Positions 1 through 64,000 of a stretch of DNA of 64,000 nucleotides are shown here, in pieces. Where the stretch lies: NCBI GenBank assembly GCA_902767315.1, contig CACXHB010000015.1:1-64000 (forward strand). Reading direction: 5' to 3'. Below the pieces are notes generated by a model. It was not told the origin of the DNA, made no database searches, and saw only the letters and a list, made by a program, of their open reading frames with translations. This stretch comes from an uncultured Eubacteriales bacterium. GTDB taxonomy: Bacteria; Bacillota; Clostridia; Christensenellales; Aristaeellaceae. Numbering within the stretch: position 1 is the first letter of the stretch; every line of letters begins with the position of its first letter. The position numbers were made by a program, and so were the translations under genes.

Positions 1-51
1 CCCACGTAGCCAGCTTGGAAGGCTGGAACTCTACCATTGAGTTACACCCGC
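1..51 (-). tRNA. tRNA-Gly (TCC), partial at window edge
   Basis: Read on the minus strand, this is the 5' part of a tRNA: acceptor strand GCGGGTG, a D-arm containing AACTCAATGGTAGAGTT, and an anticodon loop with CTTCCAA, giving anticodon TCC. The 3' half lies outside the window. It is the last of three tRNA genes transcribed leftward from one promoter at 284-312. Confidence 0.9.
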
Positions 52-57
52 GAACAA

Positions 58-133
58 TGGAGCGGTAGACGAGACTCGGACTCGCGACCTCCACCTTGGC
101 AAGGTGGCGCTCTACCAACTGAGCTACTACCGC
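58..133 (-). tRNA. tRNA-Gly (GCC)
   Basis: Complete 76-nt tRNA with an encoded CCA end (TGG on the plus strand at 58-60). The acceptor stem pairs GCGGTAG with CTACCGC, the D-loop is standard, and the anticodon loop CTTGCCAAG gives anticodon GCC. It sits between tRNA-Leu and a second tRNA-Gly with spacers of about 6-10 nt, so all three are probably one precursor transcript. Confidence 0.95.
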
Positions 134-143
134 ATGTGTTCTC

Positions 144-227
144 TGGTGCGGGCGACGAGACTCGAACTCACACGCCTCGCGGCACCAGATCCTAAATCTG
201 GCGCGTCTGCCATTCCGCCACGCCCGC
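144..227 (-). tRNA. tRNA-Leu (TAG)
   Basis: Complete 84-nt class II tRNA with a long variable arm and encoded CCA (plus-strand TGG at 144-146). The acceptor stem pairs GCGGGCG with CGCCCGC. The anticodon loop GATTTAGGATC gives anticodon TAG. It is the first gene of the three-tRNA cluster. Confidence 0.95.
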
Positions 228-283
228 ATGGAACCAAACAAAATGGTGCGAACCAGATCCATAATCCGGAAAGAACGATATTT

Positions 284-312
284 ATTATACAATCAATGGA
301 TGCGCTTGTCAA
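284..312 (-). promoter_or_regulatory. Consensus sigma-A promoter of the tRNA cluster
   Basis: On the minus strand, a perfect -35 TTGACA (307-312) and a perfect -10 TATAAT (284-289) are separated by 17 nt. It lies immediately upstream of tRNA-Leu and downstream of the terminator of the preceding operon. This is the strongest promoter seen in the window, as expected for stable RNA. Confidence 0.9.
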
Positions 313-325
313 TAGTTTTTTTTGC

Positions 326-370
326 AAAAAACCGAATTTCGGGGGAATCCGGCTTGAGCCCGATTCCCCC
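326..370 (-). terminator. Rho-independent terminator of the nadD-rsfS-GDPD operon
   Basis: A 9-bp perfect stem (GGGGGAATC at 341-349 with GATTCCCCC at 362-370) is followed on the minus strand by a T-run at 326-331. It separates the glycerophosphodiesterase gene from the tRNA promoter. Confidence 0.8.
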
Positions 371-387
371 GATTTTGGGAAGGCGCC

Positions 388-1107
388 TTATTCCAGAATA
401 TTGGACGTAATGTAATCCACGCCCATTTCCACCAGCGCGGCGGCGGCGGCCGGATCGTCGCAGGTCCAGCAGTTCACCACGATTCCCCGGGCGTGCAGCT
501 CCTGCACCCGTTGGGCCGTAAGGGCGGGATAGCCGATGTCCAGATCCAGCTTTTCCCGCTGCAGCAGCTCCGGCAGATCGTCCGTATACTGCTCCACCAG
601 GTACTGGCAGGGCTGATCCGGCAAAAGCCGGCGCACGGTCTGCATGGCCTCCAGAGAGAAGGAGATGAAAATCACATGCTCCAGCCAGCCGAAGTTCCGG
701 GCAATGCCGATGATTTTTTCAATATCGGCGGCGGTAAGGGTATCCTTCAGTTCCAGCACGCTGGTTTTCTCATAACGGCGGCAAATGTCCAGATATTCCT
801 CCAGGGTGGGAATATGCAGATCCACCCGCTGCTTGGAGCCGTCCTTGCCGGTGAGAATCAGGCTGCGCAGGGTATCGAAGGTGCAGCGATCGATTTGCAG
901 ATCGTCCACCGCCACCCGGGCGGTATGGTTATCGTGCATGCACACATAGCGCCCGTCCAGAGTAGGGCGAATGTCGGTTTCGATGCCGAAATGGGAGCGA
1001 TTGCCCGCAGCAATAAAGGCCGCGCAGGTGTTTTCCTTCTCCAGACCGCTAAGGCCCCGATGCGCCACCATGCGCACCTGTTTTTTCTCGATTTTGATGG
1101 TATTCAT
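388..1107 (-). CDS. Glycerophosphodiester phosphodiesterase family protein
   Basis: A 239-residue protein of the GDPD family, which hydrolyses glycerophosphodiesters to glycerol 3-phosphate and an alcohol. The sequence shows the N-terminal active-site motif VAHRGLSGLEKENT, then the metal-binding and catalytic stretch GIETDIRPTLDG followed by CMHDNH, and a late VELK-like strand (SVLELKDT), all in TIM-barrel order. No signal peptide is visible, so the enzyme is probably cytoplasmic. It begins 3 nt after the rsfS stop and is the last gene of an operon starting at nadD-yqeK. A weak AGGA lies 7 nt before the ATG. Lipid or teichoic-acid turnover is a likely role; the exact substrate is not visible. 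Confidence 0.92.
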   Translation of the reverse strand: MNTIKIEKKQVRMVAHRGLSGLEKENTCAAFIAAGNRSHFGIETDIRPTLDGRYVCMHDNHTARVAVDDLQIDRCTFDTLRSLILTGKDGSKQRVDLHIPTLEEYLDICRRYEKTSVLELKDTLTAADIEKIIGIARNFGWLEHVIFISFSLEAMQTVRRLLPDQPCQYLVEQYTDDLPELLQREKLDLDIGYPALTAQRVQELHARGIVVNCWTCDDPAAAAALVEMGVDYITSNILE

Positions 1108-1110
1108 CGT

Positions 1111-1476
1111 TTATTCCTGCGCTTCCTCGGGCTGGTAGATCAGCTGATTGTCTCCGTCCGTCCAGAGCCGTTCGATGTTGTAATATTCCCGCTCTTCCGG
1201 ATGGAACACGTGCAGAATCACCGTGGCGTAGTCCAGCACGATCCAGCGGGATTCGTTCATGCCCTCCCGGCGGCGGGGCAGAATGCCCTTTTCCGCCAGC
1301 TTGTCTTCCACGTCCTCGCCCAGGGCGCGCACCGCCTGCACGTTGCGGCCGGAAGCGATGACGAAATAATCGGTAATGGACGTGAGGTGATCCACCCGCA
1401 GCACGCGGATGTCTACGCCGCCCTTGTCATAAAGAATCTTCGCGATGTCCATCGCCAGTTCTCTGGCTTTTTCCAT
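1111..1476 (-). CDS. rsfS: Ribosomal silencing factor RsfS (Iojap family)
   Basis: A 121-residue Iojap/RsfS protein that binds ribosomal protein uL14 and blocks subunit joining under nutrient limitation. Family signatures visible are the N-terminal helix ELAMDIAKILYDKGGVDI, the conserved TSITDYFVIASGRN segment and the SRWIVLDYATVILHVF strand, followed by the EYYNIERLW tail typical of the family. The ATG at 1476 is chosen because GGAGGA lies 6-7 nt upstream; an upstream in-frame ATG at 1497 lies within the end of the previous gene and has no comparable site. The gene starts 1 nt after the nadD-yqeK stop, suggesting translational coupling. The nadD-yqeK-rsfS order is conserved in Firmicutes. 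Confidence 0.95.
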   Translation of the reverse strand: MEKARELAMDIAKILYDKGGVDIRVLRVDHLTSITDYFVIASGRNVQAVRALGEDVEDKLAEKGILPRRREGMNESRWIVLDYATVILHVFHPEEREYYNIERLWTDGDNQLIYQPEEAQE

Positions 1477-1477
1477 G

Positions 1478-2599
1478 TTATCTTCCTCCATTTTCAATCC
1501 ATTGAATCATGCGGGCCGTGGCGGGATGCAAACGGCCTCCCCCCTGTGCCGCATAGCTGCCGGTCAGCCGCCCGCAGAGGGCCGCCGCCCGGAAAACATC
1601 CTGATGCGCCGTTCGCCGGGCGTCCTCCAGCCCCGGGAAGGGCTTTCTCCCCGGCTCGATGAAGTCCGCCACGTAGACAATGGCGTCCAGCAGGCTCATT
1701 TTTTTCTCGCCCACGGTGTGTCGCCGGATGGCACTGAGCACTTCTTCATCCTGCACGCCGTATTGCTCCCGGGCCAGGTACGCTCCCACGGGGGCGTGGA
1801 GCACCGGCAGACAGCGCATCTCGTCCGCATCCGCCCCGGCGGGCCCGGCGTATTGCAGCAGTTCCTCCGGGGAAAGGCACTTGGCGCAATCGTGCAAAAG
1901 CCCCGCCACCAGCGCCTTGCCGGCGCAGAGCCCGTTTTCCCGGGCCAGCTCCGCCGCCGTTTCCGCCACGCCCAGGGTGTGAGCGTACCGGTGGGGCGTG
2001 AGGCGCTGCCGCAGTTCCTTTCGCAGGGTGGATTCCGAGAAATCCGAAAGATACAGCCCCCGCTCCGCCACATACCGGGCCACGTTTTGCGGCATGAACG
2101 CGTCCGCGTTTTGCCCGGACTGCACCATCTGCCGAATGCGGGCGGAAGAAATATCGGGAATGGACGTGCGGAGAATCTGCACGCCCGGCTGATGGGGCAC
2201 CTGGCCCTCCCGGGCGGCACAGGCGAAGGTGCACAGGCGCTTCAGCGTCTCCGCGTCCTTCCAGTGGCTCAGGTTTTTCAGGGAATCCAGGCCGATGATG
2301 TACACATAATCCGTATCGGGATGGGCGCTTTTCAAAATTCGCAGGGTGTCCACCGCGTAGGTGGCTCCGCCCCGCAGAATCTCCATGTCGGAAACCTCCA
2401 CCCGGTTGATCGTTCCCATGGCCATGCAGGCCATGGCCAGCCGGTCGGCGGGGTCCGTCCGGGGGCGCTTATACTGGGGCGCACCGTTGGGCAGCACCAG
2501 CAGTTTTTCTATGTTCAGTTCCGTCAGCGCGGCCCGGGCCAGCGCCACATGGCCCACATGCACCGGGTCGAAGGTTCCTCCCAGGATTCCTACCCGCAT
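1478..2599 (-). CDS. nadD: Nicotinate-nucleotide adenylyltransferase fused to YqeK HD hydrolase
   Basis: A 373-residue two-domain protein. Residues 1-190 are NadD, which makes nicotinate adenine dinucleotide from NaMN and ATP: the nucleotidyltransferase motif GGTFDPVHVGH lies near the N-terminus and the ISSARIRQMV motif near residue 155. Residues 195-373 are a YqeK-type HD phosphohydrolase (HTLGVAETAAELA, LLHDCAKCLS, RRHTVGEKKMSLLDAIVYVADFIEP), a family that cleaves diadenosine tetraphosphate in B. subtilis. The two are separate adjacent genes in many Bacillota and are one reading frame here. ATG 2599 follows AAAGGGGG; an upstream ATG at 2620 lacks such a site. A -10 TATAAT lies at 2632-2637. 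First gene of the operon. Confidence 0.93.
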   Translation of the reverse strand: MRVGILGGTFDPVHVGHVALARAALTELNIEKLLVLPNGAPQYKRPRTDPADRLAMACMAMGTINRVEVSDMEILRGGATYAVDTLRILKSAHPDTDYVYIIGLDSLKNLSHWKDAETLKRLCTFACAAREGQVPHQPGVQILRTSIPDISSARIRQMVQSGQNADAFMPQNVARYVAERGLYLSDFSESTLRKELRQRLTPHRYAHTLGVAETAAELARENGLCAGKALVAGLLHDCAKCLSPEELLQYAGPAGADADEMRCLPVLHAPVGAYLAREQYGVQDEEVLSAIRRHTVGEKKMSLLDAIVYVADFIEPGRKPFPGLEDARRTAHQDVFRAAALCGRLTGSYAAQGGGRLHPATARMIQWIENGGR

Positions 2600-2744
2600 C
2601 TCAGGCCGCCCCCTTTCCATGGCTTAAATTTATTATACAACAAAATGCGCCCCTTGAAAAGGAAAATCCTGGGGCCATTTTTTGAACAAGCGTATACAGT
2701 TTTCGCTTTTCGGCCAGAATAAATACCAAAAGGAGGGAATGCAT

Positions 2745-3452
2745 GTGGGCGTGCGCATTGATCGACTGGTTCTTCTGTCTCTTTTGGCAGGGACGCTGTA
2801 TCTGTTTTTCGTGGGCGCGTTTCACAGCGTTCCCCTGGCGGCGGCTTCGGCCTTTCTGGCCCTGGCGCTTTTGCGAAAAATCGCCGGCAAGTTTCCCACC
2901 CTGCGGCGCGGAACGCCCGCTTCCCGGCGGCTGGAGGCCCTTTCTCTCATGCCCCGGCAGGAAGCGGAAAAGGCCGTGGAGCGGGCGCTGGACCGGGCCT
3001 ATCCGGGGCAGCGAGGGGATGCGTGCCTGGCGCTGATTCTGCGGCACCCGGCGGCGGGCAAACTCACCCCGGAGGACGTGGCCGAAGCCTGGCGCAGCCG
3101 CAGCGCACCCCGGGTGCTGCTGGTATTTCCGGGCCAGGCCGGCCCCGGGGCCCTGAAGCTGGCGGAAACGCTGCCGGGAATGCAGCTGATCGACGGCGAA
3201 CAGCTTTCGCAATTGCTGTCTCCGGAGGACGTGCCATCGCTTCCGGAGAGACGCAGAAAGCCGTTTCCGGGAAAGGCGCTGGAAGCCGCATGCCGCATGC
3301 AGGCAAAGAAGACCGCCCTCACCGGCGGGCTTATGTGCCTGATCTATCTGGTCACCGGGGTATTTTTCAATCTGGCGGCGGGGCTGCTGCTACTGCTGCT
3401 CGCGGGAATCGCCGCCCGGCAAAAACGCCGGCCCCGGCTGCTTTTCCAATAA
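2745..3452 (+). CDS. Hypothetical membrane protein
   Basis: About 235 residues, not recognised as a known family. The N-terminus carries one or two membrane segments (LVLLSLLAGTLYLFFVGAF and a following AAASAFLALALL stretch). A soluble middle of about 130 residues follows, and the C-terminus has a closely spaced membrane hairpin (GLMCLIYLVTGVFFNLAAG then LLLLLLAGIAA) ending in a basic tail. GTG 2745 is preferred because AAGGAGGG lies 8 nt upstream; the ATG at 2739 is in frame but too close to that site. Divergent from nadD-yqeK and followed by a hairpin terminator. The soluble part resembles no catalytic domain I can name. Confidence 0.75.
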   Translation: MGVRIDRLVLLSLLAGTLYLFFVGAFHSVPLAAASAFLALALLRKIAGKFPTLRRGTPASRRLEALSLMPRQEAEKAVERALDRAYPGQRGDACLALILRHPAAGKLTPEDVAEAWRSRSAPRVLLVFPGQAGPGALKLAETLPGMQLIDGEQLSQLLSPEDVPSLPERRRKPFPGKALEAACRMQAKKTALTGGLMCLIYLVTGVFFNLAAGLLLLLLAGIAARQKRRPRLLFQ

Positions 3453-3467
3453 AATCGGGCACAGAAA

Positions 3468-3514
3468 CGCCCGGGCAAGGCTGCTTTTCCGGCCTCGTCC
3501 GGGCGCAATTTTTT
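3468..3514 (+). terminator. Probable Rho-independent terminator
   Basis: Stem CGCCCGG (3468-3474) with CCGGGCG (3499-3505) around a 24-nt loop, followed by a six-T run at 3509-3514. It ends the membrane-protein transcript just before the convergent yhbY gene. Confidence 0.55.
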
Positions 3515-3806
3515 ACAGATCCTCCAGGCGAATTTTGGAATCCTCCCGGGCCTGGCGGTAAATCACGAAACGGTTGCCAATGACCTGCACCGGTTCCGCG
3601 TGCACCCGCTCACACAGCTCGGCGCAGGCTTCCCTGGCGTCCAGGGGCGCGTTTTTCTGCACGGTTACCTTGATCAGCTCCCGGGCCTCCAGCGCGTCCC
3701 AGGCCTGTTTGCACAGATTGTCGTTGATGCCTTCTTTTCCAATATGAACAATGGGCTCCAAAATCGTGCCCATGGAGCGCAGCTTGGCGCGCTGTCTGGT
3801 GGTCAT
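3513..3806 (-). CDS. yhbY: YhbY-type CRM-domain RNA-binding protein
   Basis: A 97-residue stand-alone CRM domain that associates with pre-50S ribosomal particles. The family pattern is clear: N-terminal TTRQRAKLRSMGTILEP, the central glycine-rich loop VHIGKEGIND, the helix LCKQAWDALEARELIKV, and a C-terminal VIGNRFVIYR strand. Length matches the bacterial single-domain family. It is the third gene after nth and obg, beginning 15 nt after the obg stop, which fits a shared role in 50S assembly. Confidence 0.93.
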   Translation of the reverse strand: MTTRQRAKLRSMGTILEPIVHIGKEGINDNLCKQAWDALEARELIKVTVQKNAPLDAREACAELCERVHAEPVQVIGNRFVIYRQAREDSKIRLEDL

Positions 3807-3821
3807 AATCCCTCTCCTCCG

Positions 3822-5749
<1,928 letters not shown>

Positions 5750-5786
5750 GGCGCGTCCTCCGTAAAAGCACAAGAAATCATCTTAT

Positions 5787-5816
5787 ATTATACAATTTCA
5801 AAGGCGGCCCGGTCAA
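5787..5816 (-). promoter_or_regulatory. Promoter of nth-obg-yhbY
   Basis: On the minus strand, -35 TTGACC (5811-5816) and -10 TATAAT (5787-5792) are 18 nt apart. It lies between the DUF3343 stop and the nth start, so nth is not simply read through from upstream. Confidence 0.7.
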
Positions 5817-5852
5817 GGGCTTTTCCCCCGCCGCGCCGCCGAAACACAAAAA

Positions 5853-6137
5853 TCAACTTCCCGAATAACTGCCCAGAGGCGTAAGTCTGCCTCGCCCGGA
5901 GACAGACGCGTTCACCTGATAAATGCCCACCAGATTGGTGGGCCGCTGTGCCGCCACCGCCCGACGAACCTTTTCCAGGTCCTGCATCTGAAACCGCACC
6001 GACAGCCCGCAGCCCAGGGCCACGTCCCGGGGCGTAGTAATGACCCCCACGCTGAGCCCCTGCCGCCGAAGCGCCGATTCCAGCATCAGCACCTGCTGCC
6101 GGGATCGAAACGCCGCAATGCCGTAAACTTCCTGCAT
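5853..6137 (-). CDS. DUF3343 protein (putative Se/S carrier-like)
   Basis: A 94-residue protein matching the DUF3343 pattern: YGIAAFRSRQQVLMLESALR near the start, a central VITTPRDVALGCGLSVRF stretch with a single conserved cysteine after Gly-x-Gly spacing, and then a short helical tail. The family is proposed to carry sulfur or selenium between enzymes. Here it is divergent, across 75 nt, from a cysteine-desulfurase-like gene, which supports a sulfur-relay role. No selenophosphate synthetase gene is nearby. The tail after about residue 75 is glycine- and serine-rich and probably not folded. Confidence 0.8.
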   Translation of the reverse strand: MQEVYGIAAFRSRQQVLMLESALRRQGLSVGVITTPRDVALGCGLSVRFQMQDLEKVRRAVAAQRPTNLVGIYQVNASVSGRGRLTPLGSYSGS

Positions 6138-6159
6138 GTTCTGCCCTCCCTTCGGCGCT

Positions 6160-6175
6160 CGTAGTATATACTACG
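6160..6175. promoter_or_regulatory. 16-bp perfect palindrome between divergent genes
   Basis: The sequence CGTAGTATATACTACG is perfectly self-complementary and lies between the start codons of the DUF3343 gene (6137) and the desulfurase-like gene (6213). A dimeric regulator binding both divergent promoters is a plausible reading; the regulator is not identifiable here. Confidence 0.5.
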
Positions 6176-6212
6176 CCGCCGCGCCTGCCGGCGTGAAGGA
6201 GGCTTTCGATCC

Positions 6213-7346
6213 ATGATTTATCTCGACAACGCCGCCACCAGCAGTCCCAAGCCCCAATGCGTACTGGACGCAGTTCTGCGGGCCATGACGGAAATCAACG
6301 CCAATCCCGGCCGGGGCGGTCACGCCCGTTCCCTGGCCGCCGGGCGGGAGGTACTCGCCTGCCGGGAGGCCCTCTCCGCCCTGCTGAACGCCCGGGATCC
6401 CACGGAAATTCTGATGCAGTTCAACTGCACCGACGCGCTGAATCTGGCCATCAAGGGCTGTCTGCGCCGGGGAGATCACGTGATTTCTACCTATTTAGAG
6501 CACAATTCCGTGCTGCGGGTACTGATGGGACTGGAAAAGCGGGGACAGATTTCCGTGACCCTGCTGCGCCCCCGGGAAGAGGGCATGATCGATCCCGAAG
6601 AAATTCGCAGGGCTATAACCCCCCGCACCCGACTTCTGGTTCTGACCCATGCTTCCAATGTCACCGGCGCCATTCAGCCCGTGGCCGCCGCGGGAGAGAT
6701 CGCCCGGGAAGCGGGGCTGCTTTATCTGATAGACGGGGCCCAGGCCCTGGGCTGTCTGCCGGTGGACGTGGAAAAGCTGGGCTGCCACATGTACGCCTTC
6801 CCCGGGCACAAGGGGCTGCTGGGCCCCCAGGGCACCGGCGGACTTTATCTGAAAAGCGGCGTGGTATTGCGGCCCCTGCGGGAAGGGGGCACCGGCTCCA
6901 GTTCGGAAAGCATGGTGCAGCCGGAGGAGCTGCCGGAGCGCTATGAATCCGGCACCCTGAACTACCACGGCGTCGCCGGACTCAACGCCGGGGTTCGCTA
7001 CGTCGCCGGGCGGCTCTCGCAGATTCTCTCTCACGAACGGGAGCTGACCACGGCCCTGTACCAGGGGCTTTCCGCCCTGCCCCAGGTCACCGTGTATTCC
7101 CCTGCCGCTGAAGCCGGCCGGGCGGGCATCGTCAGCTTCAACGCCGGCGACCTTTCCTCCTCTCAGGCAGCGGACGCGCTGGACAGGGCCGGCTTTGCCG
7201 TGCGGGGCGGACTGCACTGCGCCCCCGGAACCCACGCCGTACTAGGCACCCTGCGCCGGGGCGCGGTGCGGGCCAGCGTGGGCCACGCCACCACCTTCGA
7301 GGAAATCGACGCGTTTCTGGCGGCGGTACAGGCGCTGACGTCCTGA
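6213..7346 (+). CDS. Aminotransferase class V protein, cysteine desulfurase family
   Basis: A 377-residue PLP enzyme of the cysteine desulfurase-like group. The N-terminus YLDNAATSSPKP is diagnostic. The PLP-lysine motif is AFPGHKGLLGPQGTGG, and a mobile-loop cysteine lies in GLHCAPGTHAVLG, the position of the persulfide-forming residue. It would move sulfur from cysteine to an acceptor, possibly the DUF3343 protein encoded divergently. GGAGG lies about 10 nt before the ATG. No iscU, nifU or thiI gene is adjacent, so it is more likely a specialised paralogue than the main Fe-S cluster enzyme. Confidence 0.9.
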   Translation: MIYLDNAATSSPKPQCVLDAVLRAMTEINANPGRGGHARSLAAGREVLACREALSALLNARDPTEILMQFNCTDALNLAIKGCLRRGDHVISTYLEHNSVLRVLMGLEKRGQISVTLLRPREEGMIDPEEIRRAITPRTRLLVLTHASNVTGAIQPVAAAGEIAREAGLLYLIDGAQALGCLPVDVEKLGCHMYAFPGHKGLLGPQGTGGLYLKSGVVLRPLREGGTGSSSESMVQPEELPERYESGTLNYHGVAGLNAGVRYVAGRLSQILSHERELTTALYQGLSALPQVTVYSPAAEAGRAGIVSFNAGDLSSSQAADALDRAGFAVRGGLHCAPGTHAVLGTLRRGAVRASVGHATTFEEIDAFLAAVQALTS

Positions 7347-7395
7347 AGCCGCCTGATACAGGCAAGCGTCGTAAACGTTCTTCACCTGAATGTAG

Positions 7396-7439
7396 AAAAA
7401 GCAAGGCCTCCATTGCCGTTCATCGCAATCGAGGCCTTG
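7396..7439 (-). terminator. Rho-independent terminator closing the CRISPR transcript
   Basis: A long hairpin: CAAGGCCTC (7402-7410) with GAGGCCTTG (7431-7439), extended inside by ATTGC paired with GCAAT. On the minus strand it is followed at once by CTTTTTCT, a proper terminator tail; on the plus strand only two T residues follow. It therefore terminates leftward transcription from the CRISPR array, not the desulfurase gene. Confidence 0.75.
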
Positions 7440-7581
7440 TTAATGCTGCTTCCCTTCGCCTATTTACAGGTGCGAACGTCTAGCTTTTTTTCTGTACACT
7501 TTCAGCTCGCATTACCTGGAATTCCACATATCCATTTTCCGACGCAACATATTCACCAGGCACCGTGCTTATAATGTTGAC

Positions 7582-8209
7582 TCGACAACATACGCTTACG
7601 TGCGAGTTGCGACTGGCTGGAGCGATTGCAGGAATTTTTGGCGAGTGCTGGCAACATACGCTTACATGCGAGTTGCGACCCGGGAAATTGGCAGGATGAT
7701 AGCGCGGGAGGCCTGGCAACATACGCTTACGTGCGAGTTGCGACGACGGAGACCGACCGGGCCCCCGGGAGCACTGCCGCGCTGGCAACATACGCTTACG
7801 TGCGAGTTGCGACACGAGGATGAGGCCACGGCGCAGGCTATTATTGACCTGGCAACATACGCTTACGTGCGAGTTGCGACTTGCAGCCCAGGGCGCGGGC
7901 CAGTCTGACAGCACTGGCAACATACGCTTACGTGCGAGTTGCGACACTTTTTGGAACTACTGCGATTGGAAGACTCAACTGGCAACATACGCTTACGTGC
8001 GAGTTGCGACCGCTTTGCGCAGTTTGCATTTGCAGCGGTCGTCGCTGGCAACATACGCTTACGTGCGAGTTGCGACCTGATAAGCGTCGTCGTGGGTGCG
8101 CTTGATGAAAGTCTGGCAACATACGCTTACGTGCGAGTTGCGACGCCACGCGGCGGTGCCCTTGCTGGATACCACGGCTGGCAACATACGCTTACGTGCG
8201 AGTTGCGAC
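7582..8209 (-). CRISPR. CRISPR array, 10 repeats of 32 nt and 9 spacers
   Basis: Repeats start at 7582, 7648, 7713, 7782, 7849, 7914, 7979, 8045, 8113 and 8178, each 32 nt. Spacers are 34, 33, 37, 35, 33, 33, 34, 36 and 33 nt. Eight repeats are identical; the one at 7648 has a single G-to-A change, and the leftmost has three changes in its outermost four bases. The repeat is strongly palindromic (GCAAC and GTTGC arms outside CGC and GCG arms), so either strand folds. Leftward transcription is inferred from the degenerate left-end repeat, the left-side minus-strand terminator, and the co-directional effector gene. No cas1, cas2 or cas6 lies in the window. Confidence 0.95.
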
Positions 8210-8235
8210 CCCTAAGCGATCGATTTCGTTATCAA

Positions 8236-8441
8236 GTCACACTTCGTTTCATATGCGTATGGACTTCAGTACAAAACGGCTTCTCGAATTCGGTTTCGGT
8301 TTCCCGAAGGCGAACCCGCACTGGCCATTGTTCCCTCCGTCATTTTCTGCCCCCTTGCTTCGCTTTCGAAGTTTGGGGATTCGGCAGATTGGGACATGCC
8401 CTGCCCCTCTAAAATTTCCAGACAGACCGTATCCAGTCTGT
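8236..8441 (-). ncRNA. Candidate tracr-like scaffold RNA with anti-repeat
   Basis: The 237 nt between the effector stop and the array contain, in minus-strand order, hairpins at 8441-8422 (ACAGAC/GTCTGT), 8378-8351 (CCCC/GGGG enclosing CTTCG/CGAAG) and 8316-8292 (GGTT/AACC enclosing TTCGG/CCGAA), then an anti-repeat at 8262-8236. On the minus strand the anti-repeat can pair with the crRNA repeat by CATACGC to GCGTATG (7 bp), CGA to TCG (3 bp) and TGTGAC to GTCGCA (6 bp with one G-U). The order scaffold, anti-repeat, repeat, spacer is that of Cas12f-type guides. This is inference from base pairing; no transcript evidence is available here. Confidence 0.5.
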
Positions 8442-8446
8442 AATTA

Positions 8447-9937
8447 TCAAACGCCAAAACTGGCGGGATGTCGCTTCCCATCGTTGCGGATGGTTTCTAT
8501 CGCTCGGTCGTGCATGTACTTAAAGCGCTCAAAAGTTTGGTTACATTGTTCCAGGTCTACGCCATTCATTTCAGCATTGCTGTTCATCAGCAAAAACGCG
8601 GAATACATATCCCTCTGGACTTTGGTTCCATCCGAAAGAACCGTCCAGCGTTCTCCCAGTTTTTTCGAATGGTAACTTTGATCTGTATGATCTAACTGAC
8701 TCGCCCGGAATGCTTTTGTATCCACACGTTTCAATCCTGTCGGTTCCAAATAAGACAGTTTCTGATTCAAAATCAAAAGAAACAATGCCGGCGCCTTATT
8801 GGCCAGGGATTTGCCAAAGCGTTTTTTCTTTTTGGCGCGCCCTTTGTCGTCGTATGTCGTTTCTTTTGCCCGGCGTTGTAACCCGCTGTAACTCATTTGT
8901 TCGACATACACGTCAGTTCCAAGGCGAATAATCTCGTTTGCAAGACAGATGTGCTGATATTTCCGAATATCCGCATTCTTCCTTTCCAAATTTCGAACCA
9001 TGGCTTGCATCTTCAGATATCGCCTGGATTTAACCCAGTGTGGACGGTGCCCCTTTCCCGGGCGACGTACCGTACCGTCGGGATTGTAATTTTCCGGATT
9101 GGTACATCTGCGACTGTTGTCCATTTTCCGCTGAAGCGCACATTTTCTTCGATGATTCTCGTCCACACCGTCTGCAAGTTCCCGCAAGAAGACAGCCTTT
9201 TCTGCAGCCACCGCAATGGTTCGGGTTCCAATATCAATGCCTACTCTTCCGGCGCCCACCGGTCGATCTTTGTGCACGGTTTCTCCTGCAAGAGTAATCT
9301 GAACATAATATTTCCACCTGGTTTTCATCCATTTGCGAATCACGCGATAATACTTGATGGGCTTTTCAAGCATCTGTCTCTCATAATCCGTCAAACGCGC
9401 CTTGCTTGGTAAAATCAGCTTCACGGCATCCCGCGATTGTCCTCCGTTCCATTCAAGGCATCCATTGCGAAAAATCATACAGTTTCCGCTCTTTTTATTC
9501 GCAATGCTATATAACGATCCCGCCTTGTGAAAATGAACCATATCGCCATTTCCATACAACATTTTTTCGAATGCCTGCCATACATCAGACGAGGCTCTCT
9601 GTGCGACCTGCGCACCGATATGCACTATATATCGTTTCTGCATAGGCTCCATATCTTCATAAAAGCCATACTTCGAAAAGCCTGCTGTTCTCAGCAGCTC
9701 TGTACGCTGAGCATATAGTTTTTTTCGTTCTGTCTTGTCTGTGCTTCGAATCTCATCCTCCAGCCTGCACCAGACCCTGGTTCTCTGCAGATTCCGCAAG
9801 CGGCGCAATTCCTTCGCAATGAGGGCATTTTTGAGAAGCTCCATGATGCGAAAACGTTTTTCAATAATATCAATCTGCCACTTTTCCGGATATAGAGGGA
9901 GCGTCAATACCGTGTTTCCCAGTTTCTTCTCTGACAA
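8447..9937 (-). CDS. TnpB/Cas12-like RuvC effector (small type V-like nuclease)
   Basis: About 496 residues from a TTG start at 9937, chosen because GGAGG lies 8 nt upstream; an in-frame GTG at 9946 overlaps that site. The C-terminal half is a split RuvC nuclease of the TnpB/Cas12 type: RuvC-I RVGIDIGTRTIAV (Asp235), RuvC-II TDVYVEQMSYSGL (Glu346) and RuvC-III KVQRDMYSAFLL (Asp443). All three acidic residues are present, so nuclease activity is expected. The usual CxxC...CxxC zinc ribbon between RuvC-II and III is absent; that place holds ASQLDHTDQSYHSKKLGERW. The N-terminal about 220 residues are helical and basic, with no known domain I can name. Proteins of this type are usually annotated as transposases; the adjacent array and absence of tnpA or IS200/IS605 ends argue for a CRISPR effector. 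Assignment to a named type V subtype is not possible by eye. Confidence 0.85.
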   Translation of the reverse strand: MSEKKLGNTVLTLPLYPEKWQIDIIEKRFRIMELLKNALIAKELRRLRNLQRTRVWCRLEDEIRSTDKTERKKLYAQRTELLRTAGFSKYGFYEDMEPMQKRYIVHIGAQVAQRASSDVWQAFEKMLYGNGDMVHFHKAGSLYSIANKKSGNCMIFRNGCLEWNGGQSRDAVKLILPSKARLTDYERQMLEKPIKYYRVIRKWMKTRWKYYVQITLAGETVHKDRPVGAGRVGIDIGTRTIAVAAEKAVFLRELADGVDENHRRKCALQRKMDNSRRCTNPENYNPDGTVRRPGKGHRPHWVKSRRYLKMQAMVRNLERKNADIRKYQHICLANEIIRLGTDVYVEQMSYSGLQRRAKETTYDDKGRAKKKKRFGKSLANKAPALFLLILNQKLSYLEPTGLKRVDTKAFRASQLDHTDQSYHSKKLGERWTVLSDGTKVQRDMYSAFLLMNSNAEMNGVDLEQCNQTFERFKYMHDRAIETIRNDGKRHPASFGV

Positions 9938-9958
9938 GTCGCTCACCTCCCTCTTCGA

Positions 9959-9987
9959 ATTTTACCACAAAGCAACATTCATGTCAA
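9959..9987 (-). promoter_or_regulatory. Consensus promoter of the CRISPR effector operon
   Basis: On the minus strand, a perfect -35 TTGACA (9982-9987) is 17 nt from -10 TAAAAT (9959-9964). Predicted transcription starts near 9952, leaving about 15 nt before the TTG start. It overlaps the intergenic gap after the AraC gene, so the effector has its own strong promoter. Confidence 0.8.
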
Positions 9988-9990
9988 TCC

Positions 9991-10854
9991 TCACGGAATC
10001 AGGCGGATGGATTCCCGGCGGTACTTGGCGGGGGTGACGCCCAGAATGTCCCGGAAATGGCGGATGAAATTCACCGGGTCGGCATAGCCTACCTGTGCGC
10101 CGATTTCCGCCACGGTGCGGGAAGTGGTGCGCAGAAGTTCCTGAGCACGCTGGATGCGGCACTGGTGCAGATAATGATAGGGGGGTACGCCCATCTGCTG
10201 GCGAAACAGGCGGATCAGGTGATATTTGGACAGATTGGCCACCCGTTCGAATTCCGGCATACCGATGCTTTCGGCCATGTGCTGGCGAATGTATTCCGCC
10301 AGGGCATTGACCTCCCCCCGACCGGGCATGTCCCCCGGCTCCTCCGCCCCCAGGCTTTCCAGCATTTCCAGCAGCATCGCCCCCAGGCACTGGCTGGTTT
10401 CCGCCCGGGCCAGCACACCCCGGCGAGGGTCCAGATTTTCCAGGCGAAGAAATTCCGCCTCCATGCGCCCGGGCGACAGCACCTTTACCGGGGTGAGCCG
10501 CTCCATCAGCATGGGAGCGTAGCCCTCCAGCCCAGGGCCGTCCAGATGGGCCCAGAAAAATTCCCACTCTCCCTCATCTCCAGTGCGATAGGCATGGTAA
10601 GAATCGCAATATATTACTACCGCCGTACCCGGAGTCAGGCTGCAAACCTGGCCTTTCCAGTTCAGCACCCCCTGACCTTCCCGGGTATAGAAAAGCAGCG
10701 CGGCCATTTTCCCGTCCCGACGGGTATAATATCCCGGATTCGCATAAAAGTGGCCGAATTCCGTCATGTACAGCGGAAACGCCCGGGCGGCTTCGTCCGC
10801 GGTAAAGACCTGCGAACGGGATTGTGCCGACAAATCCAGATCATATTCCAGCAA
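9991..10854 (-). CDS. AraC-family transcriptional regulator with cupin domain
   Basis: About 287 residues. The N-terminal half is an AraC-binding cupin domain (LLFYTREGQGVLNWKG, then SLTPGTAVVIYCDSYHAYR). The C-terminal 100 residues hold two HTH motifs, FERVANLSKYHLIRLFRQQMG and RTVAEIGAQVGYADPVNFIRHF, the second ending in the usual DILGVTPAKYRRE. TTG 10854 is preferred since AGGGGGG lies 8 nt upstream; a longer frame from 10905 would pass through a -10-like TATAAA. It is divergent from the isomerase and glycoside-hydrolase genes and probably activates them in response to their sugar. Confidence 0.88.
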   Translation of the reverse strand: MLEYDLDLSAQSRSQVFTADEAARAFPLYMTEFGHFYANPGYYTRRDGKMAALLFYTREGQGVLNWKGQVCSLTPGTAVVIYCDSYHAYRTGDEGEWEFFWAHLDGPGLEGYAPMLMERLTPVKVLSPGRMEAEFLRLENLDPRRGVLARAETSQCLGAMLLEMLESLGAEEPGDMPGRGEVNALAEYIRQHMAESIGMPEFERVANLSKYHLIRLFRQQMGVPPYHYLHQCRIQRAQELLRTTSRTVAEIGAQVGYADPVNFIRHFRDILGVTPAKYRRESIRLIP

Positions 10855-10974
10855 GCCCTTTTCCCCCCTTTGAAATAGCAACTTTATACTATCTTTCGGC
10901 AACAATGCCGCTTATTCCTGCTTTTTATCGGCGGTATACTATGCTCATCATCCAAAGATTCAGGAGGGACCTCC

Positions 10975-12456
10975 ATGTTGAAAGCACGCATCGGCCTGTA
11001 CAGCGCGGGCCTGAACACTTACTGGGCGCAGTTTGCCGGACTGAAAGACCGGCTGCTGGGCTACAACAGCTTCATCGCCGAAAGGCTGAGCCAGGTGGGC
11101 GAGGTGTACAATTTCGGTCTGGTAGACGACGAAACCGCCGGCCGTCAGGCGGGCGAATACTTCAACGCCCACAATGTGGACATTATTTTCGCCCACAGCG
11201 CCACCTATTTCACCAGCAGCACCGTGCTGCCCGTGCACCAGATTTGCAAAGCGCCGGCAGTGTGGCTGAATCTGCAGCCCACCCCCCAGATGAATTACGC
11301 CAAAACCGGCACCGGCGAATGGCTGGCCCATTGCGTAGGCTGCCCCGTGCCGGAGGCCTCCAACGCCTTTGAGCGGGCCGGTATTCCCTTCCACGTGGTA
11401 AACGGTCTGCTGGGCCTGGAAAAGACCCCGGAAATCTCCGTGACGGACGAAGTCACCGCCCACATGCCTCAGGCGCAGAAGGCCTGGGCGGAAATTCTGG
11501 AATGGGCCCGAGCCGCGCAGGTAAAGCGTGCCATGGCGCACGCCCGGTTCGGATTCCTGGGCAACAACTATTCCGGCATGCTGGACATGTACAGCGATTT
11601 CACCATGCTGCAGGCGCAGCTGGGGCTGCACGTGGAACTGCTGGAAATGTGCGACCTGGACAGCCAGCTGAACAAGGTCACCGACGCGGAAGTGGCGGAA
11701 AAGCGGGCCGAGGTGGAGCGGTTCTTCACCATCAGCGGCGATTCCCCCTCTGATCCCATTGCGAAAAAGCCCACCGAGGAACAGCTGGACTGGGCCTGCC
11801 GGGTGGCGGCGGCACAGGAGCGCCTGGTGAAGGCCCGGCGGCTGGACGGCCTTTCCTATTATTATCACGGCGCGGACGGCAATCATTACGAGGAGCTGCA
11901 GGGCGGCTTCATCGTGGGCCATTCCCTGTTGACGGCCAAGGGCGTGCCCTGCGCCGGCGAAGGCGACCTGAAGACCAACGTAGCCATGAAGATCTGCGAT
12001 CTGCTGGGCACCGGCGGCTCCTTCACGGAAATCGTGGCCATGGACTACCTGACCAACACCATGCTGCTGGGACACGACGGGCCCTTCCACATTTCCATTT
12101 CCGACGGCAAGCCCGTTCTGCGGGGCATGGGCGTGTTCCATGGCAAGCGGGGCAGCGGCGTTTCCGTGGAAGCCAACGTCATTTCCGGCCCGGTTACCAC
12201 CCTGGGCCTTACCCAGACCGGCGCGGGCAGGCTGCGGCTCATCGCCTCCGAAGGCGTGGCCGTGAAGCACCCCATCCTCACCATCGGCAACACCCAGACG
12301 CATGTGGACTTTGGCATGCCCCTGGACGATTATATGGACCAGTGGTTTCAGTACGCTCCCACCCATCATTGCGCCATGAGCGTGGGCCACAACGCCAGGC
12401 TCTTTGAAAAGGTTGCCCAGCTTCTGGGCGTGGAATATGTAAAAGTCGGGAAATAA
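10975..12456 (+). CDS. L-fucose/L-arabinose isomerase family protein
   Basis: A 493-residue protein of the sugar isomerase family that interconverts aldoses and ketoses with a divalent metal. The metal-ligand pattern of arabinose isomerases is recognisable: a glutamate in CAGEGDLKTNVAM, a second in GSFTEIVAMDYL, a histidine in MLLGHDGPFHIS and a late histidine in APTHHCAMSVGH. The N-terminal Rossmann-like domains begin KARIGLYSAGLNTYWAQF. GGAGGG precedes the ATG by 7-8 nt. It is 24 nt upstream of a large glycoside hydrolase, so it probably acts on the sugar released by that enzyme. Which sugar (rhamnose, fucose, arabinose or other) cannot be decided by eye. Confidence 0.85.
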   Translation: MLKARIGLYSAGLNTYWAQFAGLKDRLLGYNSFIAERLSQVGEVYNFGLVDDETAGRQAGEYFNAHNVDIIFAHSATYFTSSTVLPVHQICKAPAVWLNLQPTPQMNYAKTGTGEWLAHCVGCPVPEASNAFERAGIPFHVVNGLLGLEKTPEISVTDEVTAHMPQAQKAWAEILEWARAAQVKRAMAHARFGFLGNNYSGMLDMYSDFTMLQAQLGLHVELLEMCDLDSQLNKVTDAEVAEKRAEVERFFTISGDSPSDPIAKKPTEEQLDWACRVAAAQERLVKARRLDGLSYYYHGADGNHYEELQGGFIVGHSLLTAKGVPCAGEGDLKTNVAMKICDLLGTGGSFTEIVAMDYLTNTMLLGHDGPFHISISDGKPVLRGMGVFHGKRGSGVSVEANVISGPVTTLGLTQTGAGRLRLIASEGVAVKHPILTIGNTQTHVDFGMPLDDYMDQWFQYAPTHHCAMSVGHNARLFEKVAQLLGVEYVKVGK

Positions 12457-12480
12457 CCCCAAAAGAAAGGAACGAAAACC

Positions 12481-15400
12481 ATGGACGAACTGAGAAACAG
12501 CTTCCGCAATCCTCCGGTTTCCCACCGTGCAGCGCCGCTGTGGGTGTGGAACGACCTTATGAGCGAGCAGCAGATCGCCTTCCAGCTCAAGGAGCTGAAA
12601 AATCACGGCTTCGGCGGCGCCTTTGTGCATCCCCGTCCGGGCCTGATCACGGACTATCTCTCTGAAGAGTGGTTCGATCGCTGGGGCTTTGCCCTGAAGA
12701 CTGCCAAGGAGCTGGGGCTGAAGCTGTACATCTACGATGAAAACTCCTATCCCTCCGGATTTGCCGGCGGCCATGTGTCTTCGCAGCTGCCGGATTGCCT
12801 GGCGGAAGGCATGACCTATCAGATCATCGACCTGAGCAAGGACGTGCCCGACGGCAACGTGAGCATGTGCTTCCCCGCCAACACCCCCATCGCCGCCTTC
12901 TCCTGCAAAACCGACGGCGACAAGATTGAAATTTTGGACGACATTTCTGTTTATCCCGACAGCGAGTGGGCGGAGCACGCGGAAAAGGTCTTCGTGGTGC
13001 TGCGGGTAAAGAGCGACACCACCGGCTGGCTGGCCGGCTTCGCCTTCACCGACCTGCTGCGCCCCGAGGTGCATCAGGCCTTCATGGAAACCACCTACGA
13101 GCAGTATTATCGCCGCTTCGGCGAGGACTTCGGCGACGCTGTGCCCGCCATCTTCACCGACGAGCCCAACATTTCCGCCGGCAGTGTCTACGGTTCCGGC
13201 GCACCCGCCCTGCCCTTCAGCTTCTGGTTCCTGGATCAGTTCGAGAAGTACAACGGCTACAGCCTCACCAAGAACCTGCCCTGCGTCTTCAAGAATCTCT
13301 CCGGCGAAATTTTCGACTATCCCGCCGAGAAGATCCGCTACGATTATTACAAGACCATCCACTATCTGTGGGTGAAAAACAGCATTGCCCCCACCGGCGA
13401 ATGGTGCGAAAAGCACAACATCAACTTCACCGGCCATTATCTGGAGCATCAGTGGCCCCATGTAGGCTCCGCCACTTCCCCCTCCATGCAGTCCTTCTAT
13501 GAGTATCACCAGTGGCCGGCCATCGACATGCTGCTGTCCAACTACCTGCGGGACACCGAATTCCATTCCCTGGCCCTTTCCATCCAGGAGATTCGTTCCG
13601 CTTCCAACCAGTTTGGCAAAAAGCGCACTCTGTGCGAGCTCTACGGCGCAGGCGGCTGGGATTCCACCTTCGACGATTACAAGCGCATGGCGGACTGGGT
13701 GATGGTCAACGGCATCAACTTTATCAACCAGCACCTGACCTATGCCACCATCGCAGGCGCACGGAAACGCGATCATCCGCAGTCCTTTGACTGGCGCGAG
13801 CCCTGGTGGGATCAGTACACCACCATGAACGACTACATCGGCCGCGTTTGCACCCTGCTTTCCCGGGGCAAGATGGAGCAGCGCATTCTGCTTTTGAACC
13901 CCTCCACCACCGGCTACCTCACTCCCTACGAGGAGGAAAAGGGCGGCATCTACGGCGACCCCAACCTGGACGCCATCAAGAATCCCGACATGACCGCCTT
14001 CCTGACCCTTTCCCAGACGCTGACCGATCACCAGTGGGATTACGACTTTGGCGACGAGTACACCATGGAGCGCCATGGCAGCGTGGACGGCAGGCAGCTG
14101 AAGGTGGGCAAGCAGACCTACGACGTGGTGCTGATTTCCGGCGACATGAAGAACCTGCGCACCGTGACGGTGGATCTGCTGAAGAAGGCGGAGGCCTCCG
14201 GCGTGAAGCTGCTGGCCGTGGGCAAGCCCGGCCCCTATGTGGAAGGCCTGAAGGACGAAGCCGCTTATGCCGACCTGGCCAAGGGCTGGGAAGAAATCGC
14301 CCTGGAAAACGTGGACGCGCGCCTGGAAGCCCTCATCGGCCGCCGGATGAGCGCCAACGTTCCCTTCCTGCGGGGCATGACCCACATGCGCCGGGTGCTG
14401 GACGACGGCCGCGAGGTCTACTTCATCGTGAACCATTCCTTCAGCGATTTTGACGGCGTGGTCACTGTTCCCGGCGACAAGGCCTGCGAATACATGCTGT
14501 ACACCGGCGAGGTGCAGGGTGTGCATTACACCGCCAGGGACGGCAAGGTCTCCTTCCCCCTGAAGCTGACCCATTGCCAGTCCGCCATGATCATGGTGGG
14601 CGAAGCGGCGGACGTGGCGGATGCCGCCGCGGCCGATACCGCCGTTGCCCTGAAGCTTACCGCCATCGAGTCCGAACAGCCCAACCAGCTGCCCATCGGC
14701 TACTGCGACGTGCACATGGACCACATGGAGCTGAAGGACGTTTCCGTCATTCGCGGCGGCGACCGCATCTTCACCCAGCGGGGCTTCCAGAACAACCCCT
14801 GGGATAACAAGGTGCAGTATAAGAACAACCTGATGAACAAGAACCCCAACTACGGCCCCGGCAGCGGCTTCTCCGCGGATTATCACTTCTTCCTGGAGAA
14901 GGGCTTCCGGCCCACGAAGATGGACGTCACCGCCGAGCAGTACACCCTGTGCCGGGTGGAAATCAACGGCGTGGCCGTGCCGTGGCTGGAAAACGAGCAC
15001 TATCTGGACGAGCACTTCGGCGTTGCGGATATCACCGCTTACCTGAAGGACGGCGAGAACGTGGTCACCGTGGTGGCGGACACCTTCGACGTGCGTCTGG
15101 AGCTGGAAAGCGTCTATCTCCGGGGCGATTTCGATGTGCGCAGCGTGGACAACCGCTGGGTCATCGGCCCCGAAACCAAGCTGGGATACGGCTCCTGGAA
15201 GGAACAGGGCAAGCCCTTCTACCCCTACGCCGTGAACTATCGCTACACCGCCCATCTGGACGCGACTCCCGCCGCGGCCACGCTGTTTGTCGGCAATTAC
15301 GGCGCGACGGCGGTTTCCGCCATCGTCAACGGCACGGAAGTGCTGCTGAACGTGGACGGCCACCTGCCCCAGGACGTCGCTTCCCTGCTGAAGGCGGGCG

Positions 15401-15594
15401 ACAACGAAATCACCCTGCGGGTGTGCGGCAGCCTGAAGAACCTGATGGGCCCCCACTTCGGCAGCGAGACCACCCGCGGCAGCGCGTGGCCCGGCATGTG
15501 GAAATGGGCGCCGACCCATCAACCCGGCGCAGACGCTTACGATCTGATGGACTTCGGCCTGAACGAGGCTCCCGTGTTGAAGATCGGCAAGTAA
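12481..15594 (+). CDS. Large glycoside hydrolase, GH106-like (putative alpha-L-rhamnosidase)
   Basis: A 1037-residue cytoplasmic-type enzyme without a signal peptide. The N-terminus (FRNPPVSHRAAPLWVWND, then QLKELKNHGFGGAFVHPRPG) resembles the catalytic barrel of GH106 and related rhamnosidase-like proteins. A later FTDEPNIS segment may hold an active-site acid. The middle contains a beta-galactosidase-trimerisation-like domain (MEQRILLLNPSTTGYLTPYEEE) and the C-terminal 300 residues look like beta-sandwich modules. With no export signal, its substrate would be an imported oligosaccharide or glycoside. Co-transcribed with the isomerase. Family assignment is moderate and based on the N-terminal pattern. 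Confidence 0.78.
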   Translation: MDELRNSFRNPPVSHRAAPLWVWNDLMSEQQIAFQLKELKNHGFGGAFVHPRPGLITDYLSEEWFDRWGFALKTAKELGLKLYIYDENSYPSGFAGGHVSSQLPDCLAEGMTYQIIDLSKDVPDGNVSMCFPANTPIAAFSCKTDGDKIEILDDISVYPDSEWAEHAEKVFVVLRVKSDTTGWLAGFAFTDLLRPEVHQAFMETTYEQYYRRFGEDFGDAVPAIFTDEPNISAGSVYGSGAPALPFSFWFLDQFEKYNGYSLTKNLPCVFKNLSGEIFDYPAEKIRYDYYKTIHYLWVKNSIAPTGEWCEKHNINFTGHYLEHQWPHVGSATSPSMQSFYEYHQWPAIDMLLSNYLRDTEFHSLALSIQEIRSASNQFGKKRTLCELYGAGGWDSTFDDYKRMADWVMVNGINFINQHLTYATIAGARKRDHPQSFDWREPWWDQYTTMNDYIGRVCTLLSRGKMEQRILLLNPSTTGYLTPYEEEKGGIYGDPNLDAIKNPDMTAFLTLSQTLTDHQWDYDFGDEYTMERHGSVDGRQLKVGKQTYDVVLISGDMKNLRTVTVDLLKKAEASGVKLLAVGKPGPYVEGLKDEAAYADLAKGWEEIALENVDARLEALIGRRMSANVPFLRGMTHMRRVLDDGREVYFIVNHSFSDFDGVVTVPGDKACEYMLYTGEVQGVHYTARDGKVSFPLKLTHCQSAMIMVGEAADVADAAAADTAVALKLTAIESEQPNQLPIGYCDVHMDHMELKDVSVIRGGDRIFTQRGFQNNPWDNKVQYKNNLMNKNPNYGPGSGFSADYHFFLEKGFRPTKMDVTAEQYTLCRVEINGVAVPWLENEHYLDEHFGVADITAYLKDGENVVTVVADTFDVRLELESVYLRGDFDVRSVDNRWVIGPETKLGYGSWKEQGKPFYPYAVNYRYTAHLDATPAAATLFVGNYGATAVSAIVNGTEVLLNVDGHLPQDVASLLKAGDNEITLRVCGSLKNLMGPHFGSETTRGSAWPGMWKWAPTHQPGADAYDLMDFGLNEAPVLKIGK

Positions 15595-15612
15595 TCTTTC
15601 TCCAATAAACCA

Positions 15613-15659
15613 AAAGAGGATTCGACGCCCCGGCGGGCGACGGATCCTCTTGCTTTTTG
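15613..15659. terminator. Bidirectional Rho-independent terminator
   Basis: An AAGAGGAT arm and an ATCCTCTT arm form the outer stem around a GC-rich inner part, followed by GCTTTTTGC on the plus strand; the minus strand also ends in a short T-run. It separates the plus-strand glycoside-hydrolase operon from the convergent LysR gene. Confidence 0.7.
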
Positions 15660-15660
15660 C

Positions 15661-16533
15661 TCAATTTTCCCGGAATTTCAAATATCTGATGAACTTTTCC
15701 ACCGCGACGGGCAGCCGTTCCCGGCGCTTCATGGCCAGGCCGATTTTGCGATAATAGGGCATATCCAGAGAGCGGATTTCCACGCGATAGGGAACGCGCC
15801 GCAGAATCATTTCCGGCAATATGCCCACGCCCAGCCCCTTTTCCACCATGGACAGGATGGAAAAATCCTCCCAGGTGGTAAAACGCACATGGGGGCGCAC
15901 ACCCCGCTGCTCCAATAGATCGGACACCTCCGTTTTGCCCCCGTGTTCCAGCAGCAGAAAGGGTTGGCCGTTCAAATCCTCCAGGGCGATTTTCTCCTTT
16001 TGGGCCAGGGGGTGGCCCACCGGCAGCACCGCCTTGTATTCGTCCTCCTTCAGCAGCAGGGTATCGAAATCCCCGCGGCAGGGCAGGCGCAAAAAGCCGC
16101 AATCCACCCGGCCTTCCGCAATCCAGCTCTCTACCTCATCGTAATCCCCCAGCAGCATTTCATAATCAATGCCGGGATAGTCCTTTTGAAATTCCGCGAA
16201 GATATTGGGCAGCCAATGGATGGCCACGCTGGCGAAGGTGCCGATGCGCACCATCCCCGTCTGAACCCCCTTCATCCGATGCAGCGCGTCCTCCAGCTGT
16301 TGCTGATCGTTGAGCAGTGCCCGGACATAGGGCAGTATTTCTTTGCCTTCGGATGTCAGGCAGATTCCGGCGCGGCTGCGCTCCAGCAGGCTCACGCCCC
16401 ATTCCCGCTCCAGGTCGGCAATCATTTTGCTGACGGAGGATTGGGCGTAGTTCAGCTCCTGAGCGGCTTTGGTGAAACTGCCCCGCTCCACCGTTCGGAC
16501 AAAGGCCAGATATTTCAGCTGCGGATTATCCAT
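15661..16533 (-). CDS. LysR-family transcriptional regulator
   Basis: A 290-residue LysR regulator. The N-terminal winged HTH is clear (YLAFVRTVERGSFTKAAQEL, NYAQSSVSKMIADLEREWG, LLERSRAGICLTSEGKEIL), followed by an effector-binding domain starting near residue 90 (GMVRIGTFASVAIHWLPNIF). It is divergent from a MATE efflux gene across 106 nt, which contains a GCATCAT / ATGATGC inverted repeat. By the usual LysR logic it may control that transporter. Confidence 0.93.
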   Translation of the reverse strand: MDNPQLKYLAFVRTVERGSFTKAAQELNYAQSSVSKMIADLEREWGVSLLERSRAGICLTSEGKEILPYVRALLNDQQQLEDALHRMKGVQTGMVRIGTFASVAIHWLPNIFAEFQKDYPGIDYEMLLGDYDEVESWIAEGRVDCGFLRLPCRGDFDTLLLKEDEYKAVLPVGHPLAQKEKIALEDLNGQPFLLLEHGGKTEVSDLLEQRGVRPHVRFTTWEDFSILSMVEKGLGVGILPEMILRRVPYRVEIRSLDMPYYRKIGLAMKRRERLPVAVEKFIRYLKFREN

Positions 16534-16639
16534 ATAAATTCATTCCTTTTTTCGATGCATCATATCAATAAGATTCACTTTTCTTATTTTATCAGCGGGT
16601 GTATGATGATGCAAGCACAATTTAGGAGGAATTCAAAGG

Positions 16640-17986
16640 ATGAAACGCGCCTCCCAACACATGGATATGCTGCACGGGCCTCTGGCTGGGAAAATTCTGC
16701 TGTTTACCCTGCCCATCGCCCTGAGCAGCATGCTTCAGCAATTGTTCAACGCCGCCGACACCTCTATCGTGGGCTCCTTTGGAGACGCAAACGCCCTGGC
16801 GGCGGTGGGCGCCAACGGCGAAATCGTGGCGCTGATCGTGACCCTGTCCTCCGGCCTGGCCCTGGGGGCAAATATCCAGATCGCCGGCTGCATCGGCCGG
16901 AAGCAGCACGCGGCCCTTCCCCGTCTGACTCAGGCCGCGCTTTTGCTGGCAATCATCGCAGGCATCGCGGGACTATTGCTGGGTCAGGGGGTGGCCCGGG
17001 GGTTACTGCGTCTGATTCAAACGCCTGCGGAAATTCTTCCCGCCGCGGAAAGCTATCTGCGCATTTATCTGGCGGGGTATCCCTTTTTGCTGTTATATGA
17101 TTTCGGCGCGGCCATTCTCCGGGCCCGGGGGGACAGCCGCTCTCCCTTTTTCGCGCTGGCCCTTTCCGGCGTGGCCAACGTGCTGCTGAACCTGCTGTTT
17201 GTGCTGGGGTTTCACATGGGCGTGGCTGGGGTGGCCATCGCCACGGATCTGTCTACGCTGCTTTCCGCCGGGATGGTATTGCTGCGGCTGAAAAAGGACC
17301 CGGCGTTCCGCCCGGCCCTTCGTCCACTGCGCCTCGGCGGCGGAGAAATATTGGATATATTGAAAATGGGGATTCCCGCGGCCCTTCAGGGAGCGGTGTT
17401 CTGCTTTGCCAATATTTTCGTGCAGGCTTCCGTGAACCGCTTCGGCGCGGTGGCCATCGCCGGCAGCACCATCGCCATGAATTTCGAATACTTCACCTAT
17501 TACGCCATTACCGCCTTTGGACAGACGGCCACCACCTTCGTCAGCCAGAATTTCGCCGCAGGAAACCGGGCCCGGTGCCGGAAAATTCTGCGCCTGTGTC
17601 TGGGGCTTTCCCTGATTTGCAGCGCCGGGATGATCGGGCCCATCGTCGTCTTCCGAGAACAGTTTGCGGGGCTGTTTTCCCCGGAAAGCGCGGTGATTGA
17701 AAGCGCCTGTCTGCGGATTCTGGGCATTCTGGCCTTTGAGCCTGTCTGCTGCCTGTACGAAATTCCCGCGGGCATGCTGCGGGGCGCGGGGTACGCCCTT
17801 CTCCCGGCGGCCAGCACCATGGCGGGCACCTGCGCCTTCCGCATCGCGTGGATTTTCACGGTCTTTCGCAGGCGTCCGTCTCTTCAGGTGCTGTACCGGG
17901 CCTTTCCCCTCTCCTGGGGATGCACCATCGCCCTAGTGCTTGCGTGCTGCGCAGTACTTCGCCCCCTGCGGGAACAGCGGCCCTAA
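16640..17986 (+). CDS. MATE family efflux transporter
   Basis: A 448-residue polytopic membrane protein with about 12 hydrophobic segments. It begins with the family hallmark GKILLFTLPIALSSMLQQLFNAADTSIVG split over the first helix and loop, and the half-way repeat starts near residue 235 (ILKMGIPAALQGAVFCFANIF). These carriers expel drugs or metabolites using Na+ or H+ gradients. AGGAGG lies 10 nt before the ATG. Divergent from a LysR regulator. Its stop overlaps the end of a MarR-like remnant on the other strand. Confidence 0.93.
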   Translation: MKRASQHMDMLHGPLAGKILLFTLPIALSSMLQQLFNAADTSIVGSFGDANALAAVGANGEIVALIVTLSSGLALGANIQIAGCIGRKQHAALPRLTQAALLLAIIAGIAGLLLGQGVARGLLRLIQTPAEILPAAESYLRIYLAGYPFLLLYDFGAAILRARGDSRSPFFALALSGVANVLLNLLFVLGFHMGVAGVAIATDLSTLLSAGMVLLRLKKDPAFRPALRPLRLGGGEILDILKMGIPAALQGAVFCFANIFVQASVNRFGAVAIAGSTIAMNFEYFTYYAITAFGQTATTFVSQNFAAGNRARCRKILRLCLGLSLICSAGMIGPIVVFREQFAGLFSPESAVIESACLRILGILAFEPVCCLYEIPAGMLRGAGYALLPAASTMAGTCAFRIAWIFTVFRRRPSLQVLYRAFPLSWGCTIALVLACCAVLRPLREQRP

Positions 17987-18159
17987 CCGGTGCTATTCCG
18001 GCCGGGCCATTTCCTCGCAGCGCTGTCTTCCCCGAAAAGGGTGTGCGCCATCAGGTTGAGATAATTCATGTTTCGCGCCTTGGCATACGCGTCGTAGGCA
18101 TGGTCCATCTTCTGGAATTGCAGCATGAGCTCGTCCTGTATCGAATTCTTAGCCTCCCC
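17983..18159 (-). pseudogene. Degraded MarR-like regulator N-terminal fragment
   Basis: A short reading frame contains DELMLQFQKMDHAYDAYAKARNMNYLNLMA, which resembles the first helices of MarR-family regulators, and then runs into unrelated sequence before any winged HTH. A strong GGGGGGAGG site lies upstream but no proper start codon follows it. Located just after a MATE gene, a common MarR neighbour. The remnant reading is an inference from a short match. Confidence 0.35.
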
Positions 18160-18281
18160 CCGATTTATAAAATTTGATTTATTCCGGTAATGAATATTGA
18201 CATTTCCATCCAACCCGCCTCCCATGTCAAATCCGCCGGGAAAATTTTGCCAACGCAAAACAATCCGCAAACAAAGATTTG

Positions 18282-18309
18282 TTGACAACCTGCTCAGATG
18301 TGATACAAT
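18282..18309 (+). promoter_or_regulatory. Promoter of the HMA_2/P-type ATPase operon
   Basis: A perfect -35 TTGACA (18282-18287) and a -10 TACAAT (18304-18309) are 16 nt apart. Transcription would start near 18316, leaving an 80-nt leader that contains two inverted repeats. Confidence 0.75.
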
Positions 18310-18320
18310 AGGGGAGACGG

Positions 18321-18371
18321 AGAAACGTGACCGTCGTTTCTTTCGTCATAAAGTTAGTCACTGCTAACTTT
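18321..18371 (+). promoter_or_regulatory. Two inverted repeats in the metal-ATPase operon leader
   Basis: First repeat: AGAAACG (18321-18327) with CGTTTCT (18335-18341). Second: AAAGTTAG (18350-18357) with CTAACTTT (18364-18371), both perfect. They lie downstream of the predicted start site and upstream of the AGGAGG at the first gene. The second has the look of an operator for a dimeric repressor, possibly a metal sensor; an RNA hairpin role is also possible. Confidence 0.5.
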
Positions 18372-18396
18372 ACTGCAATCCACAGGAGGTATTCCT

Positions 18397-18963
18397 ATGA
18401 AAGGCGTCTGGTGGTTGGCGCTGGCTGCGGGAGCCGCGGCGGCGCTGCCTAAAAAACAGGAGCACAATCTGATGAAGCTTCCTTCTTTCCGCGGCGTGGC
18501 AGAGGTGCGTTCCAGCCTGCCCGGGCGCATGCGTCTGTACGTGCCCACCATTCAGCAGCAGCCTGAATTGGCCCGACAGATGGCGGCGCAGCTGGAGGGC
18601 ACGGGCGTGATTCATCAGGTAGCGCTGCAGCCCGTGACCGGCAGCGTGCTGATTCGGTATGACGAAGCCCGGGTGCAGGCCAGCGTGGTGCTGGGGGCGG
18701 TCATGAAGCTGATGGGCCTGGATGAAAAGATAAAAGCCGCTCCCGTAAGCAAGGCGCGGCAGGGCGTCGCCCTTTTGCTGCGCAGCGTCAATCAGGGGGT
18801 ATTGGACGCGACCGGCGATCTTCTGGACGCGCCCACCCTGGCGGCAGGTGCGCTGACCATTGCGGCTTTGCGCAGCAAGAAATTGGAAGGCTGGGCCTCG
18901 CCCGGGGCAATGACCCTGCTGTGGTGGGCTTCCAAGCTATTTGGAGCGCAAGATTATGAATAA
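18397..18963 (+). CDS. HMA_2-type domain protein (first of operon)
   Basis: A 188-residue protein with an N-terminal hydrophobic anchor (GVWWLALAAGAAAALP) and a ferredoxin-like domain resembling the HMA_2 group: VRSSLPGRMRLYVP, then VLIRYDEARVQASVVLGAV. The CxxC metal site of classical HMA domains is absent. The C-terminal 90 residues contain weakly hydrophobic helices. AGGAGG is 7 nt before the ATG. It is the first of five genes around a P-type ATPase; the same SLPGRxRL signature recurs in the next two proteins, suggesting duplication of one module. Confidence 0.8.
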   Translation: MKGVWWLALAAGAAAALPKKQEHNLMKLPSFRGVAEVRSSLPGRMRLYVPTIQQQPELARQMAAQLEGTGVIHQVALQPVTGSVLIRYDEARVQASVVLGAVMKLMGLDEKIKAAPVSKARQGVALLLRSVNQGVLDATGDLLDAPTLAAGALTIAALRSKKLEGWASPGAMTLLWWASKLFGAQDYE

Positions 18964-19342
18964 GTTCAGCGAAGGGTTTTTGCGGCTGTGCCTGAAGCCC
19001 ACGGTGGAATGCAATCTGCCCGGCCGGCTTCGGCTGAGTTTTGGAAAATACCATCTGCTGCCCAAGGAGGCCGCGCCCTATCTGCATTATACTCAGGAGG
19101 TACTGCGGTTGCTGCCGGGGGTTTCCGCCGCGGAAATCAACCCGCGCATCGGCACGTTGCTGATCCGATATGACGCAAAAACCACCAACGCCCGGGCCAT
19201 ATTGCGCTGGGTGGACATTGTGGTGGACGAAGGCATCCAAATTTTCAAAGAGGACCTCTGGCAGGACGTGAGCGAAGCGACGCTGGCGCAGATCGTACGC
19301 CAGCGGCTGATTCTGCGGCTGCCTCAGCAAAAAGAAGGATAA
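18956..19342 (+). CDS. HMA_2-type domain protein (second of operon)
   Basis: A 128-residue protein almost entirely made of one HMA_2-like domain: CNLPGRLRLSFGKYHLL, then VSAAEINPRIGTLLIRYDA. No CxxC site. ATG 18956 overlaps the previous gene's end by 8 nt and has GGAG upstream; a TTG at 18941 is possible but less likely. It may be a regulatory or docking partner of the ATPase encoded 2 nt downstream. Confidence 0.8.
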   Translation: MNKFSEGFLRLCLKPTVECNLPGRLRLSFGKYHLLPKEAAPYLHYTQEVLRLLPGVSAAEINPRIGTLLIRYDAKTTNARAILRWVDIVVDEGIQIFKEDLWQDVSEATLAQIVRQRLILRLPQQKEG

Positions 19343-19344
19343 CT

Positions 19345-21525
19345 ATGCTTAGAAAAGAACACATTGACGGCTTTATGAAAAGTCGCGTCATGCACAGCCT
19401 GCCCGGCCGGCTTCGTCTGGCAGTGGAAGGACTGCAATATCTGAAGGACGAAAGCCCCGAAATCGCCGCGGAGCTGGCGGACATTCCCGGGGTGCGTCTG
19501 GCGCGGGTTACCGCCTGCACCGGCGGCATTCTCCTGCAATACGACGAGAAAATTCCGGATTCCAGCTTTCTTTCAGAGCAGACGGATCTGGTTCTGGCCC
19601 GGTACAGCATGGCCGCGCTGCGGGCGCGTCATGCGAAAAGCGGCGACGAACCCGTCGAAGCGCCCATGACCACCGCCCGGCTGGCCAAGCGTCTGGCAAT
19701 CAACGCCGGAGCGCTGGCCCTGGGGAATACGATGTTTACCACCCCGCTGATGGGCGGCGCACTGACGAACTTTACCTCGCTGGAAACGCTGGCCAGCCTG
19801 GGTCTTTCCGCGCCCATGGCCAAAAACGCCTGGGAGGGGCTGCGCCGGGAGAAGCGGCCCAACGCCGATTTCCTGACGGTGACCTCCATTGTGGCCAGCC
19901 TGCTGCTGGGCAACGCCCATTCCGCGCTGATGATTCTGGCCCTTTCCGATCTGGCGGAGCTGATGACCTCCTACACCATCGAGCGCACCCGTTCTTCCAT
20001 TAAGAAGATGCTCTCCGCCGACGAGGGCGAGGCCTGGAAGGTGCTTTCCGACGGCAAAGTGGAGCGCTGCCCCATGGCGCAGATCGGCACCGGCGACGTG
20101 GTGGCGGTGCACACCGGCGAAAAAATCTCCGTGGACGGCAAGGTGGTATACGGCGCAGCCGTGGTGGACCAGAGCCCCATTACCGGCGAATTCGTGCCGG
20201 TGGAAAAGCGGGAAGGCGACGAGGTATTCGCCGGCACCGTGGTAAAAAGCGGCACCATTCACGTGCAGGCCGCGAAGGTAGGCGATCAGACGGTAATTTC
20301 CCGCATTGTGGGCATGGTGGAGGCCAGCGAACTGAAGAAGGCCCCCATTCAGCGCTATGCGGACAAGTTTTCCAATTATCTGGTGCCGCTGAATTTCCTT
20401 TTGTGCCTGTCGGTATGGCTGGTGACGAAGAATCCCCAGAAGGCGCTGAAGATGCTGGTAATCGACTATTCCTGCGGCATCAAGCTTTCCACAGCCACGG
20501 CCTTCTCCGCGGCCATCAACACCGCCGTTAAGCAGGGCGTGCTGATCAAGGGCGGCACCTTCATCGAACAGATGAGCAGCGCCAACACCGTGCTGCTGGA
20601 CAAAACCGGCACCATTACCGAGGGCAAGCCTCAGGTAGTCTCCATGGCGCTTCTGAAGCCGGAAATGACCCACGCGGAGGTGCTTTCCTACGCCATGGCG
20701 GCGGAAGAGACCAGCACCCATCCCCTGGGCGACGCCATCATGCGTTACGGCCGGCAGCTGGGCGCACAGCCCTTGCCCCACGGCGACATCATCACGGAAG
20801 TTTCCCGGGGCAGCCGCACCCAGGCGGACGGCAAAATCGTGCGGGTAGGCAACTTGAAATACATGCGGGAAAACGGCGTCATCGCCGCCGCGCCGCTGCC
20901 TCAGGACACCGGCGCCATTCCCAACTATGTGGGCGTAGATCAGGAAATCGTGGCGGTATTGTACGCCATGGACAGCCCCCGGGAGAACGTGCGCCGGGCC
21001 ATCAACAGCCTGCGTTACGACGGCGTGGGCGACATCGAGCTGCTCACCGGGGATTTGGAATCTCAGGCCCGAACCGTGGCGGAGCAGGTAGGCGCGGACG
21101 GCTACCGGGCGCAGCTTCTGCCGGAACAGAAGGCGGAGGCCGTGCTGAAATTGCAGGTGCAGGGCAACGGCGTGGTAATGGTGGGCGACGGCATCAACGA
21201 CGCGCCTGCCCTGGCCTATGCCGACGTGGGCATTTCCATGGGCAGCAAGTCCACGGACATCGCCATGGAAACCAGCGACGTGATTATCAACCGGGACGAT
21301 CCCATGATGATTCCCGCGCTGCGCCGTCTGGCCCGGTCCACCATGCGCATTGTTCACCAGAACTTTGCCCTGGTAATCGCCATTAATTCCGTTGGCCTGA
21401 TTCTGGGCGCGGCAAGCGGCATCTCGGTGATGATGAGCGCTCTTTTGCACAATTCTTCCACCATTTTGGTGGTGGCAAATTCCCTGCGGCTGATGTTCAT
21501 GAAGCCCGGGGACGGGAGGGCATAA
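19345..21525 (+). CDS. Heavy-metal translocating P-type ATPase with SCG motif
   Basis: A 726-residue P1B-like ATPase. An N-terminal HMA_2-like domain (HSLPGRLRLAVEGL) replaces the CxxC domain. It has the actuator motif SPITGEFVP, phosphorylation motif DKTGTITEG, nucleotide-binding STHPLGDAI and hinge GDGINDAPALA. The transmembrane metal motif, normally CPC or SPC, is SCG in VIDYSCGIKLSTATAF, so metal preference differs from copper and zinc pumps; a similar Ser-Cys motif occurs in CtpC-like ATPases linked to manganese. Transmembrane helices occupy roughly 110-240, 345-420 and 655-720. Its stop overlaps the next ATG by one base (TAATG). Confidence 0.9.
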   Translation: MLRKEHIDGFMKSRVMHSLPGRLRLAVEGLQYLKDESPEIAAELADIPGVRLARVTACTGGILLQYDEKIPDSSFLSEQTDLVLARYSMAALRARHAKSGDEPVEAPMTTARLAKRLAINAGALALGNTMFTTPLMGGALTNFTSLETLASLGLSAPMAKNAWEGLRREKRPNADFLTVTSIVASLLLGNAHSALMILALSDLAELMTSYTIERTRSSIKKMLSADEGEAWKVLSDGKVERCPMAQIGTGDVVAVHTGEKISVDGKVVYGAAVVDQSPITGEFVPVEKREGDEVFAGTVVKSGTIHVQAAKVGDQTVISRIVGMVEASELKKAPIQRYADKFSNYLVPLNFLLCLSVWLVTKNPQKALKMLVIDYSCGIKLSTATAFSAAINTAVKQGVLIKGGTFIEQMSSANTVLLDKTGTITEGKPQVVSMALLKPEMTHAEVLSYAMAAEETSTHPLGDAIMRYGRQLGAQPLPHGDIITEVSRGSRTQADGKIVRVGNLKYMRENGVIAAAPLPQDTGAIPNYVGVDQEIVAVLYAMDSPRENVRRAINSLRYDGVGDIELLTGDLESQARTVAEQVGADGYRAQLLPEQKAEAVLKLQVQGNGVVMVGDGINDAPALAYADVGISMGSKSTDIAMETSDVIINRDDPMMIPALRRLARSTMRIVHQNFALVIAINSVGLILGAASGISVMMSALLHNSSTILVVANSLRLMFMKPGDGRA

Positions 21526-22229
21526 TGCGCAGCGAACAGGGAGCCATTCATCTGGAAGTATTGTCCGCAATCCGCGGACGGATTCGGCTGCAGCTGGAAC
21601 GCCCGATTTCCTCGGAAATTCCCTTTTGCAGCATACCGGGGGTAAAGGCCTGCCGGTATACCCCCCGCATTCGCACCCTTTTGTGCGAATATGACCCCGA
21701 AGTCATCGACGAGGCGCAGCTCATCGTCCGTATTGGCGCGGCCTACGCCCTCCAGTCTCAGGCCAAGCTTCTGCACGTCCGCCACTGCGAAGAGCAGGGA
21801 TTTTCCATGGCCCCCAGCGGCTATCTGGCGCTTCTGTGCATTGGGCTGGACGGGGCCCTTTCCCTGGCGGACTCGTCGCTGACGGCGTTTACCCGCTGGC
21901 TTTCCACGGGCGCGACGCTGGCCGCCGTGGTGGAGCATGGCTATCAGGAGCTGCACGTGCGAGGCAGCTTCGATCCCGAGGTCATGTCCATCGTCTATCT
22001 CATCAATTCCGTCGGCAAGCCCGGCGCGGTACGCGCCAGCCTGCTGGCGTGGATTATCACCTTTGGCCGTCATCTGATTCCCCGCTCTCCCCGCGAGCAG
22101 CCCTATCTGATCAAGCGCACAAAGGACGCGCTGACGCTGACCCCCATGGCGGGCGGCGAAAGCGAACTGGCCTTTGCCGGCAGCATGTTTCAGCAGGGTA
22201 TGGAAAAAATGATCGCGCACAAAGGCTAA
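21525..22229 (+). CDS. HMA_2-like protein with C-terminal helical region
   Basis: A 234-residue protein translationally coupled to the ATPase by TAATG. The first 80 residues again look like an HMA_2-type fold (LSAIRGRIRLQLERP, then CEYDPEVIDEAQLIVRIG). The C-terminal part has two mildly hydrophobic helices (SGYLALLCIGLDGALSLA and SIVYLINSVGKPGAVRASLL). No known catalytic motif. Likely an accessory subunit or regulator of the ATPase. Confidence 0.72.
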   Translation: MRSEQGAIHLEVLSAIRGRIRLQLERPISSEIPFCSIPGVKACRYTPRIRTLLCEYDPEVIDEAQLIVRIGAAYALQSQAKLLHVRHCEEQGFSMAPSGYLALLCIGLDGALSLADSSLTAFTRWLSTGATLAAVVEHGYQELHVRGSFDPEVMSIVYLINSVGKPGAVRASLLAWIITFGRHLIPRSPREQPYLIKRTKDALTLTPMAGGESELAFAGSMFQQGMEKMIAHKG

Positions 22230-22265
22230 CCTGCCTTTCCGGCAAGAAGAAGGAGGAAATTCTCT

Positions 22266-22532
22266 ATGTTCGGCAACAATCCGTTGGTCAAGGGCATTCT
22301 CATCGGCGTGGGCGCCAGCCTGGTGGGCTTCTGCGCCTATAAGCACAACGAGGACAAGGTGGACGGCTTCCTGCGCCGCCACGGCGTGAAGGTGAAGTCC
22401 CCCGCCGCCGGTTTCGAAACCATGTCGGTGGAAGATCTGATGCGCACCAAGGAAACCATCGAAGACCTGATCGCCGAGAAGGAGATGCAGGATCAGAGCG
22501 TGACGGTGGAAGCCGTTCCCGCGGAAGAATAA
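22266..22532 (+). CDS. Small single-pass membrane protein of the ATPase operon
   Basis: An 88-residue protein with one N-terminal membrane helix (GILIGVGASLVGFCAY) and a charged cytoplasmic tail containing a predicted helix (SVEDLMRTKETIEDLIAEKEM). AAGGAGG precedes the ATG. It is the last gene before a hairpin terminator. No family recognised. Confidence 0.7.
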   Translation: MFGNNPLVKGILIGVGASLVGFCAYKHNEDKVDGFLRRHGVKVKSPAAGFETMSVEDLMRTKETIEDLIAEKEMQDQSVTVEAVPAEE

Positions 22533-22546
22533 ACCCAGTTTTTCAG

Positions 22547-22572
22547 GGGCCTGCCGGTTCTCCGGCGGGCCC
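22547..22572 (+). terminator. GC-rich hairpin, probable terminator
   Basis: An 11-bp stem with one G-U pair and a TTCT loop (GGGCCTGCCGG at 22547-22557 with CCGGCGGGCCC at 22562-22572). The following T-run is poor, so termination may be partial. It closes the metal-ATPase operon. Confidence 0.5.
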
Positions 22573-22619
22573 TTGGCATATCCCCCCAGCCGTTCCGCGA
22601 AAAAAACCGAAAAAATTTT

Positions 22620-22646
22620 CCAACCTGAGGCCCGGAAATGCGTATA
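22620..22646 (+). promoter_or_regulatory. ECF-type promoter of the sigma-factor operon
   Basis: CCAAC (22620-22624) and CGTATA (22641-22646) are separated so that AAC and CGT are 16 nt apart, the spacing and composition typical of ECF sigma promoters. The same two elements with the same spacing occur at 24441-24467. It lies 31 nt before the GTG of the sigma gene, suggesting autoregulation. Confidence 0.65.
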
Positions 22647-22676
22647 ACCATACGAAAACAAAAGGAGGAGGAAACC

Positions 22677-23212
22677 GTGAATGAGACGCAACTGATTCGG
22701 CGCTGTCAACGAGGCGACCGACAGGCCTTTGAAACGTTGATTCGCCAGTATTACGATTATGTTTCCGGCTTCCTTCTGAAGGCGATGCAGGACGCGCTTC
22801 TGGCCCAGGACCTGACCCAGGAAACCTTTCTGAAAATGATCCGCAGCATCGAAACCTTCGATTGCAACGGCGCCGCCGGAATGGGCACCTGGCTTGTCAC
22901 CATCGCCAAAAACTGTTACGTGGACTACCTGCGCAAAACCGGATTGTTCTGGAGGACGTGGACGATCTTCCCCTTTCCGATGGGAAAGACGTTTCCGACC
23001 TGGTGGCGCGGCGCCTGCAATATCAGAAGGCGCTGGCCGCGATAGATTCCCTGCCCCCGGAACAGGGGCTGGCCATCCGGTTGAAATACGTGGAAAGTCT
23101 TACCCTGCAGGAAATCGCGCAGCGCTTCGGCGTACCTCAGAAAACCATTAAAAGCCGGATTCACGAGGGTACGGTAAAGCTTCGAAAGCTATTAAAAAAG
23201 GAGGATGGATGA
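22677..23212 (+). pseudogene. ECF-type RNA polymerase sigma factor, frameshifted
   Basis: Starting at GTG 22677 after AGGAGGAGG, the first frame encodes sigma region 2 (LIRRCQRGDRQAFETLIRQY, AQDLTQETFLKMIRSI, ending CYVDYLRK). At about 22936 the frame is lost. The -1 frame continues as RIVLEDVDDLPLSDG and then sigma region 4 (LPPEQGLAIRLKYVESLTLQ, EIAQRFGVPQKTIKSRIHEG). Adding one A to the AAAA run at about 22934-22937 would restore a protein of about 178 residues. Both halves are well conserved and the promoter is intact, so this may be a recent mutation or an assembly error. Functional status is open. Confidence 0.8.
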
Positions 23213-23215
23213 CCC

Positions 23216-23488
23216 ATGCGTCCGAATTCTGAGGATTGTATCCGCCAATTGACCCCGGCCATCGTTGAAAAATGCGATGCGCTGGCGGCAGCCCGGAAGG
23301 AACGAATTCAGGCCCGGCTGTTTCTGCTGTTGTGCGTTCTGGTGGTCACGGTACCGGCGCTGCTGGTGCTTTTCGGGGTTTCGCTGACGCTTCTGATCGT
23401 GCCAATTGTGTTTATGTGCCTGAGCACGCTGCTGCTTTTGCCGGCGCTGCTGAATAAAACGGAACATCAGGGAGGGATTTCTCTATGA
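23216..23488 (+). CDS. Small two-helix membrane protein next to the sigma factor
   Basis: A 90-residue protein starting 3 nt after the sigma-factor stop. A soluble N-terminal part of about 30 residues (IRQLTPAIVEKCDALAAAR) precedes two membrane helices (LFLLLCVLVVTVPALLVLFG and LTLLIVPIVFMCLSTLLLL). The position and topology suit an anti-sigma factor or partner, but no zinc anti-sigma motif is visible. Its end overlaps the next start by 4 nt. Confidence 0.72.
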   Translation: MRPNSEDCIRQLTPAIVEKCDALAAARKERIQARLFLLLCVLVVTVPALLVLFGVSLTLLIVPIVFMCLSTLLLLPALLNKTEHQGGISL

Positions 23489-24393
23489 ACAGGCTTGAAA
23501 AGATGCTTTCCAAATGGAATTTCAAAAAAATCGCGGTGTGGTATCTGGTGCTGGCGGTGATCACCGGGGTACTCTGCGGGGGAACCGTGGGCTATCTCTA
23601 CCGGCAGCGGCTGAAATTCGCCTGGCAGTACGCCCGTCTGGAAGAGGCAAAAACCCCGGAAGCCCTGCGCATGGCGGCGGACAAAACGGCAGCCGCTTCC
23701 GAAGACGTGGTGGACATTCTGGTGGTGGACGAAAACCAGCAGATTCTCTATTCCGCCAAGGATTCGAAATTTGCGGCGGGCCCCCTGACGCTAACCAAAG
23801 TGGGCGACGCGAAGAAATACCTGGCTTCTGCCGATTATCCGGAGGCAGTGTTTTTGCAGGTCAAGGGCGACGAATTCATGCTGAACTCCATCGTAAGCCA
23901 CGATTTCGGCAAGATCCGCAGCGAATATGACGACGAAAGCGCCTTCGAGAATGGGCTTTCCGCCAAGACCGTGTACATGCTCAACCGCGTTCAGGCCCGA
24001 AAGGCAGGCGGCACGGCATACGTCATCACCCGGCCCACCTCTGTACCCGGCGGCGAAACGGCTTTAAAGGTCACGGCGGCGCTGGCCATGCTGCTGGTCT
24101 GCGTCTACTGGGTGCTGGTGGCCCTGTGGATGTATCGGGACGCGGCCCGGTGCAAGCTCTCTCCCCTGTATTGGGGGCTCATCGGCCTGTTTACCAACCT
24201 CATCGGCCTGATCGTCTACAAAATCTACAAGCACAGCGCCACCCTCTGCCCCGCCTGCGGCGCGGCTCAAAGCGCCGGACACCTGTACTGCTCCTTCTGC
24301 GGCGCTCAATTGGGAGCCCGCTGCGCCAATTGCGGCGGCAAGGTGGGGGCAAAGGACAGTTTCTGCCACCATTGCGGCAACAAGATCAAATAA
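23485..24393 (+). CDS. Membrane protein with C-terminal double zinc ribbon
   Basis: A 302-residue protein. One N-terminal membrane helix (IAVWYLVLAVITGVLCGG) is followed by an extracytoplasmic domain of about 150 residues that resembles a sensor fold (DVVDILVVDENQQILYSA). Two further helices come near 195-245, then a cytoplasmic tail with four CxxC pairs (CPACG, CSFCG, CANCG, CHHCG), i.e. a double zinc ribbon. Co-transcribed with the sigma factor; it could sense an envelope signal and relay it to the sigma unit. That role is inferred. Confidence 0.8.
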   Translation: MNRLEKMLSKWNFKKIAVWYLVLAVITGVLCGGTVGYLYRQRLKFAWQYARLEEAKTPEALRMAADKTAAASEDVVDILVVDENQQILYSAKDSKFAAGPLTLTKVGDAKKYLASADYPEAVFLQVKGDEFMLNSIVSHDFGKIRSEYDDESAFENGLSAKTVYMLNRVQARKAGGTAYVITRPTSVPGGETALKVTAALAMLLVCVYWVLVALWMYRDAARCKLSPLYWGLIGLFTNLIGLIVYKIYKHSATLCPACGAAQSAGHLYCSFCGAQLGARCANCGGKVGAKDSFCHHCGNKIK

Positions 24394-24405
24394 AATTCAT
24401 CGCCT

Positions 24406-24437
24406 CGGCTCCGTTTTTCCGCGGAGCCGAATTTTTG
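24406..24437 (+). terminator. Rho-independent terminator of the sigma-factor operon
   Basis: A 9-bp stem (TCGGCTCCG at 24406-24414 with CGGAGCCGA at 24423-24431) is followed by a five-T run. It lies directly after the zinc-ribbon gene and just before a second ECF-type promoter. Confidence 0.85.
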
Positions 24438-24440
24438 TTC

Positions 24441-24467
24441 CAACTTTTTTTGCGGAAATACGTATAA
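24441..24467 (+). promoter_or_regulatory. Second ECF-type promoter
   Basis: CCAAC (24441-24445) and CGTATA (24462-24467) repeat the motif and the 16-nt AAC-to-CGT spacing found upstream of the sigma gene. It would drive the truncated gene at 24531. Confidence 0.6.
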
Positions 24468-24530
24468 GAAAATGAAAGGTCCAAAAGGCCGATTCGCCGA
24501 CGGAAGCCGGCGAAAGAAAGGAGTCTCTAC

Positions 24531-24730
24531 ATGAAAACAAAAGACCATCTCCTGCTGGGACGATTTGTATTAAAATATGAGGGGCTCGCCCTGGATTCCC
24601 TGCGGCAGCGGATGTTTCTGTGGGGCTGCGTAGAGCCGGATTACAATCCCTTCACCTATGCCCGCGGTTCCCTGAAGCACGCCTTCCTTCGGGGACATCA
24701 CACGGAAAACGACCGACGCCGTGTCAATGC
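24531..24730 (+). pseudogene. Truncated zinc-dependent phospholipase C-like gene
   Basis: The frame begins after GAAAGGAG with MKTKDHLLLGRFVLKYEG and continues through FLWGCVEPDYNPFTYARGS and LRGHHTEN, a pattern seen at the N-terminus of zinc-dependent phospholipase C-family proteins (N-terminal metal-ligand region). It then breaks off and runs into sequence belonging to an ABC ATPase remnant on the other strand. The missing C-terminal two thirds points to a deletion or insertion near 24730. Confidence 0.5.
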
Positions 24731-24810
24731 CGGCGATAGAGGAAAATCTTTATAAACGCTCTCATTCCGGCCGCTTAATGTGCCTCGGGTGCGGCGCACA
24801 CCGCGCTCTC

Positions 24811-25035
24811 TCATACGAGGATCTTCCCATCGTTGATCTCAATCCTTCGCCTGCACAGGTTGGCGTACCGCTGCTCATGCGTCACCAGCAGCACGGTGTT
24901 TCCGCGACGGTTGACGGCGAGCAGCAGCTCCATGATCTCGTCTGCCGCCTTTTTGTCGAGATTCCCGGTAGGCTCGTCGGCAAGAAGAATCACCGGGTCG
25001 TTGATCAGGGCGCGGGCACCATAAAGCATTGACAA
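24811..25035 (-). pseudogene. ABC transporter ATPase, C-terminal fragment
   Basis: The minus strand encodes ARALINDPVILLADEPTGNLD (Walker B and D-loop), then GNTVLLVTHEQRYANLCRRR (H-loop) and INDGKILV at the stop, typical of a MacB/LolD-like exporter ATPase. Walker A and the signature motif are missing; sequence upstream of 25035 is unrelated. This is the leftover 75 residues of a gene whose 5' end has been lost. Confidence 0.75.
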
Positions 25036-25036
25036 A

Positions 25037-25097
25037 CCCCGCCCTTTGCTATTTGACGGGGGTGTCAGCGGTCCGAACCACCCGTTCGAGGGTGGTT
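25037..25097. repeat. Two inverted repeats at an accessory-region junction
   Basis: CCCCG (25037-25041) pairs with CGGGG (25057-25061), and AACCACCC (25076-25083) pairs with GGGTGGTT (25090-25097). They lie exactly where the ABC ATPase remnant ends and before the AT-rich orphan gene, so they may mark the end of an inserted or lost element. Neither is followed by a convincing T-run. Confidence 0.45.
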
Positions 25098-25117
25098 GTG
25101 TGCTTAATGGATATGAA

Positions 25118-25819
25118 TTAAATCTGGTTTTTGTAGGTATACCTAATAACAGGCTCGACTTTAATAAATTCTCTTGAACCAAGGAAGCTCTTATACTTAT
25201 GTTCGAAAGATTGTTCGCCTGATGTATCTTCAATATAGCCCATGTGCTCATAGGGGGAATATCGCCGATCTTTGTAATAATACTGACACTTTTCAATGGC
25301 GTATAGGAGTTCAATATGAATTTTATCCTTAGCTGCCAATTGCTGTAGAATTTCCCATACAGACTGCCAATGTGCCGTTTTGTTTACATAGACATGGTAT
25401 GTACTAGTTAAAAAATGCTCTTCATTCTGGCTTCTTTGGGTAAACAAATCCCATCCTACGTTCATATCACCTTCAACATAATAGATCCTGAATCCTTTGC
25501 TGCTGTATATATCTTTTGCTGATTCCATAACCTTTTCACAATTGCAAAGATAATCAGGACTATCTTTATACATCTGTTCTACTTTGTAAGCAACCCATCG
25601 CGGTCCACGAATATCATAATCTCCGGTGATATTCACAATGCCAACGCAATCACGAACCCGATTTTTAATTTGATTCGCGGCTGCATCACAGATTGTTTTA
25701 TAGATGTGTTTTGCCATTGTTTTATACCCTTCGGAAATATCTAGCAAACATATATTGCGAATGATCTTAGATTGTTCACTAATTTCGGAAGTTTTCTGTA
25801 TTGAATCCTGCAATCCCAT
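25118..25819 (-). CDS. AT-rich hypothetical protein
   Basis: A 233-residue protein with no family I recognise. It is rich in aromatic and charged residues (RGPRWVAYKVEQMYKDSPDY, RIYYVEGDMNVGWDLF, KCQYYYKDRRYSPYEHMGY) and has no membrane helix or signal peptide. ATG 25819 is chosen since AGGAGG lies 7 nt upstream. Its base composition is clearly more AT-rich than its neighbours, and it sits between broken genes and an insertion sequence, so it was probably acquired by transfer. A defence or toxin-type role would be speculation. Confidence 0.75.
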   Translation of the reverse strand: MGLQDSIQKTSEISEQSKIIRNICLLDISEGYKTMAKHIYKTICDAAANQIKNRVRDCVGIVNITGDYDIRGPRWVAYKVEQMYKDSPDYLCNCEKVMESAKDIYSSKGFRIYYVEGDMNVGWDLFTQRSQNEEHFLTSTYHVYVNKTAHWQSVWEILQQLAAKDKIHIELLYAIEKCQYYYKDRRYSPYEHMGYIEDTSGEQSFEHKYKSFLGSREFIKVEPVIRYTYKNQI

Positions 25820-25863
25820 CTTTATACCTCCTGTCACATAAATGATCAAATGATATTTCTTCT

Positions 25864-25892
25864 ATTATAACGCAATGAATTGTTAATATCAA
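25864..25892 (-). promoter_or_regulatory. Promoter of the AT-rich orphan gene
   Basis: On the minus strand, -35 TTGATA (25887-25892) and -10 TATAAT (25864-25869) are 17 nt apart. The orphan gene thus has its own promoter. Confidence 0.65.
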
Positions 25893-26231
25893 TATTTATT
25901 TGCGACTAAATATGAATATTAACGACATACTAACAAAAAACGAAAATAGGAGGACTTAATGAGATGTACTATTCATGAAAAAAGGGACGCTCCGGAAGCC
26001 TGCAAATAAAAAGTCAAGTCCCAAATGAGTCATAACCGAAAAAAGTTTGAGAAGGGAAAAAGCAAAATGCGTACACCAAACAGACCACCGCCGAAACGCC
26101 GGTCGAAAAGGAGCGGTAGCACAGCCGTCGCGGTCCGTCAAGGACATGCGGCTGCGCCGTGCCTGCGGCATCCTTGACAGACCGCGCCGTCTGAGCAGTG
26201 CAGAGGTCAAGAGCTTGCGCGGCAAGCTCTA

Positions 26232-27476
26232 TCAGTCAGAGCTGCCCGGTTCCAGCATGGGCTGATCCCAGAGTCCCTTCGCCTTCAGGCAGTCGCGAAC
26301 GCGGCCGTAGTAAATGCGCAGGAATTTGGTCATCCCGGCGGTCATGTAGACGTAGTACTTCTTGCCCTCGGATCGCTTCTTGTCGAGGAACTGGTAGACG
26401 GGATCGTCCTGCGGCTGAAGCTGAAGCAGGATGGTCATGACGACAAAGAGCGTTTTGCGCAGGTAGGGAGAGCCGCGTTTGCTGCTGGGCTTGCTTTCAG
26501 AAACCTTGTCGCCGGAATCATCCTTGATGGGATCGGTTCCCGCAAAGCCTACCAGCGACTTCTGATGCGCGAAGCGGCGCAGGTCGCCGATCTCGGCGAT
26601 CAGCTGCGGGCCCATGGATTTTCCGACGCCGGTCATGGCCATGACGGTCTCGTATTCCGGAAGCTGAGAGGCCAGGCGATTCATCTCGGCGCGGTAGGCT
26701 TCCACCGTGCGGGAAACAGTTCTGAGCTGAGCGACCGCTTCCTTCACCAGCAGCCTGCAGGTGTCGGACTTGGGCACCAGCGGAAACTTCTGCCGGGCGT
26801 CCGCGTGCAATTCAAGAGCTTTCTGCTCGGAGAAATTGTAGCCGTGACGTTTGCACCACTTCCGGTAGCGCTCCGCAAAGGCGCTCCGGCTGAGACTGGC
26901 GACGCAGTCCACGTGCCAGAAGGTATCCACGAAATCGACCCACTTCTGGCTGCCGTCCGGTCGCACCGGGCTGTCAAAGTAACGGTTTACACCGGGATAG
27001 CTCTGCTCCAGCAGGGCTATCAGGTTGTTGTTCAGCGCGGTTCTGGTCTTGCTCGACAGCTGGAACTGCCGGTGCAGCGTCTTGAGATCATAACGAATCG
27101 TATCCATGGGAGTATATTGCGGCAAAATCTCCCACTTGTCAAGAGCGGACTGGGCGATTTTCAGAGCGTCGGCCCTGTCGGTCTTCACTTTGCGGACGTC
27201 GACGCCCTCCCGGTAGTCTTTGATGACCAGCGGGTTCACGGCGGAGACGAAGAAGCCGGCGCGGTACATGCTCATGGCAAAGGATTCGTAATACCGGCCC
27301 GTGTGCTCCATGACGATCCGAGCTTCGCCGTTCAATCCGCGCAGCTTCTCTATTAGAAAAGCAAAGCCGTCCGCGGTGTGCGGAACCTCGAACGGCTTCA
27401 TGACAACCTTCCGCCGGGCGCCGAGCACGGCAGCCGTGCTCCGGCCATTGGAAACATCTACCCCAACTGCGAACAT
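26232..27476 (-). CDS. IS110-family transposase (bridge-RNA-guided recombinase type)
   Basis: A 414-residue DEDD recombinase. The N-terminal RuvC-like domain has GVDVSNGRSTAAV (first Asp), RIVMEHTGRYYE (Glu) and KTDRADALKIAQ (two Asp). The C-terminal Transposase_20 domain has MTGVGKSMGPQLIAEIGDLR and the catalytic serine region SSKRGSPYLRKTLF. All key residues are present and the gene is full length, so the element may be active. In this family an RNA from the end upstream of the gene specifies target and donor DNA. Confidence 0.95.
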   Translation of the reverse strand: MFAVGVDVSNGRSTAAVLGARRKVVMKPFEVPHTADGFAFLIEKLRGLNGEARIVMEHTGRYYESFAMSMYRAGFFVSAVNPLVIKDYREGVDVRKVKTDRADALKIAQSALDKWEILPQYTPMDTIRYDLKTLHRQFQLSSKTRTALNNNLIALLEQSYPGVNRYFDSPVRPDGSQKWVDFVDTFWHVDCVASLSRSAFAERYRKWCKRHGYNFSEQKALELHADARQKFPLVPKSDTCRLLVKEAVAQLRTVSRTVEAYRAEMNRLASQLPEYETVMAMTGVGKSMGPQLIAEIGDLRRFAHQKSLVGFAGTDPIKDDSGDKVSESKPSSKRGSPYLRKTLFVVMTILLQLQPQDDPVYQFLDKKRSEGKKYYVYMTAGMTKFLRIYYGRVRDCLKAKGLWDQPMLEPGSSD

Positions 27477-27551
27477 ATGAAATCCTCCCGATGTGTTACT
27501 GCAATGGCATTCCGCCTTTACCCATCGCCGATTCTATCTGTTCGCTGACTC

Positions 27552-27676
27552 GAGCGGCCGCGCCGGGCGCTCAACCTGCACAAATCGAACGCTGCACAAT
27601 GGAAGGCCGGCTGGCTGACTTTCGTACGAGCGCGCTGCTCTTGGAGCATCTCGTCAGACCATTGCTCTTCCATTGT
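27552..27676 (-). ncRNA. Candidate IS110 bridge RNA structure
   Basis: Upstream of the transposase and in its transcription direction there is a long stem of 10 perfect pairs (27596-27605 with 27667-27676). It encloses CTGAC/GTCAG (27615-27619, 27653-27657), ACGAG/CTCGT (27626-27630, 27650-27654) and a hairpin TGCTC-TTG-GAGCA (27636-27648). A second hairpin GAGCG/CGCTC lies at 27552-27572. Some inner helices share bases and are alternatives. The position and loop-rich form match bridge RNAs known from IS621. Exact ends and guide loops are not defined here. Confidence 0.5.
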
Positions 27677-27758
27677 ACAGCTTAGGCAATGAGATGTCCC
27701 TCACCTATGGCTGGCTGCCACGAACATGGGGCAAATATATAGTAACAGGAGCTTCCAC

Positions 27759-28799
27759 ATGGAACGCAAAAACTACGCCCTGATTCCCGCCTATCAGCCG
27801 GACGAAAAGCTGATTCAGCTCTGCCGCCGGCTGACGGAAGAAAGCTATACCGTCATCGTGGTAGACGACGGCAGCGGGCCCGCCTACGCCCCGATATTCC
27901 AGGCGGCGGATTCCTTCGTCACGCTTTTAACCCACCCCGAAAACAAGGGCAAAGGGGCGGCGCTGAAAACCGGGATGAACTATATCGCCGGGATCGGCGG
28001 CGCCGACGATTTCGTGGTCACCGCCGACGCGGACGGGCAGCATCGCCCGGAGGACATCGCCAAAACCTTACTGGCGGCAGGCGAAAATCCCTCGGCGCTG
28101 ACCCTGGGCAGTCGAGCCTTCACCGGCAAGGTGCTCCTGAAAAGCCGCATGGGCAACGCCATTACGCGAAACGTATTCGCCCTGCTGGCCCATCGCCGAG
28201 TGCGGGATACTCAGACGGGGCTTCGGGCCTTTTCCTGCCAGATGATCCCCTTTCTGCTGTCCGTGCAGGGGGAGCGTTACGAATACGAAATGAACGTGCT
28301 GCTGGCCTGCGCCCGGCAGAACGTGCCCATTCGGGAAGTGCCCATCGAAACGGTGTACATCGACGGCAACGCCTCTTCCCACTTTAGGCCCTTCCAGGAC
28401 GCATGGCGCATTTACCGGGAAATTTTCGCCTTCGCCGCCTCCTCCTTTGTGGGCTTTCTGGTAGATTACGGCCTGTTCAGCGCGCTGGCGGCGCTGATGG
28501 GCAACGGGCTGCTTCCCCTGTGCAACATACTGGCGCGGCTGGTCAGCGCCAGCGTCAATTACACCATCAACCGCCGCTATGTCTTCCGGGATCAGGGCCG
28601 CGTCTCCCGTTCCGCGCCCCGGTACGCCCTGCTGGCCCTGGGCATCCTCTGCGCCAACACGCTGATTTTGATGCTGCTGGTAGACGCATTGCACCTGAAC
28701 CGCTACGTCGCCAAGCTGACCACGGAGCTGATCCTGTTCGTCGTCAGCTGGGCCGTGCAGAAATTCGGCGTATTCTCCCGTCAGTCTCCTCAGCCCTAG
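27759..28799 (+). CDS. GT2 glycosyltransferase fused to GtrA-like membrane domain
   Basis: A 346-residue fusion. Residues 1-215 are a family 2 glycosyltransferase (ALIPAYQPDEKLIQLCRRL, VIVVDDGSG, metal-binding VTADADGQHRPEDI), as in dolichol/undecaprenyl-phosphate sugar synthases. Residues 225-345 are a four-helix GtrA domain (SSFVGFLVDYGLFSALAAL, SASVNYTINRRYVFRD), thought to flip lipid-linked sugars. ATG 27759 follows AGGAG; an upstream frame extension from 27726 enters the insertion-sequence flank. Likely role: making and translocating a polyprenyl-phosphate sugar for cell-wall decoration. Confidence 0.9.
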   Translation: MERKNYALIPAYQPDEKLIQLCRRLTEESYTVIVVDDGSGPAYAPIFQAADSFVTLLTHPENKGKGAALKTGMNYIAGIGGADDFVVTADADGQHRPEDIAKTLLAAGENPSALTLGSRAFTGKVLLKSRMGNAITRNVFALLAHRRVRDTQTGLRAFSCQMIPFLLSVQGERYEYEMNVLLACARQNVPIREVPIETVYIDGNASSHFRPFQDAWRIYREIFAFAASSFVGFLVDYGLFSALAALMGNGLLPLCNILARLVSASVNYTINRRYVFRDQGRVSRSAPRYALLALGILCANTLILMLLVDALHLNRYVAKLTTELILFVVSWAVQKFGVFSRQSPQP

Positions 28800-28823
28800 G
28801 CCGGGGAGGCCGGCGCATTTTTC
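28800..28823 (+). terminator. Short hairpin terminator
   Basis: GCCGG (28800-28804) pairs with CCGGC (28810-28814), then GCATTTTTC follows. It closes the glycosyltransferase transcript before the convergent DUF5071 gene. Confidence 0.5.
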
Positions 28824-28826
28824 ATT

Positions 28827-29195
28827 TTAACGCCCCAATACGGTTTGCAAATTTTCCGCCCATTCCTCGTCGCCTTCCCTGTCTGCACGGGCGACGGCCG
28901 CAGAAACCGCTGTTTTTACCGTCTCTTCCGGCATCTGCTTCAACCGTTTTTCAATCGTGTCCACGCCGGGCCAGTTCAAATCCCGAAACCATTGCAAAAC
29001 GCCCGGCAAAAACCGCGTCAGGGTTGCGTCGTCCAATCCACTCAATACAATCGCACAATTCTGCCAACAGTCCTTTTTCCCTGGCGGCAAAATCAACGTC
29101 TCGATCTCCCCGTCGTCTTCAAGGCGAAGGGTCTCTATTTGCCGCCGCTGCTGTTCCTCAGGCAAATTCCAATTTAATTTATCGATATTAAGCAC
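28827..29195 (-). CDS. DUF5071 domain protein
   Basis: A 122-residue protein resembling the DUF5071 family: WNLPEEQQRRQIETLRL at the start, then KKDCWQNCAIVLSGLDDATL and LPGVLQWFRDLNWPG. The family is helical, small, of unknown function and often found near toxin-immunity genes; no toxin gene is adjacent here. It follows a GNAT gene with a 32-nt gap, so the two may be co-transcribed. Confidence 0.7.
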   Translation of the reverse strand: MLNIDKLNWNLPEEQQRRQIETLRLEDDGEIETLILPPGKKDCWQNCAIVLSGLDDATLTRFLPGVLQWFRDLNWPGVDTIEKRLKQMPEETVKTAVSAAVARADREGDEEWAENLQTVLGR

Positions 29196-29227
29196 GCTTT
29201 TCGTCCTTCCCTGCCTCGCCTGATGGA

Positions 29228-29668
29228 CTACAGCTTCATGTACAGCAGCGGATAGGGATTTCCTTCCTCGTCCCGGGCCGTGCGCCGATAGGTTTGAAAG
29301 CCCATGTGCGTATAAAATCCTACCGCCTGGGGATTCTGTTCGTTAACGGTGAGTTCCCGGATTCCCAGATTGCCCATTCCATATTCCAGAAGCCGTCTGC
29401 CCAGCCCCGCGCCGCGTTCCTCCGGGGCGAGAAACAGCATTTCCAGGCGAGGCCCGTCTGCGCCCAGAAAGCCTGCCAGTCGGCCTGAATCAGTTTCGGC
29501 GACGACCAGGCGCGGAACCTCCCGCAGCGCCCGGGGCACGTATCCCCTGATTTTTCCGATTTCCGCCTCCGACAGAAACCCATGGGTCGCCCGGACGGAA
29601 GTTTCCCAAAGCTGCAGAAGACGCTCCAATAAGGCGGGAGTTCTTTTTTCGACTTCATAAATTTTCAT
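29228..29668 (-). CDS. GNAT family N-acetyltransferase
   Basis: A 146-residue acetyltransferase. The acetyl-CoA pyrophosphate loop is LAPEERGAGLGRRLLEYG, preceded by the beta-4 strand RLEMLFL and followed by the ELTVNEQNPQAVGFYTHMGF motif. The overall pattern is close to YjaB-type enzymes. Substrate unknown. Followed by the DUF5071 gene on the same strand. Confidence 0.92.
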   Translation of the reverse strand: MKIYEVEKRTPALLERLLQLWETSVRATHGFLSEAEIGKIRGYVPRALREVPRLVVAETDSGRLAGFLGADGPRLEMLFLAPEERGAGLGRRLLEYGMGNLGIRELTVNEQNPQAVGFYTHMGFQTYRRTARDEEGNPYPLLYMKL

Positions 29669-29735
29669 GGCGCTTCGTCCCCGTGTTCATCAGTTTTCCA
29701 GAACAATTATAGCATATCGGCCCTCCACCGGCAAC

Positions 29736-29779
29736 GAAAACAGGCGGGAGCGTCCAACGACGGCTCCCGCCCGTTTTTT
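29736..29779. terminator. Bidirectional terminator after the Crp/Fnr operon
   Basis: A 9-bp stem GGCGGGAGC (29743-29751) with GCTCCCGCC (29763-29771) is flanked by GTTTTTTC on the plus strand and by CTGTTTTC on the minus strand. It ends the minus-strand operon finishing at 29779. Confidence 0.75.
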
Positions 29780-30456
29780 CAGATGCAGTCCTGCAGTTTC
29801 TGTTTTTCCAGAAGGGTGACGCTCCTGCGTTCCCGGGAGATCACGCCCCGCGTTTCCAGTTCCCGCAGCCTTCTGGAGAGGGTTTCCGGGGTGGTGTTCA
29901 GATAGGCGGACAGTTCCTTCAGGGGCAGCGGAATCTCGATTCGGCAGCTGTCCTGCGCCGCCGAAAGGTTCAGCAGATATTCCGCCAGCCGCGCCAGAAC
30001 CGGCTCCCCGTTGGTGGCGGTCTGGTGGGCACTGCGGCGCATTCTCCGGCTGAATTCCTCCAGCAGTTTCAGGCTGATGGAGGGATGCCGGGATAGCAAT
30101 TCCAGAAAATCCTTCCGAGCGATAAAGCACACGCGGCCCTCCGACAGCGCTTCCCCGTAGGTATAGGTCGCCTCTTCCCCAAACAGCGCCTCTTCCCCTA
30201 CGAAATCCCCCTTGTGGAGCACCTGCAGCAGATACTCCCGGCCGGAGGGGGTGATTTCATAAACCTTGATGCGCCCCTCTGAAATCAGATACAGCCCATG
30301 ATGTTCGTCGGGAGAAAACAGAATTTCCCCCTTGTGCACCTTCCGATGCACGGCGATGTTGCTGATTTCCTCCAGGCTTTGCAAATCCAGGTGCTGAAAG
30401 ATGGAAATCTGGGCGGCGCAGGGCTGGGCCGTGCAGCAGCAGGCATCCTTCAGCAT
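29779..30456 (-). CDS. Crp/Fnr-family regulator with N-terminal cysteine cluster
   Basis: A 225-residue regulator with a cyclic-nucleotide-binding-type fold (EILFSPDEHHGLYLISEGRI, LHKGDFVGEEALFG) and a C-terminal HTH (LKELSAYLNTTPETLSRRLR). The first 13 residues hold four cysteines (CCCTAQPC), with a further one at about 110, which could bind an Fe-S cluster or another redox or metal group; the spacing differs from E. coli FNR. The start overlaps the preceding gene by 7 nt. An FNR-like box lies at the operon promoter, so it probably regulates its own operon. Confidence 0.9.
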   Translation of the reverse strand: MLKDACCCTAQPCAAQISIFQHLDLQSLEEISNIAVHRKVHKGEILFSPDEHHGLYLISEGRIKVYEITPSGREYLLQVLHKGDFVGEEALFGEEATYTYGEALSEGRVCFIARKDFLELLSRHPSISLKLLEEFSRRMRRSAHQTATNGEPVLARLAEYLLNLSAAQDSCRIEIPLPLKELSAYLNTTPETLSRRLRELETRGVISRERRSVTLLEKQKLQDCI

Positions 30457-30698
30457 ACGTGTTCCCGGTCCAGCGCTTCCAGCAGCCGGTAGGTTTTGAC
30501 ATAGGTGGGACACGCGTCCGCCGGAACGGCGTAATTTTGGGTGACCTCCCGCAGCTTCCGAAAAATTTCTTCCGAGGGAGCGTTCTTCAATTCCTCGTAG
30601 AGGGCCGCCACCTGATGCAATTCCGGATGATGTTCTCCGTGCACCCGCTCTACCACGGGCAGAATCTTGTTCAGGGTCAGCATCGTTTCTTCCTTCAT
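30450..30698 (-). CDS. Small hemerythrin-like (HHE-type) protein
   Basis: An 82-residue protein with VHGEHHPELHQVAALYEEL, a histidine-rich helix like those that bind di-iron in hemerythrin and iron-sulfur repair proteins, and a Cys in the second half (VPADACPTYVK). It is too short for a full four-helix hemerythrin and may work as a dimer or bind a single metal. AGGAGG precedes the ATG. It lies between an HMA protein and the Crp/Fnr gene, overlapping the latter. The family call is moderate. Confidence 0.65.
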   Translation of the reverse strand: MKEETMLTLNKILPVVERVHGEHHPELHQVAALYEELKNAPSEEIFRKLREVTQNYAVPADACPTYVKTYRLLEALDREHVC

Positions 30699-30715
30699 CG
30701 CGCGATTCCTCCTTT

Positions 30716-30922
30716 TTACCGGACGATTTCGTAGCCCAGGGCGGTAATGACCCGCATAAGTTCTTCCAGGCTGGTTTGGGTTTCGTCGAATTCCACCTTG
30801 GCCTTGCTGGCGTTGTACAGCACCGTGGCGCTGATGACACCGGGGGCCTTTCGCAGGGCGGTCTCGATTTTCTGGGCGCACATGGGGCAGACCAGTTCTT
30901 CCATCTGAATGGTTTTCTTCAT
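30716..30922 (-). CDS. HMA-domain metal chaperone-like protein
   Basis: A 68-residue stand-alone HMA domain with the metal site CPMC in ELVCPMCAQKIETAL, then VLYNASKAKVEFD and a conserved ITALGYEI end. The usual motif is MxCxxC; here Met is replaced by Leu-Val before the first Cys. Its start overlaps the ATPase stop, so the two are coupled and it probably delivers a soft metal to that pump. Confidence 0.88.
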   Translation of the reverse strand: MKKTIQMEELVCPMCAQKIETALRKAPGVISATVLYNASKAKVEFDETQTSLEELMRVITALGYEIVR

Positions 30923-32808
30923 GGTTTTCTCTCCTTTTTCTTTCTGGATGGGATCAAAAGACGCATTGCGTTTAAGATGACCGCCAAAATGCTGGCTTCG
31001 TGAATCAGCATGCCCGCGGACATATGCACGGAACCGGCGAAAAGCCCCGCCAGCAACAGCGCCACCGTGCTCACCGCAAGGGCGATGTTTTCATACAGAA
31101 CGCGGACGGTTCTTCTGGCCAGGTTCAGCGCCCGGGCCAGGCTTTCCAGATCCGACCGAATCAGCACCACGTCGGAATTGTCGATGGCCACGTCCGTTCC
31201 GGAGCCCATGGCGATGCCCGTATCCGAAGCGGCCAGGGCGGGGCTGTCGTTAATTCCGTCCCCCACAAAGGTGACTACCCGGCCCTGGGCCTGCAATTCC
31301 CGAATCACCGCCAGCTTATCCTGAGGAAGCAATTCTCCCCGGCAATCCGGAATGCCCAGCCCCGCCGCAACTTTGGCGACGGCGCTGGCGTTATCCCCCG
31401 AAAGCAGCAGCAGGTTTTTAACGCCCATGGCCTTCATCCGGGCGATGTTTTCCGCCGCGTCCGCCTTCAGCCGATCCGAAATGCCCAGCAGCATCTGGAT
31501 TTTTCCGTCCACCGCAATCAGCACCGTGGACGCGCCCTCCGCCTGAAGGGCCTCCATTTCCCGGTCCGCCTGTTCCGGCAATTCGATCCCGTGCCGTTCC
31601 ATCAGCCGCTGATTGCCCACCAGCGCCCGGCGCGTACAAACCACGGCCTCCATTCCGCAGCCCCGGACGGTCTGGGCCGATTCCGCTTCATAAGAAGGCG
31701 CTTCAGCGGCGTATCGAAGAATCGCCTGGGCCAGGGGATGATCCGAGACCCGTTCCGCGGCGGCCGCCAGCGCCAGGGCCTTTTCCGGTTCCGCCGTATA
31801 ATCTTTCTGAACGCAGACCTCGGGGGTTCCTTCCGTCAGCGTGCCGGTTTTGTCAAAAACCAGCGTATCCGTGCGGGCGAAGGTGTGAATGCTGTCGCCG
31901 CCCTTTAGAAGAACGCCCTCCTGCGCTCCCCGACCGATGCCCGCCACGTTGGCGATAGGCGCGCCGATCACCAACGCCCCGGGGCAGGCCAGCACCAGCA
32001 CCGTAATGGCCGTATCAATCTTTCGGGTCAACAGCAGCACCGCGGCGGCAAGGAGGATCACCGCCGGGGTATAATACTTTGCGAACCGATCAATCCACCG
32101 TTCCACCGGAGATTTTGCGTCCTGGGCCTGTTCCACCAGCGCGATGATCTTCGCAAAAGTGGTGTCTTCCCCCACCTTCACCGCCCGCATTTGCAGACTT
32201 CCGCTGTCCAGAAGGGTGCCGGCATAGACGAAATCCCCAGCGGCCTTGTGTTTTGCCAGGGGCTCGCCGGTAATGCTCGCTTCCGCGGCGTAGCCCTCGC
32301 CTTTAAGCACCACGCCGTCAGAAGCGATTTTGCCGCCGGTTTTGACCAGCAAAACGTCCCCGATTTCCACCTCGTCCGCGTCGATTTCCTCGGTTTCAAA
32401 TGCACCGTTTTCCCCGTTTTTCACGATTCGCCACGCCGTAGCGGGCGCCAGCTCCGTCAGGGTCTTAATGGCGGAACGGGTCTTCTTCATGGTCTTCTGT
32501 TCCAGAAACGAGCCCAGTTGGAACAGAAACGCCACCATGGCCGATTCATTGAATTCGCCGATTGCGCACGCGCCCACGGCCGCGATGGACACCAGCAGTT
32601 CGATGCTGACGGTTTTGAACCGAAGCGCCTGCACGGCCCGGAAGAGAATCGGCACGCCGGAGAGCGCAAACGCCGCCAGATAACAGGCGCTTGCCGGGAT
32701 TGTCCAGTCCATCCACCGGCCAAACACCGCCGCAAGCACAATCAGCGCCCCTGCGCTCCACAAAAGGGGCAACGCCAGCCGCTTGCGCCACGCGTTCCAT
32801 TTCATCAA
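30919..32808 (-). CDS. Heavy-metal P-type ATPase with CPG motif
   Basis: A 629-residue P1B ATPase without an N-terminal HMA domain, which is encoded separately downstream. Motifs: actuator SITGEPLAKHK, phosphorylation DKTGTLTEGTPE, SDHPLAQAI, hinge GDGINDSPALAASD. The membrane metal motif is CPG (VLACPGALVIGAP) instead of CPC, which alters expected metal coordination. Transmembrane helices fall near 15-60, 75-110, 235-300 and 565-620. First gene of a four-gene operon with HMA, hemerythrin-like and Crp/Fnr genes; redox-linked metal export is the likely theme. Confidence 0.92.
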   Translation of the reverse strand: MMKWNAWRKRLALPLLWSAGALIVLAAVFGRWMDWTIPASACYLAAFALSGVPILFRAVQALRFKTVSIELLVSIAAVGACAIGEFNESAMVAFLFQLGSFLEQKTMKKTRSAIKTLTELAPATAWRIVKNGENGAFETEEIDADEVEIGDVLLVKTGGKIASDGVVLKGEGYAAEASITGEPLAKHKAAGDFVYAGTLLDSGSLQMRAVKVGEDTTFAKIIALVEQAQDAKSPVERWIDRFAKYYTPAVILLAAAVLLLTRKIDTAITVLVLACPGALVIGAPIANVAGIGRGAQEGVLLKGGDSIHTFARTDTLVFDKTGTLTEGTPEVCVQKDYTAEPEKALALAAAAERVSDHPLAQAILRYAAEAPSYEAESAQTVRGCGMEAVVCTRRALVGNQRLMERHGIELPEQADREMEALQAEGASTVLIAVDGKIQMLLGISDRLKADAAENIARMKAMGVKNLLLLSGDNASAVAKVAAGLGIPDCRGELLPQDKLAVIRELQAQGRVVTFVGDGINDSPALAASDTGIAMGSGTDVAIDNSDVVLIRSDLESLARALNLARRTVRVLYENIALAVSTVALLLAGLFAGSVHMSAGMLIHEASILAVILNAMRLLIPSRKKKERKP

Positions 32809-32833
32809 AATCGCATCCTCTCCTTCGCTTTTC

Positions 32834-32875
32834 AGTATACCACGGAAAGGGCCGCAATTACATGACTTGGATCAA
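32834..32875 (-). promoter_or_regulatory. Promoter with FNR-like box at about -41.5
   Basis: A -10 TATACT lies at 32834-32839 on the minus strand. A box ATGAC-TTGG-ATCAA (plus strand, 32862-32875) resembles the FNR/Crp consensus TTGAT-N4-ATCAA. With a start predicted near 32827, the box centre falls about 41.5 nt upstream, the usual place for class II activation. There is no good -35, as expected for an activated promoter. Confidence 0.65.
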
Positions 32876-32978
32876 GTTTTGTGTTTCTGACCGCCATGAT
32901 TGGAAAAGCGCTGTCAGATGAACAGGATGTTCGCCTTTATACTTTGCTTTCCATTGACCCTTGAGGAGCAGTGAACTT

Positions 32979-33237
32979 ATGGATACGTTCCTCTGTAATC
33001 CGCAGGGCGGAATGCGCCGAATCTTACGAACGAATTCCCTTGTGCCAGTCTCTGACCGCAGGAAGGTTTTCATGATCGATGGAATCGCTGTTCGAGGTGT
33101 TCAACCCCAGAGAATATACCTATGTAGGGCCTGTTTCGTTAGCTGCGACGCCTTATATGGAACAGCAGTGCGATCAGAACGGCAACGCACGCTCCGTATG
33201 TATTTTCCCATTAAAAATGAAAGACACCTCATTTTGA
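32979..33237 (+). pseudogene. Remnant of an HNH/McrA-like restriction endonuclease
   Basis: Two short pieces in different frames resemble the N-terminal domain of ScoMcrA-like HNH endonucleases: QGGMRRILRTNSLVPVSDRR (from about 33000) and LFEVFNPREYTYVGPVSLAA followed by PYMEQQCDQNG (frame from 33079, stop at 33237). The middle is deleted and the HNH domain is absent. This fills most of the gap between the metal-ATPase promoter and the ABC transporter terminator. The match is from memory of the family pattern and is moderate. Confidence 0.45.
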
Positions 33238-33267
33238 TAACTTCTCCAATTTATATATAAAACATCA

Positions 33268-33297
33268 GGCCGCAGTCGTTTTTCCATGACTGCGGCC
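33268..33297. terminator. Terminator of the ECF/ABC operon
   Basis: A 10-bp perfect stem GGCCGCAGTC (33268-33277) with GACTGCGGCC (33288-33297) lies just after the stop of the last ABC gene. A T-rich stretch follows on both strands. Confidence 0.7.
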
Positions 33298-33305
33298 CTT
33301 TCGGT

Positions 33306-35054
33306 TTAAATCGATTTTCCGTCCAGCTTCCAGCTCACGGCCTTTTCCCGGCCGGCGACAAACCGGCGATAGAGGCCTTCCTGCGCCATCAGCACATCGT
33401 GGGCGCCCTGCTGAACGATTCGGCCTTTGTCCAGCACCAGAATCTGCCGGGCATGGCGCACGGTTTTCAGCCGATGGGCGATCATGATGACCGTCTTTTC
33501 GTGAGTCAGTTCGCCGACGGCTTCCATCAGCTCCTTTTCGTTTTCGGGGTCGACATTGGCGGTGGCTTCATCCAAAATGACGATGGGCGCGTTTTTCAGC
33601 ATGGCCCGGGCGATGGAGAGCCGCTGGCGTTCGCCGCCGGAGAGGGTTCCTCCCGCCTCGCCGATGACGGTGTCGTAGCCCTGGGACAGTTTCAAAATAA
33701 AATCGTGGCAGCGGGCCTTTTTCGCCGCCGCAATCACCTGATCCATGGGCGCGTCCGGCTGCCCGAAGCGAATGTTATTGGCGACGGTATCGTGGAACAG
33801 ATATACGTTTTGGAACACGAAGCTGAAATTCTGCATCAGGCTGTCCATATCGTAATCGCGCACGTCGCGGCCGCCCAGGGTCACCCGGCCACCGTCCACA
33901 TCCCAAAACCGGGAAAGCAGGTGGCACAGGGTGGTCTTGCCGCCCCCCGAGGGGCCCACGATGGCCGTGGTGGTCTTTTCGGGAATTTCCAGGGTTATGC
34001 CGTTGATAATGGGCCGGCTTTCATAGGAAAAGCGCACATCCTCGGCCCGCAGATCGTGCCGCAAGGGGGTGATTTTCTCCCCGGAAATGTCCATGGTGGG
34101 CAAATTGAGGATATCGCTGGCCTGATTTACGCAGGTATCCACCACTCGCAGCAGGCTGGACTGGGTGCCCGCCTGCTCCAGTCCCTCCGTCAGAAGGAAC
34201 GAACATACAGCCAGCATGATGCAATTGAGCAAATCCATGCGCCCGCCGATGTACAGCGTCAGCGCCAGCGCCACCACCGCCACGTCGATTAACCTGGCCA
34301 CGGCGCTCTGCAGAAACATCAGCGGCAGAAGCTTCAGCTCCATTTCCGTATTGGCCGCGACGTTTTCCGCAATGGCCTGTTGCAGCCTGCGATTGTATTT
34401 CCCCGTGAGGGAACAGGCCTTGACCTCGGCGATACCCTTAATGAATTCCAGCACCCGTTCCACCACCGCCGTGTCGCTGGCCATTTTCTTCTGGGTGGTC
34501 TGCCGGGAGGCCCGGCGCAGCAGGCAGTTAAAGAAAAAATAGATTCCCAGCCCCGCCGCAATCAGCAGGCCCACCCGCGCGTCGAACAGGAACACCATAA
34601 GGGTCATTACCGCCGTGGAAAACAGCCCTTCCGTTACCAGCATTACCACCCGGGTGGATACGCCGGAGAGATTGTCCATGGCGTTGGTGGTGACGGAGGT
34701 CATGGCGCCCAGACTGTTCTGATTGAAAAAACCCATGGGCAGATACCGCAGGTGTTCGGCAATCTGCACGCGCTTGTTCGCCGTGGTGAAATAACCCGCG
34801 TCTGTCTGCAGGGCGGTGGACCGATACCGGAGCAGCGACGCGCCGATTACCGAAATCAGCATTATGCCCAGGGACAGCCAGATGGCCTTTGCGGTAATCT
34901 GTCCCGCCGGAACGGCCTGCAGCATTACGCCGATGGCGGGGAGCTTCAGCGCGGAAAACAGCGCCGCAACCACGCCCAGGGCGATGGACACATAAAATTC
35001 CCGGCGTTCCCGCCTGTCGCAGAAATCAAAAAACTTCTTCAGAATTTCTATCAT
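33306..35054 (-). CDS. ABC transporter, fused permease/ATPase (second of pair)
   Basis: A 582-residue half-transporter with six N-terminal membrane helices and a C-terminal ATPase (Walker A GPSGGGKTT, signature LSGGERQRLS, Walker B IVILDEATANVD, H-loop IAHRL). Start ATG 35054 overlaps the previous stop as ATGA, so it is translated with its partner. It pairs with the 35051-36814 protein to form a heterodimer resembling IrtAB/YbtPQ siderophore importers that use an exporter-like fold. The ECF genes and AraC regulator in the same locus support a metallophore or cofactor uptake role. Confidence 0.9.
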   Translation of the reverse strand: MIEILKKFFDFCDRRERREFYVSIALGVVAALFSALKLPAIGVMLQAVPAGQITAKAIWLSLGIMLISVIGASLLRYRSTALQTDAGYFTTANKRVQIAEHLRYLPMGFFNQNSLGAMTSVTTNAMDNLSGVSTRVVMLVTEGLFSTAVMTLMVFLFDARVGLLIAAGLGIYFFFNCLLRRASRQTTQKKMASDTAVVERVLEFIKGIAEVKACSLTGKYNRRLQQAIAENVAANTEMELKLLPLMFLQSAVARLIDVAVVALALTLYIGGRMDLLNCIMLAVCSFLLTEGLEQAGTQSSLLRVVDTCVNQASDILNLPTMDISGEKITPLRHDLRAEDVRFSYESRPIINGITLEIPEKTTTAIVGPSGGGKTTLCHLLSRFWDVDGGRVTLGGRDVRDYDMDSLMQNFSFVFQNVYLFHDTVANNIRFGQPDAPMDQVIAAAKKARCHDFILKLSQGYDTVIGEAGGTLSGGERQRLSIARAMLKNAPIVILDEATANVDPENEKELMEAVGELTHEKTVIMIAHRLKTVRHARQILVLDKGRIVQQGAHDVLMAQEGLYRRFVAGREKAVSWKLDGKSI

Positions 35055-36814
35055 TCCCCGCATCCTCCTTCCGCCGTATCCCGGGCGGAAACGTGGGCTT
35101 CCCACATGCTGCGATACAGCGGGCAGTTCGCCAGCAGTTCCGCCTGAGTTCCCACGCCTTCGATTTTGCCGTCGTTTACCACGGCGATCTGATCCGCGTC
35201 CGCAATGGTGGAAAGCCTGTGGGCAATGACGATCAGCGTCTTGCCCCGCACCAGACGTGCCACCGATTCCTGAATCACCGCCTCGTTTTCCGGATCTGTA
35301 TAGGCGGTGGCTTCGTCCAGTATCACGATGGGCGCGTCCTTCAGCATGGCCCGGGCGATGGACACCCGCTGCCGTTCGCCGCCGGAAAGCCGCCCGCCGC
35401 CGGAGCCCACCCGGGTGTCAAATCCATTTTCCAGGCCCATGATAAATTCATAGCAGCCGCAATCCCGGGCCGCCTGCTCCACCTCCGCATCCGTGGCGCC
35501 GGGCCTGCCCATGCGAATGTTCTCCCGCACGGTGGTATCAAACAGGAAATTGTCCTGAGATACATAGGCCACGAGCCGGTGATAATGCTCCGCGGAAATT
35601 CGGCGAATGTCCGCGCCGCCTACGGTGATGCTGCCGCCGCCCACTTCCCAGAAGGCGGCGATCAGCCGGGCGATGGTGGATTTTCCGCTGCCGGAGGGGC
35701 CCACCAGGGCGTTCACCGTACCCTCCCGGAAGGTGAGATTCACCCCGTGGAGCACTTCCCGGTCGCCGTATCCAAAGTGCACGTCGTGCAATGCCACCGT
35801 GCCGTCCCGGGGCGTTTCCAGATCCGTCCGGGGACGTTCCGGTGCAGGGGCGGTGAGAATGTCCGTCACCTGAGAAAGAATGGTGCCCACCCGGGCCAGA
35901 TCGTCGGTAAATTTCATGCAGCCGATGACCGGCGTAATCAGTCCCATGGACAGAATGACGATCAGCACGAATTTCTCCGGCGAAAGCGTACCTGCACGCA
36001 TCAGCAGACCGCCGATGGGCAGCACGGTCAGAAGCGTCGCCGGCATGATGTTCATGGCGAACGTGAAATAAAAATTGCTCTTCTTCATCCAGTCGACATA
36101 GCTCTGGGCGCATTCTCGGGCGGCGGCCACGAACTTTTCGTAACTGCTTCGGGCCTTGCCGAAGACCTTGATGACCTCGATGCCGCCGATATACTCCACC
36201 GCCGTGTCGTTGAGGGCGTTTGTGGCCTTCACCGTGCGGGCGTAATTTTTCTGATACCCCGCCATCATCAGAAAGAAGAACACCATGCCCATGGGCAGGG
36301 GAATCAGCGCCGCCAGGGCCATGCGCCCATCCAGGCAGAAAAGATAAATCAGCGTCAGAATCGCCGCCGCGGCGTTGCTGCTCATTTCGGGAATGGCATG
36401 GGCCAGGGTGGGCTCGATGCTGTCCACCCGTTCCACCAGAACGTTTTTCAATTCTCCCGAGTCTTTGGCCTGCACGTCCCCCAGGGACATGCGGGAAAGC
36501 TTTTCCAGGCACTGGGTGCGGATATTGCCCAGCACGGCGAAGGTTCCCTGGTGGGACTGGGAGGTGGACAGCGAATGCAGCGCCACCCGCATCAGCCACA
36601 TTCCCGCCATAACGGCGCAGTCGATCATGTAACCCCCCAGGCTCCGATTTCCGGCCAGCAATTTCCCGATCACCCGGGCCATCACGAAAAACGGCGCCAT
36701 CTGAAACGCCGCTCCGGCCACCGCCAGGCACACGCTGGCAATATACCGACGCTTTTTCTGCCCCGCAAAGGTAAACACCCAACCGAAGGTGCTTTTCCGC
36801 TTTTTCTGTTTCAT
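35051..36814 (-). CDS. ABC transporter, fused permease/ATPase (first of pair)
   Basis: A 587-residue half-transporter: six membrane helices in the first 320 residues (GYMIDCAVMAGMWLMRVAL, FYFTFAMNIMPATLLTVLP), then an ATPase with Walker A GPSGSGKST, signature LSGGERQRVS and Walker B IVILDEATAYTD. ATG 36814 is preferred because GAGGTG lies upstream; a GTG at 36823 lies inside that site. It follows the ECF ATPase gene with a stop-start overlap zone. Forms a heterodimer with the next gene product. Confidence 0.9.
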   Translation of the reverse strand: MKQKKRKSTFGWVFTFAGQKKRRYIASVCLAVAGAAFQMAPFFVMARVIGKLLAGNRSLGGYMIDCAVMAGMWLMRVALHSLSTSQSHQGTFAVLGNIRTQCLEKLSRMSLGDVQAKDSGELKNVLVERVDSIEPTLAHAIPEMSSNAAAAILTLIYLFCLDGRMALAALIPLPMGMVFFFLMMAGYQKNYARTVKATNALNDTAVEYIGGIEVIKVFGKARSSYEKFVAAARECAQSYVDWMKKSNFYFTFAMNIMPATLLTVLPIGGLLMRAGTLSPEKFVLIVILSMGLITPVIGCMKFTDDLARVGTILSQVTDILTAPAPERPRTDLETPRDGTVALHDVHFGYGDREVLHGVNLTFREGTVNALVGPSGSGKSTIARLIAAFWEVGGGSITVGGADIRRISAEHYHRLVAYVSQDNFLFDTTVRENIRMGRPGATDAEVEQAARDCGCYEFIMGLENGFDTRVGSGGGRLSGGERQRVSIARAMLKDAPIVILDEATAYTDPENEAVIQESVARLVRGKTLIVIAHRLSTIADADQIAVVNDGKIEGVGTQAELLANCPLYRSMWEAHVSARDTAEGGCGE

Positions 36815-36819
36815 CCCTT

Positions 36820-38277
36820 TCACCTCACGCCCAAAATTGCCCTGATTTCCGAAAGATTCTCCGCCGTTACCGGCAGATCATTCCGCAATTTGCCCCCGTC
36901 CAGATGCAATGCGCGGCTGCACGTGCGGCAGATAAATTCATAATCGTGGGTCACGATGAAGATCACCCGGCCCGCCTCCGCCAGGCGGCGAATCTGCGCC
37001 GCAAGCCGGGCCATGCTGTCATAATCCAACCCGCTGGTGGGCTCGTCAAACACCAGCAGTTCCTTTCCGCCCACTATTGCCGCGGCGGCGGCCAGCCGCT
37101 GCTTCTGTCCGCCGGAAAGCGCGCCCGGATGTCGGTCTCGCAAAGACGAAAGCCCCAGCTGGGCAAGGGTTTTCTCCGCCAGCGCCAGATCGGGGTGCTT
37201 CACGCCGAAGACGCATTCCTCCGCCACGCTTTCAGCAAAAAGCTGATAATTTACGTCCTGCATCACCATGCCGGCGCGTTTCATGCGCTGCTTGGGCTTC
37301 TGCCTTCTGCCGTTCCAGCGATATTCCCCCGCATCCTCCCGGTGCAGCCCACACATGGCCCGGGAAAAGGTGGTCTTGCCCGCGCCGTTTTGCCCCACCA
37401 GGGCGATCACCTCGCCGGGGGCGGCCCGGAGGGAAACATCCTGCAGCACGGGCCGGTTTCGATAAGAAAGCGCGACGTTTTTCATCTCCAGCGCCGGGGC
37501 TGCCTGGGGCGGGTGGAAAGGGGACGGCGTTTCCTGCCCAAGATCCACGGCCCGCAGCCCCATTTCCCGGCGCTTTTGGGCGGGCAGGGCGCACAATTCC
37601 TCCGGGGTGTAATCCCCTGCAATCCGGCCGCCGTCCAGATAGATCACCCGATCCACCACATCCATCAGGTAATGCAGCCGGTGCTCGGCCACGATCACCG
37701 TTTTTCCCTGGGCCTTCACCAGCAGCAGATGCCTTCGCAATGCCTCCATGGCGCCCATGTCCAGATTGGAAGAAGGCTCGTCCAGCAAATACACCGCCGG
37801 ATTCATGGCGTACACCGAAGCAAAGGCAATCTTCTGCTTTTCGCCGCCGGAAAGGGCGAAAAGGCTGCGACCCAGCAGCGGCTCTATGCCTAAATCTCTG
37901 GCCGTTTCCAGCACCCGCGGCCGCAGCTGCCCCTGGGGAACGGCCCGATTTTCCAGGCCGAAGGCGATCTCGCTGTCGGTCTGCCCGTTAAAGAACTGGG
38001 TGCGCGGGTTCTGAAACACGCTGCCCGCCCGTTCCGCAATGCGATACATGGGCAAATGCGCCAGGTTTTCGCCATCCAGCAGCACTTCGCCCTGAAGCTT
38101 TCCCGGGAAATACTGAGGAATCAGGCCGTTGATCAGCCGCGTCAGGGTGGTTTTGCCGCAGCCGCTGCGCCCGCACAGCAGCACGCACTGCCCGTCCGGA
38201 ATGGTCAGGGTGATGTTTTTCAGTCCGCCGTCTTCGCCTTCGGGATAGGCAAAGGATACGTTTCGAAATTCGATCAT
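36820..38277 (-). CDS. ecfA: Energy-coupling factor ATPase, two ATPase domains in one chain
   Basis: A 485-residue protein with tandem ABC ATPases. The first has Walker A GRSGCGKTT, SGGEKQKIAFA and YLLDEPSSNLD; the second has GQNGAGKTT, SGGQKQRLAAA and LVFDEPTSGLD. It corresponds to fused EcfA1 and EcfA2, which power uptake through EcfT and an S component. Both neighbours of this type are immediately upstream (EcfT at 38278, S component at 38976). Confidence 0.93.
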   Translation of the reverse strand: MIEFRNVSFAYPEGEDGGLKNITLTIPDGQCVLLCGRSGCGKTTLTRLINGLIPQYFPGKLQGEVLLDGENLAHLPMYRIAERAGSVFQNPRTQFFNGQTDSEIAFGLENRAVPQGQLRPRVLETARDLGIEPLLGRSLFALSGGEKQKIAFASVYAMNPAVYLLDEPSSNLDMGAMEALRRHLLLVKAQGKTVIVAEHRLHYLMDVVDRVIYLDGGRIAGDYTPEELCALPAQKRREMGLRAVDLGQETPSPFHPPQAAPALEMKNVALSYRNRPVLQDVSLRAAPGEVIALVGQNGAGKTTFSRAMCGLHREDAGEYRWNGRRQKPKQRMKRAGMVMQDVNYQLFAESVAEECVFGVKHPDLALAEKTLAQLGLSSLRDRHPGALSGGQKQRLAAAAAIVGGKELLVFDEPTSGLDYDSMARLAAQIRRLAEAGRVIFIVTHDYEFICRTCSRALHLDGGKLRNDLPVTAENLSEIRAILGVR

Positions 38278-38979
38278 TCAGCCCGCTCCTTTCGCCAGCA
38301 TGGTAAAGACCAGAAACCCCGCGAACACGCCCACGGCCCCCCAGTCCGCCCCACGCATCCGGATTTCCACCAGGCAGCTGCGCCGCCCGGGGCGCTCGAT
38401 CCCACGGGTCACCGCCGCGATGGACAGCTCGTCCGCCGCCCGGGCCGCCGCCGTCAGAAGGGGCACGTAAATGCAGTTCACCGTCATGACGGGGGCCTTC
38501 AGAAAGCCCAGCAGGGTGGGCGATACGTCCCGCAGGCGCATGGCGTCCCGAATGAAGCGCCAGTCCTCCCGGACGGTGGGCAGATAACGCAGCATCACCG
38601 CCACGGGAATGGTCAGCTTTTTGGGGCAGCGGAGTTTTTCCATGGCGGAGAGGAACTCGTTCACCTTCGTGGTGCCGATGATCACCCCCGCCAGCAGGCC
38701 GCAGGCGTACACCTTATGCACAAGGCCCAGAAACGCGATGAACACCGCACGCCAGACCCCCTGCAGCGCGCCCATGCACCACACGGTAAACAGGCAGATC
38801 AGCCCATAGGCCGCCGCCCCCCGCAGCGCGTATCGCCCCCGGCCGCACAAAAGCGCGAACACCGCAATCAGCCCCACCAGCGCCATTTGAAACCACAGAT
38901 TCGGCGCGGCCATGGCGCAAAAGACGCACAGGAGCATCAGCGCAAGCTTCGTTCGGGGGTCGAAAAACAGCACCTTCAT
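38278..38979 (-). CDS. ecfT: Energy-coupling factor transmembrane protein EcfT
   Basis: A 233-residue membrane protein with about five helices. It starts FFDPRTKLALMLLCVF, typical of EcfT, and has the cytoplasmic coupling-helix motifs LRYLPTVREDWRFIRDAMRL and AADELSIAAVTRGIE (Ala-Arg-Gly-like motif). It is placed between the S component and the double ATPase with 4-nt and 0-nt junctions. Confidence 0.9.
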   Translation of the reverse strand: MKVLFFDPRTKLALMLLCVFCAMAAPNLWFQMALVGLIAVFALLCGRGRYALRGAAAYGLICLFTVWCMGALQGVWRAVFIAFLGLVHKVYACGLLAGVIIGTTKVNEFLSAMEKLRCPKKLTIPVAVMLRYLPTVREDWRFIRDAMRLRDVSPTLLGFLKAPVMTVNCIYVPLLTAAARAADELSIAAVTRGIERPGRRSCLVEIRMRGADWGAVGVFAGFLVFTMLAKGAG

Positions 38980-39584
38980 CGGGTAATTCCGGCCTTTTCA
39001 AACTGCCGCTTCAGCATTTTGCCCCCTGCAAAGGCGCTGAACGCCGCGGCGATCACCGTACCCGCCAGCATGGCGAACAAAATCCAGCCCGTTCCGGCGG
39101 CGCGCATGGCGTCGATATAGGATTGCTCGGTGCCGTTTCCCAGCATGGTTTTCGCCCAGCCCTCCGGATTGGCGAAGAACACCAGATACGAGCCCGTTCC
39201 CCCCAGAGACAGCAGCACATAGGAAAGGGCGTTGAGTTTTCTGTTTCCATATTTCCCCGCGCCGGCGGTGAAATCGGCGGCAACGCCCATGACGAGATAG
39301 CCCAGCGCCATGGCCCAGTGCATGCCCGTTACAAACCACACCAGGCACATCAGCGCCCCCAGCAGGCTCGCGGCGCCGCGCTTTTTCACCCGGGCCAGCA
39401 TCAGCAGATACACCGGCCCGCACAACAGGGCGCTGCCCACGGGCATGTAAAACGTCAGCACCGGATTGGGGGCGAAAAAGATGCCGCCCACCAGGGCGAA
39501 CACCAGAAACAACGCCGAAAAAATGCCGATGGTCACCAGATCCCGGATGGTCAGTCCCTTTTTGCCGTTTGCGTTTGTATTCAT
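38976..39584 (-). CDS. MptD-family putative ECF transporter S component
   Basis: A 202-residue membrane protein with about six helices: IRDLVTIGIFSALFLVFALV, then PVGSALLCGPVYLLMLARV, and WAMALGYLVMGVAADFTAG. This matches the MptD/Trep_Strep S-component family, which gives substrate specificity to an ECF module. The substrate is unknown; linkage to two siderophore-importer-like ABC proteins and an AraC regulator suggests a metal chelate. First gene of the five-gene minus-strand operon. Confidence 0.85.
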   Translation of the reverse strand: MNTNANGKKGLTIRDLVTIGIFSALFLVFALVGGIFFAPNPVLTFYMPVGSALLCGPVYLLMLARVKKRGAASLLGALMCLVWFVTGMHWAMALGYLVMGVAADFTAGAGKYGNRKLNALSYVLLSLGGTGSYLVFFANPEGWAKTMLGNGTEQSYIDAMRAAGTGWILFAMLAGTVIAAAFSAFAGGKMLKRQFEKAGITR

Positions 39585-39639
39585 TTTGTTTCCTCCCTTT
39601 CGGACGGCTTGACTTTTTCGCCGCCGTCCTGTATCCTAT

Positions 39640-39657
39640 GGTTAAGCAAAACTAACC
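39640..39657. promoter_or_regulatory. Inverted repeat in the divergent ECF/AraC promoter region
   Basis: GGTTA (39640-39644) and TAACC (39653-39657) surround an 8-nt centre between the divergent S-component and AraC genes. It may be an operator, but the spacing does not match the iron-regulator boxes I know. Confidence 0.35.
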
Positions 39658-39713
39658 CGCGAAAAATCATAGCATGGGACGTATTTCCCCGCAAGGGATT
39701 TCCCCGGGATTGG

Positions 39714-39748
39714 TCGGATCGTTTCAAAAAAATGTCCGATCGTTTCAA
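39714..39748 (+). promoter_or_regulatory. Direct-repeat operator upstream of the AraC gene
   Basis: TCGGATCGTTTCAA (39714-39727) is repeated as TCCGATCGTTTCAA (39735-39748), 13 of 14 identical and 21 bp apart, i.e. two helical turns. AraC-type regulators bind such direct repeats. The second copy ends against the Shine-Dalgarno of the AraC gene, which suggests autorepression. Confidence 0.65.
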
Positions 39749-39758
39749 GGAGGACGCG

Positions 39759-40730
39759 ATGAACAGCAAGATCATTACGGAATATTACAACCCGCTTCTG
39801 CAAAAGAGCAGCTTTTTGCCGGCGGAATGTGGAAATCGTTTTTGCAGCGCCGGCCGATGCTGGCAGCTTTCTCCGGCGCTGGGGGACGGGTATTACTGGA
39901 TTTACGCGCAAAAGGATCTGTTTGACATCAAGATTCACGATTTTTCCTTTCACGAGGACTTTTTTCTGGATTTCGAAATTCCGGAATGCATCAGCATCTC
40001 CCGTTACGATTCCATCTCCGGCGAACAGCTCAATCCCTATCGCCGGTTATCCGCGGGCACGATTCAGACCATCGTCGGCGGCGGGCGGCCGTACAAGGCG
40101 CTGATTCACCGGCGGATTCCCGTCCACGCCGTGGGGGTGGAAATTTTCCCGGCGTATTATGAAGATTATCTGAAAAAGCAGTTTCCGGAGGAGTATTTCG
40201 ACCTGTCCGCGGCCTTTTCCAGCGTAGACCAATCGGAGGATTTTCCAGCCATGTCGAAATTGTTGTTCGAAATCGAAAGCTATCGGGGGGAAGGCATGGC
40301 CGCGGGGCTGTTTTACGAGGCCAAGGTGGCGGAGGCCATCGCCCTGGTGGCCAACGAACAGAAGCGCCAGGGCCGGAAGCCCGAGCGGCCCCTTTCCCAA
40401 AACGATCTGGCCGGACTGGAAAACGTCGTAAGCTACATCGGCGATCACTACGCCTTCGACCTGCCTCTGGAGCGGCTCTCGGGCGTGGCCTGCATGAGCC
40501 CCACCAAGTTAAAAACCTGCTTCAAACGCGTTCACGGCTGCACCATCACGGAATACATTCAGGCCCGCCGCATGGGGCAGGCGGAGCATCTGCTCATCGA
40601 CACCGACTTCACCATGGGGCAGATTGCCCAGATGATCGCCTATTCCACCTCCAGCCGCTTTGCGGAGCTGTTCAAAAAGAGCACGGGGCTTCTGCCCATC
40701 GAATATCGCCGGCTGGCCCGGGAAAAGTAG
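39759..40730 (+). CDS. AraC-family regulator (PchR/YbtA-like)
   Basis: A 323-residue regulator. The N-terminal about 220 residues form a ligand-binding region (GYYWIYAQKDLFDIKIHDFS) like those of siderophore-uptake regulators. The C-terminal HTH pair is LERLSGVACMSPTKLKTCFK and FTMGQIAQMIAYSTSSRFAE, ending FKKSTGLLPIEYRRL. AAGGAGG lies 6 nt before ATG 39759. Divergent from the ECF/ABC operon and preceded by a direct-repeat operator; by analogy with PchR and YbtA it probably activates the transporter operon when its ligand is bound. Confidence 0.88.
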   Translation: MNSKIITEYYNPLLQKSSFLPAECGNRFCSAGRCWQLSPALGDGYYWIYAQKDLFDIKIHDFSFHEDFFLDFEIPECISISRYDSISGEQLNPYRRLSAGTIQTIVGGGRPYKALIHRRIPVHAVGVEIFPAYYEDYLKKQFPEEYFDLSAAFSSVDQSEDFPAMSKLLFEIESYRGEGMAAGLFYEAKVAEAIALVANEQKRQGRKPERPLSQNDLAGLENVVSYIGDHYAFDLPLERLSGVACMSPTKLKTCFKRVHGCTITEYIQARRMGQAEHLLIDTDFTMGQIAQMIAYSTSSRFAELFKKSTGLLPIEYRRLAREK

Positions 40731-40791
40731 GCTCCGGCGAAGAATGTGCCAAACGATACCACAGAAACGACACGCCGGGAGGCAAAATCTC

Positions 40792-41376
40792 ATGAGGGGA
40801 AAACGGAAAAAACAGATTCGGGCGTTTCTCATCCGCGAATTAGGAGAAAACAAAGGACAGGCGCTTTTTGAAAAGCAGGCGGAAACGCTCCAGGCATTGA
40901 TAAAAAGCGAAACAGGTAAATCGAAAAGTCAGAAAAAGGCCCTTGCCCAGACGATTCTGCCCTCCATCGCCCTGTATCAGGCGCTGACGAAGGACGCGTC
41001 TTTGAAGGCGCAGGCCTATGCATACGTGCAAAAGTACATGCTTGAGGTCGTCGCGGCGAAAAAGCACGCTTCCACGGCGAAAATGGAATTTATCCCGGGA
41101 TTTTTCGCAATCTATCGCCATGCGTTTCTCAAAATCATGCGCGCCTCTGATTTATGGGAAAGCGCCCAGACAAGCGATGGAGATTCCTTTGACGTTAGGA
41201 TTCGAAAATGTCTCTGGCACACGGCCTGCGCGGAAAACGGCTGCGCGGAGTTATGCCGCCTGTTCTGCGATGCGGACAACGTGACCTACGGCGGGTTGAA
41301 AAAAATCGGCTTCACCCGCACAAAAACCCTGGGCTACGGCGGGAACTGCTGCGATTTTCATTTCTTCCGGAAATAG
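40792..41376 (+). CDS. ATC hydrolase-family protein
   Basis: A 194-residue protein related to L-2-amino-thiazoline-4-carboxylic acid hydrolase, whose family is recognised by the C-terminal FTRTKTLGYGGNCCDFHF pattern and a preceding cysteine-rich KCLWHTACAENGCAELC segment. The first 100 residues are helical. Most such family members are of unknown substrate. GGGAGG precedes ATG 40792. It follows the AraC gene by about 60 nt. Confidence 0.8.
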   Translation: MRGKRKKQIRAFLIRELGENKGQALFEKQAETLQALIKSETGKSKSQKKALAQTILPSIALYQALTKDASLKAQAYAYVQKYMLEVVAAKKHASTAKMEFIPGFFAIYRHAFLKIMRASDLWESAQTSDGDSFDVRIRKCLWHTACAENGCAELCRLFCDADNVTYGGLKKIGFTRTKTLGYGGNCCDFHFFRK

Positions 41377-41397
41377 GCCGCATCCCCGGGCAGCAGA

Positions 41398-41440
41398 AAG
41401 CGCCCGCACCTTCTTCAAAGGCGCAGGCGCTGCTTTTTGC
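41398..41440 (+). terminator. Imperfect hairpin terminator
   Basis: AGCGCC and GGCGCT arms with a partly paired interior are followed by GCTTTTTGCG. It ends the AraC/ATC-hydrolase transcript before the convergent beta-galactosidase. Confidence 0.55.
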
Positions 41441-41443
41441 GTT

Positions 41444-43192
41444 TCAGCCAATGTCCTCCCGGTCGTCCAAAATCGCTCGGGGTGCGTCGAAGCCTTCCAG
41501 CTCCAGCACGGTAATTTCATTTACACCCCGCTTCAGCCAGGGAGCCGGCAGATAGGCGGACCTTTGGGGGCCCGCCTCCCAATAGCGGCTCAGCAGCCGG
41601 CCGTTGACGTAAATCAGGCCCTTTTTGAACCCGGGCAGTTTCACAAAGGTATCCGCCGGTTCCCCGGAAATTTCAAATTCCCCCTGCATCAGCAGCGGCA
41701 GGCCCCGAAACGCCGGCGTTCCCTCCGTGAACCGCACGCCCCTCAGGTCCTCCAGGGGCAGCGGGCAGTTTTCCCAGCCGTACACGAAGGCCTGGCCCAG
41801 CCTCACGCCGCCGGTAACGCCCTTCCACTCCAGCATGTTGTATCCGTAATTGGTGCGTCCCATGTTCTCCACCAGAATGGCCAGATCCATCCCTTCCGGA
41901 GGCACGGCCAGCTCCAGGGCGGGCTTTTCGTCGTTGCGGTAATACACCCCGGCGAATTCCCCGTTTACGTACACCTGTGCCCGGTCGTGCAGCCCCATGA
42001 GCACCAGCGGCAGTTTCTCCCGAGGCCCGGCCACGTGGGTTTTATACAGCACGAAGCCATAGCCCTGATCCAATTCCTCCATGGTCATGGGATAAGCGGC
42101 GTGCACGGGCCGGGTCAGCGCCTGCAGATTCTCGAACAGACCGGCGCTGCGGGAAAAGCGCACTTCCCCATATTTCGCCTTGGGCAGATTCTCCGGCACT
42201 TCTCCCGTCACGGGCAGGTATTTTCCAATTACCCGGCGGAACAGGTGATATTTTTCGGTGAGATCGCCGCATTCGTTCACCGGCGCGTCGTCGTCATAGC
42301 TGTTCACCGTGGGCTCGTACCGCTCCATGCAGTTGGCCCCGTTCCAATAACCGAAATTGGTGCCGCCGTGGAACATATAGGCGGAAACGTTCGCGCCCAT
42401 TTCCAGCATTTCGTCCAACACCTGGGCCGCCGTTTCGGGATTGCGCCGATGGTGTTCCTCCGTCCAATGATCGAACCAGCCGTTCCAGAATTCGCAGCAC
42501 ATCAGCGGCCCCTGGGGCTGGAACTGGCGCAGCTTGGCAAACTGGCCTTTGGGGTCGGAACCGAAATTGGCGGTTTTGTGAATGTCCGGCAGCGTGCCGC
42601 CGGTAAGCATGAAATCCCCCGCGCCGTCCGAGGTAAACAGCGGCACCTCGATTCCCAATTCCCGCATTTTTCCCGCCAGGTGGGCAAGATATTCCTTGTC
42701 GTCGCCATAGCTGCCGTATTCGTTTTCCACCTGCATCATGAGAATGTTGCCGCCCCGGGTAATCTGATGCGCCGCAAGGGCGGGCAGAAGCTTTTCAAAA
42801 AAGCGATCCACCGCCTGAATGTAGGGGACGTTCATGCACCGCAGCCGAATGCCCGGCTTTTTCAGCAGCCACCAGGGCAGCCCGCCGAATTCCCATTCAG
42901 AACAGATGTACGGTCCCGGCCGCACGATGGCGTAAAGGCCCATTTCCCGGGCCAGATCCAGAAAGGCGCACAGGTCCAGATTTCCGGAAAAATCGAAGGT
43001 TCCCTCCGTCTTTTCGTGAATGTTCCAGGCCACATAGGTCTCCACCGTGTTAAACCCGCAGGCCTTCAGCTTCCGGAGCCGATCCCGCCAATACTCCCGG
43101 GGCACCCGAAAATAATGAATCGCCCCCGCCAGCAGCCGAAAGGGCTGCCCATCCAGAAGAAAATCCTTTTCGCCGATTTCAAACCTCGCCAT
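41444..43192 (-). CDS. Glycoside hydrolase family 35 beta-galactosidase
   Basis: A 582-residue GH35 enzyme without signal peptide, thus intracellular. Signature regions: LLAGAIHYFRVPREYWRDRL, the GPYICSEWEFGGLPWWLL stretch, the acid/base motif VENEYGSYG near residue 157 and the nucleophile region CCEFWNGWFDHW near 230. C-terminal beta-sandwich domains follow. It hydrolyses terminal beta-galactosides. It is followed closely by a metallophosphoesterase gene upstream on the same strand (24 nt), so both may be one transcript. Confidence 0.95.
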   Translation of the reverse strand: MARFEIGEKDFLLDGQPFRLLAGAIHYFRVPREYWRDRLRKLKACGFNTVETYVAWNIHEKTEGTFDFSGNLDLCAFLDLAREMGLYAIVRPGPYICSEWEFGGLPWWLLKKPGIRLRCMNVPYIQAVDRFFEKLLPALAAHQITRGGNILMMQVENEYGSYGDDKEYLAHLAGKMRELGIEVPLFTSDGAGDFMLTGGTLPDIHKTANFGSDPKGQFAKLRQFQPQGPLMCCEFWNGWFDHWTEEHHRRNPETAAQVLDEMLEMGANVSAYMFHGGTNFGYWNGANCMERYEPTVNSYDDDAPVNECGDLTEKYHLFRRVIGKYLPVTGEVPENLPKAKYGEVRFSRSAGLFENLQALTRPVHAAYPMTMEELDQGYGFVLYKTHVAGPREKLPLVLMGLHDRAQVYVNGEFAGVYYRNDEKPALELAVPPEGMDLAILVENMGRTNYGYNMLEWKGVTGGVRLGQAFVYGWENCPLPLEDLRGVRFTEGTPAFRGLPLLMQGEFEISGEPADTFVKLPGFKKGLIYVNGRLLSRYWEAGPQRSAYLPAPWLKRGVNEITVLELEGFDAPRAILDDREDIG

Positions 43193-43216
43193 TTGCTCTT
43201 GCTCCTTTTCCTTTTG

Positions 43217-44077
43217 TTACCGCACCTCGATCAGCCGTGCGGCGTTGTGATATTGCGCGTCGGTGATATACTGCATCACGCCGTTTTCCAGCGGGCTTTC
43301 ATGATACCGGTGCAAATGCCCGGCAAAAATCGCCTTTACATTTTTCAGAGAAAACAGCGTGCTCAAAAAACGCCGGGTCTGGGGCGTTGCAATCTGCTGC
43401 CGATAGCGGTAATCGTTGTAGGACTCCATCTTTTCCGACGGCGTGCCCACCGCGTAACAGCATTCCACGTCCCGCATTTCTTCGTACAGCGCCGGGGTGT
43501 AAATGGGATTATGGAAAAACAGCAGCATGGGCTTCCCCTTTTCCGCCTCCCGCAGAAGCATCTCGCGCTGCTGGTCGGTAAAGTCATAATAAACGTTATC
43601 CATCGCCACCAGAATCACGCCGTTGATCTCCCGGGCATAAAACCGCAGGTTCTGCCCCGGCAGCATCCGCTCAATACGCGCCAGACTTTGCGCCTTGTAG
43701 GTTTCATCCTCGAAGGCTTCGCCCACGTAAAGGCTGAATTCGTGATTCCCTACGGCCATTAGGCAGTCCCGGGGAATTTTCAAAAGCTCCGGCGCAAGTC
43801 TGTCATGAGCCAGGGAGACGAAATCAAACAGGTCTCCCGTGTGAACCAAAAGCGCCCCGCTTTCGTTGGCAAAGGCCGCGCTTTCCCGAAAATACCGTTC
43901 CGTACAACCGGGATTCTCCCCTTCAAAGGCCGCCGCCCGCTGCCGGGCCAACGCCTGTTTCCGGGAATCGTCGTCCGCGTCCGCCCGGGCAATGTGCGTA
44001 TCCGTCACATGCAATATCCGAAAAGGCGCCTGGGCCCCGATTTCCAATTTCGTTGTCACATAATGAAAGGGCTGCAT
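43217..44077 (-). CDS. Calcineurin-like metallophosphoesterase
   Basis: A 286-residue enzyme with the metal-binding series HVTDTHIA, VHTGDLFDF, AVGNHEFSL, LLFFHNPIY and FAGHLHRYH, all in the canonical order. The ATG 44077 is chosen for the GGAGGAGG site upstream; a frame from 44110 runs through that site. Substrate unknown. Divergent from the Gfo/Idh oxidoreductase gene. Confidence 0.9.
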   Translation of the reverse strand: MQPFHYVTTKLEIGAQAPFRILHVTDTHIARADADDDSRKQALARQRAAAFEGENPGCTERYFRESAAFANESGALLVHTGDLFDFVSLAHDRLAPELLKIPRDCLMAVGNHEFSLYVGEAFEDETYKAQSLARIERMLPGQNLRFYAREINGVILVAMDNVYYDFTDQQREMLLREAEKGKPMLLFFHNPIYTPALYEEMRDVECCYAVGTPSEKMESYNDYRYRQQIATPQTRRFLSTLFSLKNVKAIFAGHLHRYHESPLENGVMQYITDAQYHNAARLIEVR

Positions 44078-44214
44078 GGATTCTTCCTCCTCCTCCGGCA
44101 TGTGCAACATTATAACTTATTTCTATCGTTTTCTCAATACAGAACAGGAATTTTCCCACGGCCGTCGAATTCCTCTTTCACCGACTTTTATTTGGAGAAA
44201 AGGGGGAAAATCCT

Positions 44215-45501
44215 ATGGGACAGATTCGCATCGGCGTTTTGGGAGCCTATCGCGGCACCAGCATGATCAATTACTGTGAACAGTCCAGCCGGGCCCGGGT
44301 GGTGGCCATCTGCGACAAAAATCCCGAGGCGCTGCAGCGCCAGAAGGATCAGCTGAACGATCCTTCCGTCGCCTGGTATGACAACTTTGATTCCTTTATC
44401 GAGCATCCCATGGATGCGGTGGTATTGGCCAATTACGCCAACGAGCACGCGCCCTTTGCCATTCGCTGCCTGGAAAAGGGCCTGCATGTCTTCAGCGAAG
44501 TGCTCCCCTGCCAGACCATGCAGGAGGCGGTAAACCTGGTGGAAGCGGTGGAACGTTCCGGCAAGGTCTACGCCTACGGCGAGAACTATTGCTACATGGC
44601 CGGCCCCCGGGAAATGCGGCGGCTGTATCAGGCCGGGGAAATTGGCGAATTCGAATACGGCGAAGGCGAATACATCCACAACTGCGCCCCCATCTGGCCC
44701 TCCATCACCTACGGCGAACGGGATCACTGGCGCAACAATATGTACGCCACCTTCTATTGCACCCATTCCGCCGGGCCCATTTTCCACATCACCGGCCTGC
44801 GCCCGGTTTCCGTGGTGGGCTTTGAGGGAACCAAAAACCAACGTCGGTTGGAAGGCGGTTCCAAGGCCGGTCAGTTCGGCATGGAAATTATCACCCTGAA
44901 CAACGGCGGCATCATCAAGAGCATTCACGGCGATCTCTATAAAAATTCCATCTGGTACACCGTTTACGGCAGCAAGGGACGCATGGAAACCGCCCGGGAG
45001 GACGCGAAGATGGGCGATTCCGGCCGCATTTACGTCAACAGCGACGCCTACGCGGGGGAATACGGCCCGGAGCGCCTTTCCACTTATCTCCCCGTCAGCG
45101 ACGAGCGCAGCGCCGCCTTCAGCCACGGAGGCTCGGACTATCTGTGCATGGACGAATTCGTCAAGCGCATTCAGGGAGACGAAACCGCCGACACCATCGA
45201 CGTGTATCAGGCGCTGGACATGTTCCTGCCCGGCATGTTCGCCTATCGCTCGGTGCTGCAGGGCGGCGTGTCCGTTGCCGTGCCGAATCTGCGGGACAAG
45301 GCCCAGCGGGACGCCTTCCGCAACGACACCGCCTGCACCGACCCCCACGTGGCCGGAGATCAGCTGCTGCCTGTCTTCTCCAAGGGCACGCCCGAGATAC
45401 CGGAGTCGGTTTACGACCACGTGAAAGAGCTGTGGGAAAAGGAGAAAAACGGCGGCGATTACGTGAAAGCCGCCATGACCCAGGGAAGCAGCAAGAAATA
45501 A
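44215..45501 (+). CDS. Gfo/Idh/MocA family oxidoreductase
   Basis: A 428-residue NAD(P)-dependent sugar dehydrogenase-like protein. The N-terminal Rossmann fold begins IRIGVLGAYRGTSMINYC; the KGLHVFSEVLPCQTMQEA segment corresponds to the usual EKP motif but with the catalytic Lys replaced (SEVLPC), so activity may be altered. The C-terminal domain includes GPIFHITGLRPVSVVGFEG. AGGGGGA lies 8 nt before the ATG. Probably acts on a sugar or inositol derivative related to the neighbouring glycosidase. Confidence 0.88.
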   Translation: MGQIRIGVLGAYRGTSMINYCEQSSRARVVAICDKNPEALQRQKDQLNDPSVAWYDNFDSFIEHPMDAVVLANYANEHAPFAIRCLEKGLHVFSEVLPCQTMQEAVNLVEAVERSGKVYAYGENYCYMAGPREMRRLYQAGEIGEFEYGEGEYIHNCAPIWPSITYGERDHWRNNMYATFYCTHSAGPIFHITGLRPVSVVGFEGTKNQRRLEGGSKAGQFGMEIITLNNGGIIKSIHGDLYKNSIWYTVYGSKGRMETAREDAKMGDSGRIYVNSDAYAGEYGPERLSTYLPVSDERSAAFSHGGSDYLCMDEFVKRIQGDETADTIDVYQALDMFLPGMFAYRSVLQGGVSVAVPNLRDKAQRDAFRNDTACTDPHVAGDQLLPVFSKGTPEIPESVYDHVKELWEKEKNGGDYVKAAMTQGSSKK

Positions 45502-45559
45502 CGCTGCATTTCGCACGCACAAAACGAAATCGTTTCTTTGAGAAAGCGAGGCGATTTGC

Positions 45560-46321
45560 ATGAAATCCAATGTTTCCAGCCCGGACGCGCCGGCGAAATC
45601 CGTTGTTCAGGTGTTCTTTCCCGACAAGAATGCCAGCTATGCCTATTTCAACGACCGCTTCGATTTGCGGCCTGGGGATCTGGTTTATGTGGAAGGCAAG
45701 CTGGAAGGCTTTCAGGGGCGAGTGGAAAGCGTTTCCCACAATTTCAAGATCAAGCTTTCGGATTACAAGCGGGTCATTGGCCGGGCGGAAACGTCGCTGC
45801 ATGGAAGATTGTATCTGCTGGGCTCCCATCTGGCTGCTTTCTCGCCGGAGGTACTGCCCTGGGAAAAGGCGCTCACCTGGTTTTGCGCGCCGGAGGAGAC
45901 GCCCGAGGAATACGTGGTGGGCGATCAGGAGCTGGACATTTCTCTGGAAGATTTCAGCGGAATGGACGTTGCCCCTGAAATAGGTCAGCGCGGGCAGAAT
46001 TATTATCTGCAAAACCGCGTGGCCTATCTCTGCCTCGAAGGCGACCGGGGCCGGGCCATCGTAAAAGGCACCCATGCCTATCAGGTGGAATTCTGCTATC
46101 GGGAAGGACGCGTGCGGAGTCTGACCTGCGACTGCTTCTGCAGCTACACCTGCAAGCACGAGGTCGCCACGCTTCTGCAGCTGAAGGAAACCCTGAAGCT
46201 GTTGGAAAAACAGTATCCGGAACAGGCGAACGGGTATTTTGCCGCGCTCAGCAAGGACGTGTTCTGGGAAATGTTTCTGCGAAACGGAAAGCCCGGTCGG
46301 TTGGATGTGGAGATTCCATAA
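45560..46321 (+). CDS. SWIM zinc-finger domain protein
   Basis: A 253-residue protein. The N-terminal half is a small beta-rich module (VQVFFPDKNASYAYFNDRFD, PGDLVYVEGKLEG). The C-terminal half has a SWIM zinc finger, CDCFCSYTCKHEVATLLQL, with the CxC and CxH pairs present. SWIM domains bind nucleic acid or protein partners, often next to SNF2 helicases; none is adjacent here. It is 58 nt downstream of the oxidoreductase and ends at a strong terminator. Confidence 0.85.
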   Translation: MKSNVSSPDAPAKSVVQVFFPDKNASYAYFNDRFDLRPGDLVYVEGKLEGFQGRVESVSHNFKIKLSDYKRVIGRAETSLHGRLYLLGSHLAAFSPEVLPWEKALTWFCAPEETPEEYVVGDQELDISLEDFSGMDVAPEIGQRGQNYYLQNRVAYLCLEGDRGRAIVKGTHAYQVEFCYREGRVRSLTCDCFCSYTCKHEVATLLQLKETLKLLEKQYPEQANGYFAALSKDVFWEMFLRNGKPGRLDVEIP

Positions 46322-46337
46322 ACCGACTTTGACTCGC

Positions 46338-46377
46338 AAAAACAGACTGCCGACGCTTTTGCCGACAGTCTGTTTTT
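46338..46377. terminator. Strong bidirectional terminator
   Basis: A 12-bp perfect stem AAAAACAGACTG (46338-46349) with CAGTCTGTTTTT (46366-46377). It serves both the SWIM gene and the convergent ADP-ribosylglycohydrolase gene. Confidence 0.9.
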
Positions 46378-46384
46378 ATAATCA

Positions 46385-47200
46385 TCAAATTTGCCCGAAA
46401 CGGCGCTCCCACCGGTCCACAACCTCCCGCAGATCCGGGGGCAGCAGCTCCATGGCCCGATTTCTCAAAACGCGCATTCGCTCATCCAGGCCTCGCCGGG
46501 CATAATAGGCCCAGGCGACGGATCCGGTGATGCAGGTCAGGGTGTCGCTGTCTCCCCCCAGAGACACCGCCGTGCGAATGGCGTCCTCAAAATTTTCCGA
46601 TTCCAGAAACGCCGTCATCGCCTGAGGCACGGTGCGCCGGCAGGAGCTTTCAAAGGCATATTCCGGGCGAATCTGGGCCACTGTTTCTATCAGGGGATAA
46701 AAATTAGCGTCAATATATCGCCGGATTGCCTCTTTACTTTCGCCGGAACGGGCCAGATATACCGCTGCGGCCACCGCCTGCGCCCCCCGAATGCCGTCGG
46801 GGTGATTGTGGGTGACTTCCGCCGACTGCCGGGCCAGACACAGGGCTTCCTCCAGCGTTTTTGCGATTTCTCCGCAGGGAGAGGCCCGCATGGCGGAACC
46901 GTTTCCGTAACTGCCGTAGGGTTCCGGCTTCGCCGAAAGCAGCCAGACCTGAAAGCCCGTTCCATAGCCGCCCATGGGCGAAGGATACGCACGGCCCAGC
47001 CGGCGCATTTCGTGCACCACCGCCCCCGAAAAATCCATGCTCTTTTCCGAAGCACGCAGTAGTGCGCTGCCCACGGCGATGGTCATGATGCTGTCGTCCG
47101 TATAGCTGCTGCGGGGCGCAAACAGGGGGAAATCCTTGGTCTTCACGTTGGCAAATTCATACGTCGAACCCGCCGTGTCGCCGATTATCGCACCGATCAT
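46385..47200 (-). CDS. ADP-ribosylglycohydrolase family protein
   Basis: A 271-residue DraG/ARH-like hydrolase that removes ADP-ribose from proteins or small molecules. It begins GAIIGDTAGSTYEF; the metal motif YTDDSIMTIAV is present, as is LGGDSDTLTCITGSVAWAYY near the end, both needed for two Mg ions. ATG 47200 follows GAGGTG by 6 nt; an in-frame GTG at 47209 lies within that site. No ADP-ribosyltransferase gene is adjacent. Confidence 0.93.
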   Translation of the reverse strand: MIGAIIGDTAGSTYEFANVKTKDFPLFAPRSSYTDDSIMTIAVGSALLRASEKSMDFSGAVVHEMRRLGRAYPSPMGGYGTGFQVWLLSAKPEPYGSYGNGSAMRASPCGEIAKTLEEALCLARQSAEVTHNHPDGIRGAQAVAAAVYLARSGESKEAIRRYIDANFYPLIETVAQIRPEYAFESSCRRTVPQAMTAFLESENFEDAIRTAVSLGGDSDTLTCITGSVAWAYYARRGLDERMRVLRNRAMELLPPDLREVVDRWERRFGQI

Positions 47201-47290
47201 GAAAAACACCTCGTCGCTTTTGATGGTTCCATTGTATCAGGCCGGCGCGGGCTTTGGGTCGCCTGGCAGGCGACAAATCGGCGCTGCACA

Positions 47291-47329
47291 AAAAAAAGGC
47301 ATAGCCGGATTTCTCCGAACTATGCCTTT
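47291..47329 (-). terminator. Rho-independent terminator of the zinc-ribbon gene
   Basis: AAAGGCATAG (47295-47304) pairs with CTATGCCTTT (47320-47329), followed on the minus strand by a long T-run. Confidence 0.88.
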
Positions 47330-47341
47330 GATTGCTATTGA

Positions 47342-47635
47342 TTAATAGCGGCTCTGCTTCTGGGCCTCGAAGCACGCGCGGCAGTACACCGGGCGATCTC
47401 CGCGGGGCTGGAAGGGAACCTGGGTGGGCTGACCGCAGCCGTCGCAGATCACGTCATACATCTGACGCTCGCCGCCACGATTGCCACCGTTCTGGGCGCG
47501 ACGGGCCGCGCGGCAGGCGGGGCAACGGCCGGGCTCGTTCTGGAAGCCCTTATCGGCATAGAACTGCTGCTCGGAAGCGGTGAAAACGAATTCTGCGCCG
47601 CACTCACGGCAAACCAAAGTCTTGTCTTCGAACAT
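47342..47635 (-). CDS. Zinc-ribbon protein
   Basis: A 97-residue protein with paired zinc ribbons: CRECGAEFVFTASEQQFY with CPACRAARR, then CDGCGQPTQVPFQPRGDRPVYC with CRAC. This is the arrangement of the common zinc-ribbon family of Bacteria that is often highly expressed with unknown role. A disordered glycine-rich linker separates the halves. It has its own promoter (47776-47804) and a leader of about 130 nt. Confidence 0.88.
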   Translation of the reverse strand: MFEDKTLVCRECGAEFVFTASEQQFYADKGFQNEPGRCPACRAARRAQNGGNRGGERQMYDVICDGCGQPTQVPFQPRGDRPVYCRACFEAQKQSRY

Positions 47636-47775
47636 GGGAAAAACCTCCTATTTGTATGTGCCCATACGATGCCTGTCTTGATTGCCGAGTCCTGCGGGGC
47701 CTAATCTACCGCACCGGTAGGGGATACCAACGGAGGAATACGGTTTCGAAGATCATTTCGATCGGGGCTGGCAGT

Positions 47776-47804
47776 ATTATAACACAATCCCGCCCAATTG
47801 TACA
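47776..47804 (-). promoter_or_regulatory. Promoter of the zinc-ribbon gene
   Basis: On the minus strand, -10 TATAAT (47776-47781) and a -35-like TGTACA (47799-47804) are 17 nt apart. Transcription would start near 47769, giving an untranslated leader of about 130 nt that contains a CTACCG/CGGTAG hairpin. Confidence 0.6.
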
Positions 47805-47864
47805 GCCCCGGCGACGTTTTTTTCGCCTTTCCCCGGAGAAAATTTTACACGCTCAACTTCCGAA

Positions 47865-48977
47865 TCAGAGCCGGGAAAGAATGGTCTTTTCGGTCTCCAG
47901 ATCGAAAAAGTGCAGCCGGTTGCAATCGATGGCCAGCGTCATGCCCGCGCCCTTGCCGGTGATGCACCGGGGATCCACCCGGGCGATGAAGTCGCCCTCC
48001 ACGCCGGGAAGGGTGGTGTGCAGATAGGTTTCCGAACCCATGATTTCAATGTGCCGCACGGTTACGTCCAGGGCGCTTTCCGGCGAAACGGACAGAAACG
48101 CCTGTTCGTAATGCACGTTTTCCGGGCGCACGCCCATGAGCACCCGCCGGCCCACGTAGCCCGGATCCACCAGCTTGCCCAGCTTCCCCGCCGGCACGGG
48201 AATGTGATTTTCGCCAAAGACGGCGTACACCGTTTCCCCCGCCCGTTCCAGGGTCACCGGGAAGATGTTGATCAGGGACGAGCCGAAGTATTCCGCCACG
48301 TACCGGTCCGCCGGAAAATCATAGATATTCTGGGGCGTATCGCTCTGCAGAATTTTTCCTTCGCGCATGGCCACCACTCGGGTCGCCATGGAAAGGGCGG
48401 CGTTCCCGGTGTGGGTGGAAAGCACAAAGGCCATGCCGCTCAGGTCGAAAAAGTCCATCACCGCCACCCGCATCCGGGCCGTGGTGCGGGTGTCCATATC
48501 TTCAAAAGGATCGATAAACAGCGCCGCCTTGGATTCCAGCGCTATCGCCCGGGTCATGCCGGCGCGCAGCCGCATTTCCGGACTCAGCCGGGCATAGCGC
48601 ACATCCAGCGCCTCCGCGGCGCCGGTCCGCTCCGCCGCCCGATTAATCCGCGCGTCCGCCTCCGGACGGGAAACGTTGCGAATGCGCAGAAGCTTGCGAA
48701 TTTCCTGACGGGGCGTGCCCATCAGGGGAATATCGTTAATCAGGCAGGCGGCTTCCTGGCCCTTGGAGAAGCGGGAAACCAGCTTGTCCCCCACAAACAC
48801 CTCGCCGGAAAAAGCGCCGCCGTAGCCCTGGGCCATGCGCACCAGTTCCGCCTTACCGCAGCCCTTATCGCCCACCAGCGCCACGAATTCGCCATCGTCG
48901 ATTTCCAGATTGAAATCCTCAAAGGCGGCGCCGTCTGCCAGGGGCTTGGAAATATGCTTGAAACTCAGTCCCGACAT
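47865..48977 (-). CDS. Degenerate MalK/UgpC-like ABC ATPase
   Basis: A 370-residue protein with the layout of a sugar ABC ATPase: nucleotide-binding domain followed by a TOBE-like C-terminal domain (LMGVRPENVHYEQ). Key residues are changed. Walker A is GDKGCGKAE (Ser/Thr after Lys lost), the signature LSGGQ is LSPEM, Walker B is ALFIDPFEDMD without the DEP triad, and the H-loop is STHTG. It is unlikely to hydrolyse ATP normally and may act as a regulator or a non-catalytic subunit. ATG 48977 is preferred for GGAGGG 7 nt upstream. Encoded 16 nt after araD. No sugar permease is nearby. Confidence 0.8.
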   Translation of the reverse strand: MSGLSFKHISKPLADGAAFEDFNLEIDDGEFVALVGDKGCGKAELVRMAQGYGGAFSGEVFVGDKLVSRFSKGQEAACLINDIPLMGTPRQEIRKLLRIRNVSRPEADARINRAAERTGAAEALDVRYARLSPEMRLRAGMTRAIALESKAALFIDPFEDMDTRTTARMRVAVMDFFDLSGMAFVLSTHTGNAALSMATRVVAMREGKILQSDTPQNIYDFPADRYVAEYFGSSLINIFPVTLERAGETVYAVFGENHIPVPAGKLGKLVDPGYVGRRVLMGVRPENVHYEQAFLSVSPESALDVTVRHIEIMGSETYLHTTLPGVEGDFIARVDPRCITGKGAGMTLAIDCNRLHFFDLETEKTILSRL

Positions 48978-48993
48978 TGCCATGCTCCCTCCG

Positions 48994-49686
48994 TTATTGT
49001 CCGTAATAGGCGTTGGGGCCATGCTTGCGCAGGAAGTGCTTATCCGCCACGTGCTGGGGCAGCGATTCCGCGCCGGCATTGACGGCATAGGTCCACATGG
49101 CCATCTTGGCCACTTCTTCCAATACCACCGCGTGGTAAACCGACTGCGCCGCGTCCTTTCCCCAGGTAAAAGGGCCGTGGCCGGCGCAAAGCACCGCCGG
49201 GGTGTGCACGGGATTGCGGCCCCGGAAGGTTTCCACGATCACCTTGCCGGTGTTTTTCTCGTAGGCCTGTTCCACTTCTTCCTTCGTCAGATGCCGGGTC
49301 ACCGGCACATCGCCATGGAAATAATCCGCGTGGGTGGTGCCCAGGCAGGGAATGCCCCGGCAGGCCTGAGCCCAGGCGGTGGCCGCCGGCGAATGGGTGT
49401 GGGTCACGCCGCCGATGCCCTCAAAGGCCCGGTAAAGCTCTACGTGGGTGGGGGTGTCGGAAGAGGGCTTATAGCGGTCCTCCAGGGCCCTGCCCGTTTC
49501 CACATCCACCGCCACCATCATTTCGCCGGTCAGTTCTTCATAGGGCACGCCGCTGGGCTTGATGACGAAAATACCCTTTTCCCGGTCCAATTGGGAAACG
49601 TTTCCCCAGGTGTAAACCACCAGTCCCTTTCTGGCCAGCTCCAGATTCGCCTGGCAGCACATTTCCTTGAGCTCTTTGATTCCCAT
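48994..49686 (-). CDS. araD: L-ribulose-5-phosphate 4-epimerase
   Basis: A 230-residue zinc aldolase-like epimerase that converts L-ribulose 5-phosphate to D-xylulose 5-phosphate, the entry of arabinose carbon into the pentose phosphate pathway. Diagnostic segments are GNVSQLDREKG, KPSGVPYEELT, the zinc histidines in THTHSPAATAWAQ, HADYFHGDVPVTR and AGHGPFTWGKDAAQSVYHAV. A promoter lies at 49764-49792. It is followed by the degenerate ABC ATPase gene. No araA or araB is adjacent; the isomerase-like gene at 10975 is far away. Confidence 0.95.
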   Translation of the reverse strand: MGIKELKEMCCQANLELARKGLVVYTWGNVSQLDREKGIFVIKPSGVPYEELTGEMMVAVDVETGRALEDRYKPSSDTPTHVELYRAFEGIGGVTHTHSPAATAWAQACRGIPCLGTTHADYFHGDVPVTRHLTKEEVEQAYEKNTGKVIVETFRGRNPVHTPAVLCAGHGPFTWGKDAAQSVYHAVVLEEVAKMAMWTYAVNAGAESLPQHVADKHFLRKHGPNAYYGQ

Positions 49687-49763
49687 ACTATCCCCTCTCG
49701 CATCCCAATTTCGTTTGTTTTCATCTGCCGCCGATATCGGCGTGCAATATTACTTCAACGTAA

Positions 49764-49792
49764 ATTATAACACAGTTTCCATCAGGATTCAA
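49764..49792 (-). promoter_or_regulatory. Promoter of araD
   Basis: On the minus strand, -35 TTGAAT (49787-49792) and -10 TATAAT (49764-49769) are 17 nt apart, about 80 nt before the araD start. Confidence 0.7.
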
Positions 49793-49936
49793 CACTTCCC
49801 CGCCAAAAAGAAAAATACCGCAAACCGGGATAAAAAATCGAAAAAATACCGTCTAATTCAAAAAAGGGGTTTCTCTTGACGGCCCTTTTGTATTATAATA
49901 GAAGTGGATTATCGTACTGATTGGGAGGCGTTGCAA

Positions 49937-50812
49937 ATGGCAAAATTGTGGGAATACTTTGCGCAGGTGACAAGTCTGTTTGCTTCGCTGTTTACCCAGC
50001 CCGACTGGCGGGACTGGCTGGACATCGCGCTGATGGCCATCCTGATTTATCAGGGGCTGAAGCTTCTGATGCGCACCCGGGCCAATTCCGTTTTCAAGGG
50101 CATCGCCATTGTGCTGGTGCTGGCGTGGATCAGCGACCAGTTGCAATTGCATTCCATCAGCTGGCTGCTGCAATTGGTCATCAACACCGGAATTCTGGTG
50201 CTGGTGATCCTGTTTCAGCCGGAGCTGCGGCGAATGCTGGACCAGATCGGCCGATCCAAAATCACCAAGCAGGTTTTCACCTCTCAGCGAAAGCACCGGG
50301 CGGAACATTCCGAGCAGGTGGTTTCTGAAATCGTCAAGGCGCTGACCAACATGGCCCGCAAGCGCATCGGCGCGCTGATCGTCATCGAACGGCAGACCGC
50401 CCTTTCCGACATCGCCGAATCCGGCACCCATATCGACGCGGAAATTTCCGATCCCCTGATCGAAAACATTTTCGAACCCAACACGCCCCTGCACGACGGC
50501 GCGGTCATCATCCGGGGCGAGCGGATTCTGGCGGCGGCCTGCATTCTGCAATTGTCTGAGGACTATTCCATCAGCCGGGAGCTGGGTACCCGCCACCGGG
50601 CGGCCATCGGCATGACCGAGGCCACCGACGCGGTAACCCTGATCGTTTCCGAAGAAACCGGCATCATTTCCATGGCCCGGGAGGGCCGCCTGACCCGGTA
50701 TCTGGACGCAAAATCCCTGACCATACTTCTTTCGGAGCTGTTTGCCCCGGATTCCCTGACGCCCACCTGGCTGAGCATGATTCGTCGGAAGGAGGAGCAT
50801 CATGAAGGATAA
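49937..50812 (+). CDS. cdaA: Diadenylate cyclase CdaA
   Basis: A 291-residue membrane enzyme that makes c-di-AMP from two ATP. Three N-terminal membrane helices (WLDIALMAILIYQGLKLLM, GIAIVLVLAWISDQLQL, LQLVINTGILVLVILF) precede the DAC domain with active-site motifs PLHDGAVII and GTRHRAAIG. ATG 49937 follows GGGAGG. It overlaps cdaR by 11 nt, the conserved order in Bacillota. An extended -10-like TATAAT lies near 49893. Confidence 0.97.
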   Translation: MAKLWEYFAQVTSLFASLFTQPDWRDWLDIALMAILIYQGLKLLMRTRANSVFKGIAIVLVLAWISDQLQLHSISWLLQLVINTGILVLVILFQPELRRMLDQIGRSKITKQVFTSQRKHRAEHSEQVVSEIVKALTNMARKRIGALIVIERQTALSDIAESGTHIDAEISDPLIENIFEPNTPLHDGAVIIRGERILAAACILQLSEDYSISRELGTRHRAAIGMTEATDAVTLIVSEETGIISMAREGRLTRYLDAKSLTILLSELFAPDSLTPTWLSMIRRKEEHHEG

Positions 50813-52073
50813 ATTCCGCTCTCTTCTGAAATCCCTGTGGGGCGTGCTTTCCCGGAACGTGGCGCTGAAGCTTCTGTCGATTCTGTTCGCCATCATGGTG
50901 TGGAGTTACGTCATTTCCACCAATCCTTCCATCACCCGCACCAAAACCATCGACGGCATTACCGGCTACGTCACCGGCCAGGCCACCCTGGAGGTATACG
51001 ACCTGGCGCTGCTCACCGACCCCACCCAGGAGCTCAGCGACGTAACCGTCACCGTGCAGGTGCCCCAGTCCTCCCTTTCCCTGGCCACCAGCGATAACAT
51101 TCAGGTGACGCTGGATATTTCTTCCGTGCGCACCGCCGGAACCCAGGAAGTGCCCCTGAAGGCTACCTCCAGTTACGGCAAGGTGGTCAGCGTCTATCCC
51201 GCCAGCCTGAACCTCACCTTTGAGGCGCTGGACTCCCGTTCCGTGCCGGTGAACGTGCAGATGAACGGCGCGGAGGACGGCTACTGGTACAACGTTTCCC
51301 GCATGAATCCCCAGCAGATTACCATTTCCGGCGCCACCAGTCTGGTGCAGAGCCTTTCCTCCGCCATGGTGACCGCGGACATGTCCGGGCGTACCGCCTC
51401 CTTCAGCACCTCCAGCGCCATCGAACTGATGGACAGCTCCGGCAATCCCATCTCCACCTCCATGCTGAACCGTTCCGCCACTTCCGTTTCTCTGGGAGTG
51501 GACGTGTACCCCACCAAGGAGCTGGAGGTTTCCACCGCCACCGACGACGTGCTGCTGGGCCAGGTGGCTCCCGGGTACATCGTGGAATCCATCACCTGCA
51601 AGCCCCAGACCGTCACCGTGGCCGGGGAACAGTCCCTGCTGGACAGCCTGGACAATCTGGTGATCGAGCCCATCGAAATCGACAACCCCAACCAGTCCTT
51701 CACCAAGCGGGCCAACATCGCCACCCTGGCGGATTTGAAATACATTTCCTCCGAACAGGTGTACATCACCGTGCAGATTGCCGAAGAAACCACCGGCGGC
51801 TGGATCGAGGGCGCGAAGATTCAATTCCTGGGCAAGGACGATGGACTGCTTCTGTCCTGGCAGGACAAAACCGTGGACATCCACGTCACCGGTCCCCGCA
51901 GCAAGGTGGAGGCCCTGGTGGAAAACGGCGTCACCGTCACCGTGGATCTCACGGGGCTGGGCGAGGGCACGTATGATCTGCCCGTCACCATCAACGAATC
52001 CGATTATCCCGGCGTGGTGTTCGAACCCGACACCACCAAAATCAACGTAACCCTGCAAAAAGACTCCGAATAG
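50802..52073 (+). CDS. cdaR: CdaR/YbbR-domain regulator of CdaA
   Basis: A 423-residue membrane-anchored protein. The N-terminal helix (ALKLLSILFAIMVWSYVIS) is followed by four extracytoplasmic YbbR-like beta repeats of about 85-95 residues. In Bacillota this protein binds and tunes CdaA. Its start lies inside the end of cdaA. The usual third gene, glmM, is not adjacent here; a small membrane-protein gene follows instead. Confidence 0.93.
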   Translation: MKDKFRSLLKSLWGVLSRNVALKLLSILFAIMVWSYVISTNPSITRTKTIDGITGYVTGQATLEVYDLALLTDPTQELSDVTVTVQVPQSSLSLATSDNIQVTLDISSVRTAGTQEVPLKATSSYGKVVSVYPASLNLTFEALDSRSVPVNVQMNGAEDGYWYNVSRMNPQQITISGATSLVQSLSSAMVTADMSGRTASFSTSSAIELMDSSGNPISTSMLNRSATSVSLGVDVYPTKELEVSTATDDVLLGQVAPGYIVESITCKPQTVTVAGEQSLLDSLDNLVIEPIEIDNPNQSFTKRANIATLADLKYISSEQVYITVQIAEETTGGWIEGAKIQFLGKDDGLLLSWQDKTVDIHVTGPRSKVEALVENGVTVTVDLTGLGEGTYDLPVTINESDYPGVVFEPDTTKINVTLQKDSE

Positions 52074-52085
52074 AGGTGATTTACC

Positions 52086-52619
52086 ATGGGCTCCACCGCC
52101 GTAATGAACGGCCTGCTGGGCTGGCTGAAGGCCCTGGCCGTATGGATATTGGGACTTTTCGATCTGGCGGGCACTTCCGGCTTTTCGCCCCTGAAGTGGC
52201 TTTCGGATCACTGGCTGGTGCTGCTGATTGTGTTACTGACCGCCGGCGTGGTGCTGGATTTTCTGGTCTGGCTGGTGCGCTGGCGCCCTTACTGGGCCTG
52301 GTTCCGGAAAAAGCACATCGTCATTGACGACGAAAACTTCTTCGCCGGGGAAGACCTGGTGGATTCCGGGCTGTACGACCCTTCCCTTTTTCAGGAAAGC
52401 CGTCCCCGCCGCCGGGCCGCGCCTTCTCAGGTGACCCGCCGGCCCGATCCCCAGCGGAAAAAGGGGCCCGCACCCCGGCGCAGCGCCCGGCCCGATCCCC
52501 TTTTCACTGTTTCTCCGGATACCGCCCGGAAAAATTCCGAGGACGCGGTGTTCAACGTTTCCGATTTGCCCGTTTCCCGGGACGAGCTGGCTTACCGAAA
52601 AAGCCAGCAGCATGATTGA
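52086..52619 (+). CDS. Hypothetical membrane protein with basic tail
   Basis: A 177-residue protein with two membrane helices (LKALAVWILGLFDLAG and WLVLLIVLLTAGVVLDFLVWL) and a low-complexity, Arg/Pro-rich C-terminal half (RPRRRAAPSQVTRRPDPQRK) likely disordered in the cytoplasm. Starts 12 nt after cdaR with GAGGTGA upstream. Not a family I recognise; its position in the CdaA operon suggests an envelope-linked role. Confidence 0.75.
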   Translation: MGSTAVMNGLLGWLKALAVWILGLFDLAGTSGFSPLKWLSDHWLVLLIVLLTAGVVLDFLVWLVRWRPYWAWFRKKHIVIDDENFFAGEDLVDSGLYDPSLFQESRPRRRAAPSQVTRRPDPQRKKGPAPRRSARPDPLFTVSPDTARKNSEDAVFNVSDLPVSRDELAYRKSQQHD

Positions 52620-52640
52620 TTTCTGTTCCTTCACGGCGGG

Positions 52641-52670
52641 GGGCGGCGCAACCCGCCCTTCGCTTCTTTT
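52641..52670 (+). terminator. Probable terminator after the cdaA operon
   Basis: GGGCGG (52641-52646) pairs with CCGCCC (52653-52658) and is followed by a T-rich stretch to 52670. Confidence 0.45.
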
Positions 52671-52719
52671 GCGTTTCAGGGCATACTATAGTCGATAACG
52701 AGCAACGAGGTATCCGAAT

Positions 52720-53970
52720 TTGAGCCTTCTTCAAAAATTCTTTCCGACAGTTGCCGCGGTAGCGGCCACGGTGGCCTTCGTGCTGGCCCTGGGGTGGTAT
52801 TTGTATCGCTATTTTTCCACCGCCCGCGTTTCGGCCCGGCCCGAGTCCCGGAAGGGGCTGTCCGTCTGGCAGGCGTTTCTCTGGGTGCTGGCGGCTTTTG
52901 TGGTTTCCCGGCTGCTTCTGTGGCTGGGCGGACTGGCGGGCGCATGGCTCAACGATTCCGCCTCCGCCTATCTTGCCCGCCCCAGCGTCTTCTGGACCCG
53001 TTGGGACGCGAACCACTACGTGGGATTGATTCGCAACTGGTACGTCAACACCGGCGACCCCCGGTTCCACATTGTGTTTTTCCCGCTGTATCCCCTGCTG
53101 GGCCGGGGGCTGTATCTGGCAACGGGACTGGAGCCGGAAATCTGCGCTTATCTGATCTCCAACGCGGCGTTTCTGGGCTGCGGACTGCTGATGTATCTGC
53201 TGGCGGCGGATACCTACGGCCCAGGGGCGGGCATGCGGGCCATGTGGCTGTTGATGCTCAGCCCGCTGACGCTGTTCTGCTCTTTGCCCTATACGGAATC
53301 GGTCTTTCTGCTTTCCACCCTGGCGGCGGTTTACGCGGCCCGACGGGGCAAGTTCTTCTGGGCCGTGTGCTTCGGAGCCCTCAGCGCCAACGCCCGCATG
53401 TGCGGCATGGCCACCGCCGTTCCCATTTTCTACGAATTGCTGCGGCAATCTCCCCGGAAGGACGTGAAGCATTTCCTGTTTTCCGCCCTGAAGGTGCTGC
53501 CGGTTTCCCTGGGGCTGCTGGCCTATCTGGGGCTGAACTGGCAGGTCACGGGCGACCCCTTCCGCTTTCTCACCTATCAGTCCGAGCACTGGAGCCAGAA
53601 TTTCGGCAGCCTGTGGAACACGGTGGAGTACACCGCCCGCAACGCCCTGGAATTTCACCTGTTTTCCTATCGCATCGGCGTATGGATTCCCCAGCTCATC
53701 GCCATTTTCCTGACGCTGGCGCTGTTTTGGGCGGTCTGGCGGCGGGCGTATCCCGGCGACATGGGCTACGGGCTGATTTATTTCTACGTGTCCGTGGCGC
53801 CCACCTGGCTGCTCAGCGGTCCCCGGTATCTCACGGCGCTGTACGCCGTTTATCCCGCTCTTGCGGTGCTGTTGCGCAAAAAAGCGGCCTTTGCGCTGCT
53901 GGCGATTGCGTTTGGGCTGTTGTGCCTGGTCAGCGGCGGCATGTTCGCCGGATACGGCTGCATCTTGTAA
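52720..53970 (+). CDS. Mannosyltransferase-family (PIG-V-like) membrane protein
   Basis: A 416-residue polytopic membrane protein with about nine helices, starting from TTG 52720 (CGAGGT upstream). It contains FWTRWDANHYVGLIRNWYVN near the first long loop, the pattern of PIG-V-like mannosyltransferases that use lipid-linked sugar donors, and FFPLYPLLGRGLY and NARMCGMATAVPIFYELL. Substrate unknown; a role in surface glycan assembly is likely. Starts a run with the SGNH hydrolase and alcohol dehydrogenase genes. Confidence 0.8.
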   Translation: MSLLQKFFPTVAAVAATVAFVLALGWYLYRYFSTARVSARPESRKGLSVWQAFLWVLAAFVVSRLLLWLGGLAGAWLNDSASAYLARPSVFWTRWDANHYVGLIRNWYVNTGDPRFHIVFFPLYPLLGRGLYLATGLEPEICAYLISNAAFLGCGLLMYLLAADTYGPGAGMRAMWLLMLSPLTLFCSLPYTESVFLLSTLAAVYAARRGKFFWAVCFGALSANARMCGMATAVPIFYELLRQSPRKDVKHFLFSALKVLPVSLGLLAYLGLNWQVTGDPFRFLTYQSEHWSQNFGSLWNTVEYTARNALEFHLFSYRIGVWIPQLIAIFLTLALFWAVWRRAYPGDMGYGLIYFYVSVAPTWLLSGPRYLTALYAVYPALAVLLRKKAAFALLAIAFGLLCLVSGGMFAGYGCIL

Positions 53971-53988
53971 ACACAACGGAGGTGCTTT

Positions 53989-54630
53989 ATGAAAAAGCGC
54001 ATTCTCTGCTTTGGCGATTCCAACACCTGGGGCTACATGACCTCCGGCGGCCGTTTCGACGAAGAAACCCGCTGGCCCATGCGCCTGGAAAAGCTGCTGG
54101 GGCCGGAGTACACCGTCATCGAGGAAGGGTTCAACGGCCGCACCTGCGTCTTCGACGACCCCATCGAGGGCGGCTACAAAAGCGGGCTGACCTACCTGCC
54201 GCCCTGCGTCATGAGCCATTCTCCCCTGGATCTGGTGATTCTGATGCTGGGCACCAACGATTTGAAAAAGCGCTTCGGCATGACGGCCTTCACCATCGGC
54301 GGCGGAGTCACGGCGCTGGTCAAGGCCGCCCGGCTGCACGCCATGAACGCCGAGGGCCTGCCGCCGAAGATCCTCATCGTCGCGCCGCCCCCTGTGGCGG
54401 AAAACATGATGGAAACCCGCCACGCGCCCATCTTTGGGGAGGATTCCATCGCCGTTTCCCGGGAACTGGGGCCGGAGCTGCGCCGGGTGGCCAAGCTCAT
54501 GCGCTGTGAATTTCTGGACGCGGCCCCCTACGGCGAGGTCTCCCGGGCGGACGCGGTACACATGACCCGGGAGGGGCATCTGCGTCTGGCGAAAGCTCTG
54601 TGCGAAAAGGTTTTGGAAATTCTGAAATAA
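53989..54630 (+). CDS. SGNH/GDSL hydrolase family protein
   Basis: A 213-residue esterase-like enzyme. Block I is ILCFGDSNTWGYMTS (nucleophile Ser), Glu-Gly in EEGFNGRTC (block II), LMLGTNDLKKRFG (block III Asn) and ADAVHMTREGHLRLA (block V, Asp and His). No signal peptide, so cytoplasmic. It starts 18 nt after the mannosyltransferase gene with GGAGG upstream. Confidence 0.93.
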   Translation: MKKRILCFGDSNTWGYMTSGGRFDEETRWPMRLEKLLGPEYTVIEEGFNGRTCVFDDPIEGGYKSGLTYLPPCVMSHSPLDLVILMLGTNDLKKRFGMTAFTIGGGVTALVKAARLHAMNAEGLPPKILIVAPPPVAENMMETRHAPIFGEDSIAVSRELGPELRRVAKLMRCEFLDAAPYGEVSRADAVHMTREGHLRLAKALCEKVLEILK

Positions 54631-54651
54631 ATACATAAGGAGGAACCCAAA

Positions 54652-55833
54652 ATGTTGAACTTCACCTTCTGCGTACCCACCAAATTCGTCTTCGGTCATG
54701 GCGTAGAAAAGGAAACCGGCCGGGAACTGAAGGCCCTGGGCGCGAAAAAGGTATTGATTCATTACGGCGGCGGCTCCGTCATCCGTTCAGGCCTGATGCA
54801 GACCGTGACCGACGCGCTGGACGCCGAGGGCATTGCCCACGTTTCCCTGGGCGGCGTAAAGCCCAATCCCCGGGCCTCTCTGGTCTATGAAGGCATCGAA
54901 TTGGGCCGCCGGGAGGGCGTGGATTTCATTCTGGCCGTAGGCGGCGGTTCCGCCCTGGACAGCGCCAAGGCCATCGCCCTGGGCATTCCCTATGAGGGAG
55001 ATTTCTGGGATCTTTGGACCGGCAAGGCCGCACCCGCGGCCCGCATTCCCGTGGGCTCGGTGCTGACCCTGGCCGCCACCGGCAGCGAATCCTCCAACAG
55101 CGCCGTCATCACCCGGGAAGACACCAGGGAGAAGGTGGGCCTGAACCACCAGCTGAACCGCCCGGTGCTGGCCATCATGGATCCGGAACTGACCATGACC
55201 CTGCCCCCCTATCAGACCGCCTGCGGCGCGACGGACATCATGGCCCACGCCATGGAGCGTTATTTCACCAACGAAACGGAAGTGGACGTGACCGACCGGC
55301 TGTGCGAGGCCGTGATCTCCACCGTCATTCGCGCCGCCCGCATCGCCATGAAGGACCCCAGGAATTACGAAGCCCGGGCCAACCTCATGTGGGCGGGCAC
55401 CATCGCCCATAACGACACCGTGGGCGTGGGCCGCCTGGGAGACTTCGCCAGCCATCGCATTGAGCACGAGCTTTCCGCCATGTACGACGTGGCTCACGGC
55501 GCGGGCCTGGCGGTGATCTTCCCCGCCTGGATGCGCTATCATCTGGAAACCGGCCATAATATCATGCGGCTGGCCCAGTTCGCCGTGCGCATCTGGCATT
55601 GCGAGATGAATTTCGAAAATCCCGCCGAAACCGCCCTGCGGGGCATCGAGGCCTACGAAGGTTTCCTGAAGGAAATCGGCATGCCCATCACCATGAAGGA
55701 ACTGGGCGCCCGCACCGAGGACATTCCCGAACTGACCCGCCGGGTGCGCCGTTCTCCCGACGGCACCGTGGGCCAGTTCCAGAAGCTGGACGACGCAGCC
55801 ATCGAGCGAATCTTCCGCATTGCCGACCGATAA
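54652..55833 (+). CDS. Iron-containing alcohol dehydrogenase
   Basis: A 393-residue group III alcohol dehydrogenase resembling butanol dehydrogenases. It starts NFTFCVPTKFVFGHG; the NAD(P)-binding GGGSALDSAKAIALG and the metal-ligand regions ATDIMAHAMERYFT and RIEHELSAMYDVAHGAGLA are present with their Asp and His residues. AAGGAGG precedes the ATG. It reduces aldehydes to alcohols, typical of fermentative clostridia. Confidence 0.94.
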   Translation: MLNFTFCVPTKFVFGHGVEKETGRELKALGAKKVLIHYGGGSVIRSGLMQTVTDALDAEGIAHVSLGGVKPNPRASLVYEGIELGRREGVDFILAVGGGSALDSAKAIALGIPYEGDFWDLWTGKAAPAARIPVGSVLTLAATGSESSNSAVITREDTREKVGLNHQLNRPVLAIMDPELTMTLPPYQTACGATDIMAHAMERYFTNETEVDVTDRLCEAVISTVIRAARIAMKDPRNYEARANLMWAGTIAHNDTVGVGRLGDFASHRIEHELSAMYDVAHGAGLAVIFPAWMRYHLETGHNIMRLAQFAVRIWHCEMNFENPAETALRGIEAYEGFLKEIGMPITMKELGARTEDIPELTRRVRRSPDGTVGQFQKLDDAAIERIFRIADR

Positions 55834-55842
55834 AATTCCGCA

Positions 55843-55875
55843 AAAAGGCCCGGTCATACGCGTATGGCCGGGCTA
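55843..55875. terminator. Strong hairpin after the dehydrogenase gene
   Basis: GCCCGG and CCGGGC arms enclose the palindrome CATACGCGTATG. The T-run is on the minus strand (CCTTTTTGC); on the plus strand only the hairpin is present, so termination of the upstream gene may be partial. Confidence 0.45.
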
Positions 55876-55917
55876 TCGGCAGGTTCGTCCGTTTTCTTTC
55901 GGGAAACAGACGGAAGC

Positions 55918-55943
55918 CCCGGGGCGGAGGGGTTTGCCCCGGG
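55918..55943. repeat. GC-rich inverted repeat in intergenic region
   Basis: CCCGGGGC (55918-55925) and GCCCCGGG (55936-55943) form an 8-bp stem with a 10-nt loop, just upstream of a mini-ORF with a good ribosome-binding site. Function unknown. Confidence 0.45.
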
Positions 55944-55967
55944 ACCTCTGAAGGAGAAAGTTTTTCC

Positions 55968-56015
55968 ATGAAGCTCTATGTAAACGGAGGATTCTTCTTC
56001 CCTGCCGATGAATAA
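55968..56015 (+). CDS. Possible 15-residue leader peptide
   Basis: ATG at 55968 follows GAAGGAGAAAG and encodes MKLYVNGGFFFPADE before a TAA. It sits in the 290-nt gap before yqfC. It could be a leader ORF or a relic; there is no other support. Confidence 0.25.
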   Translation: MKLYVNGGFFFPADE

Positions 56016-56119
56016 AGTATATCCTGAAATTTTTGCCGGGATATGTCCGATTTGTAAACGATGACGGCGTTTTGTTTTGGACTGATGCGCCGCTCCCCGC
56101 CCGCATAAGCTATTGGCGG

Positions 56120-56425
56120 GTGATATGCTTGAAAAAACGCCGTTTTCGCGCCGGCCGGCTTCGGGACATTCCCGCGCTGACCTGGCTGGAGGAAGTCTCC
56201 TGTCCGCCCCGGGCCACCCTGGAAGGGCACTGCCGGGCGCTGATCGAAAATTATCGGGACATTGTGGAATTTTCCCCGGAAAAAATCCGCCTTTCTTCCC
56301 ATCAGGGAGAGATCGTGCTCGACGGGTCGGAGATGTGCCTTGCTCAGGTGCGCCCGGAATGCCTGATGGTGGTCGGGCGTATCGACAGCGTTTCCATGCC
56401 GGAGGGAGGCGCTGTCCATGGCTGA
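56120..56425 (+). CDS. yqfC: YabP/YqfC-family sporulation protein
   Basis: About 101 residues of a YqfC-like sporulation protein: LEEVSCPPRATLEGHCRALIE, NYRDIVEFSPEKIRLSSHQG, LVVG-like end MVVGRIDSVSMP. GTG 56120 or TTG 56129 are the likely starts; neither has a strong ribosome-binding site, GGCGGG being nearest. Upstream codons in the same frame to 56033 look noncoding. It overlaps yqfD by 8 nt, the conserved pair in endospore formers, where both are expressed in the mother cell. Confidence 0.85.
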   Translation: MICLKKRRFRAGRLRDIPALTWLEEVSCPPRATLEGHCRALIENYRDIVEFSPEKIRLSSHQGEIVLDGSEMCLAQVRPECLMVVGRIDSVSMPEGGAVHG

Positions 56426-57605
56426 CCGGGTACGAATGCGAATCTACGGACTCATGGGCGAACGCTTTCTCAACCGCGCCTTGCAGGAGTGCGTTTTTAT
56501 GGCCCGGGTGCGGCGAATCAACCGGCGCTGTCTGGAAATCGATGCGTCCATGCGAAACGCCAAAAGACTGACCGCTCTGGCGGAAAAATACCGCCTGAAA
56601 TGGGAAATCTGCGGCCGCAGAGGCCCCGCTGCGCTGGCAAATTGGGCCAAACGGCGCTGCACTCTGCCCGCGGCCTTCCTCACGGCGGCGGTGCTCAGCG
56701 CACTGTTCCTCAGCCGGGTGTGGAAAATCGACGTGCGCACCGTGGGCAACGCACCCCTTCCCGCCGGCGTGCAGGAAGCCCTGGCCGAAGCCGGGGTGTT
56801 CGTGGGAGCCTACGGCCCAGGCATTGACACGTCTCTGGCAGAATATCAACTGTGCGCCCTGCCCGGCTGCGCCTACGCCTCGGTGGTCCGAAAGGGGGCC
56901 TGGGTGGTGGCGGAGGTGGCGGGCGAATCGGCCCCGCCCCAGCTGTACGCGTTGGACGCGCCCAGAGATCTGGTGGCCGCCCGGGACGGCGTGGTGCTCT
57001 CCGTCAACGTAAAATCCGGCACCGCCCTGGTCAAGCCCGGCGACACCGTGCGCCGGGGACAGGTGCTCATTTCCGGCAGCGAACGGGTTTCAAAGGAAGA
57101 GACCCGGGGGGTGGCCGCCCTGGGCAGCGTGACGGCCCGCATCTGGTTCACCGCCCAGGGGGAGGCTCCCCTGTGCCGCCGGGAAATGCGCTACACCGGC
57201 CGGGAAAGCACCTCTACCTGTCTGAAGCTTATGGGGCTGGAGGCGCCGCTGACGCAGGGAGAGGATTTTCCCCTTTCCATCCAGAGCCAGGAAGAGCTGG
57301 ACGTGGGCGGGCTGTTTCTGCCGCTGCACATTCTGCGCACCCATCAGAAGGAATACCGGTGGGAAACCGTGGCGGAGGACCCCCAGGCCCTGAGGGCATC
57401 TCTGGCGGACGCCCTTCTGGCCCAATGCCAGGGAGAAATGGAATCCGCCGCCCTGGAAAACGCTGAAATCATTGACAAATGGACAGATTTCAGTATGATA
57501 ATAGAGGAGAGTATTCGAGCGCGGGCGGTGCTGGAAGTTTCGGCGGAAATCGCCGTTTCCCGCGGCAATTTGGAGGAACAGTCATTTTGGAAGGAAATCA
57601 GATGA
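56418..57605 (+). CDS. yqfD: Sporulation protein YqfD
   Basis: A 395-residue membrane protein. A short N-terminal cytoplasmic part precedes one membrane helix near residue 90 (LPAAFLTAAVLSALFL), and an extracytoplasmic region follows with a biotinyl/lipoyl-like VKPGDTVRRGQVLISG segment and a beta-rich tail. This layout is that of YqfD/SpoIV-type stage IV proteins. GGAGGGAGG precedes the ATG. The stop overlaps the phoH start (ATGA). Confidence 0.9.
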   Translation: MADRVRMRIYGLMGERFLNRALQECVFMARVRRINRRCLEIDASMRNAKRLTALAEKYRLKWEICGRRGPAALANWAKRRCTLPAAFLTAAVLSALFLSRVWKIDVRTVGNAPLPAGVQEALAEAGVFVGAYGPGIDTSLAEYQLCALPGCAYASVVRKGAWVVAEVAGESAPPQLYALDAPRDLVAARDGVVLSVNVKSGTALVKPGDTVRRGQVLISGSERVSKEETRGVAALGSVTARIWFTAQGEAPLCRREMRYTGRESTSTCLKLMGLEAPLTQGEDFPLSIQSQEELDVGGLFLPLHILRTHQKEYRWETVAEDPQALRASLADALLAQCQGEMESAALENAEIIDKWTDFSMIIEESIRARAVLEVSAEIAVSRGNLEEQSFWKEIR

Positions 57606-58621
57606 CCACGCGTCGCTTGAACGTGGATAATTCGGAACAGTTCATCGGGCTGTTCGGCTTCCGGGAGGAGAACATTCCCCTCTTCCGGGACGAACTGGGC
57701 GTAGAAATTTTCGCCAACGCCGGAGAAGTCACCATCACCGGCCCGGCGGAAAAGGTGGATCTGGCGGTGATGACCCTGGAGAAATTGCGGGAAATCATTC
57801 TCCGGGGCGAAGCCGTAGACCGCACCCGCATTCGCTATGCCATCGAGCTGGCTTCCGAGGGCAAGGCGGACCGCATTGGCGAAATCATGCGGGACGTAAT
57901 CGCCATCACCTACCGGGGCCGCCCGGTAAAGTGCAAAACCCTGGGTCAGAAGCAGTACATCGATACCATCAAGAAAAACACCTGCACCTTCGCCGTGGGC
58001 CCCGCCGGCACCGGCAAGACCTATCTGGCCATCGCCATGGCCGTGGTAGCCTTCAAAAATAAGGAAATCGAGAAGATCATCCTCACCCGTCCTGCGGTGG
58101 AAGCCGGCGAAAAGCTGGGCTTTCTCCCCGGCGACCTGGCGCAGAAGGTAGACCCCTATCTGCGGCCTTTGTACGACGCGCTTCACGAAATGCTGGGGGT
58201 GGAGGCCTATCAGCGGCTGGTGGAACGCCAGGCCATCGAGGTGGCGCCCCTGGCCTACATGCGCGGCCGTACCCTGAACGACGCCTTCATCATTCTGGAC
58301 GAGGCTCAGAACACCACCTCCGAGCAGATGAAGATGTTTCTGACCCGCATGGGCATGGGCTCCCGCATGGTCATCACCGGCGACGTGACCCAGATCGATT
58401 TGCCCGGCGGCAAAAAATCCGGCCTGACCGAGGCCATCGAGGTGCTGCGCAACGTGCCGGATATCGGCATCGTGAACCTTTCCCACAAGGACGTGGTGCG
58501 CCACGAACTGGTGCAGAACATCGTGCGCGCCTATGAAAAATACGCTTCCGTGAAGGAACAGAACGCCGCCAACGCCAGAAGCGGCCGCTTCCTTCGCACC
58601 GATCCGACCCACAGAAGGTAG
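57602..58621 (+). CDS. phoH: PhoH-family ATPase
   Basis: A 339-residue PhoH protein. An N-terminal KH-like region (about residues 1-95) precedes the P-loop domain with Walker A VGPAGTGKTYLA and Walker B AFIILDEAQNT, then TGDVTQIDLP and the arginine-containing DIGIVNLSHKDVVRH. ATG 57602 overlaps the yqfD stop; a TTG at 57587 with GGAGGA upstream is an alternative. Linked to RNA metabolism and encoded with ybeY as in most bacteria. Confidence 0.94.
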   Translation: MTTRRLNVDNSEQFIGLFGFREENIPLFRDELGVEIFANAGEVTITGPAEKVDLAVMTLEKLREIILRGEAVDRTRIRYAIELASEGKADRIGEIMRDVIAITYRGRPVKCKTLGQKQYIDTIKKNTCTFAVGPAGTGKTYLAIAMAVVAFKNKEIEKIILTRPAVEAGEKLGFLPGDLAQKVDPYLRPLYDALHEMLGVEAYQRLVERQAIEVAPLAYMRGRTLNDAFIILDEAQNTTSEQMKMFLTRMGMGSRMVITGDVTQIDLPGGKKSGLTEAIEVLRNVPDIGIVNLSHKDVVRHELVQNIVRAYEKYASVKEQNAANARSGRFLRTDPTHRR

Positions 58622-58630
58622 GCTGATACC

Positions 58631-60757
58631 ATGCGCAAATGGGTTTCCCGGGTAACCAAAACCGCCTGGCTCCGACCGGCGCTCATCGCCGCGGCGCTGT
58701 ATGCCCTGATGTTTATCCTGCTTTCTGCCGTAGCCACGCCGGAACGCTATGACATTCAGACGGGGCATCCCGCGCCGGTGACGATCTTCGCCACCAAGGA
58801 CGTGGAGGATACCGTTACCACGCAAAAGCTGAAGGACGAAGCCGCCGCCGCCGTGGATTATTCCTACGGCAGCATTGACAGCACTGTTGTAAACCAGGTC
58901 ATCACGGATTTCAACGGCTGTTACAGCGCCCTGATCTCCCTGCGGGAGGAGGGGCTGACGGACTTTGACAACATCAGCGACCAGCGGCTGGAGGAAATCG
59001 CCGTAAAAACCGGCGTCACCCTCACCCGTTCGGACGTGGAAGCCGTCTGCACCGCCGGTTCCGACACCATAGAAGCCGTCTTCAATGAAGCCCGCACCCT
59101 CATTCGGGAGACCCTGGCCTCCACCCTACCCGAGGGCCAGGAGGGCGCCGCCCTTTCCAAAGTTTCCCGGGATCTGATGGCGGAGGGGTACGACCCCAAC
59201 CTGGTATCCGCCACCGTGGCAGTGACCCGGGCCACCCTGCGCCCCAATATGCTCATCGACGAAGAAACCACCGAACTGAACCGCCAGCGGGCCCGGGATC
59301 TCATCGAGCCCCAAATGTGCATCAAGGGCGAGGCAGTGGTGCGGGAAGGCGACATCGTTACCGAAGCCAAGTATCAGATTCTTTCGAACCTGGGCCTGAT
59401 TAAGGACGCGAATTTCGACCTGATGCTGTTTTTGGGCATTGCCCTGATCGTGCTGCTGGTGTTGGCCGCGCTGGGACTGTATCTGTATCTGTATCTGCCC
59501 GCGCTGCTGCGGGAGCCGAGAAAGCTGCTGCTGCTGTCGCTGATTATCCTGCTGGTTCTGTGCATCAGTGTCATCGCCCGCAGCCTGAATACCTACCTGA
59601 TGCCCGTGGCCCTGGGGCTGATGCTCACCGCCACGCTGCTGGAGCCCCGGCTGGCGCTGTTTGTGAATTTCATGCTGGGGTTTGTGGCCTCGCTGTTTGC
59701 CTCCGCTTCCACGGGGGTACTATCCGTGGCCACCTTCTCCACCATGGTCATGGCCCTGGTATGCGGGCCCTTTGTCGTCACGGTGGTCACCCATCACGTG
59801 CAGCGCACCTCCATGCTGCTGGCCGGCGTGGTGGCGGGCTTCTCCAATTTCATCACCACCCTGGCCATCGGCATGATTAACTCCGCCAGCATGTCCTCCG
59901 TGCTCATCAACGCGGCCTGGGCCTCCGCCGGCGGCATCCTCAGCGCGGTGATCTGCCTGGGGCTGCAGCCGCTGATGGAGTGGCTGTTCAACCTGGTGAC
60001 CAACGCAAAACTTCTGGAGCTTTCCAACCCCAACCAGCCCCTGCTGCACCGGCTTCTGCTGGAAGCGCCGGGCACCTATCACCATTCCATCATCGTGGCC
60101 AACCTGGCGGACGCGGCGGCCAACGCCATCGGCGCCAACGCCCTGCTGGCCCGGGTGGGCGCGTATTACCACGACGTGGGCAAATTGAAGCGGCCCATGT
60201 ACTTCAAGGAAAATCAGATCGGCGACAACCCCCACGACCGCACGGATCCCCGGGTTTCCACCGCCATTCTCACCGCCCACACCCGGGACGGCGCGCAGAT
60301 GGCCCAGAAGGAACACCTGCCCTGCGAAATCATCGATATTATCAAATCCCATCACGGGGATTCGCCGGTGTTGTATTTCTACGATAAGGCCAAAAAGCTC
60401 TACGGCGACGACGTGGACATTTCCACCTTCCGTTACGAGGGCCCCCGTCCCGCCGGAAGGGAAGCCGCCATCGTCATGCTGGCGGACATCATCGAGGCAG
60501 CCACTCGCTCCATGCCCTCTCACGATCCCCAGAAGATCGAACAGCTGGTGCGCAAGCTGGTGCGGGACAAGCTCACCGACGGCCAGCTGGACCGTTCTCA
60601 GTTGACGTTCCGGGATCTGGACACCATTTGCAACGCCTTTTACACCGTGCTCACCGGCGTTTTCCATGAGCGCATCGAATATCCCGACGTAAAGCTGCCG
60701 CCCCGGGTAGAGCCTCTGCCGGAGGCCCCGGAAAAGGACGGCGACAAGGAAGCATAA
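58631..60757 (+). CDS. pgpH: 7TM-HD phosphodiesterase PgpH
   Basis: A 708-residue membrane enzyme that hydrolyses c-di-AMP. An N-terminal helix (LIAAALYALMFILLSA) precedes a long extracytoplasmic 7TMR-HDED domain (residues about 45-260), then seven membrane helices, then an HD domain with the metal motif HHSIIVANLADAAA and YYHDVGKLKRPMYF and a second histidine pair in KSHHGDSPVLYFYDKA. It opposes CdaA, encoded 9 kb upstream. Follows phoH by 9 nt. Confidence 0.95.
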   Translation: MRKWVSRVTKTAWLRPALIAAALYALMFILLSAVATPERYDIQTGHPAPVTIFATKDVEDTVTTQKLKDEAAAAVDYSYGSIDSTVVNQVITDFNGCYSALISLREEGLTDFDNISDQRLEEIAVKTGVTLTRSDVEAVCTAGSDTIEAVFNEARTLIRETLASTLPEGQEGAALSKVSRDLMAEGYDPNLVSATVAVTRATLRPNMLIDEETTELNRQRARDLIEPQMCIKGEAVVREGDIVTEAKYQILSNLGLIKDANFDLMLFLGIALIVLLVLAALGLYLYLYLPALLREPRKLLLLSLIILLVLCISVIARSLNTYLMPVALGLMLTATLLEPRLALFVNFMLGFVASLFASASTGVLSVATFSTMVMALVCGPFVVTVVTHHVQRTSMLLAGVVAGFSNFITTLAIGMINSASMSSVLINAAWASAGGILSAVICLGLQPLMEWLFNLVTNAKLLELSNPNQPLLHRLLLEAPGTYHHSIIVANLADAAANAIGANALLARVGAYYHDVGKLKRPMYFKENQIGDNPHDRTDPRVSTAILTAHTRDGAQMAQKEHLPCEIIDIIKSHHGDSPVLYFYDKAKKLYGDDVDISTFRYEGPRPAGREAAIVMLADIIEAATRSMPSHDPQKIEQLVRKLVRDKLTDGQLDRSQLTFRDLDTICNAFYTVLTGVFHERIEYPDVKLPPRVEPLPEAPEKDGDKEA

Positions 60758-60767
60758 GGAGCAGATC

Positions 60768-61670
60768 ATGGCCGTAGTATTGTATCCTGAAGTGCCGTCC
60801 ATTCCCGAAGGCCTGCAGCAGCTGCTGGACGACGTGTCCCGGGCCTGCTTTCAGGCGGAGGGCATTGACGAGGCGCTTTTCTCCGTGCGCATTGTGGACG
60901 AGGAAACCATTCACCGCCTGAACCGGAAAACCCGCAAGGTAGACCGGCCCACGGACGTTCTGTCTTATCCGGAAATCAATTACCCCGCCGGCAAAACCGC
61001 CCGGGATTGTCCCCGGCTGCTGAAGCGGGAATACGACCCGGATAGCGGCATGGTTTATTTGGGGGATTGCGTGATCTCCCTGCCCCGGGCTCAGGCCCAG
61101 GCGGCGGAATACGGACATTCCCTGCGCCGGGAATTGGGCTATCTCACCGCCCATTCCGCCTTTCATCTCATGGGTTACGACCACATGACCGACGAGGACA
61201 AGGCCAAAATGCGCGAAATGGAGAAAATCGCCATGCGCCAAGTGCAATTATGGAAGGATGATACCATGACAGATCAGCGGCTGATGGAGCTGGCCCTGGA
61301 AGCCCGGGAACGCTCCTATTCCCCATATTCCAAATTCCAGGTGGGCGCGTGCATTCTCACGGAGGACGGGCGTACCTTCCAGGGCTGCAATTTTGAAAAC
61401 GCATCCTATGGCGCCACCATCTGCGCGGAGCGCTGCGCCGCCAGCAACGCCGTCATCAACGGCGCCCGGCGCTTTACCGCCATTGCCATCGTGGGCTCCG
61501 CCGGGTATGCCTGGCCCTGCGGCATCTGCCGGCAGGTACTCAACGAATTCGGCGGCGGCAAGTTGCGGGTGATCGTGGGCGACCCCGAGGGGCAAAACCT
61601 GCAGGTGCGCTCCCTTTCGGAATTGCTGCCCGAATCCTTCGGCCCGGAAGACCTGGGCATATCCCTTTGA
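60768..61670 (+). CDS. ybeY: YbeY endoribonuclease fused to cytidine deaminase
   Basis: A single 300-residue frame. Residues 1-160 are YbeY, a zinc endoribonuclease needed for 16S rRNA 3'-end maturation: DRPTDVLSYPE, LGDCVISLPRAQAQA and zinc histidines in TAHSAFHLMGYDHMTDED. Residues 165-300 are a cytidine deaminase: SYSPYSKFQVGACILTEDG, the CAE motif in TICAERCAASNAV, and PCGICRQVLNEF. These are separate genes in B. subtilis, with dgkA between; dgkA is absent here. An internal ATG at 61265 has GGAAGG 7 nt upstream, so free cytidine deaminase may also be made. Confidence 0.93.
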   Translation: MAVVLYPEVPSIPEGLQQLLDDVSRACFQAEGIDEALFSVRIVDEETIHRLNRKTRKVDRPTDVLSYPEINYPAGKTARDCPRLLKREYDPDSGMVYLGDCVISLPRAQAQAAEYGHSLRRELGYLTAHSAFHLMGYDHMTDEDKAKMREMEKIAMRQVQLWKDDTMTDQRLMELALEARERSYSPYSKFQVGACILTEDGRTFQGCNFENASYGATICAERCAASNAVINGARRFTAIAIVGSAGYAWPCGICRQVLNEFGGGKLRVIVGDPEGQNLQVRSLSELLPESFGPEDLGISL

Positions 61671-61692
61671 TTTTTGAACAGGAGATAAAAAC

Positions 61693-62580
61693 ATGTCCGA
61701 ATTCAGAAGCGGCTTTGTAGCCATCCTGGGCCGGCCCAACGTAGGCAAGTCCAGCATCATGAACTATTTTATCGGCGAAAAGGTCGCCATCGTGTCCAAT
61801 CACCCCCAGACCACCCGCTCCAAACTGCTGGGCGTGGCCACCCGCAAGGACTGGCAGATCGTCTTTGTGGATACCCCCGGCCTGCATAAGCCCCGCACCC
61901 GCCTGGGCGAATACATGATGAAGACCGCCGAGGACGCAAAGGAAGGCGTGGACGCGGTGCTGGCCGTGGTGGACGGCACCTTCATCGGCGATCACGACCG
62001 GCAGATTCTGGCGGAACTGGCGCAGATGAAGTGTCCCAAGTTCCTGGCGGTGAACAAAATCGACATCGCCAATCCCGAAAAGCTCATGCCCCAGTTGGCA
62101 AAATTGAACGACTGCGGCTTTGACCAGATCGTCACCGTTTCCGCCCGGCGGGGGGACAATATGGACACCCTGCTGGAGCTGATTTCCGGCGCAATGCCTC
62201 AGGGGCCCAAGTACTTCCCCGACGACATGATGACCGACCAGCCCGAGCGCATTCTCTGCGCGGAGATCATTCGGGAAAAGGCCCTGAACAACCTGCGGGA
62301 CGAGGTGCCCCACGGCATCGGCGTGGACATGCTGAAAATCGCCAAGGTGCGGGAAGGTCTGTACGAAATGCACGCGGACGTATATTGCGACCGCGCCTCC
62401 CATAAATCCATCATCATCGGCAAACAGGGCGCCATGTTGAAGAAAATCGGCACCGAGGCCCGCATCGATATCGAAAAGCTCATGGGCGCGAAGGTGGATC
62501 TGCGGCTGTGGGTCAAGGTGCGGGAGGGCTGGCGGGATCGGGCTTCTGATCTGCGCACCCTGGGCTACGCGGACGAATAA
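61693..62580 (+). CDS. era: GTPase Era
   Basis: A 295-residue Era GTPase required for 30S ribosome assembly. G1 is GRPNVGKSS, switch-II region DTPGLHKPRTRLGEYM, G4 VNKIDIANPEK, and the C-terminal KH domain contains SIIIGKQGAMLKKIGTEARI. Length and order are standard. Starts 22 nt after ybeY-cdd with AGGAG upstream; recO follows after 3 nt. Confidence 0.97.
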   Translation: MSEFRSGFVAILGRPNVGKSSIMNYFIGEKVAIVSNHPQTTRSKLLGVATRKDWQIVFVDTPGLHKPRTRLGEYMMKTAEDAKEGVDAVLAVVDGTFIGDHDRQILAELAQMKCPKFLAVNKIDIANPEKLMPQLAKLNDCGFDQIVTVSARRGDNMDTLLELISGAMPQGPKYFPDDMMTDQPERILCAEIIREKALNNLRDEVPHGIGVDMLKIAKVREGLYEMHADVYCDRASHKSIIIGKQGAMLKKIGTEARIDIEKLMGAKVDLRLWVKVREGWRDRASDLRTLGYADE

Positions 62581-62583
62581 CCC

Positions 62584-63303
62584 ATGCGCATCGTTACCGG
62601 CGCGCTGGTGATTCGCCACGCGGATTATGGGGATTCCAACCGCATGGTCACCCTGATTACCCCCAAATATGGCAAAATCGAAGCCGTAGCCCGGGGCTGT
62701 CGGCGGCTGAAATCCCCCATCGTCAATGCTGCCGAGCTGTTTACCTCCGGGGAATACACCCTCTTCGAGCGCAACGGCCGCTACAGCATCGAACAGTGTC
62801 AGATCAGCGAGAGCTTTTTCGCCCTGCGGCAGGATTACGACCGGCTGGTGCACGGGGTCTACTGGCTTCGGCTGCTGGACGCGCTGGTGCAGCCCGATCT
62901 GCCGGCGGAGGAGATTTTCCCCCTTTCCCTGCGGGCGCTGGCGTATCTGAATTTTTCGGAACTGCCGCCGGCGCTGATTACCTTCGCCTTTGAGGCCCAT
63001 CTTATGGCGCTGGAGGGGCTTTCGCCCCGGGTAGATTCCTGCGTCAAGTGCGGTCAGCCTCTGGAAGGCGAGGCCCGGTTTTCCGCCGCCATGGGCGGCG
63101 CGGCCTGCGTCTGGTGCGCCCCCGCCTCCCCCGCCATCTCTTATGGGGCCCGGCGGATTCTCTATCGCCTGCCCGCCACGAAGTTTGACGCCTTCGAAAA
63201 GCTGGCGGGGCATCCCGACTGGCCGGAAGCCGCCCGGTTCTTCCGGGCGTATCTGAAAACCCGGCTGTCGTTGCCGGAAAAGCAATATCCGCCCCTTCCA
63301 TAA
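62584..63303 (+). CDS. recO: DNA repair protein RecO
   Basis: A 239-residue RecO, which loads RecA and anneals single strands in recombinational repair. N-terminal OB fold (GALVIRHADYGDSNRMVTLI, then GKIEAVARGCRRLKSP), helical middle, and a four-cysteine zinc site (CVKCGQPLEGEAR and later CVWC). Era-recO is the conserved order. The gene ends at a strong terminator. Confidence 0.96.
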   Translation: MRIVTGALVIRHADYGDSNRMVTLITPKYGKIEAVARGCRRLKSPIVNAAELFTSGEYTLFERNGRYSIEQCQISESFFALRQDYDRLVHGVYWLRLLDALVQPDLPAEEIFPLSLRALAYLNFSELPPALITFAFEAHLMALEGLSPRVDSCVKCGQPLEGEARFSAAMGGAACVWCAPASPAISYGARRILYRLPATKFDAFEKLAGHPDWPEAARFFRAYLKTRLSLPEKQYPPLP

Positions 63304-63311
63304 ATCCCATA

Positions 63312-63359
63312 AAAAATGTCGTCCGTCTTTCTCTTATCAGAAAAACGGACGGCATTTTT
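63312..63359. terminator. Bidirectional terminator between recO and ABC ATPase
   Basis: AAAAATGTCGTCCGT (63312-63325) pairs with ACGGACGGCATTTTT (63345-63359) with one G-U pair, with T-runs on both strands. Confidence 0.9.
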
Positions 63360-63363
63360 GCGT

Positions 63364-64000
63364 TTAGCCCGCCATAAACCGGCTGAGGAAATCCCGGGTT
63401 TCGGGATGCTTCGGGTTGGTAAAGAGCTCCTGTGGCGGCGCTTCTTCGCCGATGACTCCCTGATTCATGAACACCACCCGGTTGCTCACGTCCCGGGCGA
63501 AGGCCATTTCATGGGTTACCACCAGCATGGTCATGCCCTCCCGGGCCAGCTTCCGCATGACGGAAAGCACCTCGCCCACCATTTCCGGATCCAGTGCGCT
63601 GGTGGGTTCGTCGAACAGCAGAATCTCCGGCTCCATGGCCAGGGCCCGGGCGATTGCCACCCGCTGCTTCTGTCCGCCGGAAATCTGCTGGGGTCGGGCG
63701 TTCACATAAGGGGCCATGCCCACCTGTTCCAGAAAATGCAGCGCCTTTTCCCGGGCGACGTCTCTTTTCCGCTTCAACACCTTCACCTGGCCCACCATGC
63801 AGTTTTCCAGCACGGTCATGTTGTTAAACAGATTGAAGGACTGGAACACCATGCCCACCTTGGCCCGATACGCGGCGGCGCTGGTTCCCCGCAGGGTCTG
63901 ATCCTGACCGTGGAACGTAATCTTTCCGCCGGTGGGGGTTTCCAGCAGATTGATGCACCGAAGCAGGGTGCTCTTGCCGGAACCGGAGGCCCCGATGATG
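63364..64000 (-). CDS. Amino-acid ABC transporter ATPase (partial)
   Basis: The C-terminal about 212 residues of a polar amino-acid (GlnQ/HisP-type) ATPase; the N-terminus is beyond the window. Visible: Walker [11 protein letters not shown]-loop [18 protein letters not shown], signature [16 protein letters not shown], Walker [16 protein letters not shown] and H-loop [12 protein letters not shown]. The MTVLENC and HPET ends are typical of glutamine/cystine-type importers. The frame is open to position 64000. Confidence 0.93.

Follow-up and report, generated by a model that had tools for sequence, protein, structure and literature searches.

A P1B-6 ATPase operon with three additional HMA_2 proteins as a putative ferrosome-type iron module in anaerobic bacteria

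Known P1B-6 systems and the layout of the operon

Experimental evidence for ferrosomes comes from few bacteria, and their pump FezB is reportedly assigned to the P1B6 ATPases in the primary ferrosome papers. For Clostridioides difficile, FezA and FezB are described as Fur-repressed and as required for these iron-storing compartments (PMC12574912), with fezAB corresponding to CD630_05910-05920 (PMC11651100). Published marks of the class are an HN pair in TM6 and, typically, a DUF6110 protein encoded alongside (PMC9374683), while Fe(II) is given as the metal of P1B-6 ATPases in a review table (PMC7558416). A second system of this kind is CtpC-PacL1 of Mycobacterium tuberculosis, in which a P1B6-like pump with HN in TM6 is combined with a small membrane partner; CtpC carries CPC and is a zinc pump, whereas PacL1 has a DUF1490 domain and a zinc-binding tail (PMC9374683).

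Here, we analysed a stretch of 64,000 nucleotides, hereafter the window, in which positions 18397-22532 are filled by five tightly packed genes on the + strand, with spacings of -8, +2, -1 and +36 bp. P1 (18397-18963, +; 188 aa) is a full-length HMA_2 protein followed by C-terminal membrane-type helices, and P2 (18956-19342, +; 128 aa) is a short HMA_2 protein. The ATPase P3 (19345-21525, +; 726 aa) is of P1B-6 type and combines an N-terminal HMA_2 domain with D419-KTGT, S376-C377-G378 in TM4 and H702-N703 in TM6. P4 (21525-22229, +; 234 aa) consists of an HMA_2 domain and four predicted helices, and P5 (22266-22532, +; 88 aa) is a glycine-rich protein with a single helix, the tail ETIEDLIAEKE and no Pfam family.

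Variants of the motif [L/I]xGRxRL, which is part of the Pfam HMA_2 domain, occur in P1 (SLPGRMRL), P2 (NLPGRLRL), P3 (SLPGRLRL) and P4 (AIRGRIRL), and the motif is absent from P5. Its form PGR.RL was found three times, always within the operon, among the 223 ORFs with a length of 80 aa or more on both strands of the window (50,560 residues). The HMA_2 profile of Pfam scores 145.8 bits in P1 and 35 bits in P3 at a cut-off of 30, with P2 (23.9 bits) and P4 (19.2 bits) staying below it; profile comparison nevertheless ties the HMA_2 regions to each other (P2-P1, E = 6e-16; P4-P2, 2e-14; P4-P1, 2e-12), indicating that the four regions of P1, P2, P3 and P4 are related. CxxC is absent from P1, P2, P4, P5 and residues 1-180 of the ATPase, and TM4 of P3 reads DYSCGIK, where CopA, ZntA and CadA have CPC in the same place. 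The initial annotation had proposed a metal ATPase operon with these very boundaries, an SLPGRxRL-like motif in four of its five proteins, missing CxxC sites and SCG in place of CPC, all of which we could confirm; its three extra HMA_2-like proteins are likewise correct by profile comparison, the Pfam cut-off alone passing one of them.

Class and relatives of the pump

For comparison with FezB, we used the locus L125, in which an ATPase lies beside a DUF6110 gene (1.5e-22) and a few genes away from a triad of the CD0596-cotF-cotCB type. As the published order in C. difficile is CD0596-cotF (CD0597)-cotCB (CD0598) (PMC3789822), counting back from the triad makes the pair fit CD0591 (pump) and CD0592 (DUF6110), and we thus infer from gene order that these are FezB and FezA of C. 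difficile. The two systems share a P1B-6 pump with a weak N-terminal HMA_2 domain, Ser-Cys in TM4 and HN in TM6, and a small glycine-rich membrane protein with one helix adjoins the pump in both. They differ in that TM4 has SCA in FezB and SCG in P3, that the partner of FezB is a clear DUF6110 protein and P5 is not, and that no separate HMA_2 proteins were seen alongside FezB in L125, whereas three of them flank P3.

The DUF6110 family itself is rare, with eight matches (L159-L166) in seven of the 398 genomes sampled from the phylum, two of them in one genome (G239). Six of the eight adjoin an ATPase whose TM4 carries Ser-Cys-Ala and whose TM6 carries HN. The match in L166 was rejected as chance. 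In L161, a DUF6110 gene (6150-6422) stands with no P-type ATPase seen in 13 kb; the second DUF6110 gene of that genome adjoins a pump (L162).

Phylogenetic trees place P3 close to FezB. In the first tree, the ATPases of all 19 five-gene loci included form a single clade, sister to nine DUF6110-linked ATPases, and the joint group of 28 rows is supported with 100/100. For the second tree nine further SCG-type ATPases were added and six near-copies dropped, yielding an SCG clade of 25 rows (100/99) as sister to seven DUF6110-linked ATPases (95/95). Both trees set the clade of P3 apart from CopA, ZntA and CadA and group P3 with FezB-type pumps, separate from those of P1B-1, P1B-2, P1B-4 and P1B-5, where the labels of several plasmid ATPases used as references follow from their TM4 motifs. 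HN in TM6 is present throughout (19/19 five-gene, 9/9 fezAB and 9/9 added SCG-type ATPases), and CPC is replaced in TM4 by SCG in 19/19 five-gene ATPases and in 8/9 of the added set, the remaining one having ACG. Motifs and trees thus characterise P3 as a FezB-type P1B-6 ATPase of the kind found in the ferrosome system, and this predicted class membership is well supported. P5 lacks a Pfam match to the usual partner DUF6110, to which it may be distantly related; such a partner is typical of the class and not strictly defining. We offer the term 'ferrosome system' for what the operon may work like, not as a filed membership.

Since the ATPase stands apart from copper and zinc exporters, the firm grouping with them that the initial annotation had named as evidence against its view was not found, and its suggestion of a pump whose metal is not copper agrees with both trees. 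The lead to CtpC was close, in that CtpC is by published motif 'P1B6-like', and inexact, as that motif is HN together with CPC (PMC9374683). 'CtpC-like' ATPases as one group were rejected because the CPC+HN ATPases split in the second tree: those of L031, L032 and L046, carried by members of the window's family, are placed outside the P1B-6 clade, and those of L199, L201 and L202 are its nearest neighbours and possibly P1B6-like pumps of CtpC type. The pumps of L201 and L202 are each adjoined by a small DUF6110-like protein. A CtpC/PacL-type platform for the efflux of zinc or cadmium would account for a small single-helix partner next to a pump with HN in TM6, as in CtpC-PacL1; TM4 without CPC, the lack of a DUF1490 match and of a DLHDHDH-type tail in P5, and the iron context described below make such a platform highly improbable. 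HMA_2 proteins as found in the window operon are, moreover, not mentioned for CtpC-PacL1 in the text excerpts of PMC9374683.

The Shewanella ATPases of L070 and L071 were rejected as orthologs, being CPC pumps. A second P1B ATPase of the window (30952-32691, -) has ACPGAL, i.e. CPG and not CPC, in TM4 and clusters with L030 and not with the P1B-6 clade.

A palindrome shared with iron uptake genes

Upstream of P1, a sigma-70-type promoter match, TTGACA-16-TACAAT (18282-18309, +), agrees at 11 of 12 positions; with two such sites against 1.5 expected from shuffles, its weight lies in its position and not in the count. It is followed by a candidate metalloregulator box, a perfect 9+9 palindrome without strand, TAAAGTTAG-N6-CTAACTTTA (18349-18372), about 24 bp 5' of P1. 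No similar palindrome was found 5' of P1 in the other loci scanned, and a Fur box 5' of the operon was rejected as not convincing, the best match reaching 12/19.

The core of the palindrome, GTTAG-N6-CTAAC, has six exact sites in the genome of 2.6 Mb, that of the operon included. Of the others, one lies between feoA and feoB on contig C108, 16 bp 5' of the feoB start, and another 5' of feoA-feoB on C153, so that two of the three feo loci of this genome are accompanied by an exact core; the third locus (C127) has no box, and no feo gene is among the ORFs listed around the remaining three exact sites. Looser copies of the core occur at 4910, 4994, 5079 and 5127, upstream of feoA on C108. With one mismatch or less, the core gives 15 sites compared to 41 for the reversed control. 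As the pattern is thus not enriched genome-wide, the argument from the box is solely one of place. On C108, feoA has a DtxR-family gene (Fe_dep_repress, 5e-13) at a distance of about 1.7 kb, and the product of this gene may be the protein that binds the palindrome. On the same contig (L008, 4333-5142), GTTA-type palindromes stand in a row at the feo promoter, likely the mark of an iron regulon.

Iron uptake genes also accompany the cluster in some relatives. Among the 29 other SCG-type clusters, five carry a co-oriented feoB no more than 2.5 kb away, namely the close sisters L128 and L167 as well as L200, L205 and L206, with FeoB identified by Pfam in L128, L167 and L200 and by the P-loop motif in L205 and L206. 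It is absent from the examined flanks, short in L058 and L066, of the other 24. One of the nine fezAB-type loci (L160) is adjoined by a DtxR-family gene, with feo genes about 4 kb off.

We favour iron over manganese as the cargo, based on the kinship to FezB, the box shared with iron uptake, the feo neighbours and the published Fe(II) assignment of P1B-6. Our preferred reading, to which we assign a probability of about 0.55, is that the operon encodes a ferrosome-type P1B-6 module for Fe2+ that is co-controlled with iron uptake and whose extra HMA_2 membrane proteins dock to the pump or organise it. Linkage to feo, the common box, the position in the trees, the class motifs and the conserved set of five genes are observed; the Fe2+ cargo, the identity of the repressor, the docking roles and vesicle formation are the parts of the reading that we infer. 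According to this reading, P3 would use its SCG/HN membrane site to bind cytosolic Fe2+ and would carry this ion through a membrane at the expense of ATP, with ferrosome-like vesicles as the most likely destination. The HMA_2 domains of P1, P2, P4 and P3, devoid of CxxC, would serve docking or assembly by gathering the pump and its partners, and P5 may act as a small membrane organiser in a role like that of FezA or PacL. A DtxR-type repressor at the palindrome would turn on the operon together with ferrous-iron uptake, and such joint control would allow iron to be stored once it is back.

The same chemistry would suit a plain efflux pump of the cell membrane that acts against iron excess without vesicles, like PfeT or FrvA, and Fe2+ export when iron levels are high has been reported for bacterial P1B-4 ATPases (PMC10654040). 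There is, in addition, no sign of vesicles in the sequence. We nevertheless consider efflux rather unlikely: the SPC-type ATPases, taken as P1B-4, are distant in our trees, and the nearest relative of known role builds ferrosomes (PMC12574912). Furthermore, linkage and a common box with iron-import genes would amount to a futile cycle, and storage accounts better than efflux for co-expression with the import of ferrous iron.

Manganese had been the metal suggested by the initial annotation, and an exporter of manganese or another divalent metal would fit a transmembrane site unlike that of copper or zinc pumps as well as the fact that DtxR-family regulators may sense Mn2+. The box is, however, common to feo genes, and feo genes flank the cluster in relatives. 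P1B-6 is given as an Fe(II) class (PMC7558416), and CtpC, the source of the manganese idea, was later tied to zinc resistance and not to manganese (PMC9374683). We found no support for manganese and regard such an exporter as quite improbable; the evidence points towards ferrous iron.

Accessory proteins, distribution and neighbourhood

Why should a pump be encoded together with three proteins that carry the same domain as its own N-terminus? Docking or assembly is the simplest role for such proteins, and in this form the earlier idea of accessory docking proteins beside a P1B pump is supported as a reading, the roles themselves being putative. The AF2 model of P1 (pLDDT 80.8) has an HMA fold, and its HMA_2 domain matches a metal-binding domain of ATP7B with a Z-score of 8.8 and an rmsd of 1.5 over 65 residues. 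The predicted fold is thus common to the copper chaperone-type HMA domains of ATP7B and CopZ, from which P1 differs by the lack of CxxC and by its LPGR turn, which immediately precedes the HMA-aligned part.

For P4, a model of moderate confidence (pLDDT 76) comprises the HMA_2 domain and four helices, and six residues are invariant in 21 aligned rows (H138, E142, D150, P151, E152 and H183). The whole-length profile alignment of P4 extends into the membrane part, and the top structural matches include helices of zinc and cadmium pumps (Z 8.6 and 8.2), level with unrelated helical proteins. P4 as a truncated half of an ATPase was rejected, since the membrane part alone reached 0.1%, no better than shuffled controls. 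Its two invariant histidines had raised the idea of a FezC/DUF4405 cytochrome, which was discarded as Pfam scans of P4 contain no DUF4405. A bolder version of the storage reading, which we consider doubtful and distinctly less than probable, would make the operon a ferrosome machinery of a second kind. In it, P1, P2 and P4 would be membrane-anchored copies of the pump's N-terminal docking domain, with P4 perhaps a remnant of a half-pump, forming a hetero-oligomeric patch around the P1B-6 ATPase that shapes the iron vesicle, while the acidic/histidine site of P4 (H138, E142, D150, E152 and H183) would handle iron.

P5 resembles FezA and other DUF6110 proteins in its glycine-rich helix, its tail (ED[LI]IAEKE compared to EDILAEAKE) and its place in the operon. 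None of 18 P5 proteins matches DUF6110 or DUF1490 in Pfam, and the profile probability against DUF6110 varies from 12.8% over 32% to 74.5% with growing row sets. Membership of P5 in DUF6110 was therefore not borne out, and homology is only suggested by these sequence likenesses.

The five-gene operon was found in 23 loci including that of the window: relatives from the same family, eleven loci of Peptostreptococcaceae type, two further genomes, one Fusobacterium vincentii and two less closely related genomes of the phylum (L198 and L200), in which the order of P1 and P2 is swapped. L055 and L072 stem from a single record and were counted once, the incomplete contig of L075 was left out, and near-duplicates of Intestinibacter (L064, L065, L068) and Peptostreptococcus (L067, L069) were counted separately. 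Seven more loci have P2-P1-ATPase without P4; P5 lies upstream in L204, L205, L207 and L208, and its frame could not be made out from the ORF listing in L206, L209 and L210. The pump ortholog is patchy, being present in five of 100 genomes of the window's family and in 14 of 71 of the family of Intestinibacter. HMA_2 is more common than the pump (97 of 398 genomes of the phylum sample, 47 above cut-off), and the P4 profile has matches in 22/398 phylum genomes, most of which span the HMA_2 part only.

In the literature searched on HMA_2, ferrosome/FezB/P1B-6, fez, P1B-5 to P1B-7 and DUF6110/PF19991, neither a description of a multi-HMA_2 operon nor experimental work on a pump or partner from the SCG clade was found; both primary ferrosome papers lie outside this scope and may list such clusters. 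If the operon stores iron, such machinery would reach other anaerobes, i.e. Peptostreptococcaceae beyond C. difficile, rumen Clostridia, Fusobacterium and other Bacillota, and three defined accessory proteins would become candidates for building the compartment. HMA_2, a domain with no metal stated in its name, would then be linked to iron.

Around the operon, Rfam gave no match in 17000-24000. An ECF-type sigma factor gene lies just 3' of P5 (22638-23212, +) and appears frameshifted, being read in two overlapping frames, 22638-23045 (Sigma70 region 2) and 22862-23212 (apparent region 4). Further downstream, the ORF 26232-27476 (-) resembles, as we take it, an IS110-type transposase.

Follow-up and report, generated by a model that had tools for sequence, protein, structure and literature searches.

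Two matching promoter sites of the ECF type in the 64-kb window (the whole stretch of 64,000 nucleotides analysed here) are best explained as a whole, with a probability of about 0.85 on comparative sequence grounds, as genuine promoters of the sigma factor encoded at 22677-23212, one serving its autoregulation and the other a separate target, in an envelope regulon resembling that of SigM. The two sites lie 1.8 kb apart on the same strand, and each is found 5' of an ORF with a ribosome-binding site. Site 1, CCAAC-N16-CGTATA, occupies 22620..22646 (+) before the sigma operon and was recognized by motif match, by its counterparts in relatives and by matrix score; site 2, CCAACTTTTTTT...CGTATAA, occupies 24440..24466 (+) directly after a terminator and was recognized by motif match and matrix score. 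In both, exactly 16 nt separate AAC from CGT in the window sequence. A preliminary description of this DNA had reported CCAAC and CGTATA with this spacing before both genes, and the two elements are indeed present in front of each on the plus strand; its coordinates for site 1 (22620-22646) are exact, whereas site 2, which it began at 24441, truly starts one base to the left, at 24440.

The near-exact form of the motif is rare. With spacers of 15-17 allowed, the exact pattern occurs twice in the window against 0.03 expected from dinucleotide shuffles, and 0 of 100 shuffles contained two. We also searched the genome to which the window belongs (2.6 Mb in 168 contigs, 94.7% complete): CCAAC-N16-CGTATA matches these two sites only (a backwards control pattern gave 2 matches), the stricter CAAC-N16-CGTRTAA recovers the same two only across the whole genome (control, 1), and a 28-base form including a T-tract, with at most two mismatches, recovers 24440 only (controls, 0), site 1 being devoid of the T-tract. 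When two mismatches are allowed in the bare 11-base form it occurs at 10 sites against 8.6 expected, which is the chance level; hence, only the near-exact motif is informative. The scan with the two-block motif thus disposes of the concern that the motif might be frequent genome-wide. The similar flanks that had been noted (GGAAATxCGTATAA) are common to both sites, which share GGAAATNCGTATAA, a sequence found nowhere else in the window. However, none of the relatives has GGAAAT in its promoter, and therefore it is not a recognition element of this promoter family.

The gene behind site 1 encodes an ECF sigma factor whose frame is interrupted. Its start codon is the GTG at 22677, preceded by a ribosome-binding site read from the sequence, AGGAGGAGG (22663..22671, +); an ATG at 22638 suggested by ORF calling sits inside promoter 1. 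The gene (22677..23212, +) is frameshifted near 22940, such that residues 1-89 with region 2 (22677-~22945) and the remainder with region 4 (~22940-23212) lie in different frames in this assembly. The preliminary description missed this break, for which an assembly error is possible; an uninterrupted ORF is needed for function, not for the assignment by descent. Both halves are readily recognized in Pfam searches (N part, PF04542, E 1.5e-16; C part, PF04545, E 3.2e-14, and also PF08281), and TIGR02937 scores above its cut-off for both halves as well as for the intact orthologues. The presence of regions 2 and 4 only, joined by a short linker, places the protein among the ECF (group IV) factors. 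The best NCBIfam model for the N part and for the intact orthologues is SigY, PRK09638, but the intact orthologues reach only 120 and 138 bits against its curated cut-off of 194, and hence the protein is not a SigY equivalog. Orthologues are intact in six relatives, while that of Candidatus Avimonas narfia (locus L054) is also frameshifted between regions 2 and 4 (L054:5360-5375), at a different position. We considered a programmed frameshift and rejected it, given that the two breaks are at different positions and the six orthologues run uninterrupted; inspection by eye shows no obvious in-frame slippery heptamer at either break, that of the window or that of L054. The same genome encodes a second ECF sigma (L093, C134:191-1655), followed by a putative anti-sigma of zf-HC2-type appearance; the C134 sigma gene ends with a match of another kind, AAC...CGTCTAA, which is weak. 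Directly upstream of the sigma operon is a compact metal-export-like cluster (18941-22532), in which a heavy-metal P-type ATPase (19345-21525) is placed between two proteins with weak HMA_2 similarity.

Two genes for membrane proteins follow the sigma gene, neither with an NCBIfam match. The first (23216..23488, +) encodes a 90-aa protein with an N-terminal part of about 33 aa, containing a Lys-Cys pair that is invariant in the family, and two subsequent stretches resembling membrane helices; no Pfam or NCBIfam family scores above cut-off. Since it appears membrane-bound and is encoded beside the sigma factor, it is likely to be the anti-sigma factor. Its cytosolic part of about 33 aa, in which Pfam and NCBIfam recognize no ASDI/zf-HC2 domain, is below the 50-aa limit given for class I anti-sigma factors (PMC7406223), and from its sequence it would be class II-like at most. 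The second gene (23485..24393, +) encodes a 302-aa protein comprised of a helix, a Cache/PAS-like extracytoplasmic domain, two further helices and a C-terminal double zinc ribbon (Pfam DZR, E 1.2e-7). In a structure model built from three sequences (mean pLDDT 68), the chain begins with a long helix and passes through a domain of mixed alpha/beta type (residues ~55-190) and two more helices to the zinc ribbon. Most of the structures that resemble it best are sensor domains of the Cache type (WalK, KinD, TlpA), with weak scores (best Foldseek E 0.04; VIA Z about 6-7; Z 5-7 among the top neighbours), and a sequence search of the PDB returned weak zinc-ribbon matches only. We regard the protein as a putative sensor. 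The operon ends in a hairpin resembling an intrinsic terminator (24405..24430, +), followed by ATTTTTGTTC. Site 2 starts ten bases after the hairpin and is in turn followed by a ribosome-binding site and the ATG at 24531; given this order, site 2 would start a new transcript.

The gene behind site 2, proposed earlier as the single target, does have the promoter in front of it, but it proves to be only the 5' part of a gene of the PF00882 type, the rest being cut off. Its ribosome-binding site, read from the sequence, is AAAGAAAGGAG (24513..24523, +), and behind it stand the first ~65 codons of a gene resembling those for zinc-dependent phospholipase C (24531..24725, +), with the ORF continuing to 24755 in unrelated sequence. 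The match to PF00882 is weak (E 0.017; 15.5 bits against a gathering threshold of 26.8) and does not extend to a full domain. An intact 196-aa paralogue in the same genome (PF00882, E 1.4e-14, 54.9 bits) is ~51-54% identical to the ORF, over the first ~60 residues only. As the homology stops there and debris lies beyond ~24725, the target gene is truncated; its remainder is not found elsewhere in the genome. A search for the fragment in 60 relatives recovered only the paralogue in the window's own genome, near which there is no CGTATA. The region at 24725-27476 is a mosaic of debris including, in antisense, the C-terminal piece of a gene for an ABC ATPase (24811-25025), an AT-rich stretch (GC 0.37) with a 243-aa ORF at 25118-25849, and, judged by eye, an IS110-like transposase (26232-27476).

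The association between motif and sigma factor was examined in relatives. None of the 396 genomes of the window's own order holds a full-length homologue of the 302-aa protein besides that in the window, and conservation was therefore tested at the class level, where a search with the 302-aa alignment detected it in 10 of 391 genomes, the window's own included. Five of these ten, besides the genome of L053, carry the genes for the sigma factor, the small protein and the large protein in this order. A scan of the genome collection gave as closest relatives L054 and L053 (an uncultured Clostridia bacterium), with sigma factors 59% and 51% identical to that of the window over the alignment. In all, seven Clostridia relatives share the three-gene operon of an ECF sigma, a two-helix protein of ~90 aa and a zinc-ribbon membrane protein of ~300 aa, and in 7/7 of them AAC-N16-CGTRTAA (spacer 17 in one case) precedes it. 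The look at related genomes that had been suggested as a check thus places the motif at the same position in seven other lineages. In L053 the promoter is GCCAACTTTTTT...CGTATAAT with a spacing of 16, before a DedA gene that heads the operon, and in L054 it is CCCAACCAACC...CGTATAAC with a spacing of 17, directly 5' of the sigma gene. Each of five class-level sigma genes is preceded by CAAC[CT]TTTTT (CAACCAAACA in L088), 16 nt between AAC and CGT, and CGTGTAA, and the motif in most members takes the form CAAC[CT]TTTT-N11-CGTRTAA. AAC and CGT elements before the sigma factor's own operon, kept in orthologues, are what is expected of an autoregulated ECF promoter, and we infer that both sites in the window are active as promoters.

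A scoring matrix trained on the seven foreign promoters only, with spacer penalties set by hand, ranked 24442 first (27.2 bits) and 22622 second (15.1 bits) in the 64-kb window, followed by an unrelated site at 10.2 bits. The score of site 2 is above all 200 dinucleotide shuffles (maximum 23.3), whereas that of site 1 is no better than the best of 64-kb shuffles (mean best 14.2). The chance of reaching the latter score in a 130-bp stretch is 0.0006; hence it is only its position that makes site 1 convincing. In the window's own family, genome G005 has CGCAACATTTTT...CGTATAAC, with a spacing of 17, just before another ECF sigma (L090:7790). A protein distantly related to the zinc-ribbon protein is encoded in G005 as well, and this may be a related module.

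The genes adjoining these operons suggest what the regulon might comprise. In genome G543 (L087) a perfect site stands between the large gene and a P-type ATPase gene, which is the layout of site 2; in G557 a perfect site precedes a P-type ATPase on another contig, and in L082 the ATPase occupies the corresponding position, but the site is weaker. The operon has a DedA/VTT gene as a neighbour in L053, L054, L084, L085 and L086, and a PAP2 gene in the last three of these (VTT, PF09335, confirmed by Pfam in L053, L054 and L084, and PAP2, PF01569, in L084; the others were read from sequence). Neither DedA nor PAP2 genes were found under this promoter in the window's own genome, and in the window they do not flank the operon. 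DedA/VTT is a family of undecaprenyl-phosphate flippases, and PAP2 one of undecaprenyl-pyrophosphate phosphatases. With these genes beside the operon, the best reading is an envelope module like those of SigM or SigY, and by analogy it probably serves carrier-lipid or membrane homeostasis. In the L053 genome (C62) a good second site (L091:4046), with a RecQ-like helicase gene on one side and, ~215 nt away, a uracil-DNA glycosylase gene on the other, might represent an extra target or a small RNA. The motif is also matched in G792 ahead of a uracil-DNA glycosylase gene, but with the gene ~215 nt away and another promoter-like stretch in between we treat it as an unproven target. Two other candidates were rejected: a site on C46 of G575 inside a coding gene, and one on C159 of G502 behind which no correctly oriented gene of 60 aa or more begins within a short distance. 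At L087:5181-6112 of G543, what remains of the 302-aa gene, without its first ~57 positions, has a perfect ECF-type site on either side; the sigma and small genes are absent at L087, and a search for a close sigma elsewhere in G543 gave a best E of 1.3e-18 and no close homologue.

Taken together, we propose that site 1 would make the sigma operon autoregulatory, and that site 2, just behind the operon terminator, would start a separate transcript over the target gene. The small two-helix membrane protein, as a putative class II-like anti-sigma, would hold the sigma factor inactive, and the 302-aa membrane sensor, with its Cache-like outer domain and cytosolic zinc ribbon, would influence the anti-sigma. 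Once released, the sigma factor would transcribe very few genes, all concerned with the envelope and membrane lipids, with DedA/VTT, the PAP2 phosphatase and the P-type ATPase as proposed targets across Clostridia, and the phospholipase C-like gene here. Such working would resemble the SigM/YhdLK control of carrier-lipid homeostasis in B. subtilis. The comparative evidence strongly supports autoregulation and a very small regulon, as the preliminary description had it with one target, with the amendment that both the sigma frame and that target are broken in this genome.

As regards the broken genes, it is nearly an even bet that the circuit in this strain is a relic, with promoters kept by descent that nothing now uses, and this is compatible with our preferred explanation of what the sites are. 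A decaying circuit is suggested by the sigma factor split into two frames together with a target cut at ~24725 and succeeded by the antisense ABC-ATPase fragment, the AT-rich unrelated DNA and the transposase, and comparable breakage recurs in the frameshifted sigma of L054 and in G543, which keeps both sites without a close sigma; several of these genomes are metagenome assemblies. On the other hand, neither the two operon genes behind the sigma gene nor the two promoters are damaged, and the sigma halves still score well for their respective regions, implying that any decay is recent, and a one-base assembly error would look identical. The circuit here is hence either recently inactivated or affected by such an error.

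Other explanations concern the sites themselves. Site 2 might be read by a paralogous ECF sigma, such as that on C134, as ECF promoters are related to each other, but we consider this improbable because site 2 is the genome's best match to the motif of this sigma's own orthologues and lies directly behind the sigma operon in a layout also seen in L087. The resemblance of the GTATAA within CGTATAA to TATAAT might also point to housekeeping sigma-A promoters with TATAA as the -10 element; this is very improbable, as scanning for the consensus reveals no promoter of the sigma-70 type at site 1 or site 2 and the relatives keep AAC as the -35 element and CGT at a fixed spacing rather than TTGACA. 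Even though the control counts show that the bare 11-base motif arises about once or twice per genome by chance, conservation at the same place in seven other lineages, along with the shuffles, leaves chance similarity of two unrelated sequences with hardly any likelihood. The reading of both sites as promoters of the neighbouring sigma factor is therefore preferred, and that this is an ordinary kind of system is well supported. A bolder and rather doubtful generalization is that a previously undescribed ECF module of Clostridia, made of the sigma factor, a tiny two-helix anti-sigma and a Cache-zinc-ribbon receptor, senses a signal at the outer surface and controls one or two carrier- or membrane-lipid promoters, and that it has been repeatedly broken or lost while its promoters persist.

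What began as an observation on two sites thus becomes a minimal ECF regulon that is conserved and whose promoter motif is defined, and CAAC[CT]TTTT-N11-CGTRTAA can serve in searches of Clostridia for the module and the genes it targets. As a promoter study of C. difficile left the consensus sequences of its ECF sigma factors still to be identified (PMC7438776), comparative motifs of this type should be useful. We found no description of this sigma/two-helix/zinc-ribbon module in the literature. AAC and CGT are the -35 and -10 hallmarks of ECF factors, which are typically autoregulated and co-transcribed with their anti-sigma factors (PMC8103513). The sites described here agree with canonical autoregulated ECF promoters in these elements, in the spacing of 16-17 and in their place 5' of the sigma factor's own operon, but differ in the extended T-tract after AAC in most members and in the -10 element CGTRTAA; the candidate anti-sigma likewise departs from canonical systems in its very short cytosolic part and lack of a recognized class I domain. 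With Cache receptors such as WalK, KinD and TlpA/TlpC the 302-aa protein shares the predicted order of helix, Cache-like domain and helix, with weak structural scores, but it has no kinase or methyl-accepting part and ends in a double zinc ribbon. In the B. subtilis SigM regulon, the enzyme BcrC belongs to the PAP2 family and UptA to the DedA family. SigM and its membrane anti-sigma complex respond to undecaprenyl phosphate, and SigM controls bcrC and uptA for UndP recycling (PMC11081497); DedA flippases are also dealt with in a further paper (PMC12893004). The present system is like SigM/YhdL-YhdK in that the ECF sigma shares its operon with two membrane proteins and, in relatives, has DedA and PAP2 genes beside it, and is unlike it in that the third gene combines a Cache-like domain with a zinc ribbon, that the regulon consists of one or two transcription units with a CCAAC/CGTRTAA promoter, and that the best model for the sigma is SigY. 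To SigY of B. subtilis it is in turn linked by that top-scoring NCBIfam model, PRK09638, and set apart by a score below the cut-off and by downstream genes that NCBIfam does not match. The module may thus provide a carrier-lipid or membrane response similar to that of SigM, but with a sensor of another architecture.
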